A stretch of 64,000 nucleotides of DNA from Carposina sasakii (taxonomy: Eukaryota > Arthropoda > Insecta > Lepidoptera > Carposinidae), in contig CP053170.1 of NCBI GenBank assembly GCA_014607495.2, positions 1,550,001 through 1,614,000 of the forward strand. Reading direction: 5' to 3'. The notes under the pieces are model-generated. The model did not search any database, had not been told where the DNA came from, and was given only the letters and a program-made list of their open reading frames with translations. Positions 1-64,000 of this stretch are shown here, in pieces (positions within the stretch are counted from its first letter, which is position 1; each line of letters begins with the position of its first letter). A program made the translations under genes and the position numbers.

Positions 1-125
1 CTTAGGAGCCAGGCCGAGTTGAGCGCACGGCGCTGACGGCTGCCCGGCTGCATAGTCTCCTAGCTCGGACTGGAGTAGGTAGCTAGCTAGTAGCGCGTGC
101 GTTACTGATGAGCAGGGGAGACGAC
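1..125 (-). CDS. Coracle-like coding exon 4 (FERM F2 lobe, runs off the window)
   Basis: The acceptor tactcgcag precedes codons that complete the split Gly of exon 3 and continue [18 protein letters not shown] and SELGDY, the start of the F2 (acyl-CoA-binding-like) lobe. The frame is open to the first base of the window. Confidence 0.88.
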
Positions 126-3100
126 CTGCGAGTACATACGGTTGGAGATGGTTTATCACTTGTCAAATTAGATACTACATCACTTAAGTCGAACTTCCAG
201 TGGTCAGATATCTTGTCTCAAGGATAGTATCAAACTAATTTTTCAGATAGCCTAATGGCCCTAAATGATTTATGTGTAGAGTTTTTTTTTACAATTAGCT
301 AGGCAAACATTTGACCGCCATCGTGCCTGATGTTAAGCAAGATGCGGCCTAGGGTGGTACATGTTTGCCTAGAAAGTGCCTATTCACTCTAGCTTTGAAG
401 AGACCAATGTTGTAGTGCTCGGGAAATACATCGGCAGGAAGTGCATTCCACTCCTTAGACGTTCGCATTACAAACGAGTTAGCATAACGTTTGGTGCGGA
501 TGGGTGGGATATCAACAACATAAGGGTGATACGCTAGTCTGCGTCTAGTATCCCGATGGTGAAAAGGGGCTGGTGGAACTGTATTGTGAAGTTCCCACGC
601 ACACTCTCCAAAGTGTATCCTGTAAAACACTGACAAGGCAGCAATTTTAGGGCGGTGGGTCAGGTCCTGGAGTTTCGAATTTGCTACGGTTTCATCTCCA
701 ATAAGTTTTATTGCCCGTTTTTCCACCGAGTCCAGTGCGGCTAGCTGATATTTAGCTGATTCATCCCAAAGGTGGCAGCAGTACTCCATACAAGAGCGAC
801 CTATATATATAAATAATAATGTATAATATATAAATGGTTTTATACATACATACATATAATCACGCTTTTATCCCTTATGAGGTAGGCAGAGCACCAATGG
901 CCGACAGAACCACATGGTGCCACTTCTGACCAATTTTGAGGGTATAGTTGAGATGTACAAATTCGGTTAGTAGTGACAGGTGGTCAGCCCATCGCCTACA
1001 AAACACCAAGACCCTCTTGTCCCTCTACTGACTTGTACAGAATGCCCGGGAAGAGAAGCAGCTGTAGTATTATACGTTTTTTTTTCACTCCCAGAGCAGC
1101 ATAGAAGAGGAAAGATAATAACTGTTTTGTGTATAAACAGTGATGTGAATGTCTTCTTACTCTTCTACCGTCTAATCTATAGGTTTAAAACATAAGTAAA
1201 GAAATAAAAATCAACTAGGTCCATTTGACAGACTTAAGTTGCTTCAAAAGTGTGCGCGGTCACGGGTTTTGGAGCTGACTTGTTATTCAATTTTGTATTC
1301 TTTGATCACATAAATTACTCCTTAATATGAAACGAATAATTTATTGAAATATTGGAATAATAGTATAAATGATTGGAGTACACAATGAAATGATTCCTTA
1401 GTCTACGGGTGTAGTGGCACTCACCATCGATGAGGTCCTTCCTGACGGCCAGCACCAGCTGGTACCGCGTCAGCTCCTCCTGCAGCTGCGCCGGCTCCGG
1501 CGGGTAGAACTTCACCGCGAACCTGATCTCCCACGGCTCGTCTGCCAGAAACATACACACATGTATACATCTTCTATAATATAAAAATGAATCGCTAATT
1601 TTTTTTATATTAAAAAGGCGTATGGTTGTCCACAACGCGCCTGATGGTAAGCACCAAGATGGAGCGCGCTTGCCTAAAAGAAACCGGTTCACTCTCGACT
1701 TGAAGACCGCAAGATTACAGTTCATGGGGAACAGGGATTCAGGCAGGGAGTTCCACAGCTTGGCCGTTCGCACTATGAATGTAGAAGCAAAACGCTTAGT
1801 ACGAGTTTTCGGCACTTCAATTGTGAACCGGTGTGTAAATTATGTTGCTAAGCGCAAATCTCGAGAACAGCTGAACCGATTTCGCTAATTCTTTTTTAGA
1901 ATATCCTGAAGTAAGATGGTTCTTACGAAAAGAAAATTCCCCTTCCACACAATAAGCGATATCCACGTGAGCGGAGCCGCCGGCAACGGCTAGTACATAC
2001 ACAAAAATCACGCCTCTTTCCCGGAGGGGTAGGCAGAGATCACGGATCTCCATTTGCTACGGTCCTGACACACCTCTTTCGGTTCATCTACTTTCATGAT
2101 ATTCTTCATGCACACGACACTGCGAGACATAGATTATATTCAAATCGTTTATTTGACACAAAAGCATCATCATCAGAAGTCCACTGCACTGAACATAGGC
2201 CTCTCCCAACAACCTCCAGACTGACTCAAAGACATATTACATACGCATTACATTGTATCAGTCTACAGCAGTCTTCTGCTGGACGTAGGCCTCCCTCAGA
2301 GGACGCTACAAGGCTACTGCCATAGGGAGGTTTTTGCCCATAGTTATCACGTAATAATAATGTGATTTTCGGACTATATTGATAACACGGGAGTCGCAGC
2401 TGTCCACCTAATCCTAACCCTTAATCAACAATGTCATGTCAACTTCTAAATAAAAAGGCCGGACACTAATCAACATACTAACGCAAATTTATTTTCAGAT
2501 TCATGCTTACACTGCTTTCTATCTCTGTTTATAATGAATCCGATTAATTAAACGTTTACAAATCTCTACTGACACACTTGTCCTCAGCAATCTCCGATTG
2601 GCACGTCGCCATTGCACAGAGTCTGACAAGTATATCTGTTCAGAATACATGTATACTACCTTAGAGATGAAATCACTGAAAATTGAATGATTTATTAATA
2701 TAATATCTGTACTACATCTGTCCCTACTTACCTACAGAAAAATGAAATTGCTGAATATAGATTTAATTTTAATGACACCTATCTCATCACATACCACGTC
2801 ATTTTCTATTTTAATGAGAAGAATCAAGACAACATGCGTGCTAAATCGCGATATAAATTACTAATTTAGTTTAGGCATTAGCTGCAAGTATACCTTGGCA
2901 GAAACGGACGTCGTGCGTGTTCATTTGTGATTGAATGATTTCTACATTAATGCATTTTACGCAAAATTAAGAAGAATAACTGCCCAATATTTGGCAGTGA
3001 CGAGTAGAATAAATCCATAAAAACAAACATACACACATAACCCTACGTAAATATACGTAATTTAACCATTTTCAAACACGTATCTTCGCCTTGGCCTAGC

Positions 3101-5532
3101 GCGCCGCAAAACTCGGCGAGTCATCGACCGACGTGATGCCACAACGGACGCCGGCGCGTGTTGTGTTACGCGATACGTGTCAACAAATGTGCTCCACATT
3201 CGCCCTTTACTTGGTCTCCTTAGTATACCCATAATATGGTTCCGTGCTGGACTTTTTATGTTAGCCCCTGTATTACGTAGGTACTCGTATCTCGCAAAAG
3301 AAAGATCGTACAATTTCCGCTGATCGGTCGTAATAGCAATCGCAAAAGTATTTGTCATTGCAACACGATCATTGCTCAATTTCTGCTATCACTTTGCTAT
3401 TGCAAGGTTACAAATAAGCTTAGCGGTGGTATGATTCTCTGCGTTTTTCAACGGACACGTGAACAAGTTAAGAGCGATTGATATGCCAACTAATACTCAT
3501 GGAGTAGAAATAAAAAAGGAGTAACGGCTAAGTATATTTTCATACAAAAATAGGGAGCGGGAGTGAAGTATGGGACGAGGGGAGCATTGAACATTGTAGC
3601 CCTGTCCATTTACATAGAAACCACCTTGTAGTGACTAGACAAACTACTTGCTCATTACCAATATGGTTCAAGATTGTTTTACTAGTGCAATTACTCATCA
3701 CTAGTGCAATAATATACTACGTTTAGTTTAAAAAAAGACTAAAAGCGCTAGTATCTTTGTAATTTTAATACGGTTACATTTCGGTAGCACAAGCGTGTGG
3801 TAACAGCTACTGCGTTACACTGGCGCTGAAGCTCCGCCCCTATCATGACGTCATGCCCTCACGATTGCCACGCGACTCAGTTCATAGTCTCACCTCCTCT
3901 TTTATACCTTCTTCATGAGTAGGTATACTACATATTTCCCAATCTAATACACTTACGAAATTAAGCATAGATGTGCAGTGTTCTCTTATTACTCCTGTAC
4001 CTACCCCAAAAAAAGACGAAACAATGCTTAGGTTTAATTCTTGATTAACTTTCAGGGAATCTTATCATGATTTATTTTCTATATCCCAATTACTTTTCGT
4101 TTCGTTGCGTTTTATAAAAAAATCATACCTATAATTACTGTTTTTAGTCTACCTCTTAAGGTGGGTGATATTACGGACGGACGCGCACCAGCCCGCACCA
4201 CGGATCGTGGGAAACAGAGCGTCCGTGGTAATACAGACGCGTCCGTGGTGCGCGTCCGTCCGTAGCCGTCGGCACGTCCGCGTCCGTCCGCGAAATCACG
4301 CACCGTGGGAACCCACCTTTACTCGTACTTATCGATATCTAACCTAATCAATCACGCTACAAGTACTCACGTTTCAGCAGCTTGGAGACGCGCTTCTCCA
4401 GGTCGATCCAGACCCTGGGGTCCCCCCGGTCGGTGTACAGCAGCCCGAAGTAGTCCTTTTCCACCAGGTTGAGGCTGTCGCACACTTTGTTCAGCAGCTC
4501 GTGGCCGCGGATTTTTCTCTGGAATATTATGTAGGTGCTTTTGAGGGAGGTATGAGCGGAAGAATAAATTTCGCTGATCTCGTGTATGGAACAAGGGAGA
4601 AGGATGATGATGATTGAGGTACCACATAGGTTACCACACTACATATTACCTTATGTAGTCTTATGTATCTAGTGAAGCCCCGCAACATCAGGGGAAACGC
4701 CTTTATACCCCCCAAAACCTTTATCAGTATCTCCAGAAGAATATCTGTGTACAATCTTCTTCTTCTATGTATATCTACTTATGTATAGGTACATACAATA
4801 AAACTGTAACGGATTGCTGTGTGCACGCTAATCTCGGAAACGGCTTAACCGATTTGGATGCAGTTTTCGGGAATACGTTGTGAGGGGCATCACTTAACAT
4901 TTAGTGTTTTTTTTGTTTGTTTATTTGCTGCATATAGGCTCCGAAATTACTGCAGTCTACGCGAATGGTGTTGCCGGCGTCCACTATAAAGATTTAAGAC
5001 AATACAGAGTGATTTTTGGTCGTCAACGTTCCCGAAAACTACGGAATCTCCTCATCATCACGATCATTTTTCTCCATGGAAGCATACCTGGGAAGTATCT
5101 GGTTCCCAAAATATGAGGGTCCAAAGTTGAGTAAATATAGTTTTTCTGCATAAATGCACATAGACGCGCGTAGCAGATTTTTTCACGAAAAATAATTAAT
5201 ATCTGTCTATAAAAAAACTAACATAAACACTAGACACTATAAATTTCGCACAATCAAGGAATAAAAAAAAATTTTAAAAAATCCGATTTTTTTTGCATAA
5301 ACTTACTTTATTTCATGTATAGTCACGTACGCTTCGTTAATGGTGGCCACAAAAAAACACCCTGTATACTTACATCAGCATCCAGCTCCATAACGGAGCC
5401 GTCCAGCAGTTCCACCCGGATCTTGGCCAGCTGGCCAGCCGGCCGGCGCCGTGGCGACGCCTCCTTGGCCTTGGCCTTGCCATCCTTGGCGGCGGTGGCT
5501 GCTGGGGCCTCTTTGGGCACGCCCTCCGGCAT
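1..5532 (-). CDS. Protein 4.1/coracle-like FERM protein, 5' part of the gene (4 exons, incomplete)
   Basis: Proteins of the 4.1 family link membrane proteins to the spectrin-actin cortex; in insects coracle is a septate-junction component. The exons at 5532-5374, 4518-4371, 1541-1425 and 125-1 join in phases 0, 1 and 1 with GT/AG borders and give 183 residues. In order these are an Ala/Lys-rich start, F1-lobe motifs ([40 protein letters not shown]), the F1/F2 junction ([20 protein letters not shown]) and the F2 start ([22 protein letters not shown]). The [10 protein letters not shown] stretch and the run through KFYPPEP...LTRY resemble coracle more than FARP, yurt or PTPN4-type FERM proteins. 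The rest of FERM and the C-terminus lie outside the window. Introns of 855, 2829 and 1299 bp hold transposon fragments. FERM identity is seen in the sequence; the coracle assignment is inferred from motif similarity. Confidence 0.88.
281..805 (-). pseudogene. LINE fragment: C-terminal end of a reverse-transcriptase ORF
   Basis: An intact stretch of about 150 codons ends a non-LTR ORF2. It shows [21 protein letters not shown] and, near the end, [20 protein letters not shown], the WNxLP block typical of CR1/jockey/R1-like LINEs. A T run at 281-290 is the poly(A) tail read from the other strand. The copy is 5'-truncated and sits in intron 3 of the coracle-like gene. The clade is uncertain. Confidence 0.75.
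841..1110 (-). repeat. Dispersed repeat A (SINE-like, TATG-tailed), copy 1
   Basis: It matches copies at 5856-6112, about 24469-24701, 36741-36970 and 60690-60945. Read on the minus strand it ends in a short TATG microsatellite. The nested copy at 5856 has a 12-bp target duplication, so I treat the family as a non-autonomous retroelement. There is no coding sequence. Confidence 0.7.
1425..1541 (-). CDS. Coracle-like coding exon 3 (F1/F2 junction)
   Basis: The exon is 117 nt with acceptor ctggcag and donor gtgagt, phase 1 on both sides. It encodes [18 protein letters not shown] and the following EELTRY helix, which are hallmark 4.1-family residues. An uninterrupted reading frame joins this exon to LINE sequence at about 1600-1815; that fusion is fortuitous because a splice acceptor separates them. 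Confidence 0.9.
1600..1880 (-). pseudogene. LINE fragment, second copy of a WNSLP-type 3' end
   Basis: The reverse strand encodes [20 protein letters not shown], then WNSLPESLF and [13 protein letters not shown], related to the end of the fragment at 281-805 but diverged. It is followed by an AT-rich tail and lies in coracle-like intron 2. Only about 90 codons remain. Confidence 0.65.
2165..2430 (+). repeat. SINE-like fragments (families F and E)
   Basis: The left part resembles the 'agaagtccact...cctccac' family seen at 10746 and 29308. The right part carries the 'ctgctggacgtaggcctcc' block shared with full family E copies such as 36998-37258. Both are degraded. Confidence 0.55.
2440..4150. 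other. Intron 2 interior without a recognised gene
   Basis: AT-rich sequence. A 105-codon open frame on the minus strand (3379-3062) is rich in Arg and matches nothing I recognise. It shows no splice context or codon pattern that would argue for a gene. A compact GC-richer patch near 3820-3900 is unexplained. Confidence 0.4.
4156..4320. mobile_element. Small GC-rich MITE with aaggtgggt termini
   Basis: About 160 bp bounded by inverted ends (aaggtgggt ... acccacctt). The interior is built of repeated cgtccgtccg and cacggac motifs that fold back on themselves. It stands out sharply from the AT-rich intron and ends about 50 bp from exon 2. Confidence 0.6.
4371..4518 (-). CDS. Coracle-like coding exon 2 (FERM F1 lobe)
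   Basis: The acceptor attccag and donor gtgagt flank a 148-nt GC-rich exon. It encodes the F1-lobe core with the family signature [10 protein letters not shown] followed by [14 protein letters not shown]. It leaves phase 1. Confidence 0.9.
4797..4986 (+). mobile_element. Helitron-like non-autonomous fragment
   Basis: It begins with the 'aactgtaacggattgctgt' head shared with 13644 and 21593, passes the 'cggcttaaccgatttgg' block and ends at 'ggcgtccacta', just short of the usual CTAG terminus. Confidence 0.6.
5013..5366 (+). mobile_element. MITE family I, copy 1, abutting the coracle-like splice donor
   Basis: A copy of the element also seen at 23453-23825 and 29862-30197, starting acagagtgatttttgg and ending caccctgt between TA dinucleotides, as for mariner/Tc1-type insertions. 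Its right edge lies 8-9 nt inside intron 1, next to the exon 1 donor. Confidence 0.7.
5374..5532 (-). CDS. Coracle-like coding exon 1 (start codon)
   Basis: The start codon at 5532 is preceded by a 19-nt leader running back to an acceptor (tgttttcag) whose intron begins at 5552, so at least one noncoding exon lies further right. The exon encodes 53 residues, the first about 33 rich in Ala, Lys and Pro, then the first strand of the FERM F1 lobe. The donor is gtaagt, directly after the codons for DAD, in phase 0. Confidence 0.85.
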
Positions 5533-5710
5533 TCTGCCGCTCTATCTACACCTGAAAACAGGAGAAGGGTAATGTTAGATTCGTTGAGGTAAAAGGTCAA
5601 TGTTTTTTACTTGAGTCCCTCTTCTTTTACTCGACTGTGCCAGAAGGAAGGTTATGTTTTTCAAGTGCATGTATTGTATATATCTTTAGCACGCTCTTAA
5701 GCCTAAAAAT

Positions 5711-6227
5711 TCATTTATTTACACACTTAACAACATATTATCCTAGTCCCACACTAAGATCCCTAAGGTCTTGTGTCATGGGTACTGAGCATCGGTATAT
5801 ACTCGTACCTATAGATAAATAGATAAGCATATAATCATCCATGAATCAGAAACAATCAGTCTTCTATGCTGCTCTGGGAGTGAAAAAATAACGTGTAATA
5901 CTACAGCTGCTTCTCTTCCCGGGCATACTGTACAAGCCAGTAGAGGGACAAGAGGGTCTTCGGTGTTTTGTAGGCGATGGGCTGACCACTAACCGAACTT
6001 GTACATCTCAACTATACCCTAAAAATTGATCAGAAGTGTCACCATGTGGATTCTATCGGCCCTTGGTGCTCTGCCTACCCCGTAAGGGATAAAGGCGTGA
6101 TTATATGTATGTAATCAGAAACAAACATCGATATTCATCATATCAATGTTTGCACCTACCGGCATTCGATCCCAGGACCTATAGCGACATAGGCAGGGTC
6201 ACTACCAACTACATAGATCGGCCGTCG
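5711..6227 (-). mobile_element. tRNA-derived SINE (family B), split by repeat A
   Basis: On the minus strand the head has a tRNA-type B box (here ggatcgaatgc-like, degenerate) and the body ends in 'gtgggactagg...tgtgtaaataaatga'. Related copies are at 12003, 18616, 20581, 35079 and 59871. It is interrupted by a nested element flanked by an exact 12-bp repeat. Confidence 0.75.
5856..6112 (+). mobile_element. Repeat A copy 2, nested in SINE B
   Basis: It lies between two copies of aatcagaaacaa (5844-5855 and 6113-6124), an apparent target duplication inside the SINE. That gives exact borders for family A: about 257 bp, ending in ttatatgtatgt. Confidence 0.8.
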
Positions 6228-6826
6228 AAGGCATTTGAGGAGGTTTAGTGCTGTGTACCCTGGCATAAGGTTATTTTTCAGTGGCTACATGCGTTTGAGT
6301 AGGTAACTTGAAATGGGGTTTACCTATCAGGTTTAGAAATACCCTAGCAGGGATTATCAACTGATTTTAAGTCCTATAAATAAACAAGAGTCAAAATCTA
6401 GGTTACAATGCAGGTCTAGCAATCAGGACATAGTTGCTAGTGGTTCAAAAATAGCGGTGACCATATCTGGAGCCGCGACAATTGAGCGAATTGGGGACAC
6501 CGCGAGGCCAAGAAAGATGTAAGGGACAATCGCTGCATCCGTGAGCGTACACCGGGCATACTATGTGATATTTAACCTATACCTAAATACATAGTAGAGA
6601 ACCCTATGAGTAGATACAAAAATATATACGGTCGAATTGAGAAACCTCCTTTTTTCAGTCGGTTAAAGAGAACCTAAATATATTCGAAGGAAGAATATAT
6701 TGGTAGTTAGGTCTTCTATTAAATTTTCTGCAATGTCAGTACCCGTTCGGTACAGTTGTTCAAGATTGATAATGGGCATCACAAAACATCGTCCTTTGAA
6801 CTTCACCACAAGCAAATAATAGCATC
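6228..6826. other. No recognised gene
   Basis: AT-rich unique-looking sequence. An open minus frame (6971-6663) is unrecognised and overlaps a MITE. A short block near 6755-6790 (ttgttcaagat...) resembles one near 63932 and may be a further old repeat. Confidence 0.35.
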
Positions 6827-7071
6827 CATGAACGTATAAAGAACAACGGACGTAATGCTGTCGCTGCACAGATTGAAGCGCCGAAATGGCGGCGCGTTGG
6901 GCATGTGTGCGTATTTTCCAGTAGGCGCCGAGCTTACTATGGTTTGTATGTGTGGGTGAAAAATGCGTCAATACACATCCCTACTGCATGGAATATCGTT
7001 GCCGAGCTTACTATGAATGCTTCACTCTGTGCAGTCATAACACTCTGTCCGTTATTCTTTATACGTTCATG
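6827..7071. mobile_element. MITE family Z, copy 1
   Basis: About 245 bp with inverted ends of roughly 25-30 bp (catgaacgtataaagaac ... gttctttatacgttcatg-type). It shares its whole length with 32371-32612, including the internal 'gagcttactatg' blocks. No coding capacity. Confidence 0.75.
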
Positions 7072-7439
7072 ATGGCATTATTGTCATTTAAGGAAAAGCA
7101 AATTAGCAACCAAATGTGCAGTAACTCTATGCCCATTATTCACCTTTCCCAACAATGGGATATAAACTTGATATAAACTAAACCTTCCCCAAAAAATTTG
7201 AAGGTAATTACTCTAAACACTCTAAAGTACACCAGACTAATTAAAAGTAACCTTGCTTACGCCGTAATCTTCAAATTCCCAGACAGCCAGATATCTCAAG
7301 TGAAACCCCATTCATTGTTTCAATGTCACCACTAACCCATATAGCGATGAAGTAATTTATTGTATGTAATTACGAGTAGCAATAATTACATAATGACTGC
7401 ATGTCCGTCTGCTCAGCACGCAATGTGAGATCAGACAGA

Positions 7440-7640
7440 CATCTTACGTAATAACATACTGTTTAATACAAAAGCCATCAGGGTTTTGTCCATAGCCAGC
7501 TATGAGGCAGGTTGGTGATCGCTGTGAGATTTTCAGACTATGTTGACAACACGGGAAGCGCTGCTTTACCCTGAATCGCCTCTTACGATACCCACGGACT
7601 GACACAGGGTGGTGCTATTTGATTCTGCCGACGCCACACA
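7440..7640 (+). repeat. Degraded SINE family E copy
   Basis: It follows the family E order (tttgtccatag, gcaggttggtgatcgc, gattttcagactatgttg, acgggaagcgctgct, cgcctcttacgatacccacg) with many substitutions. Confidence 0.6.
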
Positions 7641-7859
7641 ATATTTGGTCTCGAATATTCCTCGTAAAACCCCAACATATTATACAATTAGCCATCAAGC
7701 CGTCAGCCAAACAGTTTCCCATGTCATTGGAACACCTTGTTCGAATGATTTAATATCTATTGTGTTGTCTTTATCGGCTATTATGATTAACGTATGCTTA
7801 TGCAATATAATGTTTTGTTTACTTGAGAATTACGGATATAATATTTGTTCAAGGGGTTC

Positions 7860-7860
7860 C

Positions 7861-7892
<32 letters not shown>

Positions 7893-7893
7893 A
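7860..7893. repeat. (TA)n microsatellite
   Basis: Simple TA run, the left-hand partner of a longer TA run at about 11950-11999. Confidence 0.9.
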
Positions 7894-8959
7894 AGAACCA
7901 TTCTATGTAATTGTTGATCCAATTCGATTTTAGAATAAATGTTGATCTACCTTTTCGCCGTGTACAATTGGATTTTGACCAAGACAACCGATATACTTCA
8001 ATCCGGAGCCGATATATTCGGGTCGTCCGTGGACCTGCATCGGTCTCTTTCCAACATACTCGCCATCAAAATTTACATTACCAAAATGTTTTTCTTGATC
8101 TGTAACGGTCGCAAAAAATATACCTATCAGTCAAATGTGCATCCGATGTAAGTACATTGATGCGCGTGATACGCCTTCTTAACCAACGTTGATCTGGGGC
8201 ATGTGTTCGCTCCAGTAATGTTGAGTAGAGTTTCGGTTTCTCCGTTTAGTGTGTGAGATACCTACTTAACAGTATTCTGATAGTGATTTAACCTAAGATA
8301 GTGACTTTTAATCCAAGATAGTGACTTTTTTTCATAACATAGTTTTTGCAAGATACTTAGTGTTTTGTGTTTTTTTGTTATTTGTTTATCCTTTATTAAT
8401 GGTTTGGATGGATGGATCATGGATGGATTTTTGGAAGGATTGTATTTCTTTTTGTCTCATTTATTTAAATTAAAATGTATTATTCTTTATAACAATAATA
8501 TCCTTGTTTTATTTGATAAAATGACTATCGTTACGTGTGTACATATTTCGGATTGGGCATTTTCCTTTGTAGGAAACTCGAGCCAGAACTCTGGTTTGAG
8601 TTTTCTGCAAGTGAAAATGCCTAATTCTGTAATGTATCGTAAATTTCTAAGTACCTACCTATCTCTGCATTCCATATTTATCGTCAGTTTTGCGGAGTGA
8701 GGTAAGATGGCAACAGTGAGCTTGCCTTTGATCTTTTGATACTTTTTGTAAGCAGTTCGTTCAGTTCTTCTCCGCTAGGAGTAAATGTATAATGTAAGAT
8801 GTTCTGTGAGTGAGTGAGAGGTAGTGAGCTTACGTGTGTGTCCTTAACCTTTTTCATAAAGTTACGTACTATTGACAAGAAGTATATTACACGCCGATAT
8901 TTATGATGGTAAGTATTTAAAAACATGTTTTTATGTTACGTATCTTCTACTATTAGAAC

Positions 8960-9180
8960 CAAATTACTTTTTACATTTATTATAAAACTAACTTCTATTT
9001 GTATCCAAATCCGTCAAACCGTTTTTGCGTAAAAGAGTGACAAACATCTAATCCATAATTATTATATTATAATATACTTTCTTTCCGTCCGCGGTTTCAC
9101 CCGCTTGGTTCCCGTTTAAATATCGAAAAAAAAGTAGCCTATGTTCTACCCTTATCTATCTCTCTCTGTAAGTACCGATT
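8960..9180 (-). repeat. Old Helitron-like or LINE-tail repeat fragment
   Basis: It contains the 'ccgtttttgcgtaaaagagtga' and 'gtagcctatg' blocks that recur in the Helitron-like copies of this window, but no clean terminus. Confidence 0.4.
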
Positions 9181-9592
9181 TTGATGATTATTTTTTTGTT
9201 GGAAAGGAGATATCCCAAGGGTGGTACCATGATAAGGAAACCAGGATCTGATGATGGTATCCCAGAGAAATAGAGGGGAACCTTCGAAAATCGTAGTTGC
9301 AACTAGTGCGTTTGTTAATTTTCATTAAGTATTTTAAAGCACTACTATTTAATAAAGGTCTAGAGTCGAGCTGATGATTGAGTCGAAAGACAGTCGAGGA
9401 AACTCCTCAACGATTTACAGCAATTACCTGGTGTTTGGGCTTGATTAATTTATATTGATAAGAATTTACATCTAGATGGGTTGTGACTGTCATTAGGGGT
9501 CTGATGATGAAGACGAAGGACAGTCAAGGGAACTCCTCAACGCTTTATATACGAAATTTGGTCGCATTATACATTAAAGTTATTTATGTACA

Positions 9593-9740
9593 ACTAGCTG
9601 TTGCCCACGACTCCGTCCACGTGAACTGCAGAAAAAACAGCCTATGTGTTAATCCAGGGTGTCAGCTAACTCCATACAAAATTTTATTAAAATCGCTCCA
9701 TCCGTTTGTAGACATAAAAAGTAAGAAACATACACATGTA
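9593..9740 (-). mobile_element. Helitron-like fragment
   Basis: On the minus strand it runs through the 'cggatggagcgattttaata' and 'gtgtcagc...' blocks to ...cgtgggcaacagCTAG followed by T, the expected 3' terminus. Confidence 0.6.
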
Positions 9741-10116
9741 ATAAGTAGTCGCCGGCACTGAATGTGTTAAAAATATATAAAATTAAATTTAAAAATATAT
9801 AAAGTTAAAATATTATAGCGCGAGCGGAGCGAGCGCGATATTTTTAGGGGTTTTTTCGCACACTGTTGCCACTTATTTCTCGATAATGCATGCTCTATCG
9901 AGAATTTATGACGATCGCTAATGCATCATGGTAATGCTGATGCAGGTGAAGCAAACGATAATTATTAGCCTTTTTCTACTGTTGAAGCTTCGATTATTTC
10001 TTTGTAAAAAATAGCATTTTTACTATTATATTTTAAAGATGAAAACATTGTGCTGAGGGTTTCAGCTTTGTTTGCCGAGATTTGGCTAGTGTATAGCTAT
10101 CGGGATGAAAAATAAC

Positions 10117-10275
10117 GTTGCCAATATGTAATTTAGAAAAGAGATGGTAAAATTCGTCATCCGAGTAATTGACCCGGTGTCTTAGTGGTGAGAGCGCTGG
10201 CACGCGGAATGCAGAGGTCGTGGGTTTGATTCCCACCCGGGTGAGGAATTTTTTCCATTTTCTTTATTAATAATT
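10117..10275 (+). mobile_element. tRNA-derived SINE (family C), copy 1
   Basis: A 72-nt tRNA-like core (10168-10240) has an A-box-like tcttagtggtgag, a perfect T-arm hairpin gtgggtttgattcccac and pairing acceptor ends (acccgg/ccgggt). The same core with matching non-tRNA flanks recurs in reverse at 41127-41280 and partly at 63105-63155, so this is a SINE rather than a tRNA gene. Confidence 0.75.
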
Positions 10276-10745
10276 TTATATTATATTTTATTATTCTCAC
10301 ACATGAATTTTGTGTTAGGCCAGAAGCCCCGTATCATTGTTAGGTAGGTATGGCTGATGCGGCACAGCTACGTCCCTAATACATAGAGCAGGATGCACGG
10401 AGCAGGGCGGCTACATTTGGTCCACCAAATTTTTTGCCATTTTATAAATGGCGTAATTGCAAAACATATCATTATATCAAGTTAATCAGATTTCCCCTAA
10501 CATAAAAAGTGTCCGGGTTTTATAGATGGCAGCCTTCTGCGGGCGTCACATCTAAGTTTATCCTACTAGAAACAACTTCGAGAAAAGCAAGAGACTCACG
10601 TTCCATTTCATGGCGTATGCGTTTGTATCGTATTATACGAAATGATCAAGGATACAGTATACTGTCTGACTATACATATTTTGTATCCAATTTTACGATC
10701 TGGCAGCCCTGAACTAGACGTAAAATAAAAATGTTTTGTTTGCCA

Positions 10746-10880
10746 TCATACAAAGTTCATCATTTACAGCCCTGAGAAGTCCACTGTTGGACAAAGGCTT
10801 TCCCCAACAACCTCCACTCCGACCGGTCGGAAGCAGCCTGCATCCAACCGACGCCCGCGACCTTGGCCAGGTCGTCCGTC
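10746..10880 (+). repeat. SINE-like family F
   Basis: It starts catcatttacagccctgag, continues with 'aagtccactgttggac', 'aacctccactccgaccgg' and 'gcagcctgcatcc'. It is closely matched at 29308-29402. Confidence 0.6.
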
Positions 10881-11239
10881 CCCCCTGGATCCGCCGTTGC
10901 TTACAAACTAGACAAATAAAGATAAGGTAATTTTACCTAAATAATTATAAGAGATAAACTATGCACCATTTATATTTTAGCTGTTTTTACATTTTTTTCC
11001 TTATAACTTTAACTAATCTTACCAACTAAATAAATAAAGAAATATTACTCAGTACTATCAACAAAGTTAATATTTTTTTGTGCTAGGGTTCGCTATTTTG
11101 ATTAAAAATGCCGCCGACTACTGTTAAGGATTTATTCACTCGTAATTCAATCCAAACACACTGAACTGATTTTCCACACAACGTTTCCAATCGCACTCGA
11201 AATCCAAATGCCCATAATTACTGTCGTATTTAAGTCTTT

Positions 11240-11620
11240 GAGCTATGGCGCGGCCGGACAGATAGACGGACATGACGAAACTATAAGGGTTTCTTAGTGA
11301 CTAAAAAAACCCGGCCAAGTGCGAGTTAAACTCGCGTGGAGAGGCTTCCGTACAATGCCACAAATTCTTATAGGTTTTCCTGTAATCTACAAGTAATGAA
11401 CTATATTTTGTAATTTGTTTAAATTTTGAGCTAAGTAGTTTCGGAGATCAGGGGGGGGGAATGGTCAATCTTCGTCTTCTTTCTTGAATTAAATCATAAC
11501 TATTTATTTTACAATAATAACAAAAATGTATTTGAGATCCTCATAATGAGCCGTTTCATTTGATATATGACACGGTACGGTTTGCAAAACTTTTTTTTTA
11601 ATTTCCTAATTTGTCCCCCG
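11240..11620. repeat. Dispersed 'cggccaagtgcgagt' repeat
   Basis: It contains the blocks 'acagatagacggacatgacg', 'ccggccaagtgcgagt' and 'ggcttccgtac', which I recognise as part of a widespread arthropod repeat. No coding capacity. Confidence 0.55.
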
Positions 11621-11730
11621 AAAAAGTGTCACTTAATAATTCTGTCTCGAAACGGTCTCACACCACCGCCGCGCCGCTATGTTTGACGGGCCAATGGGAT
11701 GATTTGCTATCTTCTGATTGGTCCATTTGA

Positions 11731-11945
11731 ATCGGATCAACAACTATCGGAGTGGATTTGTATATTGGATCAACATTTTCATCGCATGACCTTAATTTCG
11801 ACAAAGTAAATTGTTGATCCGATCAGAGCCACATTAGTAAGCTACAAGCCACATTGGATCAACAAATGGCACCCGGATCAACTTACGTTTTCGGATCAAC
11901 AAAATGCTCACCTGACGGCACGCATGATCAACAATTGACGGGTTG
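11731..11945. repeat. Cluster of ggatcaac motifs
   Basis: Seven close variants of (c/t)ggatcaac, on both strands, occur in about 215 bp. This is far denser than elsewhere in the window and is consistent with subterminal protein-binding repeats of a DNA transposon. Confidence 0.6.
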
Positions 11946-11948
11946 GTA

Positions 11949-11949
<1 letters not shown>

Positions 11950-11999
<50 letters not shown>
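11950..11999. repeat. (TA)n microsatellite
   Basis: About 25 TA units directly before a SINE. Confidence 0.95.
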
Positions 12000-12002
<3 letters not shown>

Positions 12003-12004
<2 letters not shown>

Positions 12005-12237
12005 TTATATTCACACACTTCACAACACATTAACCTAGTCCCACATTAAGATCCCTAAGGTCTTGTGTCGTGGGTACTAAGCAACGGTATATAAATACAT
12101 AGATAAGTATACAAACATCCGTGACTCGGAAACAAACATTAATATTCATCATATCAATGTTTGCACCTACCGGGATTCGAACCCAGGACCTATGGCGTCG
12201 CAGGCAGGGTCACTACCGACTACACCAATCGGCCGTC
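12003..12237 (-). mobile_element. tRNA-derived SINE (family B), near full length
   Basis: On the minus strand: gacggccgattggtgtag (A-box region), ctgggttcgaatcccgg (B box), a body with 'caatgttt...aacattga' symmetry, and a tail of 'gtgtgaatataa'. It is the best reference copy of the family here. Confidence 0.85.
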
Positions 12238-12339
12238 TAATAATAGATATAATACTGCTTTAGACTATTGCTTAGTAGTTAGCTTTACTTAGGGCCTATT
12301 TTTAATGGTCAGATAGCCTATCGAAATCCGAAATATTAT

Positions 12340-12475
12340 GGTCGATTCTGGCCGTCACACTTAAACCTAAACGTAAACTTAGTCCTACCTGTCCCTTTCT
12401 CTCTCGGCCATTTACGTTAAGAACGGAGAGAGACAGACCTGACTTCTTAGTCAGGAAGTGTGACCCTATTGTCTT
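12340..12475. mobile_element. Palindromic MITE family K, copy 1
   Basis: The termini ggtcgattctggccgtcac and the inverted counterpart around 'agtgtgaccctattg' enclose 'cctaaacgtaaacttagtcc' and its inverse. Related to 31332-31478, 33288-33532 and 50138-50257. Confidence 0.65.
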
Positions 12476-12479
12476 TCTC

Positions 12480-13184
12480 AAAAACTTGATCAAGACAGAG
12501 ACAGTATCAATTTTAACCTTCAGATAAGGCTATATCAGAAAAATGTGCACTAAATATTCGTGAATACATTAAATATCCCAAACATGGAACTAATATATAG
12601 AGTTATGAAACTTGTGAATCTTTAGTATTAGGTTACGTACGCAACTCTAGTCACTCGTAAAGCACTAGACCGAAGAAAATCTATGATGAGCACAAGACAA
12701 TTGGTAAATACAAAACTCATACACTTGCTTCATGCTGTTTAATCGACATAGAGTCCTAATAAAACCACTGCATGGCGCCACTGTTTCAACCAGTGAACGT
12801 TCGGTCCGTTTTACCATAGCTCTCTCTCTCTCTTTCTCATGGCCTGTTGTATCGTACTGTATGTGCTCTATTTTAATAAATTCAAATAAATTAATTTTCG
12901 TAGTATTTTCATTGTATGGACCTCATCAAGATAATATTCAACAATGAACCTGTGTAAACATCGACAAGACCCAAGTCTAGGTAAGTCTAGATATAGGATC
13001 GAAATAGACAAACACATCAACATTCCCACGCATAGTTTGTAATAGCTATGACTGTGACTTGACTGAGACATCTATGTAGAAAACATAGATGCATTAAATA
13101 AAATATGGCTAGCATATTTCAAAAAAGCAGATTATCAGCTTCAATTAAAAAGTAGCAGACTCATAAGATAGATAAACATGGGTC
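12480..13184. other. No recognised gene
   Basis: AT-rich; only short open frames of low complexity. Confidence 0.4.
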
Positions 13185-13420
13185 AGTTTTTTTCGAAGAT
13201 ACCATGTCAAAATATTATAATGTTAGTTTTGTAGGTACATTTGTACTTTGAGCATCAAACGAATACGTTGCTTGCAATAATAAAATGACATTATTTTTTT
13301 TCATAATTTTTTGTCATTTCCCAGGGTTGGTTCCATAGAAGAAAATGATCGTAACCTTACAAAGAATACGAGGTATTAAAAAAACATCGTTGTCTTTTTA
13401 CATCCTGTATTTTACAACAA
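13185..13420 (-). mobile_element. MITE family J2, copy 1
   Basis: It matches 34185-34545 in inverse orientation over 'caacgttg...tttttac', 'tacctcgtattctttg', 'ggttggttccatag' and 'gcaagcaacgtattcg'. The end reads cctgtat, as in families H and I. Confidence 0.6.
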
Positions 13421-13643
13421 AGTCGCTTCCTGCTGTTTGTGTATGCATATGTTGTATGCTTAGATCCTTAAAACTACGCAACGGATTTTGATGCGGTTTG
13501 TTTTAATTCAAAAGAAAACTTTATATGTATAACTAAGGACGCACGAGTGCAATGCTGTTACAAATTACCCCTTTATGTGGACGAAGTCGTAGGTAGACAC
13601 TAATGGAAGATAAATAGAAGTACCTACATTTTGAAATCAAATC

Positions 13644-14341
13644 TATACATATAATAAAAATGTAACGGATCACTGTCTGTACATGGAAGATATACGAGAA
13701 AAAATATTATAGGAGACCATTATCAACGCAATAGTACCCAAAATTTTTGGAATTTTTGTCTGTTTATCGGTTTGTCTGTTGGTCTGTGCGTTTGTGCACG
13801 CTAATCTCAGGAACGGCTGAACCGATTTCGATGCAGTTTTCAGGAATACAGTAATACCCCACTTTACGCGACCCCGTTATGCGCGGTTTCACAATAACGC
13901 GAATTTTAAAATTCACGTTTAAATTCTTCGCATAATGCGAAAGAATGTGTATAAATATAATTTAGTCATTAAGTCCCCTTTGGTCGCGGGAATCCTCGCG
14001 TCCTCTGAACATTCTGATTGAAGAACTGAGGATTCCCCGTACTACGACTTTGTTCTATGGCAAAGATTAAATTTTGAATATGTTTAATCATAAACTTTGA
14101 TATACGCGAATTTCAGTTAACGCGATTTTTTCCGGAACGTATCCCTCGCGTAAAGCGGGGTATTACTGTATATTGTGACAGGTCCCACTTAATTTCGATG
14201 CAGTTTTCAGGAATATATTGTGACAGGTCCCACTTAACATATAGGCTACTTTTTATCCCGGGAAAATGTTTTTATCCCGGATAATTTCGACATTTTGTTT
14301 TTTCTGTAGTCCACGCGAACAGAGTCACGGGCGTCCACTAG
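13644..14341 (+). mobile_element. Helitron-like element interrupted by a pogo-like MITE
   Basis: It starts tctatacatataataaaaat and ends cgggcgtccaCTAG followed by T. The interior has the 'ccgatttcgatgcagttttc' block twice because of a local duplication, and the 'tttatcccggataatttcg' block. It is split by the insertion at 13849. Confidence 0.7.
13849..14168. mobile_element. pogo/Tigger-like MITE
   Basis: The ends cagtaataccccactttac and ...cgctttacgcg inverse are inverted repeats of about 22 bp with one difference, flanked by TA on both sides (13847-13848, 14169-14170). 320 bp with no open frame of note. The CAGT terminus plus TA duplication fits the pogo branch of Tc1/mariner. Confidence 0.75.
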
Positions 14342-14409
14342 TTAATAATATAACCGTTGCACATGTGCACATATATCCTAGTCAAGATTTACATTGACTT
14401 GTATACCTC

Positions 14410-16745
14410 GTTATTTATTTATTTATTACAGCTCTGTGGACAACCAACAGCTTATAAAACAATATGATATATTCTATAGCAACAAAGAAGCCATTACAGG
14501 TTATCACATGTAACAATAACATACGTAGTTTTTAAGAAGTAATAATTTCAATTATTACCTAATAGCAGAACTGCCTTAAAAATCCATGAAAAGAGAACAT
14601 TGACATCGTGTAAATTTATATATGAAGAACAAAAGCTGCGTCAGAGCAACAATACCCGCTGCCCAAACTCACCACTATTGTTCCGAATCAAAGAATTTAC
14701 TGCTTATGTGCCGCCTAACAATCGCCACACTCTTACCGTTAAATAAATTGATATCTAGTTCATACGCCAGCTCATTCAATGCTTTGCTAGCCCTCCAAAG
14801 AAAAGCATTCTGTTGGTAGTTCGTACGAACTCTGGGGAGAGAGATAGGAGGATAATAGCGCCTAGACTTAACTGGTACAGAAAATGAAATTTTTCCCATA
14901 ATTCCATAGAATCAATCGCTCCCGTAGTGATGCCTAATAAGTAGGTTAGATCTGCAATTTGCCGCCTAGATTGAAGTGGCAATAAATGATGTTTCCTACA
15001 TAAGGCCAAGTACTGACTGGAATCGTATGGATACTTGCACCTAAAACAGTGTACTTAATGAACCTACGCTGAATAGCCTCGATTCTGTCTATATAGATGT
15101 CGTACATTGGTTCCATACCTGTGTTGCGTAATTCCAAATTACTCCTGACTAAACTGCAGTAGAGAATTTTAAACGTTTTAATTCTGGAGAAACAAGATGA
15201 GCTGCGAAACACAAACCCAGCGCTCGAGTAGCCTTCTTAATTATGCCATGTATGTGTTTCGTCAAACAGAAGTTTGGAGTCATGTACGACACCCAAATCT
15301 CGGATAGTGGACAATCGTACAAGCAACTGACCTTTAAGGTGGTATGAAGTAGGCAGTAATTCACGCTTACGGCTAAAGGTAACCACAGAGCATTTACTAG
15401 GGTTAAGATCCAACTTATTACGTAGACAATACTCATCCAATCTGTGAAGATCGGTTTGAACATTAATAGCATCCCGTTGGATGCTATTCTGGCTAGATCT
15501 TCATGTCATCAGCAAAACAGAGCAATTTCGTGTATCGAAAACAATTGTAAATATCATTGACAAAAATTGTGAAAATAAGGGGTCCTAGCAATGAGCCTTG
15601 CGGTACTCCACTAGGTATAGGATTCCAACTAGATGCAAAATTATGAACTACTACAGCCTGAGACCTATTACTTATATATGACTCAAACCACCTATACAGA
15701 TCACCTCTTATTCCAGCGTGAAGTATTTTTTTGAGAAGTATTTTATGATCTATCCTATCAAACGCCTTACTATAGTCAGTGTAAATCACATCGACTTGGC
15801 CTCCGCCTCCCATTGAGTTCGACACAAAATCATTAAATAGTACTAGATTAGATACAGTAGACCTCTTACGCATAAAGCCGTGTTGTGTGTCACTAAAAGA
15901 TGTGTGTAGGGCATTATATACTTGGCGATGGATAAATTTCTCCAGAACTTTTGAAAGGACACATAATTTAGAAATAGGTCGATAATGTTCAATAACATTT
16001 CTACTGCCCTTCTTATGAACTGGTGTGATGTAAGCGGCTTTCAAATGGTCGGTACCTTCCCTTCTTTAAGGGACCTTTGAAAAAGAATATATATGGGCAC
16101 AGCAATTGCTTCAGCACATTGAATGAGAAACAATGGCGGCATCTCATCGGGACCGGCTGATTTAGAAGCATCCAGTCTTAGCAGTGTATTACGCAAAGTT
16201 ACTTTATCGAGCTCAACGGATGATATGTCGCAAATAAGTGAGGGTGAAGAGCCGTATGAATCTGAACATTCTGATGAGCACGGATCAGAAGTAGTAGGAT
16301 TTAGGAAATTTGAATTAAAATAGTCAGCAAATGCATTACATATATCCTCTCCCGAACTCACCAAAGCACCACCGTAACTCATCGTGTTCGGAATACTGCT
16401 AGCATTAGAACGAGATTTAATGAAAGACCAAAATCGCTTGGGGCATCGCTCGATGGATTCTTCCGCTTTATCAATAAACTTCTGAAAACATTCAGACTCT
16501 AGTTTTCTTACTCTGTTCCGCTGAAAGATGAAATCATTGTGAGCTGCTTCATTACCATAAACTCTATGCTTCCTGTGATATTTAGATTTTTCCCTAATCG
16601 CCCTCTTGACGGCCGATGAATACCAATTCGGATACGAGTCGGGTCTAACCATTTTGCAAGCAATATATATTTGGTTATGGCTGCCAAATGACCGTGAAGT
16701 GCAGTTTTCGCTGTTTTTACGAGCATTTGACTGTTTTTATACCTT
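14410..16745 (-). pseudogene. 5'-truncated LINE with reverse transcriptase (CR1/jockey-like)
   Basis: Fragments of one ORF2 lie in order on the minus strand. The pre-RT region (16652-16041) has RFWSFIKSR and SAGPDEMPPL. The reverse transcriptase (16044-15493) has YRPISKLCVLSKVLEK, YTDYSKAFDRIDH, SGVPQGSLLGPLIF and FADDMKI, the catalytic box, with F where most LINEs have Y. Then come DLNPSKCSVVTFSRK and a C-terminal stretch reaching ALNELAYELDINLFNG. At least four frameshifts separate the pieces. The endonuclease domain is missing, as expected for 5' truncation, and a ttta-type tail lies at 14410-14430. It is not functional. Confidence 0.88.
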
Positions 16746-17196
16746 TTTTATTTGACCTCAATATCACCTGGTACCTAAGAGGTCAAAGATAAAGAACGCA
16801 CGTAGGGTAGGCGAAAGCTAAGACCCTGGTCAAGTGGTAATTACAGTATTAAATTGTTTTCAAATTAAAAAATTTCGACCATGATGGCATTTTTGCCTTT
16901 CCACTGTCGATATGTGAATTCATAACACAAAGTTAGCAAGTTTTGTAAGCTGGAGTCTCCAAAACTCTCCAAACATTGGTTTTGGCAACGTGCCAAGCTC
17001 CCCAGGATGCTTATTAGTCGCTCATTGTCTGCTAATGTGGCAGCGATATTGTTTATGCTTGCCTTGTTTTAGTTTATGATTTGTTTGCATGGCGGCGTTT
17101 GTGGCTTTGTTTGATAGGCCGATCAGAAGATATCATATAAGTTGTTCCACTATATCTCCATTATACCTCCTAAAAAGATACAAACATTGATCGAAA
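16746..17196. other. No recognised gene
   Basis: Short sequence between a LINE and a mariner; nothing recognised. Confidence 0.4.
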
Positions 17197-17198
17197 TA

Positions 17199-18431
17199 CG
17201 AGGGGGCGTTTTTAAGTTCGCGGAATCGGGGGTAAGACGTGGAAATAAAAATACAAGTTTATTTTTCCTTTTCAATATATTCTCCTGCAACCCTAATACA
17301 TTTTTCAGATCTTTCAATTAGCTTATGTATACCCTCGAAAAAAAATGTTTTTTCTTTGTCTGAAAAATAAGCTGAAACTGCTTCCTTCACTTCTTCATGA
17401 TGAACCAAAATATCGAAGCCCACCTTATGCAGGGAAGCCAACGCAACACGGCTCTTGTGCACAGGCGCGTTGTCGTGCAGAAGGAGGACACCTTTGGTTA
17501 ATTTTTCCCTTCTTTTTGCTTGATTGCTTCCTTTAATCGCTCTAAGATTGAGCGTAGTATTCTCCGGTTATGGAGACACCTTTATCTTTATATCTATCAA
17601 CAAGATTCCTTCTGAGTCCCAAAAGATTGTCGCCATGATTTTTCCCGCCGACTGTGACACCTTAAATTTCTTTGGTGGTGGTGTACCTTTTTTGTGCCAC
17701 TGCATAGAATCTTGTTTGAACTCAGGTTCATAATGATGAACCCAAGTTTTCATCCCAGTAACAATTCGAGTCAATAACTCCATCCTGGTCCCCTTCACAT
17801 TAACAGTAGGTCCAAAAACGCGCGAAAACACTCCTACGCGCTGTTGTTTTTGAAGGCGGCCGTGAGCATTCTCGGCACCCCCTTGTACTGACCCTTTGGT
17901 CAGCCCGAAGATGATCGTGAATCAATTTTAAATATGGTTTTTGTATCGGATACTCCAACCATTTCTGCGAGCTGTTTCTTCTTTAGTCTAGCATCTTCCA
18001 GTATTAATTTTTCCACTTTTTGAATTATTTCCGGAGTGGTCACCTCGATCGGCCAGGACGGCCGCGTCCTGGCCGAGGATCATCTTCAAGTGAGGCCCTG
18101 CCTTGCTTAAAAAGGGTATGCCACTTATAAACCATGGTTTTACCGGGGCAAAACTCCCCGTAAACGGATGACATCTCTTCTAGTATGGTTTGAACCGATT
18201 TACCTTGCTTGGTAAGGAACTTTATGACAGCGCGGTGCTATCGACTCCATTTTTCACAATGTTCTTCCCAACTGAGTTGTTTGATCGACGATAATTCAAA
18301 TAGTAATGGCCCGATTAAAACAAAACGTTTTATTTATACTAATAATGAGCTACTTAACCAGTTACGACTAAGGAAAGTACCCTCATTTATTAATTACCTA
18401 CCCATTCCGCGAATATAAAAATGCACCCTCG
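17199..18431 (-). mobile_element. mariner transposon, defective
   Basis: Inverted ends of about 28 bp (cgagggggcgtttttaag... and cgagggtgcatttttat...), flanked by TA (17197-17198, 18432-18433). 1233 bp, close to the size of a full mariner. The ends differ at several positions, so the copy is old. Confidence 0.9.
17259..18290 (-). pseudogene. mariner transposase pseudogene
   Basis: Pieces in several frames show the N-terminal helix-turn-helix region (MSSVYGEFCPGKTMVYKWH), the block GMKTWVHHYEPE, then MQWHKKGTPPPKKFK, ATIFWDSEGI and the block LLHDNAPVHKSRVA. Mariners use a DD34D triad. Here the first Asp block, normally GDE/GDxxW, reads GMK, so that Asp is lost. The second Asp (HDNA) remains. 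The PYSPDLAPSD block that carries the third Asp is absent: the frame jumps from FDILVHH to KEAVSAYFSDKE. Inactive. Confidence 0.88.
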
Positions 18432-18615
18432 TACTAAAAAGCGGCGGTTGGTGCCAGATGCACCTCTACCACTTGAGGTAAGTTATCAAACTTATAGTTG
18501 TCATAAGAGGTTTGGGGAGGAGTGGAAATTTCAAACCCAATTTTTAGTAGACCTGCTAGACCTGACACTTGGAGCGTGTTGTTTTCTGTAACGTAGGCAC
18601 AAGGTCTAGTGTAGT

Positions 18616-18740
18616 GAGTATATACGTATAGATAAGTATAGAAACATCCGTGACTCGGAAACAAACATCGATATTCATCATATCAATGTTTGCACCTACC
18701 GAGATTCGAACCCAGGACCTATGGCGTCGGAGACAGGCTA
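18616..18740 (-). mobile_element. SINE family B fragment
   Basis: It retains the tRNA-like B box (gggttcgaatctcgg on the minus strand) and the body as far as 'atacttatct'. Truncated at both ends. Confidence 0.7.
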
Positions 18741-19010
18741 TATTTTAACAACATTACATCACACTAGTAAACATAGCGCAATAAAACTTGATGTTAATCA
18801 TCATCATCATTACCACTGCCGCCAATTAGCGTTCTGAGTGCTATCAAGAACAACTAACAAGATCTCATTGTGGTTACTAGACAACAACACACGTAATGTA
18901 AAAAAATAGCAGCCTAGTTGAAAACCTCTCCTTCAAAGTCGGTTAAAAAGAGGCACGCTAGTGTTATCTCCAACATTTTAATATAAACCGTGTCCATACA
19001 TACCTACATA

Positions 19011-19088
19011 TCGAGGGGTGAAAGGCTATTTGGGATAAGCGCCATATACACGAATGGCGCTTATCCCAAATAGCCTTTCACCCCTCGA
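19011..19088. repeat. Near-perfect 78-bp hairpin
   Basis: Arms of about 34-35 bp starting atcgaggggtgaaaggc and passing gggataagcgccat are exact inverse copies around an 8-nt loop (atacacga). No match to the other MITEs here. Confidence 0.9.
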
Positions 19089-19089
19089 T

Positions 19090-19270
19090 ATACACACAGC
19101 TGCGTTTATAAAAAATGGAATAGACAGAAATGCAGAAGGAGATCACGGCTACGTTAAGCATAGCATTATTTATCAGTAGTTTATCGCCTGAAAGAACGCC
19201 CCTGAGTTCCTTAGTCGAATCTTACAACATGCTATGAAAAAGATGCATCTGATTCGTATTCTAGTAAAGG
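19090..19270 (+). repeat. Dispersed repeat L, copy
   Basis: It carries the family order 'ggagatcacgg...gttaagcatagc', 'gtttatcgcctga', 'ctgagttccttagtcg', 'attctagtaaa'. About ten other copies are in the window, for example 28450, 34920, 39335 and 61395. Confidence 0.6.
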
Positions 19271-19689
19271 TACAGTTCTAATGAACATTTCAAAACAGCA
19301 TCGTTTTTTTTTTTTTTTTCAATCTGTGCTATTATTATGTAATAGTGTGAAATCTACAATGCACATACACAGCCAGCAGTATACAGCCTGGCTGTCACTT
19401 TCACACCCTGTATACTTCAATCGCGTTCTAGGATTTAAGTTCGACGACGATTTTAGTTAAGTTTAGTTATGTCTGCGTCCGACAGTGATACCATAAAGAT
19501 AGTGACATATTATTCCGTTGTTACATAGCACTTTACAATGCACTATGATGTCATATGACATTGGAGCCACCATGGTCGCGCTGTCAAGTAAAAATTATGA
19601 GGCAAAGTCGCTATTTACTGCCTTTACTTAGTAAACATATAATTTATTGGATATATTTGGATAAATGCCGTGTGCCATCGTAATGGGCG

Positions 19690-19870
19690 ATTAGGGGTTT
19701 CCCGGAGATGGGCAGCAGCGCTTACCGTCCTGACAACATAGTCCGAAAATCACACTGCGGTTTCCAACACGCCTGCCCAGCGTGGAGACTATGGGCAAAA
19801 ACCCCCCTATGACAGTAGCTTTGTGGCGTGCCCTGGGGCAGGCCTGCGTCCAGCAGACCGATATGTGCGT
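19690..19870 (-). repeat. SINE-like family E copy
   Basis: The plus strand reads 'gggtttcccggagatgggcagc', 'actatgggcaaaaaccccc', 'gtggcgtgccctgggg' and 'ggcctgcgtccagcag', as in 25490 and 36998. Confidence 0.7.
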
Positions 19871-20273
19871 GAGTATGAACCATAGATAATGTATATCTAT
19901 AATGTAGTTTACGAAGCGCAGCATGAACTAATCACTGTACCTTGAATATACTTTGTTAGGTCCCCACTTCTTTGTTTCCTGACAGTCGCAATTTAGGTAC
20001 TTTGTTTACAAATCCATCTGTCCGTGCACAAGGTAATGATTTATAGCTCATTCATTCATACTATGTCTAATGGCATGAACCAGACACTCTTGAGCGATGA
20101 GCGAACGCTCAAGTGCATGACGCATGCGCGTGCTAATGTGAGGTAGCCAGATCGCTAGCAACATCATACGGGCAAGTTTAGCATAGGGTTAGATGTGAAA
20201 TATTAGTGACAAGTTAGGTCATCACCCGAGAGAATCTCATTCGTTACGAATACTCGAATCCTGCAGTTATGGC

Positions 20274-20550
20274 ATAGAGGAATACGAGTAAGATGTCATA
20301 GAGTGCTAATGTCATACTAACTGCCTCGCTCGATGCACCTTTAGACTTTTCAGTGCCTCACAATGCCAGTCCTTGATTGCATTACTGTAATGTACAGTAA
20401 TGTACTTACATTACTAAGGTACTGTAACGTACAGTAATGCAATCTAAGTGTCAAGGACTGGAACTGTGAGGCACTGAAAAATCTAAAGGTGCAACGAGGC
20501 AGTTAGTATGACATTAGCACTCTATGACATCTTACTCGTATTCCTCTATA
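20274..20550. mobile_element. Palindromic MITE (hAT-like family), copy 1
   Basis: 277 bp whose two halves are inverted copies, from atagaggaatacgagtaag to its inverse at the right end, around an AT-rich centre of 'taatgtac' repeats. The copy at 35701-36570 has an 8-bp target duplication. Confidence 0.85.
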
Positions 20551-20580
20551 CCCATATTTAGAAACATATGTATGTATGAC

Positions 20581-20820
20581 TGTCGATTGGTCTAGTAGTT
20601 AGTGACCCTGCCTGCGACGCCATAGGTCCTGAGTTCGAATCCCGGTAGGTGCAAACATTGATATGATGAATATCGATGTTTGTTTCCGAGTCATGGATGA
20701 TTCTATACTTATCTATGTATTTATATACCGTTGCTTAGTACCCACGACACAAGACCTTAGGGATCTTAATGTGGGACTAGGTTAATGTGTTGTGTAATGT
20801 GTGAAAATTTATTTATTTAT
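20581..20820 (+). mobile_element. SINE family B, near full length
   Basis: Head tcgattggtctagtagttag (A-box region), B box gagttcgaatcccgg, body and 'tttatttatttatg' tail, all in the forward direction. Confidence 0.85.
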
Positions 20821-20959
20821 GTATATTAAACCGTTTACGTGGCACACGAAACAAAAGCTCTCAAAAAGCAATAACCGGTTTTGTAACATTTTCCATTGAT
20901 GTTTCTCTGTTTTTGATCGCAGCGTGATGGTATAAAAGCCTTCCTTGATAAATATGCCT

Positions 20960-21318
20960 ATACCTACCTGATGATGATGATCTCCAACCGTATTTCGGCC
21001 AAGGCGACCAATCTCTACGGAGACTGGCCTGGTACGCAGGAGATATTATAGTGCACAAGTGTGTGCGCAAACACAGATGCACTCTCTATTCCGTCACTCT
21101 CATAGTCCGATGGGACGGAAAGCCGACACGACCGGATAGAGATCAGGCGCAGGACCAACGGTTTTAAGTGCTTTCCGAGGCACGAATTAAGTGACAATTT
21201 TACAATATTAAATGATCTGTACATGAAATAAATTCATTGGTACAGGCCCGTGACTGGGATCGAACTTACGCCTCCCGCTTGGAAGGTGCACCTCTTAACC
21301 ACTGGGCTATCACCGCTT
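20960..21318 (-). mobile_element. tRNA-derived SINE (family M), full copy
   Basis: On the minus strand it begins agcggtgatagcccagtgg (A box) with ttcgatcccagtcacggg (B box). The body includes 'gactatgagagtgacgg' and 'tgcgcacacacttgtgcac'. It ends at 'ggagatcatcatcatcagg'. Head-only fragments occur at 24340 and 62480, body fragments at 25740, 38812 and 59488. Confidence 0.75.
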
Positions 21319-21592
21319 ACCTACCTACTAACCAAACAAACTCTTCATCTTTAAAATATCACTACCTCAATCGTACAAATATATATTTCCATCACTGAAG
21401 CAATCAATCAGCCAGCCAGTACCAAGTCTGCCATAATCCATCTTCCACGAGTAGCTACATCAAGCTGGGACTATAAATAACTAATACGAACATCGATCGG
21501 ACAGACAGACAGTCTCTCAGCCTTTATTACGCACTCTTGAATCAATCAAGCTCATATTATTTCAAAGCCCTTGGATAAATCTATCTATCTAT

Positions 21593-21750
21593 CTATACAT
21601 ATAATAAAAATGTAACGGATCGCTGTCTGTTACATGGAAGATATGGTCCCACTTAACATATAGGATACTTTTTATCCCGGGAAAATGTTTTTATCCCGGA
21701 TAATTTCGACATATTTTTTTTGGTGGACGGAGTCGCGGGCGTCCACTATG
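21593..21750 (+). mobile_element. Helitron-like short element
   Basis: Head tctatacatataataaaaat, 'tgtaacggatcgctgtctg', 'tttatcccggataatttcg' and end gcgggcgtccacta. The final CTAG is mutated. Confidence 0.65.
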
Positions 21751-22230
21751 TAAAAATAAATCGGATAACACAGATGTGCCCCTTATTACGTAACGTCTCG
21801 CAAAAGCGAATGCAAATGAGATAGCGATAATGTTACAACTATCGATGAGCAAGCAGCCTCAAATAAACGATTTTGGCTTTGTCCAACCATTTTCAGACTG
21901 TCATCATTTCAGACAAGAAGACAAATTCTAATTCCCACATGCTATTAATTCTACAGGATTTCCATCCATTTCTTATTAAATTCACAAACTCACACATTTA
22001 TTACGACAATTTCATCAAACTCACTCACCCCTAAATATTTAAACCTTGACAACTCAAATCCTGCCCAAATATCTGGGGTTCACAGCGCACCCCGCAACGT
22101 TACACCATTATCGTGTCAGCACGCGATTAGGGATCACGAACGCCCAATTTTATGCTAATAAAAATATAAGTTGGACAGTGGAAAAGTTCGGCGCCTAAAT
22201 AGACGCATGCCATGCCTATTTGCAAATGAA
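21751..22230. other. No recognised gene
   Basis: AT-rich sequence without repeats I could place. Confidence 0.4.
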
Positions 22231-22240
22231 ATTGTATTAG

Positions 22241-22622
22241 GCGTTACAATTCGGAAGTTCAAACATTCACTATGGGTGCGCCCACCACCGGAAAACTGCG
22301 AAAACAGGCACTTGCACTAACTACAATCGCCACTTACGTGTAAGTAATGTGTTGGGTTTTAGAGGTTCATAATAATTAGTGGTTTACTAATTTCTATAAT
22401 CCTGAGGATGCCACGGTTGTTGGCGAAACATATGTAGATTATTTATCTAGTTTTTGATTTCGGAATGGTGCAATGTATTGTCTTGCATGCTCGGTGCTCG
22501 GGTCTGGTTTCTCGTGGCGATTGTAGTTAGTGCAAGTGCCTGTTTTCGCAGTTATGAGTTATCAGGTCCGAGGGTCAGTGGACGGTGTAGGGCCCGGTGG
22601 TGGGCGCACCCATAGTGAATGC
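22241..22622. mobile_element. Foldback element family G, copy 1, with 9-bp target duplication
   Basis: Two inverted arms share 'cattcactatgggtgcgccc', 'gcaagtgcctgttttcgc', 'gtagttagtgcaagtg' and their inverses. tatttgcaa flanks it on both sides (from about 22232 and 22624). One arm is about 45 bp longer at its outer end (attgtattaggcgttac). Confidence 0.75.
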
Positions 22623-22625
22623 TTA

Positions 22626-23345
22626 TTTGCAACTAGCTGTTTCCCGCGACTCTGTCTGTTCGGACTTGAAATTATGCTAACAGGTTCCTCTTTGTCGATG
22701 AGTAACTTTCAGACGAATATCTCATCACGTTTTTACCCCTTTTGGGGTAACTTATTACAAGCTTTGAATACCTTTGTTATCTAAATAAAAGCCTAAAAAG
22801 TTGTTTATTAAACAATGTAATTTCTATACAAACTTTCTAGCCAAATTCAACAATTTTTCGCATGAAAAAGTAGCTTGTCTTTCCGCAGGCTCTAGAGTCT
22901 AGACTAGACACTCTCTGTATCAAATTCCATTTGAATTTGTTATTTTTTTCACCATTAGACCAATCGCGCCTAAACGACTTCCCTGGGTAGGATGCCTTTG
23001 CCCAGCAGTAGAAAACACCAAAATGCTTCTTTATAAAAATAGGTTGTTTCTTCCAAATTCTCTAGATTAAAAACCTGTAACCACAATGTGTCAGTATGTC
23101 AGTGGCCCACGAATGGCAGGCCTCGTCAAAGCCCCGGACTGATGCCGCACCTGCGCCGCGTCTCTGGGACTCGGACCTTTCAGGTTAATTGTTTTGGGTT
23201 GTGCGTTGTATTGTGTGGCGTTATCTATATTATACACATAATAAAACTAGCCGTTCCCTCTCTGTGTACCATTATCATAATTAGCCGTTTATGCACGGCT
23301 AATCTCAGAAACGGCTTAATCGATGCAGTGGGTATCACTTACCAT
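22626..23345. other. Repeat debris and a GC-rich patch
   Basis: A Helitron 3' end in reverse (aactagctgtttcccgcgac) starts the stretch. 23220-23345 carries the 'cacggctaatctcagaaacgg' block. The GC-rich patch at 23085-23175 has no family I recognise; it could be a noncoding exon, but I see no supporting splice pair. Confidence 0.4.
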
Positions 23346-23452
23346 TTAGTGTCTTTTTATCGTAAACTACAAGTCGTCACAAATACACTCTGGTAACGAA
23401 TCCCATAGAAAATTCTTCCCCGATTCTATATAAGTATTGCAACATACAGTAT

Positions 23453-23825
23453 GTTTTTTGTGGCCACCTTTAACGAAGGGTACGTATTCTATACATGAAA
23501 TAAAGTAAGTTTATGCCAATAAAAATTCTGGGGATTTTTTATTTTTTTTTTAAATTTTAATTCCTTGATCGTGCGAAATTTATAGTGTCTAGTGTTTATG
23601 TTAGTTTTTTTATAGACAGATATTAATTATTTTTCGTGAAAAAATCCTGCTACGCGCGTCTATGTGCATTTATGCAGAAAAACGCAGTCTATTTACTCAA
23701 CTTTGGACCCTAATATTTTGGAAACCAGACACTTCCCAGGTATGCTTCCATGGAGAAAAATGATCGTGATGATGAGGAGATTCCGTAGTTTTCGGGAACG
23801 TTGACGACCAAAAATCATCCTGTAT
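23453..23825 (-). mobile_element. MITE family I, copy 2
   Basis: Inverse of 5013-5366 and 29862-30197, retaining 'ggtcgtcaacgttcccg', 'ccatggaagcatacctggg' and 'ctttatttcatgtatag'. Confidence 0.75.
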
Positions 23826-24179
23826 AACCGAATTGCAGACCGCCAGCCAATAACAAACAAGCTTATAAAGAAAGCGAGAGAAAAGCAATAAACGTACCCT
23901 TTTCAAGTCCATTACAAAACCCGCATTAGCACACAAATCCTGAAACCGGATCAGTTCATAATCCGCTGACACCAAAGGGTTTATAGCTTATGTTATTATT
24001 TTACACCAACCCTAGTCATACCGTTTAAATTAATATTCATGATATTCACGTCTGTAACATAACATGAGGAGGAGCGTAAAGCCGTAAAGGGCCGTTGTGG
24101 TCACAATTCATACAAAAAAGGTGCCCCACAGTCGTCAATGTAACCCTATGCAGCAGCCCGCCCATCACACCTTCATCCA

Positions 24180-24435
24180 CCATCATCTTCCTGCCGTTAT
24201 CGCATTATTTATGGCGTCGTCGCAATATGGTTTCTTTCGAAACTCATATTGCCAAAGATTTGGCATTTGCTTTACAGCCGGCTGCCTGCCTGACCCTCCT
24301 CGGGTATAGCTAAGTGACAATTTTATGAAAACCCGCACATATAATAAATTCCGCGGTACAGGCCCGTGACTGGGATCGAACCCACGCCTTCCTACTGAAA
24401 GGCGCACGTCTTAACCACTAAGCTATCACCGCTAT
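24180..24435 (-). repeat. SINE family M head plus a second repeat
   Basis: 24340-24435 is the tRNA-like head of family M (agcggtgatagcttagtgg on the minus strand). 24180-24265 shares 'atatggtttcttt.gaaactcat' with 27770-27830. Confidence 0.55.
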
Positions 24436-24468
24436 ACCTTCATCCAATACCTAATACCTACATACATA

Positions 24469-24701
24469 TAATCACGCCTTTATCCCTTACAGGGTAGGCA
24501 GAGCACCAAGGGCCGATAGAACCACATAGCGCCACTTCTGACCAATTTTGAGGGTATAGTTGAGATGTACAAGTTCGGTTAGTAGTGACAGGTGGTCAGC
24601 CCATCGCCTACAAAACACCACGACCCTCTTGTCCCTCTACTGACTTGTACAGTATGCCCGGGAAAAGAAGCAGCTGTAGTATTATACGTGCAGCATAGAA
24701 G
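24469..24701 (-). repeat. Repeat A copy 3
   Basis: Starts tacatacatataatcacgcc; 'gggtatagttgagatgtac' and 'cttgtccctctactgact' are present; ends cagcatagaag. Confidence 0.75.
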
Positions 24702-25241
24702 TAATACCTAATACCTATTTAGAATAACTCGGAAACATTTCCCATTGGTTTCTTTGCCGGTAGCTAGATTGTTATATTTGTGCCCAAAAACCGGCGGTAG
24801 GCTCACCCCTTACCACGTGGGACTCAATAGGGTAACTGGTGGAAAGTGAGTACGTAATTTGCACCGCAACCTCTTTGGGAATAATGGGCGTGACTATACA
24901 TAATAGGTATATAAACCTCCTCTTTTCTTCTCCATAGGTAACAAAACACCGTGTTTGCATGTGACGAGGGTATGCCCATGTCGGTGGAAGCACGAGGAAT
25001 TCCCACACGGGTCACGTGATGGAATGTTGCTGTTCTAGTGTTTATACACATGAAAATGGTAATTGCATTTCAGAAAAAAAAACTTTAATTTATATTCCAC
25101 AGAACTTTATGTACGAGTATGTACCTTTTAAATTGTTGCCTACCTACCTAACTAACTTGCTGATATGCACTCCCTTATGATTTATTGATGATTTAATGTT
25201 CAATCCTGTTAATAATGTAAACGCAAAAGTTTGTGAGGTTT

Positions 25242-25428
25242 TGTAGGTACGTTTGTTGCTCTTTCACGCAACTACTGAATGGATTTTGATGAAAGTTCAA
25301 AATAATTTACATACAGAAAAACACATGGGCTACAATTCATTATCCCAGGGAAATATTTTTACCCCGGATAATTTCGACACTTTGTTTTTTCTGCAGTCCA
25401 CGCGGACGGAATCGCGGGCGTCCACTAG
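25242..25428 (+). mobile_element. Helitron-like short element
   Basis: 'tttgttgctctttcacgc', 'ggattttgatgaaagttc', 'accccggataatttcgac' and the 3' end gcgggcgtccaCTAG followed by T. Confidence 0.7.
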
Positions 25429-25489
25429 TAGGTAATAAGAATGTCTCCCAGACCTTTTTCGGAAATTAGCCCTGTATACCTATATGTTA

Positions 25490-25735
25490 GCCGGCAGAGT
25501 AGAGTTTGTACCACCCCTGCCTGCCCGTGGGTATCGTACGAGGCGATTAAGGTTTTCCGGGAGCAGCAGCGCCTCCCGTACTGACAACATAGTCCGAAAA
25601 TCACACTGCGGTCACCAACCCGCCTGCCCAGCGTGGTGACTATGGGCAAAACGCCCCTGTAGCAGTAGCCTTGTGGCGTGCCCTGGGGGAAGGCCTACGT
25701 CCAGCAGTGGATTGCAATAGGCTGAAGAAGAAGAA
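25490..25735 (-). repeat. SINE-like family E, near full length with (GAA)n tail
   Basis: Plus-strand order: 'gccggcagagtagagtttg', 'ggtatcgtacgaggcg', 'gcagcagcgcctcccg', 'ggtgactatgggcaaaac', 'cgtccagcagtgg' and 'caataggctgaagaagaaga'. The simple trinucleotide tail suggests retroposition in the plus direction. Confidence 0.7.
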
Positions 25736-26351
25736 GATCTATACAGGTGTGAGCACCACATGCGCACTCTGTATTCCTTTACTCTCATAGTTAGTCCGAT
25801 GGAATGGAATTGGGTTATAATAGGTTATGTATTAGGAAATATTTTGTGCTAATAGAATAGAATAGAATAGAATAGTTTTTTATTTGAAAATTACACATAC
25901 ACGGACAGAAGTAACATAGAAAAGGACAATAGAAATAGGGTAGAAATACAGATTAAAAGAAGTAAGTAGACAGGTAGAAGTAACATGAAACGAAGAACAG
26001 TAAGTAGAATTGTGTGCCCTATTTGGAGCCCGTCAGTCCCGTGTACGTGCAACCGCCAAACGGGTCCCTTTTCAGCTGGATGCTGCTAAAACAAGATAAT
26101 AAAGAATAATCGTTCAATGTATGTATAGAAATTGTTATTATTGTGAAGAAATTACCAATATTATTTATTACCAACGTAAGATAATAAAACACTTGATGCA
26201 TGAAAAACCACACGCTGCAGTGTACACAACGTAAAATTGACTAACATAGATAAGTAGGTAGTACCTACTACTCTCTAAACTCTGCTAAAATATAAAGGGC
26301 CCACTGCACCCAGCGATGTGATCTCAAAAGTTGCCAACTGATAATAAATAT

Positions 26352-26615
26352 ATACAGATGTAACAAAAAGGGTATGTTAAGCGAAAAGCTATGTAAATAG
26401 CCCACTATAGAGAACCTATCCACAAAATTTGAGATCCGAAATCACATGTTTATTTTTCCCGATAATATGGAGAATTATTAAATATCTCAGTAATTTTCAT
26501 ACAATCTTGAAAAATAAACATGTGATTTCGAGTCCCAAATTTTGTGGACAGGTTCTCTACAGTGGGCTATTTACGTAGCTTTTCGCTTAACACACCCTTT
26601 TTGTTACACCCTGTA
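26352..26615. mobile_element. Palindromic MITE family H, copy 1
   Basis: Inverted ends tacagatgtaacaaaaagg and ...tttgttacaccctgta, with both halves carrying 'gttaagcgaaaagctatg' and 'tagcccacta'. TA lies at each end. Other copies are at 38043 and 63592. Confidence 0.85.
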
Positions 26616-26619
26616 TATA

Positions 26620-26865
26620 AGAGTATACTTAAACCTGTCTGGGTGTATAGAATAAAGCTATGGGGCAGCGCAAGCAACTCCAATATCACAATACTACAAC
26701 GAATGCAAAACATGATACTTAGAAACTTATACAATGCCCCACGGTTCACTACAAACACAGAGATACACCATCACCTTGAAATGAACACCCTTGAGGGAGG
26801 AAATTCTAAAGTCAACAGACACATATCAGGGGAGACTGGAGCAACATCCCAATGCATTGGCTGCT
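26620..26865 (+). pseudogene. Jockey-type LINE fragment
   Basis: The frame reads LKPVWVYRIKLWGSASNSNI, then LQRMQNMILRNLYNAPRF, the region after the polymerase domain in jockey-clade ORF2 proteins. About 75 codons remain. Confidence 0.75.
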
Positions 26866-26869
26866 AAGC

Positions 26870-28230
26870 TGACAACTCGAAGCTACAAAAGGCTGAAGCG
26901 AAAGGACATATTGGCAATATAGGCTACACTTGTGTACGAAGAGGAGATGTCCTTACTGAAGGACACCCTCTAACTGACAACTTTCCTCGACAAACCTGCT
27001 TATAGCTAGAGCTGATTGCAGATTAAATTAGAGAAAAAAAATTATAATAAAATAGACGTGTTGGTGACAAACATTGCTGTAAAATATCCGTAAAGGATTA
27101 TAAATTTTTTCCATGAAATTTCGGTGAAAACGCACCTTTTACCACACAAAGGCCAACACTTTTTCAACAGCATTCCGCACAAAAACAGACGTTACCAAAA
27201 ATTGCCGAGCCCTACACCGCCTCTCGGTGACGTCACTGGGTCAACGACCGGGTCACAGTCGCTAGAGTTACCAGTACTACTTACTTTACTACACAGGCAC
27301 AGTGTAATAGATCCACCAGTGATACAACTCGGCTTGCATACACGGCTGTGATCCCAAATTGGTGCAGCCAGAACTGCAAGAACATGAATTAAACCCTACG
27401 GCGACGTTTAGCATGTATTCACATGTAAATGTTAAGGGACAAATTTCTAGCCAATCGCCTGATGTCGTTAATATTAGTTCAAAATCGGCACATATACAAA
27501 CAGGAATTAAAACGATTAAAAAGAAAATGAGTTGATTCTAAATGTATTTAGATCCCACACTCTAAATACCTTAAATTAGGTAAGGCTTTTACACCTCTCT
27601 GTTTAACAAAAGCAGTTACACTGTTAACTGTATAAAGATAATTAATAACCTCGACCAATATAACGATAGATTCAGCTTGGAATAGGAATTTGGAGTATGC
27701 TAAACCTCTACAACCGTGGCTAACGTAGCCGAACAACACAATCCACACAAGGCTTTCTCATCATCTTCCTGACCATACACCATTATTGACGGATTCAAAT
27801 ATGGTTTCTTTAGAAACTCATTTACACAAAGGCCCTCTGAGAATTAGAAAAAAAAGCTTCAAATCGATCTTGAAATACCGAATTTTTTGAGTTATCACTC
27901 TCTTCATTCAAATCAACCATTGAAACATTCTGCAGAAATACTTACTCTGTGGCACTTTCAAGACTACAACAAATTATGCAATTGTCGACGCTATTGTTAA
28001 GGTATTTAGGGCAAGGATGCCAGCAAGATGGGTCTCTTAGATTCCGATTAGAATCGGTAGCTAACATGTAAGGCTTTTAGTTTTACGTGTCGTTTGGACG
28101 CGGTACGTTTTACGATGGCGTAAATCTAGAAAAAATGTCTTGTTTGAATATGGGCTTAGCAAGACTAGCACGCTCTTATTGGAGGACATGCAAAGAAAAA
28201 CTTTACATACCTACACCAACAAAAAAACAT
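26870..28230. other. No recognised gene
   Basis: 27340-27490 is a diverged repeat L copy ('gccagaactgcaagaacatg'). A minus frame at 27748-27548 and a plus frame at 27124-27351 are unrecognised. 27220-27245 is GC-richer without further clues. Confidence 0.4.
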
Positions 28231-28234
28231 TGAT

Positions 28235-28440
28235 ATGTGTCACCAACCCGCCTGCCCAGCGTGGTGACTATGGGCAAATACCCCCATGGCAGTCTTGTGG
28301 CGTGCCCTGGGGGAGGCCTACGTCCAGCAGTGGACTGCAATAGACTGATAATTATGATGATGTGTATTATACGCCTGTATTCCCAAAAAACACCCGTAAG
28401 GGACAAAGGCGTGATTATATGTATGTATGTATGTTCCCAA
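28235..28440 (-). repeat. SINE family E 3' part followed by a repeat A tail
   Basis: 'caacccgcctgcccagcg' to 'gcaatagactgataattatgatgatg', then 'aagggacaaaggcgtgatta' with a tatg tail. Confidence 0.65.
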
Positions 28441-28449
28441 AATACGGTA

Positions 28450-28630
28450 GCCTGAGCTGCAAAATCATAAAGGAGATACTGCCACGCATAGCGGGGTCAG
28501 ATTAGTAACAACCTGCTAGCTAGGTCATCGCCTGATACAATGCCACTGAGTTCCTTGCGACATGCACGGAAGGAGATGCAGCTAATGTATTCTAGTGAAA
28601 CCTCGCATCGGTCTATATGTATAGAGGTAT
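28450..28630 (+). repeat. Dispersed repeat L copy
   Basis: 'gcataaaggagatactgcc'-like start, 'gctaggtcatcgcctga', 'ctgagttccttgcgacatgc', 'cacggaaggagatgcagc', 'gtattctagtgaaacc'. Confidence 0.7.
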
Positions 28631-28639
28631 ATCATTATA

Positions 28640-29307
28640 CCGTAGTAAGTAATATGGGCGCAACAAACAGACATACAAGAAACTGCCGATAATTTTCACA
28701 TGTATTACCATACAATGCGCGCGCACACCGTTAATGGCCGCTACACATTGTGTGCCGTTGTTTGCTTGTCATAATAAGTGAGAAAGCACACTGCGCTTTA
28801 AGAACGCAAAAAGCTGTAAAAAGTTTCATATACTCGTACATGCCTAAATACTTTAGGTGCAATTGGTTCAATGGTAAAAAAAATATTAATTCGCGATTGA
28901 TCAAAAATAAGGTTATATATATAGGATATAAGATATCCATAAGGTTAGGAGTTAGAACTGCTGAGCATAGATAAAATTTTATATTCAAAGAAAATTTAGT
29001 TTTGAATAGGTCCAAGCAAATGATACAAGAATTGCAAAGTTGGTTTTTATCCATGAATAAACCCACGAAGACTAACTATATATTATCAACGGAGAAAGTC
29101 TACCTATGTTTTGTAAAAACATACAATAGAACTACATGAGAGCGTATTTTACGAGTTTCCGCGGTTTGTCCGACTTTCCCCAAAGAAAATGTTCACAAGC
29201 TACCACCAAAGCCGAAAGAGTTGAACTTTCTTGCGTTGGCAGTTCATTTCGAACTCGTTCGCGTTTACGTTTGGTAGTCAACACCAATAACGTGGTGTTG
29301 TTGTACA
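28640..29307. other. No recognised gene
   Basis: A 111-codon minus frame at 29066-28731 is rich in hydrophobic residues. It matches no family I know, and its AT-driven composition gives no support for a gene. Confidence 0.4.
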
Positions 29308-29402
29308 TCATCATCATTTACAGCCCTGAGAAGTCCACTGTTGGACATAGGGCTCCCCCAAAAACCTCCACTCCGACCGGTCGGAAGCAGCCTGCATCCA
29401 TC
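29308..29402 (+). repeat. SINE-like family F copy
   Basis: Same order as 10746-10880, with 'ggtcggaagcagcctgcatcc' conserved; truncated at the right. Confidence 0.6.
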
Positions 29403-29501
29403 CGTACATACATATTTATTTACGTTTATTTCGTTAGTTTCACTTATTGACTTATATTTGCTCAGAGCTTGTAAGTAACTACCACGTAATAGGTCATCTT
29501 A

Positions 29502-29848
29502 ATATATATAAATCTCCTGTCACGATGTTTGTCCGCGATGGACTCCTAAACTACTTAACCGATTTAAAATTAAATTGGCACACCGTGAGCTGTCTGGTCC
29601 AACTTGAGAGATAGGATAGCTTAGATCTTTAATTATAGTCGCAATTTTATTTTATTGCAAATTATTTGTCTATAATTAATTGACAGTCACAATTATCTGT
29701 TAACTCCAAAAGATTCTAACAGATGTCGATACTTTTCGACTGGATTGAGTAAGTAATCAATAGATGGCACTGCTATGGTAAACCGACAAACGTGTCATAT
29801 AAGCTACAATTCAATTTCCACGCGGACGAAGTCGCGGGCGTCCACTAG
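29502..29848 (+). mobile_element. Helitron-like element, different 5' half
   Basis: The end gcgggcgtccaCTAG is typical. The 5' half ('gtccgcgatggactcctaaac', 'ccgatttaaaattaaattgg') differs from the other copies, so it is a separate subfamily. Confidence 0.6.
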
Positions 29849-29861
29849 TATATATATATAT

Positions 29862-30197
29862 ATAGGATGATTTTTGGTCGTCAACGTTCCCGAAAACTAC
29901 GGAATCTCCTCATCATCACGATCATTTTTCTCCATGGAAGAATACCTGGGAAGTGTCTGGTTTCCAAAATATTAGAGTCCAAAGTTGAGTAAATAGACTG
30001 CGTTTTTCTGCATAAATGCACATAGACGCGCGTGGCAGGATTTTTTCACGAAAAATAATTAATATCTGTCTATAAAAAAACTAACATAATTTTCAAAAAA
30101 AAATTTTTTTTTTCCCAGCATTTTTTTTGGCATAAACTTACTTTATTTCATGTATAGAATACGTACCCTTCGTTAAAGGTGGCCCACAAAAAAACAA
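29862..30197 (+). mobile_element. MITE family I, copy 3, between TA runs
   Basis: Same sequence order as copies 1 and 2, inserted into a TA microsatellite that now flanks it on both sides. Confidence 0.75.
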
Positions 30198-30214
30198 TAT
30201 ATATATATATAGAC

Positions 30215-30400
30215 ACGGCTGTGTTTCCGAAACAGGGTAGCCAGAACTGCAGGATTATAAAGGAGATCTCACAGTTTAGCATGGATGAAAATGATCACTG
30301 ATAAGTTGCTAGCCTGTTCCTAAGTCGACTCTATCGAAACACGGAAGGAAATACAGCTGACGTATACTAGTGTGGCCCCGCATTAGCACAAGACATAAGT
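30215..30400 (+). repeat. Dispersed repeat L copy
   Basis: 'acggctgtgtttccgaaacagg', 'gccagaactgcaggattataa', 'ggagatctcac', 'agttgctagcctg', 'acacggaaggaaatacagc' and 'ccccgcattagcac'. Confidence 0.7.
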
Positions 30401-31139
30401 CGTACATACAAATCTCCTAAAACACGAATTTACTATTTTCCTACATACATAAAAATATTAAATACCGACGCGAATTAACATCAAAGACCGTCAAGAAAAC
30501 AACTAAAATCTACCCCAAAGTTAGTCACCCTCTAGTTATGCACAAACATCTCACACTGCTATGCACCCTTAATATTATTGGGGTGACTATCCACAGAATA
30601 ATATCTAAATAGTAAAACAACTCGGATTTCGTTTCCTAGGATAGTTCGTCATATTAGTGGCCATAATGACGCCCGCTTTACGATGCACCTCCGACTTCCT
30701 TAGTCGACATGCATATGAGGTCCCCAGTTATTTAAAAAGAGTTATCTGGCTACGTCGTCAGAATGAAACCACAAGATAACAAAATTTTGCACCATTTCTG
30801 CATATTTAATCTTCGCGCTAACAAGCAAAGTATGACAAAGTGGTTGGTTACAAAGATAAAGCTTGCCTTTGACATGTCAGTCAAGTTGGTTCTCTACAAG
30901 CCTCTACACTACACTATGCTTCCAGTTGTCTGTCTGCAGTGCTATACAAGTCGTGATTGTTTGCTCAGCGCCCGTCACGCTTGGGGAACGATATCGACCA
31001 AATATCGTGAGATTTTACCGAAATAAGAGAAAGTATGGGGAAAATTACGCTGTTAATGTACCTATTTTGAATTTCGTTGCGACCTTCGATTTCGTGATGT
31101 TTGGATGGGAATAAATGACAATAAAGTGATCTAATTGAA
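30401..31139. other. No recognised gene
   Basis: Two overlapping plus frames (30763-31026 and 30863-31114) are unrecognised. Nothing supports a gene over chance. Confidence 0.4.
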
Positions 31140-31320
31140 AGAATGCTCCAGTTCCTAGTCGACGCTTACCACATAACACGGAAGGAGCTGATGTATATAC
31201 AGCTGATGTATTCTAGTGAAGCCCCGCATAGGATAACAATACATATAGCTGTGTTATCTAAATGTGGTCCTAAAACCGCAGGATTACGTGGGAGATCCTT
31301 CAGCAGTTTAGGTTAAGAAA
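31140..31320 (+). repeat. Dispersed repeat L fragments
   Basis: 'cctagtcgacgcttacca', 'acacggaaggagctgatg', 'attctagtgaagccccgc', then a second partial copy with 'gtgggagatccttcagcag'. Confidence 0.55.
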
Positions 31321-31331
31321 AGTAGTTATTA

Positions 31332-31478
31332 GGGTCGATTCCGGCAGTCACATTTAAACCTAAACCTAACCTTAGTCAGGTCTATCTCTCTCCGTTCTTA
31401 ACATAAATGGCTGAGGGAGAAAGGGACAGGTAGGACTAATTTTACGTTTAGGTTGAAGTGTGACTGCCGGAATCGACC
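31332..31478. mobile_element. Palindromic MITE family K, copy 2
   Basis: Best-preserved member: ggtcgattccggcagtcac at the left and its inverse at the right, with 'aacctaaacctaacc' and inverse inside. Confidence 0.8.
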
Positions 31479-31569
31479 ATATTGCAATATTAAAATGTTA
31501 TAGAAAAACGAACCTAATACCTATGAGCACATATGTAATAAAATCTTGATCCAATACAAATATCATAAA

Positions 31570-31800
31570 CTAGCGGACGCCCGCGATTTGGTCCGCGTGG
31601 ACTGCTGAAGAAACAGAATGTCGAAATTATCTGGGAGAAAAAAAAACCCGGGATAAAAAGTAGCCTATGTGTTAATCGAGGGTGTCGGCTAACTCCATAC
31701 CAAATTTTATTAAAATCGCTCCAGCCGTTTTTACGTGAAAGAGTAACAAACATCTATCCATCCATACTTACAAACTTTCGCGTTTATAATATTAGTAAGA
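31570..31800 (-). mobile_element. Helitron-like element, near complete
   Basis: Minus strand: 5' 'tcttactaatattataaacg', 'gtaagtatggatggatag', 'gctggagcgattttaat', 'ggtgtcggctaactccat' region and a 3' end ...cgggcgtccgCTAG followed by T. Confidence 0.75.
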
Positions 31801-32370
31801 TTTTGTACCTTCAGTTAACTGCCCCGTTAACCTAACCGTATGATATTTGAGATAGTTTAAGCAAATTACTAAAATCCTTGGCAATTTCCATTACACATTA
31901 AAAACGAATAGTCAACATTTAAAAGAGCCTTGTACGAATTGAGCTAAAGAAGTTGGTACACGCAACAAAAACTGGTTTCCCGGCGACAGGGATCAATCTC
32001 GTGTCACCGCTGGCGACTGATGTTTTATGCAGGATAATGATAATTTATAGGTACTTATAGCCATTTTGAGTATTTCCCTTTTTAGGAGACTGTAGTGATT
32101 GACTGGCCATACAAAGTCAGGATTGACCTTGACTTAACTCTCAAATCTGTTGTTTTTTATATTTTTAATTAAAACTATCGATAGACACAGGCTACATTCT
32201 GTAGTCCATGCGGACGAAGTCGCGGGCAACAGCTAGTATATTATAAATGCGAAAGTATGTTTGTTTGTTAGGTACCTCTTCAGGCTTTATTTTCACAACG
32301 ATTGAAATTTTACATACGTACGTGTGCGCTGCTATTTGCTAATGATTAATATTGAATTTAGACCTAAAGT
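31801..32370. other. No recognised gene
   Basis: A Helitron 3' end (gcgggcaacagctag) lies at 32195-32236; nothing else placed. Confidence 0.4.
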
Positions 32371-32612
32371 CATGCCCGTGTAAAGAACAACGGACGTAAT
32401 GCTGTCAATGCACAGATTGAAGCACCGTAATGGCGGCGCGTGGCGCATATATCCGTATTTTCTATTAGGCGCCAAGCTTACTATGGTTTGTACGTGTGGG
32501 TGGATAACGCGTTAATCCACATCCCTACTCCATGTAATATCGTTACCGAGCTTACTATGAATGCTTCACTCTGTGAATTGACAACACTCTGTCCGTTATT
32601 CTTACGTTCATG
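32371..32612. mobile_element. MITE family Z, copy 2
   Basis: Same length and order as 6827-7071, including 'gtaaagaacaacggacgtaa' and 'accgagcttactatgaatgc'. Confidence 0.75.
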
Positions 32613-33287
32613 CCTAGACTGTCAATGTAGCCAACGCAGTAAGAGCTAATATAATCGATAGCTAATATTAGCCACTGGCTAATATAAGCCATCACATTCT
32701 AAATTAGCGTTTTGCTGTAGGTACTAATAATATTTGCTTTCCAACACAATCTACTCGTACCCTTCCGAGTCACTCCCTTCATCCTTCCTTCATGTTTGCA
32801 ATCTTAACTCCTAGAATATATTTTTTATCCTAGTTTGAGCGATAAGTCTCGATGAAATTTGTACCTAAATGTCAAAATATGATCTTATATAGCAAAGTAG
32901 GCCAATAAGGGTGGAAAACTACACCTTCCAACCCCCATTTCCGTGAGGTTATCAACAATTTCGCATGCCGGAAGGGTGGCTTTAGGGTAAACGCACCGTT
33001 AATGGCAGTTTTATTGAGGGGAATCCCTGGCTATATCCCACGCATTGTGTAATGACTGATGGGGCTTTCTATTACCCGTAAAGAATTGCTGTAAGGTATT
33101 GTTTGTTTGTTTTTGTCTACTTACTCGTAAGTACATGTACTTACGTATACTAATAAAAATTCGATCCACGCGACGCAGATCTAATAGTACCCATGTATGA
33201 TTTAGCATTTTTTTCAACTGAAGTGCTCAAAAAAGTAAACAAAAAGGCTTACAAACATATCTACTCGTGACAATATGATAACATTTA
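32613..33287. other. No recognised gene
   Basis: AT-rich. A repeated 'gctaatattagcc'-type stretch at 32640-32700 is low complexity. Confidence 0.4.
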
Positions 33288-33532
33288 AATCCAAACTTAA
33301 AATTAGTCCTACCTGTGGGGTAAGCACGAACCTTTTTACGCGGCGTCACGCTAGCGACTCGCTAGCAAAATCTATGTGATTTGACAGTTGGACGCTAGCG
33401 TTACGGACTATCGAGAGGTTCGTGCTTGCCCCTCTGTACCTTTCTGTCTCAGCCATTTATGTTAAGAATTGAGAGGGACAGATCTGTGTAAGTTTAGGTT
33501 TAAGTGTGACGCAATAGACAGAATGGATCGAC
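33288..33532. mobile_element. Palindromic MITE family K, copy 3, interrupted
   Basis: 'aaacttaaaattagtcctacctg' on the left and 'taggtttaagtgtgac', 'ggatcgacc' on the right belong to family K; another MITE sits between. Confidence 0.65.
33317..33432. mobile_element. Small MITE nested in family K
   Basis: Inverted ends ggggtaagcacgaacct and aggttcgtgcttgcccc, flanked by ctgt on each side; interior 'cgctagcgactcgctagc' is itself palindromic. Confidence 0.7.
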
Positions 33533-33545
33533 CATAATGTTATTA

Positions 33546-33850
33546 TACCGCAATAGATGAAGGTGAAGGTCTGTTTAGGGCAGAGTGTAAGATATTGCTC
33601 GTAAAGAGGGTCACAATCTTGAACAGCTGATGGTGACAGGCAAGGTAGATGGCAAACGTCCCAGAGGACGCAGTCCCACGAGATGGTCGGACCAAAAAAC
33701 GATCTTCTCTGAACATCAACTTCCTTCACAATGCCTTTCACGAAGCTAAGGATCGCAGCAGATGGAGGGAAATCGTACGGGAGAAGCTGATGCAGCGTGA
33801 GAGTCACGACCCTCAGCAATGAGGAAAACGACGCGAGGAGGAGGAGGAGA
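33546..33850 (+). pseudogene. LINE 3' end (RTE-like)
   Basis: Two frames read GKRPRGRSPTRWSD and, after a frameshift, AKDRSRWREIVREK with a stop soon after. This is the conserved tail of RTE/BovB-type ORF2 proteins, followed by a GAG-rich tail. Confidence 0.7.
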
Positions 33851-34184
33851 TGAAGATTTTACCTTGTACAGTTTTTTTTTTTTGTTGTAGTAACTAACCC
33901 TGGAGGAGACTTCTGTAGCTCTTAAATGAGCATTACCTGAAACAAGATGACAATTAAACATTAATTTTTTAATTAAGTGTAGAGTAGTTTTATATAATAG
34001 GCTGTTTTAAATTAAAAAATAAACATAGAAAAGCCATAATGTACATAAAAATTCGGTTATGTGCAACTTGAACTTGTGCGACGGCAGTTCCGTAGGTAAA
34101 GATATTAACCGTAAAGCTTGTGGCTGCCATTTTCACGAGAGATGTGCAATGTTACGTTGCACGGATATCCACCAATCAAGATAT

Positions 34185-34545
34185 ACAGGGTGTAAAAAGA
34201 CAACGTTGTTTTTATAATACCTCGTATTCTTTGTAATGTAACGATCATTTTTTTCTATGGAACCAACCCTGGGAAATGAATTTTTTATTATTTTTTTTTA
34301 TTGCAAGCAACGTATTCGATTGACAAATATACCTACAAAACTAACATTTTTAAATATTAATATGGTGTCTTTAAAAAAATGTTTGTTAACTGTTTCCAGA
34401 TGGATTTATTTTAAAAAAATGCTGATATTCATGTAACTTTGGACCTCAATATCTTGGAAACCCGTGGTTTCCCAGGGGTGCTTCCATACAAAAAAATGAT
34501 CATGATGTTACAAAGAATAAGAGGTATTAACAAGTTGTTGAAAAA
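34185..34545 (+). mobile_element. MITE family J2, copy 2
   Basis: Starts cagggtgtaaaaagacaacg; related to 13185-13420 and, more distantly, to family I (the 'ttggaaacccgtggtttccc' block). Confidence 0.6.
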
Positions 34546-34919
34546 CACGTTGTAGATTGGCAGCCTAAGAAAAAAAAAATAACAAAAATTATAAAGTTAA
34601 TTTGGGTTTAACCAAAGGCATAGTAACCAAAGGTTAATAAAATAGTAAAAAAGCTGAGTGATTCTACAATGAACCCTAAAAATATAAGCTACTACGCTAT
34701 TTACGTGTCCGTTGCGAAAGCACTAAAGCACACAGTGCGCGGGCGCATGTTTACGTTACGCGTTACGACGCGCCTCGTAACCGTAACTGTTACCATAATA
34801 ACACTTTCACTGCTGCTACGGACTACTTTCTTTGTACACTAGCTAATCCTCGCGACTTCGCTCGCTTGACGGTACTACAAAAGTACGCACGCAACAATCA
34901 AACAAACAAAACGGTAACA

Positions 34920-35400
34920 TCTGGCTGTGTTCCCTAAATGCAGTAGCCAGAACTGCAAGAACACGAAAGACATCTTACATCCACGGTTAGCACGGCGGTA
35001 CCGTAAAAGATCGTGGCTAGTTAGCTCATCGCCTGAGGGAATATCCCCGAGTTCCTTGCGACATACACGGAAGGAGATAAATAAATATATTCACACGCTT
35101 CACAACACATTGACCTAGTCCCACACTAAGGTCCCTAAGGTCTTGTGTCGTGGTACTCGTAGCAACGGTATATAAATACATAGATAAGTATATAAACATC
35201 CATGACTCGGAAACAAACATCGATATTCATCATATCAATGTTTGCACCTACCGGGATTCGAACCCAGGACCTATGGCGTCGCAGGCAGGGTCACTACCAA
35301 CTACACCAATCGGCCGTCGATGCAGCTGATGTATTCTAGAAAAGTTTCGCGTCAACGCAAGACCTGACCATGTTACTTGGATGGAGTGTGCCCTCTACAT
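34920..35400 (+). repeat. Dispersed repeat L, split by a SINE
   Basis: 'ggctgtgttccctaaatgc' through 'cacggaaggagat' on the left, resuming 'gatgcagctgatgtattct' on the right of the SINE. Confidence 0.75.
35079..35318 (-). mobile_element. SINE family B nested in repeat L
   Basis: Full-length reverse copy; the junctions fall inside 'aaggagatgcagctg' of repeat L, giving at least gat as a target duplication. Confidence 0.85.
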
Positions 35401-35700
35401 GGACCACAAGTTATTCTATGCTGTAACTTCGTATTCTAGCGGTCATCCGCATAATGAATGAAACAGTCGCCAGTCACTGACTCACCGGAGATAATTGACT
35501 GACCCCAATGCCCCGCGATGATTGGTCGATGCCTCGAGAGATTTATTCGATCGATAACTCTTAATGAATGAGTGGTTTCGAGGAATGAGAGGTAGGGAGT
35601 AGGCGAAAAGTGATTTTTGTCACTTGTTTTGTTACTACAACTCAGCACAGAGTCATACATTTGGTAACAAGGACGCATTTTAGGTAGCCGTCGCTACCAG

Positions 35701-36570
35701 TATAGAGGAATAAGATGTAGACATAGAGTGCTAATTATTGAATTGTATCAGGCGTCACTATTCGGAAGTTCAAATCTCTATTGAGGGATCGCCCGCCACC
35801 GCGCCCTATACCCTCCGCTGACCCTCGGATCTGCCTACTCATGATCACGAACACAAGACACTACAGTCGCAACGAGAAGCCAGATCCAAGCACCTAGCAT
35901 GCAACCATAAATACATAGCTGCTAATCCGAAAACCAATTAAAATTTTAATCGACATATGTTTCGCCAACACCCGTGGCATCATCAGGATTAGTTTTCCAT
36001 GTTAGTTCTATCTACCGAACCAACTAACTAACAACTAAAACCAATGTATTGCAAATACATTATAAAAATAGTTGGTTCGGTAGATAGAACTAACATGGAA
36101 AACTAATCCTGATGATGCCACGGGTGTTGGCGAAACATATGTCGATTAAAATTTTAATTGGTTTTCGGATTAGCAGCTATGTATTTATGGTTGCATGCTA
36201 GGTGCTTGGATCTGGCTTCTCGTTGCGACTGTAGTGTCTTGTGTTCGTGATCATGAGTAGGCAGATCCGAGGGTCTGCGGAGGGTATAGGGCCCGGTGGC
36301 GGGCGATCCTCAATAGAGATAGAGTGCTAATGTCATACTAACAGTTTCAATGCACCATTAGACTTTTTGGTGCCTCACAATTCCAGTCCTTGACACTTAG
36401 ATTCTATTAGTGTAATGTATAGTAATGTACTACATTACTAATGTATTGTAACGTATAGTTATGTAATCTAAGTGTCAAGGACTGGAATTGTGAGGCACCG
36501 AAAAGTCTAATGGTGCATCAAAACTGTTAGTATGATATTAGCACTCTATGTCTACATCTTATTCCTCTAT
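35701..36570. mobile_element. Palindromic hAT-like MITE, copy 2, interrupted
   Basis: The ends tatagaggaata and its inverse are flanked by gctaccag on both sides (35693-35700, 36571-36578), an 8-bp duplication as for hAT elements. It is the same family as 20274-20550. Confidence 0.85.
35735..36316. mobile_element. Foldback element family G, long form, nested
   Basis: A 580-bp palindrome whose halves share 'gatcatgagtaggcagatcc', 'gacatatgtttcgccaacac' and 'gttcggtagatagaac' in inverse order. atagagtgctaat, part of the host MITE, occurs on both sides. It is a diverged relative of 22241-22622. Confidence 0.8.
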
Positions 36571-36740
36571 GCTACCAGCAAGGTTCAATCCACTGTTTGA
36601 TAAATGTAAGGTACGTCTTCTTGATGGAATAAGTATACCAGACTGCCAGCGTGCAAGACTTGGTGTTTATACAATATATAGTTGAGATAGAGCCAGCTCT
36701 TTCGTCTTGTGCTAATAATATAATACATCACCATCTCCTT

Positions 36741-36970
36741 CCATACATACATACATACATACATATAATCACGCCTTTATCCCTTACGGGGTAGGCAGTG
36801 CACCAAGGGCCGATAAAACCACATGGTGCCACTTTTGACCAATTTTGAGGGTATAGTTGAGATGTACAAGTTCGGTTAGTAGTGACAGGTGGTCAGCCCA
36901 TCGCCTACAAAACAACAAGTCCCTCTACTGACTTGTACAGTATGCCCGAGAAGAGAAGCAGCTGTAGTAT
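36741..36970 (-). repeat. Repeat A copy 4
   Basis: Five catac units at the left, then the family sequence, truncated after 'gctgtagtat'. Confidence 0.75.
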
Positions 36971-36997
36971 TCAAATCAATATAATCGTGTGTTAGCC

Positions 36998-37258
36998 GCG
37001 TGGTTCCGGCAGAGTAGAGTTTGTACCACCCCTGCCTGCCCGTAGGTATCATACGAGGCGATTAAGGGTTTCCGGGAGGTGGGCAGCAGCGCCTCCCGTA
37101 CTGACAACATAGTCCGAAAATCACACTGCGGTCACCAACCCGCCTGCCCAGCGTGGTGACTATGAGCAAAACCCCTATGGTAGTAGCCTTATGGCGTACC
37201 CTGGGGGAGGCCTACTTCCAGCAGTGGACTGCAATAGGCTGAAGAAGAAGAAAATCGA
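36998..37258 (-). repeat. SINE-like family E, full copy
   Basis: Best reference for the family: 'ttagccgcgtggttccggc' to 'gcaataggctgaagaagaag'. Confidence 0.75.
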
Positions 37259-37259
37259 G

Positions 37260-38042
37260 TGTATTATTCACAGGAAGGGGCGGCTCGTGATATTTTTAGA
37301 TGGGGGTTCACATTTAATATAGATTGCCTATGTAATCTTCGTAGGTGGGAGTGCACTGCACCAGCGCTCCTTAGGACAAGCCGCCTCTGTTCACAGTTAT
37401 GTATGCTAGCTCAATACTCTACAATAAAATAGCTCGAGAGGTATTAAATAAGGGTTCTATTACCTAGTCTATAAAAAAGTTTTTTTTTACAATATTATCG
37501 GTAAGTTCATTATTATCTATCTTAGGTCATGTTATTATCACCCTCTACAGATACATGTCAATATAACCTCAAATACACTGTAACAACGTTATGGTCACAT
37601 AAAAAGGGTCGTGTGTAGGTCACGAGAAGTTTCGTTTTTCTTATTTTTTATTGTACACACAAAATATATAATAGAGTGATCAAAATGAGAATATAGTACC
37701 TATAAGAGCGAGGTTATCTCTAAAAGTAATTTACTTAATTAATATTTAGAGTCTCGGGGAATTTAACATATATATTTAAAAAAACTAACTAGTGGTTTTT
37801 CAGTACCGAAAAAAGGTAATTAGGTATATATCCTAAAATGAAAACTACAGGAGTTGCAAAGAACAGCTAAGTATAATACATAGTATAGTTTTCTATCTAA
37901 ATGTTGTACGCTTCAGGCGTATGCAGCTAGCTGATTAAATCATAGTTTACCGTCTGCTACTAGCCGGTGTTACATTGACATATTAAATTATAGATAACCT
38001 ATAGGGCACCGTTGATGCTGCGCTGCTGACAGGGCATATCTC
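37260..38042. other. No recognised gene
   Basis: AT-rich, no repeats placed. Confidence 0.4.
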
Positions 38043-38312
38043 TACAGGGTGTAACAGAAAGGGTATGTTAAGCGAAAAGCTATTTACTCGTAAATAGCCC
38101 ACTATAGAGAACCTATTTCCAAAATTTGAGACTCGAAATCACATGTTTATTTTTCAAGATTGAATGAACAATTCTGAAATGTGTAGGAAATCTCCATACA
38201 AACTGTAAAAATAAACATGCGATTTCGGGTCTGAAATTTTGTGGATAGGTTCCTTGTAGTGGGCTATTTACATAGCTTTTCGCTTAACATACCCCTTTTG
38301 TTACACCCTGTA
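38043..38312. mobile_element. Palindromic MITE family H, copy 2
   Basis: tacagggtgtaacagaaagg and its inverse form the ends. Confidence 0.85.
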
Positions 38313-38329
38313 TGTAAGGTCTATCCAAA

Positions 38330-38570
38330 ATTACTGATTATATTTTGACACGAAACTAGGTAAGTAAAAAGAAACAACTTTCACTATGGGACCAACTCCG
38401 AAATATTGAAAAAACAATCAGCTGTTCCATACAATCTCGAATAATTACTGCACTGAAATGTATGGAACAACCGATTTTTTTTTCAATATTTCGGAGTTAG
38501 TCCCATAGTGAAAGTTGTTTCTTTTTACCTACCTAGTTTCATGTCAAAAGATAATCACTAATTTTAAATA
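38330..38570. mobile_element. Palindromic MITE next to family H
   Basis: Halves with 'gaaacaactttcactatggg', 'tccgaaatattgaaaaa' and 'gtatggaacaacc' are inverse copies. The outer ends read 'aaaattactgattat' and inverse. No second copy in the window. Confidence 0.75.
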
Positions 38571-38811
38571 TGTATTTTTTACATTTATTAATATCTTCAA
38601 CATAAAGTTGATATAGTAACTATCTTGTGCGCACGTACATGAAAACGTAGCGTAAACGGTAATTCCGTATGAGCATTGCACCCATGCAAAGCCGGGGCGG
38701 ATCGCTAGTTAAACACATAACGTATACTTCCTCTTCAATCAGTGAATTGTTGATTAGACCAGTCTTCTAGCAGTCTTTTAATAATAGTTGTATCTTAGTG
38801 TTTTCAATACT

Positions 38812-38960
38812 ATAAGTGAGACTATGAGAGTAACGGAATAGAGAGGGCATCTGTGTTTGCGCACACACTTGTGCACTATAATATCTCCTGCGCACCTGGC
38901 CAATCTCCGGAGAGATTGGTCGCCTTGGCCGAAATACAGTCGGAGATCATCATGCATAGT
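38812..38960 (+). repeat. SINE family M body fragment
   Basis: 'gagactatgagagtaacgg', 'tgcgcacacacttgtgcac', 'gagattggtcgccttggcc' and 'cggagatcatcatgc'. Confidence 0.65.
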
Positions 38961-39334
38961 AGAGAGGTGGACTTCAGTAACTACCTCCTAAAAGTTATTC
39001 TCGCGTGTTCTACGCGCTTCTAAGTCTATTGCCAACTAGTTTTAAACTCTTAAACAAACGGTGTCTCCCGCAATAACTATAAAACTTAAGATTCACAGTT
39101 ACCTCGTTCATATATCCCTGGAAACGCAGCCATTTCACCACGCCCGTGGTTTTGCATGGGAATGGTCTCATAGCAGCTACTTACTCGTAAATATTTATAG
39201 ACCGTTTTTAGGAATCTTTACTTGAATGAAACGCAAAACGACATGACATCATGGATCTGTATCGGCGAATCTTTACACGATGATATCCATATTTGAATCA
39301 GCGCTAGTTACATTATGCTGTATGAAATGGGATA

Positions 39335-39520
39335 GCTGCCTCTCTTCTTTCGTACATGTCGTAAGAAAGAGTCGACTAAGGAACTCAGGCATTCTGTCAG
39401 GCGATAAGCAAGCACCCTGAGCATTTACATCAGTACCCGCTATGCTGAAAGTGGCTGTGAGATCTCCTTTAGTATCCTGCAGTTCTGGCTACCCCATTAC
39501 GAGAACACAACTGTGTGTGT
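39335..39520 (-). repeat. Dispersed repeat L copy
   Basis: Reverse copy with 'gtcgactaaggaactcagg', 'aggcgataagcaagc', 'gtgagatctcctttagtatcc' and 'gcagttctggctacccc'. Confidence 0.65.
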
Positions 39521-39732
39521 TTGTCCATTATTAGATGAATAAGAGCAGCCTTCATCCGCATGAGTCGATGACGAATGATGAAGTCATTCTTATCACTGTT
39601 CACATTTTAAACATCGTTTTAATGTAGCAATTGGTAGTAGTTAATAAAAATATAGCTAGAGCTGGATATAACTTGGATAAAATCAGTTGTCTCAACTGCC
39701 TGCCTGTTTACATATATAATAACATATATGTC

Positions 39733-40000
39733 ATCATCATCATCATCATCAGCCTATTGCAGTCCACTGCTGGACGTAGGCCTCCCCTAGGGCACGCCAC
39801 AAGACTTCTGTGGGAGGTATTTGCCCAGTCACCACGCTGGGCAGGCGGATTGGTGACCGCAGTTTGTATTTTGGACTATGTTGTCAACACGGGAGGCGTT
39901 GCTGCCCACCTCCCGGAACCCCTTAATCGCCTCGTACGATACCCACGGGCAGACATGGGGTGGTACGAATTCTACTCTGTCGGCACCACGCGGCCGGAAT
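39733..40000 (+). repeat. SINE-like family E copy (antisense to the tail)
   Basis: Starts with cat repeats then 'cagcctattgcagtccactg'. The order is the inverse of 36998-37258. An open frame across it is fortuitous. Confidence 0.7.
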
Positions 40001-40079
40001 GTATTATAATAAGGCCACATATGTATTATAATAAAAAAAACTTGAATCCGGATAGTTGACATAATACGAGTACATACAC

Positions 40080-40230
40080 ACATGGCTGTGTCTCCGAAAC
40101 AGGATCATAAAGGAGATGGCGGGAACAGCTGATGTAAATGATCAATTACAACTCGCTAGCTTATCGCCTGAGAGTAGCTAGGCTCGAGTTCTTAACTCCT
40201 ACGAAATGCGCGGAAGATTACAAAATCAGA
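40080..40230 (+). repeat. Dispersed repeat L copy, internally deleted
   Basis: 'atggctgtgtctccgaaacagg', 'cataaaggagatggcgg', 'ctcgctagcttatcgcctga'. Confidence 0.6.
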
Positions 40231-40239
40231 ATTATAAAA

Positions 40240-41120
40240 TCTATACTAATATTATAAAGAGGGAAACTTTGTTTGTTTGGTTGTAATGAATAGGCTCCGA
40301 AACTACTGGACCGATTTCAAAAATTCTTTCACCGTTAGAATCCTTATTGGACCTGGATGAACATAGGCTACAAGAATTTCCCGATATTCCCACGGGAAGG
40401 CGACCAACGGGAATTCTATATTTTTTACGAAAACCGCTATACATATGAAGCTGAAATCGGGCATATATGTTCATTGGGGACAGCGAGGGAGGACTAAAAA
40501 CGGATTTCCCGAAATTCCCACGGGAAGGGGACAAACGGGAATTCATAATTTTTACGAAAACCGCTATACATATGAAGCTGAAATTGGGCATATAAGTTAA
40601 TTAGGGACTGCGAGGAAGCACTAAGAACGGATTTCCAGAAATTCCCACGGGAAGGGGACCAACGGGAATTAATTATTTTTTACGAAAACGGTTATACATA
40701 TGAATCTGAAGTTGGGCATATATATTTATTTGGGACCCCGAGGAAGCACTGAGAACGGATTTACCGAAATTCCCACGGGAAGGGGACAAACGGGAATTCA
40801 TAATTTTTACGAAAACCGCTATACATATGAAGCTGAAATTGGGCATATAAGTTCATTAGGGACTGCGAGGAAGCACTAAGAACGGATTTCCAGAAATTTC
40901 CACGGGAAGGGGACCAACGGGAATTAATTATTTTTTACGAAAACGGTTACACATATGAATCTGAAGTTGGGCATATATATTTATTTGGGACCCCGAGGAA
41001 ATTCCCACGGGAAGGGAACCAACGGGCGTTCCAAATTTTTACGAAAACCGCTGTACCTACATATGAAGTTGTAGCTAATGTACTGATATGTACCGAAGCG
41101 AAGCGAGGGCGGGCCACTAG
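40240..41120 (+). mobile_element. Helitron-like element with a 128-bp tandem array
   Basis: 5' end tctatactaatattataaag, 3' end gcgggccaCTAG, inserted between A and T as Helitrons do. Nothing in it resembles Rep/helicase, so it is non-autonomous. Most of the interior is a tandem array. Confidence 0.75.
40380..41030. repeat. Tandem array, 128-bp unit, alternating A-B-A-B
   Basis: The landmark ttcccacggg (once ttccacggg) recurs at 40387, 40515, 40642, 40770, 40898 and 41002: four steps of 127-128 bp, then a short one of 104. Units 2 and 4 share 'cgctatacatatgaagctg'; units 3 and 5 share 'acatatgaatctgaagttgg'. Confidence 0.9.
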
Positions 41121-41126
41121 TTATTA

Positions 41127-41280
41127 ATAAAGAAATGGAAAAAATTCCTCACCCGGGTGGGAATCAAACCTACGACCCCTGCATTCCGCGTGTCAGTGCT
41201 CTAACCACTAAGCCACCGGGTCAATTACTCGGATGACGAATTTTACCATCTCTTTTCTAAATTACATACTCAGAATTGCA
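41127..41280 (-). mobile_element. tRNA-derived SINE (family C), copy 2
   Basis: Inverse of 10117-10275 with the same flanks ('atggtaaaattcgtcatccg'). Confidence 0.75.
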
Positions 41281-41654
41281 TGAATCGGCCGCGTGGTCGT
41301 CATATGACGTTTAGCCACCGCTTGAGTTAAGCGGTAGTCGGTGATTTCTTTACAAAATTCTCCTGTCGAGTATAGAATATAGGAGAGTATACTCGTATAC
41401 CGCACTCGAGACAAAATTGCCCTGTGGCTAATAGTCTGCGCAGGGGAGAGAAACCCCCACTTCCCTGTCTACTTTTCAAGTTACAAGTGCCCACTGGAAG
41501 GTTTGTCTTTTCTGATTGCTTATAGACAATACAACGTCGTTCCGCAATGACGACGTTCGTTATAGTAACTATAGATAAACGAACGAACTTTAGATAAATA
41601 AATAAATAAATAAAGGTAAGACTTCATCACGTCACGAGTATCTAACGAACGTAA

Positions 41655-41799
41655 ATGAAAGCTCCTTAAATGAAATTGTATTAGGCGTTACAATTCGGAA
41701 GTTCAAACATTCACTATGGGTGCGCCCACCACCGGGCCCTACACCTTCCACTGACCCTCGGATCTGATAACTCATAACTACGAAAACAGGCACTTGCAC
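41655..41799. mobile_element. Foldback family G, left part, split by the giant inverted-repeat element
   Basis: It runs from aaatgaaattgtattaggcg to gcacttgcac. The family resumes at 45079 with ctacaatcgccacgag, so the family sequence is continuous once the insertion is removed. Confidence 0.8.
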
Positions 41800-41802
41800 T
41801 AA

Positions 41803-44800
41803 TAGTCCGGGAGGTAGCGTTGCATTTTACAAAATCATTTCTGGTCGATTGATTAATGTCATAACGTACTTTTCATGGATAGTCATTGAGTAACTCGAAC
41901 GTCAGCAGCTCCAGTAAGGGTGGGGAGAGAATTTCAAGTATGTCAAAAAAAAAAATCCAAAAATTATTTCTGTTCGTCCGAAAATTTGCACATCAGTAGT
42001 TTTAACAATAATAATAATTATAGAAACCGTCAGCTGTGAAGAAAATGGTGGGTTGTACGTCAGCAGGTTATATATACCTATATTAAAAATAATTATTTTC
42101 ATTTCATTTCCGGTCGAATGAAACTGATACAGGTTATTCTTTATGCTATAAAAATGATAAAAAAAAGCGTCAGCAGATCTATCGATAGGGGTAAAATCGT
42201 CAGCAAGGGGATTATATGTGCCGAGCAGGTATTCAATCCGAGTATGCATTAACCATCTATATTATTCAACTGACGACCTTCTCCCTGTCAATTACTCTGC
42301 TGATTCTTTTCTTCATTATATACATTGTTCAAATTATGCTTACGATCAATTTTCAAGCGACCTGAAATCAATTTGATTATAAAAATTCTCATTTTTTAGT
42401 CCAGTCAAATTAGCTACAAAAATAGGGGTAAGGTTACATTAATTCGCACCTTGCTAAAAATTTGCATGAATGTTGGGAACACCATTACATACAATTTGTC
42501 AATTATCCACATCAATCCAATGTGTGGAAAATTTTTTATTGAAGGTCAAATGTTGCAAAAATCGGTTTTTTGAGTTTTCCAGCTAAACGGTAAGTTCTAT
42601 CATGAAAATAGGTGAGACAAAAATTATTCATCATCCAATTATCTACAAAAATTGTTCATACACTTTTTTTCCTAAGAATCGCCATTTCGGAGATATAGCG
42701 ATGCAAAATGTTGAAAAAGTTGTGTTATTCATAATATGCACACGTTTCCGCGCCACCCGTGAGGTAGTGTACATGACGCGTTTTTTTTACGTGGTTTCCC
42801 CGGTAGGCCTATTCCACGATCTATTGTGGTTCTGTTGAGTTAAAAAACTATTTTATTAAATTTAAAATGGTACTATAGTAAATGACAAGAGCGGTGTAAG
42901 TAATGAGTAAATTGAAAAAATTATTCGTCTGATAGATACTCGTTTAATGGAACATAATCCATACTGTCTTGCACTTCTTCTCCTTCTTCTTCTTCTTCTT
43001 CCTGCTGGGTACAAATAAATTGTTCAAAGAGCGATGCATCAGATGTCTCCTCGCCTATATCGTAAGAATCCTCTTCTTCTGGCGATTGAACATTGGAGCA
43101 CGATTGGCCTCGACAACTGATACATGCTAATGAACAAAACAACCCAACTTTTTTACAGCCGCATTTAGCATTACACCCCGTTTTGCAATTGCAAAAAATT
43201 GAATTGAGGAGTTTTTCCGGTGCAGGAGGGAGTAAAGTCTGAACTGGTTCCAATATATTGTCAATTAACTTCCAACCCCAGTCTTCTGGGTTTAGTTTAT
43301 TACCGAGCCATACTTGAACTTGATAATATACCCGAAATAGATGTTGATAAGCAGAAGCAGAGGTTGGAGGAAGACAAGCTAATTGTACTTGTTTTTTTTT
43401 ATGCGTATTTTTTGCAAAAGATAAGTATCGAAACTTATCTAAGCACGTAATTTTTTTTGGAGCTCCGTAAACGGAAAGAAGAAAGCGAATTCCGTTGGTG
43501 ATTACAGCTTGTGGAGTAGAGGTACTTTCTTTGAAAACGTCAGCACAATCAACTAAATCTTGTCTCTCAAACAATTTCAAAACAGATTTTTTACCTCTCC
43601 TAAAAATGCTGATGTCGTGTCGCAACCAGTTACTGCATGTAGAAATAAGATATGATTTTGGCATTTTGAAAAAGCAGATAAACTCTTGGATGAATATATT
43701 TTTGATTGTTGTTCAGCTTTCCCAGGTTTTAAAAAATAAATAATGTATCAGTTGTCGAGGCCAATCGTGCTCCAATGTTCAATCGCCAGAAGAAGAGGAT
43801 TCTTACGATATAGGCGAGGAGACATCTGATGCATCGCTCTTTGAACAATTTATTTGTACCCAGCAGGAAGAAGAAGAAGAAGAAGGAGAAGAAGTGCAAG
43901 ACAGTATGGATTATGTTCCATTAAACGAGTATCTATCAGACGAATAATTTTTTCAATTTACTCATTACTTACACCGCTCTTGTCATTTACTATAGTACCA
44001 TTTTAAATTTAATAAAATAGTTTTTTAACTCAACAGAACCACAATAGATCGTGGAATAGGCCTACCGGGGAAACCACGTAAAAAAAACGCGTCATGTACA
44101 CTACCTCACGGGTGGCGCGGAAACGTGTGCATATTATGAATAACACAACTTTTTCAACATTTTGCATCGCTATATCTCCGAAATGGCGATTCTTAGGAAA
44201 AAAAGTGTATGAACAATTTTTGTAGATAATTGGATGATGAATAATTTTTGTCTCACCTATTTTCATGATAGAACTTACCGTTTAGCTGGAAAACTCAAAA
44301 AACCGATTTTTGCAACATTTGACCTTCAATAAAAAATTTTCCACACATTGGATTGATGTGGATAATTGACAAATTGTATGTAATGGTGTTCCCAACATTC
44401 ATGCAAATTTTTAGCAAGGTGCGAATTAATGTAACCTTACCCCTATTTTTGTAGCTAATTTGACTGGACTAAAAAATGAGAATTTTTATAATCAAATTGA
44501 TTTCAGGTCGCTTGAAAATTGATCGTAAGCATAATTTGAACAATGTATATAATGAAGAAAAGAATCAGCAGAGTAATTGACAGGGAGAAGGTCGTCAGTT
44601 GAATAATATAGATGGTTAATGCATACTCGGATTGAATACCTGCTCGGCACATATAATCCCCTTGCTGACGATTTTACCCCTATCGATAGATCTGCTGACG
44701 CTTTTTTTTATCATTTTTATAGCATAAAGAATAACCTGTATCAGTTTCATTCGACCGGAAATGAAATGAAAATAATTATTTTTAATATAGGTATATATAA

Positions 44801-45075
44801 CCTGCTGACGTACAACCCACCATTTTCTTCACAGCTGACGGTTTCTATAATTATTATTATTGTTAAAACTACTGATGTGCAAATTTTCGGACGAACAGAA
44901 ATAATTTTTGGATTTTTTTTTTTTGACATACTTGAAATTCTCTCCCCACTCGCCCCACCCTGAGTGCGCCTGCTGACGCTCAATTCAATTGATGTCCTCA
45001 TCTAAACTATCAATTGCACTCAAAATCGATCGGCCTAAAATCACCATCAAAAATGCAACGCTACCTCCCGGACTA
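41803..45075. mobile_element. 3.27-kb DNA element with 1.33-kb inverted arms
   Basis: The ends tagtccgggaggtagcgttg and inverse are flanked by TAA (41800-41802, 45076-45078). The left arm (41803-43125) and right arm (43743-45075) are inverse copies over nearly their whole length, apart from divergent stretches just inside the terminal 26 bp. The loop is 617 bp. Near both ends the motif cgtcagcag recurs. A 3-bp TAA duplication is typical of PIF/Harbinger but also reported for other superfamilies, and the protein is not Harbinger-like. Confidence 0.9.
42921..43735 (-). pseudogene. Transposon protein fragment: GCDTTSAF (FEN/XPG-like?) motif plus CXC domain
   Basis: On the minus strand the coding part starts in the loop and runs into the left arm. 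One frame (about 43641-43597) has FLHAVTGCDTTSAFL. After a frameshift the next frame continues KKSVLKLFERQDLVDCADVF, ...LPPTSASAYQHLFRVYYQV, LPPAPEKLL, a Cys-rich block CNCKTGCNAKCGCKKVG...CSLACISC (tesmin/CXC-like) and an acidic Glu-rich end. I recognise this as the C-terminal third of a large protein widespread in animal genomes and usually unnamed. GCD...GxGKKxxLKL resembles the helix-hairpin-helix of FEN/XPG nucleases, which would point to an Academ-type transposon; that is inference. The N-terminal part is missing, so the copy cannot be autonomous. Confidence 0.7.
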
Positions 45076-45078
45076 TAA

Positions 45079-45178
45079 CTACAATCGCCACGAGAAACCA
45101 GGTCCGAGCATTCGAGTTTTTGTTTTCGGAATAGTGCAATGTATTGTCTTGCATGCTAGGTGCTCGGATTACTGTAAG
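45079..45178. mobile_element. Foldback family G, right part of the split copy
   Basis: 'ctacaatcgccacgagaaacc' then 'gtgcaatgtattgtcttgc' and 'gctaggtgctcgga'; the copy is rearranged and ends early. Confidence 0.65.
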
Positions 45179-45290
45179 ACTAATGTTTTTTTTTTATTCT
45201 GATTTATTTTATAAGCCATACATCATATGATTAAGTCGGCTTAAGCTGTAAGACTAATGTTACAACGCCAACAATTCACGGAAAACACCA

Positions 45291-45500
45291 TCCTGCTAAT
45301 ATTAGTATGGCTGGATGTTTGTTACTCTTTCACGTAAAAACGGCTGGAGCGATTTTAATATAAATTGGTATGGAGCTAGCTGACACCCTGGATTAACACA
45401 TAGGCTAATTTTGATCCCGGAAAAATATTTTTATCCCGGATAATTTCGACATTTTGTTTTTTCTGCAGCCCACGCGGACGAAGTCGCGGACGTCCACTAG
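45291..45500 (+). mobile_element. Helitron-like short element, near complete
   Basis: tcctgctaatattagtatgg at the 5' end; 'aacggctggagcgatttta', 'ctgacaccctggattaac', 'tttatcccggataatttcg'; 3' end cggacgtccaCTAG followed by T. Confidence 0.75.
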
Positions 45501-47514
45501 TAACTTCATATTTCCGTTAAACACTCGATCAATACTCTAGTAAACGATAAGGCATAGCCGTTTAACTTAAATTGAGTAACTTTATCGGCCATTTTGAATA
45601 TCTTTATCAGCATTCCTGGCTGTCTCCATTAATGGAAGTGACCTTTACCCCACAATAATTTATCTATAAGCTTTCTTTATTGCACCATGTATCCTCAGAG
45701 GTCATTGCAGTAGAGATAAAATGTCATTTTAAAAAACTCTTACTTTCTAAACCTGTGTTTTATTTTACTTCAGCTTACTTTATTATCAGGTCGTCGTTGT
45801 CGACGTCATAGTGACCCTACTAGTAAGTAGGGGGGTTTTTGTCCCATATGGGGTTTTACGTCTTTCTAAAAAATTCTAAAGGTTAGATTGCAGCCAAACC
45901 TAAAACATACCTATATATATCAGGTTCTGTGCCATAAATAGCATTTTCTGCTAGCCTGCGCGAGCTTCTATAACTGCGTCCTATCTAGTCATGCCTAGTC
46001 TAAATATTCGCCATTCTTGTGCCCCCAGAATCTACGCCCTGTGCCTGGCCACCGGTTGCACCGCCCTATTTACGGCACTGGGGGCCAATTCTCAAAAAGT
46101 CTCAAGTTGGAAGCCGAAACGGAACCATTGTAGACGCTAAAAACAAAGCAATAACTACTTTACGGTGACGTAATAAGACACATTTCTGCACGAGACAGAT
46201 ATTTGTTTTTATTCTGTCATACTTCCGACCGATGCGCGCTAAAATATACCTTATTACTCAAGCGGTAAGTATATATTGCTTCGCACCGTGTTTCGTTAAC
46301 GGTTCGTTAGTGGTTGCGTTTCGGCTCAAAAATGTACCAATTACATACTCGTATTTCTTGAAATCTTAAATGAAACAGCATAGTATTAGGTACTACGTGC
46401 CTTGCCACTCACTGGCTGGACTGATAATCGCCGATCGACCCGGTTGGCCACCCCTTATTTATTGATACATAGATAGATACAATTGTTTATTTTATTACCA
46501 ACTTTCATGCAAGGACGAGCTTAATGCTTACATAGGTACAAATATAAAATGCTTTGTTTTGACTCACTGCCGAAAAGATCATTCAGAAATTTGTACACTT
46601 TCTGTGTAACTATGTTAAGTCACTATATTGGTGTGTACAATAAAGAATACAAGAATACAAGAAAACAAGAAATTCCTTGATCAAACTTGGCGTACCCTTA
46701 CTAATAAGGCATGTTAATTGAGCCCTAGAATCTTCCGCAATACCATTAATTCAGACATTCCACAAAATGAACGCAATAAAAATACCGACTTAATCTTAGT
46801 GCACTAATAAAATAGCTCGTAACTGCACGCACATTCCCAGTTATATTAACTGGTAGTCAAATGGGATTCTGAACGTAACATAGCGGACATAATTTTACAT
46901 AGATATGGGTAGCCAGAACTTCATAAACGAGAACCCACATCTACGTTCGCATAGCGGGGACAGATCGCTGGTCCCGGGCAAGAAGGCGGTAATATCAAAA
47001 AGCTAATTTTACAGGAAAAATAATAAATCCTCTATAGTTCAGCGTCTACTACCAATTTAATTGATAATATATTGATACTCAATGAAATAATTGACAAAAT
47101 GCATTAATACAAATTAGAGACGATGTCGTTTTAATTGCAACATTACAAACAGCTTTATAACACAAAATTAAGAAATGTAAGTATTTTATACTGCGTCATT
47201 TTCACTTTAGCTTTAGAGCGTATCAGCCGATTACCACCTTATTTAGGGAAATCAAAGATTAGCTATATCATCTACAAATCACGCGGTAAAATGTATTACA
47301 GATTCACGTCGTATAGAAAATAAGCAAAATACGAGTATGTTACCGTTTTTTTTGTGTTGTGTTTCTCAGAGTAATGCATTAATACAAGATTTACTTTTGA
47401 AATATTTTCCATACAATAAGGCCATTAATGTTATTTATATCAAGTAATAATACTAATAAAAAAATCTACTAAAAATAGGAGTGATAGATTGGCACTCGGA
47501 GAACCCAAATATCC
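45501..47514. other. 2 kb without a recognised gene
   Basis: 46020-46090 is a GC-richer patch ('gccctgtgcctggccaccgg') that I cannot place. 46905-46980 is a worn repeat L copy. The frame at 47135-47323 is unrecognised. Confidence 0.4.
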
Positions 47515-47806
47515 AATAAAAGTAATAGAGGCGTAATCTTTTTATTGTTGGGTTGTAACGCCTCTAAAACCCAACACCTTACTTACATAAGTAAGTTATG
47601 TGTTGGGTTTTAGAGGTTCATAATAATTAGTGGTTTACTAATTTACTAATTTCTATAATCCTGAGGATGCCACGGTTGTTGATTATACATACATATGTAG
47701 ATTATTTATCTAGTTTTTGATTTCGGAATAGTGCAATGTATCGTCTTGCATGCTAGGTGCTCGGGTCTGGTTTCTCATGGCGATTGTAGTTAGTGCAAGT
47801 GCCTGT
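47515..47806. mobile_element. Foldback family G copy, split by the Harbinger element (left part)
   Basis: 'gtgttgggttttagaggttc', 'ctgaggatgccacggttg', 'gtcttgcatgctaggtgctc' and 'gtagttagtgcaagtgcctgt', continuing at 54713 with 'tgtcgcaattatgagttatc'. Confidence 0.75.
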
Positions 47807-48148
47807 ATGCTTAGTGCGAGTTTTTTTGGCTGCTCGGACGCCGTAAAGTAAACGCATTTTTATATGGAATTTAGTGAGCGCCATCTAGTGGTTAACTATG
47901 TGAACTAAAATTGCGAGTGTAAGTTTCCAGTCGATGACTTCGTCACTCACTACTCACTAGTGAATGCCGCGATAATCGATAAGTAAACGTTTTTGTTCGG
48001 ATTTAGCGAGTGCGAGTGTTCACAACGGCAGCATTTTGACAGTTCGAACGGTTAACGTTTTCACTCGTACGAAGTATTTACTCACTACAAGTTTTGAAGT
48101 GAAAGAGGAAGTATTTGTTCGTTGAGAAGTTTATTTTGCATACAAGTG

Positions 48149-49752
48149 ATGTCGGCACGGTATTTTTTTGCCTGGAGGATGTTTAGGAGTGCTAGAGCAC
48201 GAGATGAGCGATATTTTATGTCCCGTATTCGTGCAAATGCTCGTGCTTCTCGCAATCCTCTGACTGACTTGTCGGAGACGGAATTTAGAAGGATTTACCG
48301 ATTCACCAAGACAGCTTTTAATTTCTTGTGTGGTGAGCTACGCTGGCTAACTAACCTAAGGTCTACTCAGCGGGTTACTTTAGAGGAAAAAGTAAGTACC
48401 TACCTACTTTCTTACAACTAAAATCATACACATAGGCATGAAGTAGGTGTGTAATGTGGTGCACCAACTTAAATCATGATCATGTTCCTTATTCAATGTG
48501 TGTTTCTGTTGTAGGTTCTCACTGCATTATTTTTTTATGCCTCTGGTTCTTATCAGCGGCCAGTAGGAGTTGCAAAGAACCTTTCGCAGAAAATGTGTAG
48601 TGTCTACATAGAAGAGGTCACCCAAGCATTAACACATACGAACATGTCAAATAAATATATTTCCTTCCCGATAACACCAGCTGCTCGACAGTCAATTAGT
48701 CAAAGGTACTGTCACCTGTTTCTAAAGCTGGGATAATTTGCATTGCTTGAATTACATAATTCTTTTTTTTTATTTATAGATTTGGTTATCTATAGATTTT
48801 ATACCAAATATGGAGTGCCAGGAGTGATTGGGTGCATAGACGGCAGCCACTTTAAAATATTTGGGCCACCCAAGGAAGATGAACATAGATATTACTGCCG
48901 CAAACACTACCATTCCATCAATGTCCAAATGGTAGGTATTCATTATTTAGTAGGTACAGTTTATTTTGTTAGTAAAATTTAATAACAATAAAACTCCTTT
49001 TTAACTTTTTTCAGGTGTGTGATGATGAGTATAGAATTTTAAATGTGAATGCCAAATTTGGGGGTGCAAACCATGATTCATTTATTTGGGAAAATAGTCA
49101 TTTAAATGATTATATGAAGTCCCTTCATCACAATGGGGAAATGGTGTGGCTTTTAGGTAAATTATCACAAAACTAACTATTTATTACTAGCATTTGCATA
49201 CAAATTTTTAGGATATCTTTTCACGTTTTAAATTATTTTAGGAGATTCTGGCTATCCTCAGCGCCCCTGGCTTATGACTCCCATTTTGGATGCATCTGCA
49301 GGATCGGCAGAAGCTTATTATAATGAAAAACACTGTGCAGCCAGAGTAGTTATTGAAAACACCTTTGGAAGGTTAAAAAATCGTTGGCGTTGCTTGTGCA
49401 AAGACCGAACTCTACATTACAAACCATTAAAATGTGCAAGAATCATACAAGCATGTTGTGTTCTACACAACATTGGGATATTGTTTAGAATTACAGATGC
49501 AGATGAAGAAATAGGTATGTATGCATTTGAATATAAATAAAATCTTATATTACATGATAAATAAGAAAAAGTTTATACACACATTTAACCAAATAAACAA
49601 AATACCTTTTCATTCTCTTACCCGTCTTTTCAGGACAGGAACTTGATGAAAGTGAAGAGCACAGCAGTTTAAATATTGTTGAGGGATCCACCACAGAGTT
49701 AATCCGAGGAAGAGTTTTGCGTGCTCAATTAGTAAGAAGAATGCAGCATTAG
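48149..49752 (+). CDS. Harbinger nuclease/transposase (HARBI1-like), six exons, apparently intact
   Basis: The DDE nuclease cuts and moves the element with its Myb-like partner. Exons 48149-48391, 48515-48705, 48796-48931, 49015-49156, 49242-49514 and 49634-49752 join in frame with GT/AG sites to 367 codons plus stop, the usual length for this family. The N-terminus has LSETEFRRIYRFTK, then ASGSYQRPVGVA. The catalytic core has VIGCIDGSHFKI (first D), GGANHDSF (second D) and VIENTFGRLKNRWRCL (E); all three acidic residues are present. For exon 3 I chose the second of two tandem acceptors because the first gives an in-frame stop. No frameshift or stop is seen. Confidence 0.9.
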
Positions 49753-50137
49753 AAGATAATATAAATAATCTATACTGATATTATAATGCTGAAGATTTGT
49801 GTCCTATTTGAAAAATTCTTTCAATATTAAATAGTCCATTTATCGAGGAAGGCTATAGTATCTAAACTTAAATTCTGTCATTATTAAACTTAAATTCTTA
49901 GTTAGTTCTTATTATCTTTTGTATATAATGTATATAGAATATAATTATTGACCATTTCATAGAATAGCTCCTAAGCCTGATTTCAGTACCTAATTATTAC
50001 ATAGTACCTAACGAGCAGTACTTATTTAATCTTAATAATGGATCCCAGTCAAACAGCGCAAGAAGTTTTGTGGGACGTTGTATCTAGTTTTAAGTTTAGT
50101 AATGTATAAAGAATAAGAATAGATATAGGTGTGTGAT

Positions 50138-50257
50138 TGTCGATTTTGACCATCACACTTAAACATAAAGTCCCTGTCTATTCTTATATAAATGGCCAAT
50201 ATAGAAAGGGCTAATATTAAGTTTAGGTTTCAAGGGTAGTGGTCAGAATCGACCACA
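50138..50257. mobile_element. MITE family K, copy 4, inside the Harbinger element
   Basis: tgtcgattttgaccatcac and the inverse end gtggtcagaatcgacca; it lies between the two convergent genes. Confidence 0.65.
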
Positions 50258-50411
50258 GTATGTTAACTATGATTTCTACTAACAATTTGAAGTAAGTTTG
50301 TCTACCTTAGCCGACATAATAGTTATGTATATTATGTTGTTTAATTATTAAATACATGTAAGTTATATATGCCTTGTTTTATTAAAAAAAAATGATTGTC
50401 AAAGATATCAA

Positions 50412-50617
50412 TCCTACTAATATTATTAAACGCGAAAGTTTGTAAGTATGGATGGATGTTTGTTACTCTTTCACGTAAAAACGGCTGGAGCGATTTTAAT
50501 AAAATTTGGTATGGAGTTAGCTCACACCTTGAATTAACACAGGCTACTTTTTATCCCGGATAATTTCGAAATTTTGTTTTATCTGTCCACGCTGACGGAG
50601 TCGCAGACGTCCACTAG
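50412..50617 (+). mobile_element. Helitron-like element inside the Harbinger element
   Basis: tcctactaatattattaaac to cagacgtccaCTAG, followed by T; 'gtaagtatggatggatg' and 'tttatcccggataatttcg' inside. Confidence 0.75.
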
Positions 50618-51920
50618 TTATAAATATAAAAATAAAAGCAGTTTGTCGTTTTCAATATTCATTTTCAAATCAACAATATTTATTGTAAAAAATAAACAAT
50701 ATTTATAATAAAAAATCAACAGTATTTATAATAAAAAATCAACAATACCTATTTATAATCAACAATATTTACAAAAATTAACAATATCTATCAATTATTT
50801 TGTCCAGGGCATCCATAGCCCTGGCTGCTATGGCTTGCCACCCCTGTTGCACCTGCAACTCTATCTCCCTCAATCTAACATTATCGTTGTGTTGGTTAAT
50901 TCTAAAATTTCTCCACTCTCCGTCACTGTTTAAAAAGTGTTGGGCAGCTTCCTCACTTCTTTCCGGCCTCATTATGGTACGAGGTGATCTCCTCAATCGT
51001 GACCCTCTGTGTCTTCTTCTGGGTGTACCCACTGGCTGCCTGTGGGAATGTGTCCGGCCAGATGGAGATGGTAAATTGTCTGGGGCAGCATGAGGAGAGG
51101 AAGGCACCAGTGGCACCACTTCATCAATCACTATAAACAAAGAGTATTACGATTTTTATATATATTATGTAAACAATTTATCTAAGTACTTTATTGTAGT
51201 TAATCAATTGTGTTAAACAATAAATTAAAGAAAAAATTAAATACCTACCGTCTGTATTTGTATGAGGTGGCGTGGTAACTAAAGCTGCTGGAGGGGCAAG
51301 ATGGATCCTGTGTGAGGGCCCAGCTTGGTCCCATTGTTCAGTACCTAAACATAAAAATTGTCTATTAATAATGCATTGCTGATAATATAATTATCATAGG
51401 TAGGTATATACAATCTGCTAACCTTCAATTAAGGTACATGATTGTACTGCCACAGGTGACTCTATTGGTCTGGCTTCCGTTTCAGTTGAATTTATCTGTA
51501 AATATATATAAACAATTCTTAATAATACATAGTTACTATTCCGAACTGCTGAAAAGATGACACTATGCTGACATAATATAAAAATTATATCCATCCAATT
51601 GTAGCGGACTTAGAACGGCCAAAACCACAGGACAGATTTTGGTGAAAATATGTAAATTAACATATTATTTACATTAATTAGTTTCCTGTAATGAAAATGA
51701 CAATTTACAATAAAATATGAAAAACAATGTTTCTCACCTGTGGAAATCCAGCTTCCTCAACATTTAAGCCAGTGGCAGCCTGCAAACCGATTAGATTTAA
51801 GACTCTTTGCTCAAGCTCTGTGAGTTTAGCAAAGACAGCTGGCCCACCACCAGTACCGCTGGCTGCTCTGTGTAATCTAGCTGCTTTTTTTTTGGTGTTA
51901 TTCTTAAAATCGCTCCATAC

Positions 51921-52023
51921 TGTGATGTATGCGGGTAGGTAGCCTACCCGCGTGGAGATTAATAAAAAGTCAGTCTCGAAATAACTGGTTGTTTAATTTG
52001 TACATCTCTGCATATTTATCACA
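51921..52023 (+). repeat. 5' LTR
   Basis: 103 bp, tgtgatgtatgcgggtagg ... tgcatatttatcaca; identical to the 3' copy. It contains a short inner palindrome gcgggtaggtagcctacccgc (near perfect). Confidence 0.92.
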
Positions 52024-52035
52024 TTGGCGACGAGG

Positions 52036-53526
52036 ATGGGATCCAAAACCAATTTTAAGGAGTTTGATGTACAAACGGGAAAGTGGGCCACCTATATTAT
52101 ACAGTTACGAGCGTGGTTTGACGTAAATGGAGTTGCACCAGACAAATACGCTAAGTATCTCGTGGCGGTCGTCGGGTCGGACATTTTGGATTTAATTATC
52201 GACTTGTGTTATCCAGAATTACCAGAATCTGTGCCGTTCCAAGAGATTGTAGACAAAATTCAAGCTCATTTGTCTCCCAAGAGGTCAGAGGTCGCGGAGC
52301 GTATAGTTTTTCGTAGCTGCAAGCAGGAAGCGGGGCAGTCGCTCAACGATTACTTGGCAAAATTACGTCGACTCGCAAAGGAATGCAACTTCACCAAACC
52401 GGAGTACTTGGAGGAAAACCTACGTGATCAGTTAGTGTACGGCTTACGCAGTGATACCATCAGATTCCGTCTGATGGCTGAAGAGAAGCTGACACTCGAC
52501 CGTGCGACAAGGCTGGCGTTGTCGCTGGAGGCGGCTGAACGAGACTCGCGAGCCAGCAACGTGGTGGTGGCGTTAGGCGGCGAGAACGTGCACGCGGTGC
52601 GCGCCGGCCCGGCCACGTCCACCTCGTGGGCCTGGGGCGCCGGCGGCGGCGGTAGCGGCGGCGCGCAAGCTCCGCACTCCAGGCGGGCCGGGCAGCGGCG
52701 TCCGGGGGCAACGCGTTGGTTGCCGTGTGGTAGATGCGCGCGCACCCATCAACCAGGAAAGTGCAGTTTTGCAAACTCAGTGTGTTACGTATGCTCTCAA
52801 ATAGGGCATATCGCCAAAGTGTGTAAAATGCGTCGGCAAGTAAACAACGTCGAAGTTGATCAGTATTGTTACCGTGATGACAATAATACCCATTACAGTG
52901 ATGATTGCGATGATGACGTGCCGATATACGTCATCCAGGGCGATGGTGCGGATAACCGCCCCTGGTATAGGGATGTGATAATTAACGGGGCGAAGTTGAA
53001 AATGCAGTTAGACAGCGGATCTGCGGTGAGTGCTATCCCAGTGACCACATATAGAAAATGCTTTTCACATATTGACATTATACCTACATCAATAAAATTG
53101 CGTATGTTTAGTGGACAAAGTGTGCAACCGTTAGGTACAATTAAATGTTCCGTGTCATATAGGGATAAAATTGTAAATAATTTAGAGTTATTTGTAGTGA
53201 GCACGAAAGATAGCCCGGCATTGTTAGGTAGGCGGTGGATGACAGCGTTAGGCATAGAATGTACCCAAACAGATGCTATACCTACAATGTCGGTATCGGC
53301 GGTGCGCGCCAGCGCAGTTTGCACCGCAGCCGGGGTCAAGGACCGCGGGTTACGTCATAAGGAGGTGCTCGAACAACTTCAAGGTACGTACCCTAATGTT
53401 TTTTCCGCGAGTGAAGCTGACCTGGCGCCGCCGTCGCCGGTATCGATACCCACCACTAGTAATGTTATGGTAAATGCTAGGCCTAAACGCGATCGTCGTC
53501 CACCCCTTCGTTTTGTCATAGATTAA
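52036..53526 (+). CDS. Gag-protease ORF with fused integrase tail (496 aa)
   Basis: The start is the first ATG after the primer-binding site. Residues 1 to about 175 are a retrotransposon gag (capsid) domain (IVDKIQAHLSPKRSEVAERI, GQSLNDYLAKLRRLAKEC). A low-complexity Gly/Ala/Arg linker follows, then two zinc knuckles: CGRCARTHQPGKC and CYVCSQIGHIAKVC from about residue 250. The aspartic protease has its active site LDSGS near residue 326 and ends ALLGRRW. The frame then passes VLEQLQGTYPNVFS, normally the run-in to reverse transcriptase, straight into an NARPKRDRRPPLRFVID end typical of integrase C-termini. The pol core between is deleted in frame. Confidence 0.9.
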   Translation: MGSKTNFKEFDVQTGKWATYIIQLRAWFDVNGVAPDKYAKYLVAVVGSDILDLIIDLCYPELPESVPFQEIVDKIQAHLSPKRSEVAERIVFRSCKQEAGQSLNDYLAKLRRLAKECNFTKPEYLEENLRDQLVYGLRSDTIRFRLMAEEKLTLDRATRLALSLEAAERDSRASNVVVALGGENVHAVRAGPATSTSWAWGAGGGGSGGAQAPHSRRAGQRRPGATRWLPCGRCARTHQPGKCSFANSVCYVCSQIGHIAKVCKMRRQVNNVEVDQYCYRDDNNTHYSDDCDDDVPIYVIQGDGADNRPWYRDVIINGAKLKMQLDSGSAVSAIPVTTYRKCFSHIDIIPTSIKLRMFSGQSVQPLGTIKCSVSYRDKIVNNLELFVVSTKDSPALLGRRWMTALGIECTQTDAIPTMSVSAVRASAVCTAAGVKDRGLRHKEVLEQLQGTYPNVFSASEADLAPPSPVSIPTTSNVMVNARPKRDRRPPLRFVID

Positions 53527-53724
53527 GTATATATATATAACTGACATTAGCATCCTAGCCTACCTAATCTAAGTTTTATACATCTTTATGGTTTTATTAT
53601 ATCTATAAGTGTATACCTTTAGTGAGATAGCTTGTCCATAACTATTGTTAAATAAGACTTTGTTTACCTTATTATTAGTTATTATTAACGTAAAGGATTA
53701 TCCTTTAGATTAAGTGTGGGAGGA

Positions 53725-53827
53725 TGTGATGTATGCGGGTAGGTAGCCTACCCGCGTGGAGATTAATAAAAAGTCAGTCTCGAAATAACTGGTTGTTTAA
53801 TTTGTACATCTCTGCATATTTATCACA
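53725..53827 (+). repeat. 3' LTR
   Basis: No difference from the 5' LTR by eye over 103 bp. Confidence 0.92.
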
Positions 53828-54712
53828 CATACCTTAAACATGCATTGACCAAAAATTATTATAGATATCTATGGTTCAGCCTTGCTAACCATAGCCCAAG
53901 CCATCAAAACAGTAATAACTAAGAATAGGTTAGGTATGTAAATCAGCATTAAATAAGGTCACTTACTTTTTTCCATTTGTCTGTTGACTTAGTGTCACCA
54001 CTACCGTCACTATTCAATAATTTTGTGAGCTCTTCCCAATGCCTAAGAGTAAATATTCTTCCTCTAGCATTGGTGGTGGGTTTGCTTAGGTCTCCATGTC
54101 TAAAATAAGTCAACAACATGAATTTTGACAAACTTATATCTCGCACTTAAGTGCTAACGGCAATAATTGCAATAAAACATTTTTATAAGTTTTCTTTTAG
54201 AAATAAAAGTCTGGTTTACACTTACTGTTCCATGTAGGTTATTAACATTTCAAATTGTTGATGGCTGGTCTTCATATTAAATATATTGATACAAATATAC
54301 CTAAACTGTAGCAGGAATACAATTTAATAGGTTAAAAGAAGAAAATATTAAAACACTTGTGAAAGCTTTGACTATGAATTGTGAATAACTCGAGTAAGTA
54401 TATTCTTTAGTGAATGATATAAATAAACAAAAAGCCACAACACAATGTTATATTTCTAAATGTGATAGTTACTTCTTTGACGGGACACGAATGTCTATTT
54501 AAACTTCTTAATTTAGTCGGTTATCAATCGGAGTAGCCGTCTATCGAGTGGTGTGCTCACTACTCACTATGAAATAACTTCCATCGAATCGAATGCACAA
54601 TGGTATCTCACACTCGCATGCAGTCGATACTCGATACTCACGATGTATGCTCGATTTACGCGGAAGTTAAGTTACTCGATTGATTTAGCAAAACTCACAC
54701 TAAGCACTCTGT

Positions 54713-54791
54713 TGTCGCAATTATGAGTTATCAGATCCGAGGGTCAGTGGAGGGTGTAGGGCCCGGTGGTGGGCGCACCCATAGTGAATGG
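54713..54791. mobile_element. Foldback family G, right part of the Harbinger-split copy
   Basis: 'tgtcgcaattatgagttatc', 'gatccgagggtcagtgg' and 'ggtgggcgcacccatagtg' match 22545-22620 in order. Confidence 0.8.
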
Positions 54792-54794
54792 AAG

Positions 54795-55290
54795 ACAGTT
54801 AAGAGTTAGTTTCGCATTAATAACATTAGGAATAATTAGCCGTAATCTAATGAACCGCCTAGACTACTGTAGTTTGATCTTGAGAGTGTATTTAAGTATG
54901 TCTTTAATGTATTTAAGAGTGTCTTAAACGCACAGATATCCTTGTCGAAACATAAGACATAATATTTAAGCATATAAACCTAGAGACTGAGCTAGTAATC
55001 TAGTTTATGACTCGAAGGCGACGACGTGCAGACGGTCTGACGTCACCGATTATTCAATACTAGCGGCCGCCCACAGCTTCGTCCGCGTGAGGGGGTATTG
55101 CACCCGAGCGAGACCGGAGCGGGGCCCTAGTTACATATTAAACGTATCTCTTGAATCACTATCTATTAAAAAAAAAAGTGAATTAAAATCCTTTGCGTAG
55201 TTTTCAAGATTTGAACATACATAGAGACATAATGTAGTGAAGTGACGTCATCGTCTCCCCTTGTATTATACTCGTAGGTAATACCAAAGA
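54795..55290. other. No recognised gene
   Basis: A Helitron-type 3' block in reverse ('cgtccgcgtgagggg') at 55060-55130; otherwise unplaced. Confidence 0.4.
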
Positions 55291-55294
55291 CAAT

Positions 55295-55433
55295 TATTAA
55301 TACACATCTCGGGCATTCCCTCAGGCGATAAGGTAGCAACTTGTCACTGATCATTTACATCTGTGCCCGCTGTGCGAAACGTGGGTTCTCATTTATGATC
55401 CTGTAGTTCTTGCCCCCATTTCGGGGAACACAG

Positions 55434-55440
<7 letters not shown>
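55295..55440 (-). repeat. Dispersed repeat L copy
   Basis: 'cgggcattccctcaggcgataa', 'catttacatctgtgcccgc', 'cctgtagttcttgcccc' and 'ggaacacagccgtgtg'. Confidence 0.65.

Positions 55441-55497
<57 letters not shown>
55437..55497. repeat. (GT)n microsatellite
   Basis: About 30 GT units; the open frames across it are artefacts. Confidence 0.97.
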
Positions 55498-55501
<4 letters not shown>

Positions 55502-55502
55502 A

Positions 55503-55603
55503 TACGTGGACGCCTGCGACTCCGTCCGCGTGGACTGCAGAAAAATCAAAATGTCAAAATTATCCGGGATAAAAAAATATTTTCCTGGGATGAATTGTAG
55601 CCT
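55503..55603 (-). mobile_element. Helitron-like 3' part, cut by the next element
   Basis: Minus strand 'ggctacaattcatccc', 'tttttatcccggataatttt' and 'gcgtccac'. The other Helitron end (tcctactaat) appears just beyond 59084 on the minus strand, so the next element probably landed inside this Helitron. Confidence 0.55.
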
Positions 55604-58600
55604 ATGGCTCATTCCGCAGTAATCAATACCAAAATGTAAAAAACAAAAGTTTTAAATAATTATACTAAAATAGAAAATTAACAAACATAATATTTTTAAC
55701 TTTTATAATTCGACAGAAATTTGTGCATATTTACGCTTATTTTCGTAATATTTTGATTTACACTGAGAGAGATCCAGAGTTAGTGTAGTGGTAATAATAA
55801 TAATTAAATGACAACACTGTTTTTCACGTCATTGACATTGACAGCGCGCCATTTTCATTTGCTCTGGATGAAGCAATTCATTGTTATTTATTGTGAAAAA
55901 ATTGGAATTAATGGGGTAAGTAGTAATCATTTTATTGATATTTTCTTACCGTAAGTATTTATGAAACGCCCGTCACAAAATACATAGAAAAGTTAATCCT
56001 ATCTGAGCTATACGAACTTTTATACTGTGTTGCTCTTACGAAAGTAAGGTTATGTTATCAAATAATGTTTGTAAAGTATTTTTATATTTTAGAAAACACT
56101 TCGCTTTTAGATATAAGTTAAGTTAAGTGTGTAGCACCCGTCACACGTAACACCCGTCACAATTTTTTTCACAAATATTTATATCATTTTTGTACATATT
56201 AAATATTCAGCAGTTGACATAATTATGTCCTCTCTGTGTGTGTTGTAAATCTTGCTATAATAATGCATTATTTTATCATGAAATGTATTTGGAATGTTTG
56301 TATGGCTTAGCTTTCTATAACTTATTTTCGCAGTATGGATGCAGCTACAAGGAAGAGAAAGAGTCGAGAAAATTTTAAAAATGACCCAGAAAAATTTCGA
56401 AAACACTTAGAAAAAGAAAAAGAGAGGGACAAGAAAAGAAGACAGAAAAAGAGGGCAGAGTTGTTAAAAAATAAAAGAAAACTAGAAGCAGAAAGACTGG
56501 CAATCAGAAATAGGGTTCAAAAACATAGAAATAAAAATAAAATAAATAATCCATTGCTTGAAAATGGTGTTAAGATGTCTCCTTTAGGGACATATAAATG
56601 CAAACAAACGCTAAGGAAGGCAGTTAGCAAAGTTAAAAAATGCCTGCCTGAAAGCCCAACAAAACAACAAGCAGTGGTTTTGGAGTTGGCAAAGGAAACA
56701 TTGCCAAATTGTCTCCTCAATAAAGACAATATTTCAAAACCTAAGAGATCCGATTCATTGTCTAATGATGACATTAAAAAAGTTGAGTCTTTTTATAATA
56801 GTGATGATATCAGCCGACAATCTCCTAACCGCAAAGACGTTATCCGTATAAAAAATAAAGATGGCGTAGAACAGTCGAATCCTAAAAGGCACTTGATAAT
56901 GACTGTATCAGAGGCATTCATGTTATTTACAGAAAAGTATCCTGAAATTAAAATATACAGAACTAAGTTCTTCGAACTTAGACCATTACATGTTCGACCA
57001 ATATCAGAGACACCCCACAATGTCTGTGTATGCATTTATCATGCAAATTTCAGTTTTCTCGTGGACAGCATAAAATAAATCCTATATTCCATCAACACTC
57101 CATCAGATTTATTAAAAGAGATATGCTGCGATATCGATAATGAAGACTGTATGACCGAAAGATGCACAAATTGTAATCAGACTTTCGGATCTAATTCCAT
57201 TAAATTCTAATTTAAAAGTTGTCACAAAATGGAAACAATGGGAAAAGGCAAGTGATGGTTGGTTACAAATTCAAGAATTCACAGACTCCAGAGAAGAATT
57301 ATTGAAAAAAATGCAGGACCAAATCTCTAAATTCAAAATTCACTGTTTCGTAAAGAACAGACAGGCGAAATTCTTTGAACAAAAGAAGCTAGATACTACA
57401 GAAGAGAATTTTGTCATTCAAATTGACTTTGCTGAAAACTTTACCATAATTTCACAGGACGAAATACAGAGTGCGCATTGGCGCCACCCTCAAGCTACAA
57501 TATTTACGTGCTGTGTTTGGATGCAGAAAAGTCAAAAAATTGTCAGCTATGTTATAGTGAGCAACTCTGTAACACACAATAAAATATCAGCATGCTTATT
57601 TTTAAAAACTATTATCAAAGATTTGAAATCACAATTTCCCCACGTAAAAAAGCTGACAATTTTTTCAGACGGATGCGCAGCGCAATTCAAGAATAGGTTC
57701 ACAATATCCAGTGTATATTATAGTGAAGAAGACTGGGGCGTCAAAGTAGAGTGGGCTTTTTTTGCTACTAGCCATGGAAAAGGCGCTGTTGACGGTTTGG
57801 GCGCAACTGCGAAAGGCAGACTTTGGCGGGCAATAAAGTCTCGGAAGGCGTATATAAACTCAGCCTGGGAATGCTATGAGTACTTATCTGCTGATCCAAA
57901 AGGCGTTAAATATCATTTCGTCAGTGAAATCGACATCCTTGAGCTTGAGGAAGAGCTAATGAAAAGATGGGAAAACTTGAAGATGCTACCTCAACTTCAA
58001 AAACAACACTATTTCAGTTACTCAGGAGGAAACTACATTTCGTATAGTCTTACAGGCAATTCAAGCACCCAAAAATCCCTTTTATTTAAAGATAAAATTG
58101 CGTACGAAGACGTATACTCAGAATCGGAAAGTGACACAAAAAAAGGGACTTTAATCAGAAAAAATAGAGAGACAGAATGTGTTAAAAAAAATAAAGAAGA
58201 AGGACTTAGAGAAAGGTCAGATGAAAATGAACAAGAGCCAGAATCCAGCGGACTGTCTGGACAGCATTATGGAAGTGGCGATTATATTTTGGTGAAATTT
58301 GATAACATAAGAGTACAATATCGATATGCAGGTATTATCAATAAAATTGATGATGACGAGGGTGAGGTAACAGTGACATTTTTGAAAATGTTAGATAAGT
58401 CAGGTTGTCTATTTAAAGTAGATGATGATGACGTGTCAGACGTGACTTATGAACAAATTATAAAAAAGTTGCCAATTCCCACTCTAGTCACAAAAGGAAA
58501 CAGATTTTGTTACAAATTTGCCTTGCCAGTTGATGTATATGAAAAGTGATTTGTTACTCTTTCTTGTCTGTTTTAGCTCGTAGTCATAACCAAAACCCAG

Positions 58601-59084
58601 GTTAATTATTATTTCTATTATTATAATATTAATAAAGTCCCAAAATGTACTTATGTTTTTATTTCATATGCACTCGTAACACCCGTCACAAATCTTGTAA
58701 CACCCGTCACAACATTCTATTGTTAATTTAGGACATTTACTGACAATAAATCCCTAATAAGTTATTGTGATAAGAAAGAAAGAATTGTTAACTCATTTCT
58801 TTGGTATATATTGTGTGAGCAAAATCTCTAATTTAGCTAATTTTTGATGATTGGTAGAGAAGATAGCATATTCTACAAGAGTACTCGAAACACCCGTCAC
58901 AGGGATTAAATCTATGATTGCATTTAAACCATATTAATGTTATTAAAGTATTTTGATTTATATTCTATAACTGATTGAAATACATAATATTCTTCATAAA
59001 ATGCAAAGGTATTTGTTCTAATATAGAAATTATAACAGTTTGAATGAGTACAAATGTAACACCCGTCACTGCGGAATGAGCCAT
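55604..59084 (+). mobile_element. 3.48-kb DNA transposon, superfamily not recognised
   Basis: Exact 17-bp terminal inverted repeats (atggctcattccgcagt, 55604-55620 and inverse 59068-59084). Flanks allow AT or TA as target duplication, but this is ambiguous because of the flanking bases. Seven (a)acacccgtcac-type motifs lie at 55965, 56133, 56149, 58678, 58699, 58889 and 59058, all in the plus direction, the last touching the right terminal repeat. One transposase gene occupies the middle. Confidence 0.8.
56335..58549 (+). pseudogene. DDE/D-like transposase of unplaced family (stop and frameshift)
   Basis: The first frame begins MDAATRKRKSRENF with a long Lys/Arg/Glu-rich coiled stretch (residues about 1-70), then TVSEAFMLFTEKYPEIKIYR, KFFELRPLHV and PHNVCVCIYH. 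A TAA at 57076-57078 interrupts, after which the same frame goes on to ICCDIDNEDCMTERCTNC, a Cys-rich block. Near 57185 a shift moves to the next frame, open from about 57182 to 58549. That frame carries FVIQIDFAENF, LTIFSDGCAAQFKNRF and ATSHGKGAVDGLGATAKG, a spacing and context that suggest an RNase-H-fold D-D-(D/E) core. The C-terminus GSGDYILVKFDNIR...YRYAGIINKI looks like an SH3/Tudor-like barrel. I recall similar unnamed proteins from arthropods; the activity is inferred. Confidence 0.75.
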
Positions 59085-59099
59085 TAGTAGGATAGGATG

Positions 59100-59225
59100 T
59101 ATGTCACCAACCCGCCTGCCCAGCGTGGTGACTATGGGCAAAACCCCGCTGTGGCAGTAGCCTTGTGGCGTGCCCTGGGGGGGTCCTACGTCCAGCAGTG
59201 GACTGCAATAGGCTGAAGAATAAAA
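59100..59225 (-). repeat. SINE family E 3' part
   Basis: 'caacccgcctgcccagcgtgg' through 'caataggctgaagaa'. Confidence 0.7.
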
Positions 59226-59487
59226 AGGATTTTTGTCGGTACGTACACATCTCATACAATTTAATTATAGCCACGGCAATAACTATGTGTAATTCATGAA
59301 ATTATTTGACCCAACTCATAAAGATGGCAGCAAATATAAGGATCATAAAAACAAGGACAATGAGATCACTCTAGGGAGATCAAATAGGACGGCCTAGACC
59401 TGTGTAGGTACTTCATTAAACTATGAGATTGCTGCACTTTTGATTTTGGGTCATTAGGTGATTATTTCGGTCATGGCGGCCAATATC

Positions 59488-59575
59488 AACGGAAATTAAC
59501 CGCGCAGGAGACATTATAGTGGGTGCACAAGTGTGTGCGCAAACACAGGTGCACTCTCTATTCCTTTACTCCCAT
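59488..59575 (-). repeat. SINE family M body fragment
   Basis: 'gcaggagacattatagtg' and 'gtgtgtgcgcaaacacagg' match 21025-21095. Confidence 0.6.
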
Positions 59576-59649
59576 AGTTCTTTGGGTCTTTAAGGAATTA
59601 GTTAGAACATCATGAGGAAGAATTTGATAAGTGAAAGTCTGAAATTACT

Positions 59650-59865
59650 AATATTGAAGCTAAACAACGTGTTCTCAAAATGGGATAGACAAAACTGCAT
59701 GATCATGAAGGAGATCATAAAGCATATTTAATTTAGCATAGCAGAGACAAATATAAACAGGTCAGTGACAGGTTCATAGACTCTTACGACATGCGCACGG
59801 AAGGAGATGCAGCCGATGTATTCTAGTGAAGCCCTGCATCAGCACCAGGACGCATCAGCCCACAT
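59650..59865 (+). repeat. Dispersed repeat L copy
   Basis: 'gatcatgaaggagatcataa', 'gacatgcgcacggaaggag', 'atgcagccgatgtattctag', 'gccctgcatcagcacc'. Confidence 0.7.
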
Positions 59866-59870
59866 CAATT

Positions 59871-60122
59871 AGACGACAGATTGATGTAGTAGGTAGTGGC
59901 CTTGCCTGAGATGCCATAGGTCCTAGGTTCGAATCCCGGTAGGTGCAAACATTGATACGATGAATATCGATGTTTGTTTCCGAGTCATTGATGTTTCGAT
60001 TCTTATCTATATTGTATTTATATACCGTTGCTTAGTACCCACGACACAAGACCTTAGGGATCTTAGTGTGGGACTAGGTCAGTGTGGTGTGAAGTGTGTG
60101 AATATTTATATTATATTTATTA
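59871..60122 (+). mobile_element. SINE family B, near full length
   Basis: Head attgatgtagtaggtagtgg, B box aggttcgaatcccgg, body and 'tatttatattatatttatt' tail. Confidence 0.85.
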
Positions 60123-60689
60123 AACATCAAAAATCTTCTTTTGCTACTGCTCAATTCGTAGTATGTATGACACGCCACAACACCAGATGTCTGCCGAACG
60201 GGCATACCAAAACAACTAGTAACCGAGATATAAATATACATTGGTAGCGGAAAACAAGCTGAATATCAGTAGCTCAACTTTGGTTATTTGCTTCCGAAAA
60301 TGCGACTGCGTAAAAATTTTGACCCAGTGTCACTCTCGCAAATCTAGTGATACCTCTCAAGCTGAAATGCAACTAGCTAGCCTTATAGGCCCTAGAGCTT
60401 GAAAGAAATACTATACATACGACAGTCAAAAAACATGACCGTCCTTTTGATGCGGTCAGGTAAAAAGGTACCTCTCATGAGCTCTATCTCATTATAAATG
60501 GAGTCAGGACATCTCTAGAATACTACTTACATATGCACTAGCTTAGTTCATCCGTTAACCCGCCTGCGCTAGAAGGATGGTTACAAAAAAGAGTTATGCA
60601 ATGATTTTTTTTTGCCAAAGAATCCCAATAACTAAGGGGCGATTTTGCCAATGATCAGGTAGCCTAATGTAGGATAAATTTACTCTAAC
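60123..60689. other. No recognised gene
   Basis: AT-rich; nothing placed. Confidence 0.4.
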
Positions 60690-60945
60690 CTACATATAGT
60701 CACCCCTTTATCCCTTACGAAGTAGGCAGAGCACCAAGGGCCGATAGAACCACATGGTGCCACTTCTGACCAATTTTGAGGGTATAGTTGAGATGTACAA
60801 GTTCGGTTAGTAGTGACAGGTGGTCAGCCCATCGCCTACAAAACACCAAGACCGTCTTGTCCCTCTACTGACTCGTACAGTATGCCTGGGAAGAGGCTGT
60901 AGTATTATACGTTATTTTTTTACTCCCAGAGTAACGTAGAAGAAT
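60690..60945 (-). repeat. Repeat A copy 5
   Basis: Tail reduced to tacatatagt; the rest follows the family to 'cagagtaacgtagaag'. Confidence 0.75.
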
Positions 60946-61394
60946 TTTCTTTAAAACATAGGCAATATGACCGTTGGAAATATAGGTAGTTGAAGTAAAA
61001 TAGAGTACTTGAGGACTATAACAAGATGAATTAAAGAAAAACCTAGTAACAATATAAAATTCAGGTCACATAAAAAGCCACATAAAACTTATCCTACTGT
61101 TTAACTAGACTATGGCGTAGGGCACGGGATAAAAATATACGCCGATAAAAACTATTACAGGCGCTTAGGGTTATGACGTCATTTTATAGCGCGCTCGGTT
61201 GCCATATCGGCAATGTAATCCTATACTAGCACAGTAGTAAAATAAATTATAAATACTGACCTGTATAATAATAAAGCTTTATTACATTCTGATAATGATT
61301 TGATTTGGTTTATTTTCGTATTGATTTATTTCGTTTGCATCGTACGTTCCAAATTAGATGGCGCTGTATAGTCTTAATATTATAAATTACTCCA

Positions 61395-61750
61395 CACGTG
61401 GGTGACTGTGGGTGACCAGAACTGCAAGATCATAAAGGATATGACGCAGTCACGTTTATCATAGTGGGGACATGTCGCACCTTCGGTGCAACAACGGCAC
61501 AATTGTGTTTTGCATTTTTTGGCAAATGTGCCCTTGTTCTAAAGTAGAATAACGACACAATTGCTTTTTGTATTTTTTGACAATTGTGCCGTTGTTGCAC
61601 CGAAGGTGCGATGTATAGATGATCAATAACAAGTTGCTAGCTAATTGCCTGAGAGAATGCCCGAGATAATTAGTCGCCTCTTACGAACGACATGCACAGA
61701 AGGAAACGCACCTTTTGTAATTTAGTGAAGTCCCGCATCAGCACAGGTAT
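61395..61750 (+). repeat. Dispersed repeat L, split by a MITE
   Basis: 'gaccagaactgcaagatcataa', 'gcagtcacgtttatcatagtgg' before the insertion; 'gatgatcaataacaagttgc', 'attagtcgcctcttacg' and 'gtcccgcatcagcac' after it. Confidence 0.7.
61466..61613. mobile_element. Small MITE with gcaccttcggtgc termini
   Basis: Inverted ends of about 36 bp (catgtcgcaccttcggtgc, then aacaacggcacaattgt, and inverse); the first 13 bases are themselves a palindrome. Contains only AT-rich filler. Confidence 0.8.
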
Positions 61751-62111
61751 CTATAAATCTGGTAAATAATATCAATAAATCCTACTAGCTACTCGTTATC
61801 TATCGTATCTCTGAGATAACAGCATTTAAATACGAGTATTTGTATAGTAGTGTAGCGATAGCCGGTAATCAGCAAGAAGTCAACTTCTTCGAAATTGCAA
61901 GAAAAAAACGAACATATCTAGATACTAGATGATACGAAATACCCGCTCACACTGTGTGTGGAGCACTGACTGGGATAGCGGATAACTGTGGAGGCCCTAT
62001 ACCCCATCTAGGGGACACGGGAACATAAGTCAAAGACTCACACAGTATCTTTATACCTAGGCATTAGTACAAGTAAGCTAAATTGGTAATTAAATTACAC
62101 AAGGCTTTCCA

Positions 62112-62212
62112 AGTAAATAATGTGTTGAAAAAGATCGTATGACACGTCATGTAAGCTTTGGTAACTATCACCAAATCTCACGTGTGTCATACGATCTTGT
62201 TCAATACGTATT
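62112..62212. repeat. Short inverted repeat (hairpin)
   Basis: 'ttgaaaaagatcgtatgacac' region and its inverse 'gtgtcatacgatcttgttcaa' lie about 45 bp apart. MITE-like; no second copy here. Confidence 0.7.
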
Positions 62213-62479
62213 TTACCTGCCAGTAGAATAAAAGTTAGGTGTATAAGTTAGACTTGCTAACTAACAGGCACATTAGAACCAAAACATCGTCTCGAGGCAA
62301 GCATGCTTAACGGTTATCGGGTGAATGACCGATAGCAAAGTCAGCGCAGCCTCGCTTAGGTGCAATAATACTACTGCCTACTACCTTCTACCTCGAATAA
62401 GGGCAGCCTCTAAGGAGAAACCGAGATTACAAAAGCAACACCCTACTATGAGTTTATCAATACATATATAAAATAAATC

Positions 62480-62557
62480 CACTGAGGGATCGAACCCACG
62501 CCTTCACACTGAAAAGCGCACATCTTTACCATCAGGTTATCCTATCACCGCTTTCAA
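62480..62557 (-). repeat. SINE family M head fragment
   Basis: Minus strand agcggtgataggataacctg with ttcgatccctcagtgg; the A box is worn. Confidence 0.55.
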
Positions 62558-63104
62558 GCTACCACTTACCTTGCTACAAATTTTTAAAATTACAGTCCCC
62601 GTACCTGAGTTATTAACAATTCATCGTCTGTCGATATTTATTGTCGCGTCGCATGCAGCGGATGTGGAGCCATACCTGCACGAAGCGATGGCATCTTTGT
62701 GGTATTCATGAATTCGTTTGTATTATTTTGTACTTATGGAGTATTGTTCATGACATGTTAGCGAACTTTATTTTGTTTCTTGAAGAATAGTTTGTTTCAC
62801 CTCTAGAAGAAGAAAGAATTTCAGCTCATTCGGTTGATTGTATCTGCTTCAAAATTGTAGTTGCGAGATTCCATCCGCATAAACTTACTACCTACATTGC
62901 CAGTTACAATAAGTTAATTAAAGCTTTTAAAAAATAGGAAAGACCTGGAGCGAATGAAATGAAATGTTTTGTTTTTAAGTACATTAGAATACTTGTTTTT
63001 TTTTTTTTGGTAATTTTAATAAATAAATAAGTAAAATGCGAAGCTCAGAACCGAACGGGTAGCGTAGATCTGTGGAGGCCCTTTGACACAGGAACATAAT
63101 AAAA
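62558..63104. other. No recognised gene
   Basis: AT-rich; nothing placed. Confidence 0.4.
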
Positions 63105-63155
63105 TTATTAATAAAGAAATGGAAAAAATCCTCACCCGAGTGGGAATTGAACCCA
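63105..63155 (-). repeat. SINE family C fragment
   Basis: 'ttattaataaagaaatgg', 'atcctcacccgagtgggaat', cut inside the tRNA-like head. Confidence 0.65.
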
Positions 63156-63590
63156 CATAAGAACAGAAACATAAGCCAAGTTTCATTGCTTACTGATAAG
63201 TTCCGAATAACCTATCTGGCACTTTTTTATTTTAACAGATAACCCATACAATTATGTACCTGACAAAAAAGTGTGTTATCGTAGAGCCAAGTTCCATTCG
63301 CGAAATCTACACCTCAGACAAAATATATTCTGTTACTAGAAGAACTAATGTAGTTATAACAGAAACATCACCTTACGCCTAATGTGAATTTATAGCGAAA
63401 CAGCCAAGCTACATATTTTAACTAACGTTCATTAGGCCTTGTAGAGTTAGGGCGTGTAAGAGTTAAAAGCTTGGCTATACATGATATCTAATAACTTTTT
63501 GATAGTGCAAAGACTGGCAATCATTTTACATGGAAATGTTTTAAATGGGATATCTATGTCAAAGAGTACTGAACGTTTGTAACAAAAGCT
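63156..63590. other. No recognised gene
   Basis: AT-rich; nothing placed. Confidence 0.4.
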
Positions 63591-63591
63591 A

Positions 63592-63815
63592 TACAGGGTG
63601 TAACAAAACAAAAAGGGTATGTTAAGCGAAAAGCTATGTAAATAAATAAAATAAATAGCCGATAGTATGGAGAATTTTTAAATATCTCAGGAATTTTCAT
63701 ACAATCTTGAAAAATAAAAATGTGATTTCGCGTCTCAAATTTTGTGGATAGGTTTTCTATAGTGGGCTATTTACGTAGCTTTTCGCTTAACATACCCTTT
63801 TTGTTACACCCTGTA
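63592..63815. mobile_element. Palindromic MITE family H, copy 3
   Basis: tacagggtgtaacaaaac to its inverse; part of one arm is shortened relative to 26352-26615. Confidence 0.8.
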
Positions 63816-64000
63816 TAATTAATTGGTAACAACGTGCCCTATCATCGGCGCACGCAGTCGACACGCTCGCCTGCACCGATTGTGTGTAACTACAGAATGA
63901 CATAACATAAAGGACGTGAAGGTTGTACCGTTGTTCAAGATAAATTATGGACATCGCAAAATATTGGCAGCAATCGTACATTGCAAATACTATTTTTAAA

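Follow-up and report, generated by a model that had tools for sequence, protein, structure and literature searches.

The stretch at positions 55604 to 59084 of the window (the whole 64,000-nucleotide segment of Carposina sasakii DNA analysed here) is a broken copy of a cut-and-paste DNA transposon that was active recently and belongs to a large unnamed family of animal transposases. The element has moved recently and left near-identical copies with defined ends and 4-bp target duplications, the mark of a 4-bp stagger; its transposase holds an invariant aspartate triad, and its ends carry phased sites specific to its family. The unexpected result is a spacing of these sites that is common to several families while the site motifs change. 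Taken as a whole, the likely explanation is a young, Sola-like cut-and-paste transposon with phased sites of its own that are bound by its transposase.

Ends, copies and target duplications

The copy and its immediate surroundings comprise the following features.

55602 to 55605, no strand: left flank CTAT, 4 bp, differing from the right flank ATTA
55606 to 59082, forward strand: whole transposon copy, 3477 bp; sister-copy homology stops at GG..CC
55606 to 55620, forward strand: left terminal inverted repeat (TIR) GGCTCATTCCGCAGT, 15 bp, perfect
59068 to 59082, reverse strand: right terminal inverted repeat ACTGCGGAATGAGCC, 15 bp, perfect
59083 to 59086, no strand: right flank ATTA, 4 bp, differing from the left flank CTAT

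A 17-bp arm, ATGGCTCATTCCGCAGT, lies at 55604-55620 and its exact complement at 59068-59084, these being the only two matches in the 64 kb at up to three mismatches (0.12 expected). An earlier sequence-only reading had taken these arms for exact 17-bp terminal repeats of a transposon ending at 55604 and 59084. The arms are exact and the transposon is real, but the homology of 13 sister copies ends at GGCTCATTCC..GGAATGAGCC; the element therefore spans 55606-59082, with TIRs of 15 bp, and the outer 2 bp of each arm are target DNA, self-complementary by chance. That reading had also named copies ending elsewhere than at 55604 and 59084 as evidence against itself, and the copies do so only in the trivial sense that they end 2 bp inside.

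The host assembly (399 Mb in 31 contigs; 15 of 15 candidates of the copy search scored) holds at least 14 near-identical copies, the window copy included, and the 13 others were retrieved. Ten of these 13 measure 3476-3482 bp. Three sister copies interrupted by inserts (L019, L021 and L022) are left out of the copy comparison, and the mean pairwise difference among the 11 uninterrupted copies that remain is 0.17%. An exact 4-bp target duplication is present at 11 of the 14 copies (ATAT three times, CATT, AGTG, CAAT, ATTG twice, TGCA, TAAT and ATAA). The flank duplications of L011 and L017 are imperfect, and the flanks of the window copy, CTAT and ATTA, mismatch and form no intact duplication. 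A first reading of "no target duplication", drawn from the window copy and the relative L001 alone, proved wrong once the sister copies were compared. In the 12 copies with both ends scanned at lengths of 1-12, flanks match exactly over 4 bp at most.

The two ATTG sites belong to copies in opposite orientation (L015 and L018, on contig C28 of G000, at about 8.87 and 9.08 Mb) whose flanks are nearly identical. This likeness points to duplication of a host segment, the two copies lying about 0.2 Mb from each other, and the two sites are therefore probably one insertion copied along with its surroundings. The flanks of the window copy (55300-55603 and 59085-59484) are fragments of repeats that recur several times elsewhere in the window. 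The left-flank repeat is not continued on the right side, so the site of the window copy is rearranged or composite, and reconstruction of the empty site from window repeats had no success because the right flank is a different repeat. Short non-autonomous derivatives were not seen, a search with the 3' end returning 16 pieces, all from the 14 copies.

Elsewhere in the window lie a 263-aa open frame with a Cys-rich tail, CNCKTGCNAKCGCKKVGLFCSLACISC (42921-43712, reverse strand), a 509-aa retroelement gag-like open frame in which a CCHC knuckle and an aspartic protease are recognised by eye (51997-53526, forward strand), and two overlapping frames read by eye as a non-LTR-type reverse transcriptase (15493-16736, reverse strand).

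The transposase, its relatives and its superfamily

The coding features of the window copy are the following.

56335 to 57078, forward strand: transposase piece 1, with ATG, basic coiled N-terminus and start of the Cys/His block; premature stop at 57076-57078
57079 to 57192, forward strand: transposase, same frame past the stop, Cys block CCDIDNEDCMTERCTNC; frame lost near 57182
57155 to 58549, forward strand: transposase, shifted frame, RNase-H-like core and C-terminal beta domain
57425 to 57427, forward strand: putative catalytic Asp 1 (QIDFAEN), on the first core strand in models
57668 to 57670, forward strand: putative catalytic Asp 2 (FSDGCAAQFKN), at the end of a core strand in models
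57791 to 57793, forward strand: putative catalytic Asp 3 (HGKGAVDG), near a helix start in models

The window copy is broken. Aligned with ten sister copies, it shows a stop at 57076-57078, the first base of which differs from the base in most of them, and a 5-bp gap near 57182. Its protein had been described as one product; the signatures given for it (QIDFAENF, FSDGCAAQFKN and HGKGAVDG) are indeed all in the 57155-58549 frame, but the coding region lies here in three pieces, with the Cys block at 57079-57192 and the basic N-terminus within the open frame 56311-57078. Among the 11 uninterrupted copies, five keep the open frame (739 aa in three, 737 aa in two) and six have a shorter one. Intact copies encode one transposase of 737-739 aa, with a predicted layout of basic coiled N-terminus, Cys/His block, RNase-H-like D-D-D core and C-terminal beta domain. 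The Cys/His block probably holds zinc.

The three aspartates (D366, D447 and D488 in the numbering of the intact copy L010) are invariant across 70 aligned rows and also in 14 diverse rows; in the models the triad sits on an RNase-H-like core, and its members are candidate catalytic residues. The assignment to DDE/D-type transposons made from the sequence is supported. The RNase-H-like core, also proposed there, is recovered by structural matches in VIA-align, the best 50 rows of which include integrases, Mos1/SETMAR and IstA. Foldseek scores against the PDB are weak, with one row at E ≤ 0.001 in one search and none in the other; the top row, a herpesvirus terminase nuclease domain, has E 5.6e-4 and 1.1e-3. 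The viral fold library gave nothing at E ≤ 0.001, and the PDB searched by sequence gave 2 and 3 rows with E of 0.43 to 8, none meaningful. The modelled C-terminal beta domain weakly resembles chromatin readers (best chromo-barrel and Tudor-type Foldseek E about 0.07-0.15), which lends slight weight to the SH3/Tudor-like end first suggested. The window fragments fall in no Pfam family, even at E ≤ 10. Across 67 aligned relatives, ten match DUF7869 (Pfam PF25273) at E ≤ 0.001 (best 1.5e-5) and no other family is found; the match is below the Pfam gathering score in all five relatives scored individually, and it spans the surroundings of the second and third Asp in the relatives viewed individually. 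Neither DUF7869 nor six motif strings were found in the literature searched.

A large set of 497 animal proteins matches the window piece at E ≤ 0.001. The relatives occur in many insects and other animals, in line with the initial expectation of a family common in arthropods, and among the matches listed nearly all are unnamed, hypothetical or uncharacterized. A search of the host genome with the protein P0022 (58 of 453 candidates scored) gave at least 79 matches, pieces of one copy being counted separately. In four relatives (P0158, P0163, P0164 and P0176) the core is followed, in frame, by a cysteine protease domain of Ulp1 (Peptidase_C48) or OTU type. The scan of genome contigs gave a single related locus, L001, and viral contigs gave none in protein scans and a DNA pattern scan. 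L001 is an intact-looking element of animal type with its own TIR and site motif, on a contig filed under a bacterial metagenome-assembled genome (MAG), where it probably represents contamination.

Beyond the window family (A), six more families of the host genome (B, M, H, N, I and K) were delimited, along with L001 (X), the only delimited element from outside the host genome; families D, E and F, whose ends are not delimited, are left out. Protein identity is 29% between the window element and L001, 28-33% within the clade formed by A, X and B, 35% between K and M, and 20-38% among families other than K. All delimited families start with GG or GGG. Exact 4-bp duplications flank six of the six B copies with both ends available (nine copies in all), and 4-bp duplications are present in two of two copies of N, of M and of H and in the single delimited copy of each of I and K, the flank match having partly served to choose the ends in M, H, I and K. 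The homology of two copies stops at the same bases, within 1, in M and N, and runs 17-18 bp beyond one end in H. L001 is flanked by AAAT and TTCT, without matching 4 bp.

Published descriptions of the Sola superfamily agree with these observations. As excerpted, they give Sola a DDD transposase, 4-bp duplications and TIRs of 11-1124 bp (PMC10741241), and Sola2 AT-rich 4-bp duplications (AWWT in Dictyostelium fasciculatum) and TIRs of 12-21 bp (PMC3627910). The element has the DDD triad, invariant in 14 rows and modelled on an RNase-H-like core (catalysis being putative), perfect 15-bp TIRs, and 4-bp duplications both at the window-element copies and in the six further families of the same genome. 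The 24 exact duplications are 78% A+T, with A-T-A-T as the commonest letters and no strict pattern; L018 (a duplicate of the L015 site) and the inexact flanks of L011, L017, the window copy and L001 are left out of this count. Because triad, duplication length and TIR agree, we provisionally place the element with Sola, most like Sola2, on published description rather than on comparison of transposase sequences; an excerpt of PMC4455052 takes PSI-BLAST homology to Sola1, Sola2 or Sola3 transposases as the ground for membership. The sequence-only reading had matched the element to no named group, as is true of the window fragments in Pfam, but it did not consider Sola and most likely missed a named superfamily, which puts in doubt its suggestion of a poorly described one.

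A superfamily distinct from Sola, of which this element would be the type, retains a minor but real share of the probability; the DDD triad and 4-bp duplications would then be convergent and the transposase, with its DUF7869-like core, would fall outside Sola1-3. The missing names of the relatives speak for it, as do the lack of any Pfam or NCBIfam family at E ≤ 0.01 in the window fragments or five same-genome relatives and the fact that the one Pfam link, DUF7869, has no assigned function. Against it stand the agreement on every checkable mark of Sola in the portion of PMC10741241 available, and duplications with A-T-A-T as their commonest letters, comparable with the AWWT of one Sola2 group in PMC3627910.

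Other superfamilies were considered and are disfavoured. The TTAA target of piggyBac and Kolobok is seen in none of the 10 distinct duplications of the window element and in one of 24 over seven families. Tc1/mariner elements are disfavoured by their TA duplication, the duplications here being of 4 bp. The hAT superfamily makes 8-bp target duplications, at odds with flanks that, in the 12 copies scanned at both ends, match exactly over no more than 4 bp. Ginger1 has 4-bp duplications and an integrase-like transposase; no Gypsy-type integrase match was found, the window protein having no Pfam match at E ≤ 10 and the 67 relatives giving DUF7869 alone at E ≤ 0.001. PIF/Harbinger elements duplicate 3 bp (PMC2213677, in excerpt), as opposed to 4 bp in 11 of 14 copies here.

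Subterminal sites and their spacing

Seven direct repeats of CACCCGTCAC occur in the window element and, at up to one mismatch, all matches fall inside it (0.63 expected in the window); the first description of the element did not include them. Distances are counted from start positions.

55964 to 55976, forward strand: subterminal site 1 (TAACACCCGTCAC-like), 359 bp from the left end
56132 to 56144, forward strand: subterminal site 2, 527 bp from the left end
56148 to 56160, forward strand: subterminal site 3, 543 bp from the left end, paired with site 2
58677 to 58689, forward strand: subterminal site 4, 406 bp from the right end, paired with site 5
58698 to 58710, forward strand: subterminal site 5, 385 bp from the right end
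58888 to 58900, forward strand: subterminal site 6, 195 bp from the right end
59057 to 59069, forward strand: subterminal site 7, 26 bp from the right end and overlapping the right TIR at its inner edge

L001 carries a different motif, GTACGTCCAACAC, at nearly equal distances (365, 542 and 556 bp from the left end; 404, 383, 195 and 26 bp from the right), with one inverted copy, and family B carries TAGTGTCAGTCA at 361, 529, 546 and 567 bp (left) and 415, 391, 204 and 27 bp (right). Families M, H, N and K use different motifs again and mix the strands; uniformity of strand (7 of 7 sites in A, 7 of 8 in X, 8 of 8 in B) is confined to the clade of the window element. Two of nine motif matches in A are shifted readings beside true sites and are not counted among its seven. 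In A, X, B, M, H and N the best 10-mer family scores above every one of 100 Markov controls; the same holds for K, with 6 against 5 for the best control. The H motif is the weakest, with 14 matches at up to two mismatches (2.5 expected), three of them in mid-element. Sites 16-24 bp apart form at least one pair in every one of the seven motif-bearing families. In three families the last site lies 25-27 bp from the right end and adjoins or overlaps the right TIR, and in N and K the tip-nearest sites of the right end are spread over 173-254 bp. Family I (L055 and L063; 4663 bp, TIR of at least 34 bp) has no repeated subterminal motif, 98 of 100 Markov controls doing as well.

When neighbours within about 60 bp are merged by hand, three mid-element H matches are left out and the inverted site of X at 520 is merged with its neighbours, the 31 clusters of six families (A, X, B, M, H and N) fit a ladder with a period of 186 bp and a mean resultant of 0.85. 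With only A, M, H and N the fit is 189 bp and 0.86, and with M, H and N it is 192 bp and 0.89; none of 4000 random placements reached the ladder fit for any of these three sets. The clusters of K, considered after the fit, fall at 0.97, 3.01, 4.03 and 1.04 steps, equalled by 5 of 200000 random sets, a figure weakened because these clusters were drawn with the ladder already known. The ladder is thus seen in most delimited relatives, and is missing from family I despite its TIR and TTAA duplication. In the literature as far as available to us, we recognised no description of such a ladder.

The spacing might have been inherited from a common ancestor with few indels while the motifs drifted, without selection, and we regard this as rather unlikely. 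It would account for the close agreement confined to one clade (A, X and B) and for M, H, N and K having their own versions of the layout. Yet the noncoding parts of A give no collinear alignment with B or X (the best has E 0.015 and is out of register), and indels should therefore have built up; the motif copies within one element stay alike and are therefore under selection or conversion; and both groups fit one period although their positions differ. Less probable still are regulatory sites, whether promoter and 3'-end elements of the transposase gene or self-silencing sites: they would suit a gene flanked on both sides by sites that in the window clade nearly all share one orientation relative to transcription, but the last site lies past the gene at the right TIR in three families, and the motifs vary among A, B, M, H, N and K in one host, which indicates a reader encoded by the element.

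Proposed mechanism and comparison with known systems

In the mechanism that we favour, the transposase would bind its own putative subterminal sites, a reading suggested by the different motifs of families within one host. These sites stand at about 0, 1, 2, 3 and 4 times 190 bp from the ends, single or paired about 20 bp apart, and with such spacing several molecules of transposase might occupy ends that phased nucleosomes wrap; the step length, about 190 bp, suggests binding between nucleosomes. The 15-bp TIRs, presumed to hold the cleavage points, would then be brought together and cut at GG/CC, and the cut ends inserted, with a 4-bp stagger, into a target rich in A+T. More tentatively, and with the balance of probability against it, the ends may be built for chromatin reading: candidate transposase sites about one nucleosome repeat (186-192 bp) apart and from the tips, with a C-terminus like those of chromatin readers, could favour assembly on linker DNA and synapsis of wrapped ends, the motif varying and the ladder staying constant. 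If this holds, the geometry of transposon ends would be fitted to nucleosomes.

It is now possible to enter the 497 unnamed animal proteins as probable DDD transposases belonging to intact elements that moved recently, and since ends and duplications are known, the relatives can be masked, named and tested. Excision and integration are directly assayable because five copies keep the open frame.

Among known systems the element is closest to Sola, and Sola2 in particular, in its DDD transposase, TIRs, 4-bp duplications (here mostly A+T, with no strict pattern), length of a few kb and animal hosts, and differs by the site ladder, which is absent from the Sola descriptions in the excerpts of PMC10741241 and PMC3627910. 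DUF7869 matches the core of relatives but not the window protein. Retroviral integrases share 8-15% identity with the element protein in VIA-align rows, and both they and Mos1 differ from it in their outer domains; the duplication of mariner is TA instead of 4 bp. The third catalytic residue is Glu in integrases and Asp in Mos1, as here. Tn7, Mu and the P element also have several transposase sites inside each end, at fixed unequal distances, whereas the layout described here is common to families with differing motifs and is spaced near the nucleosome repeat.
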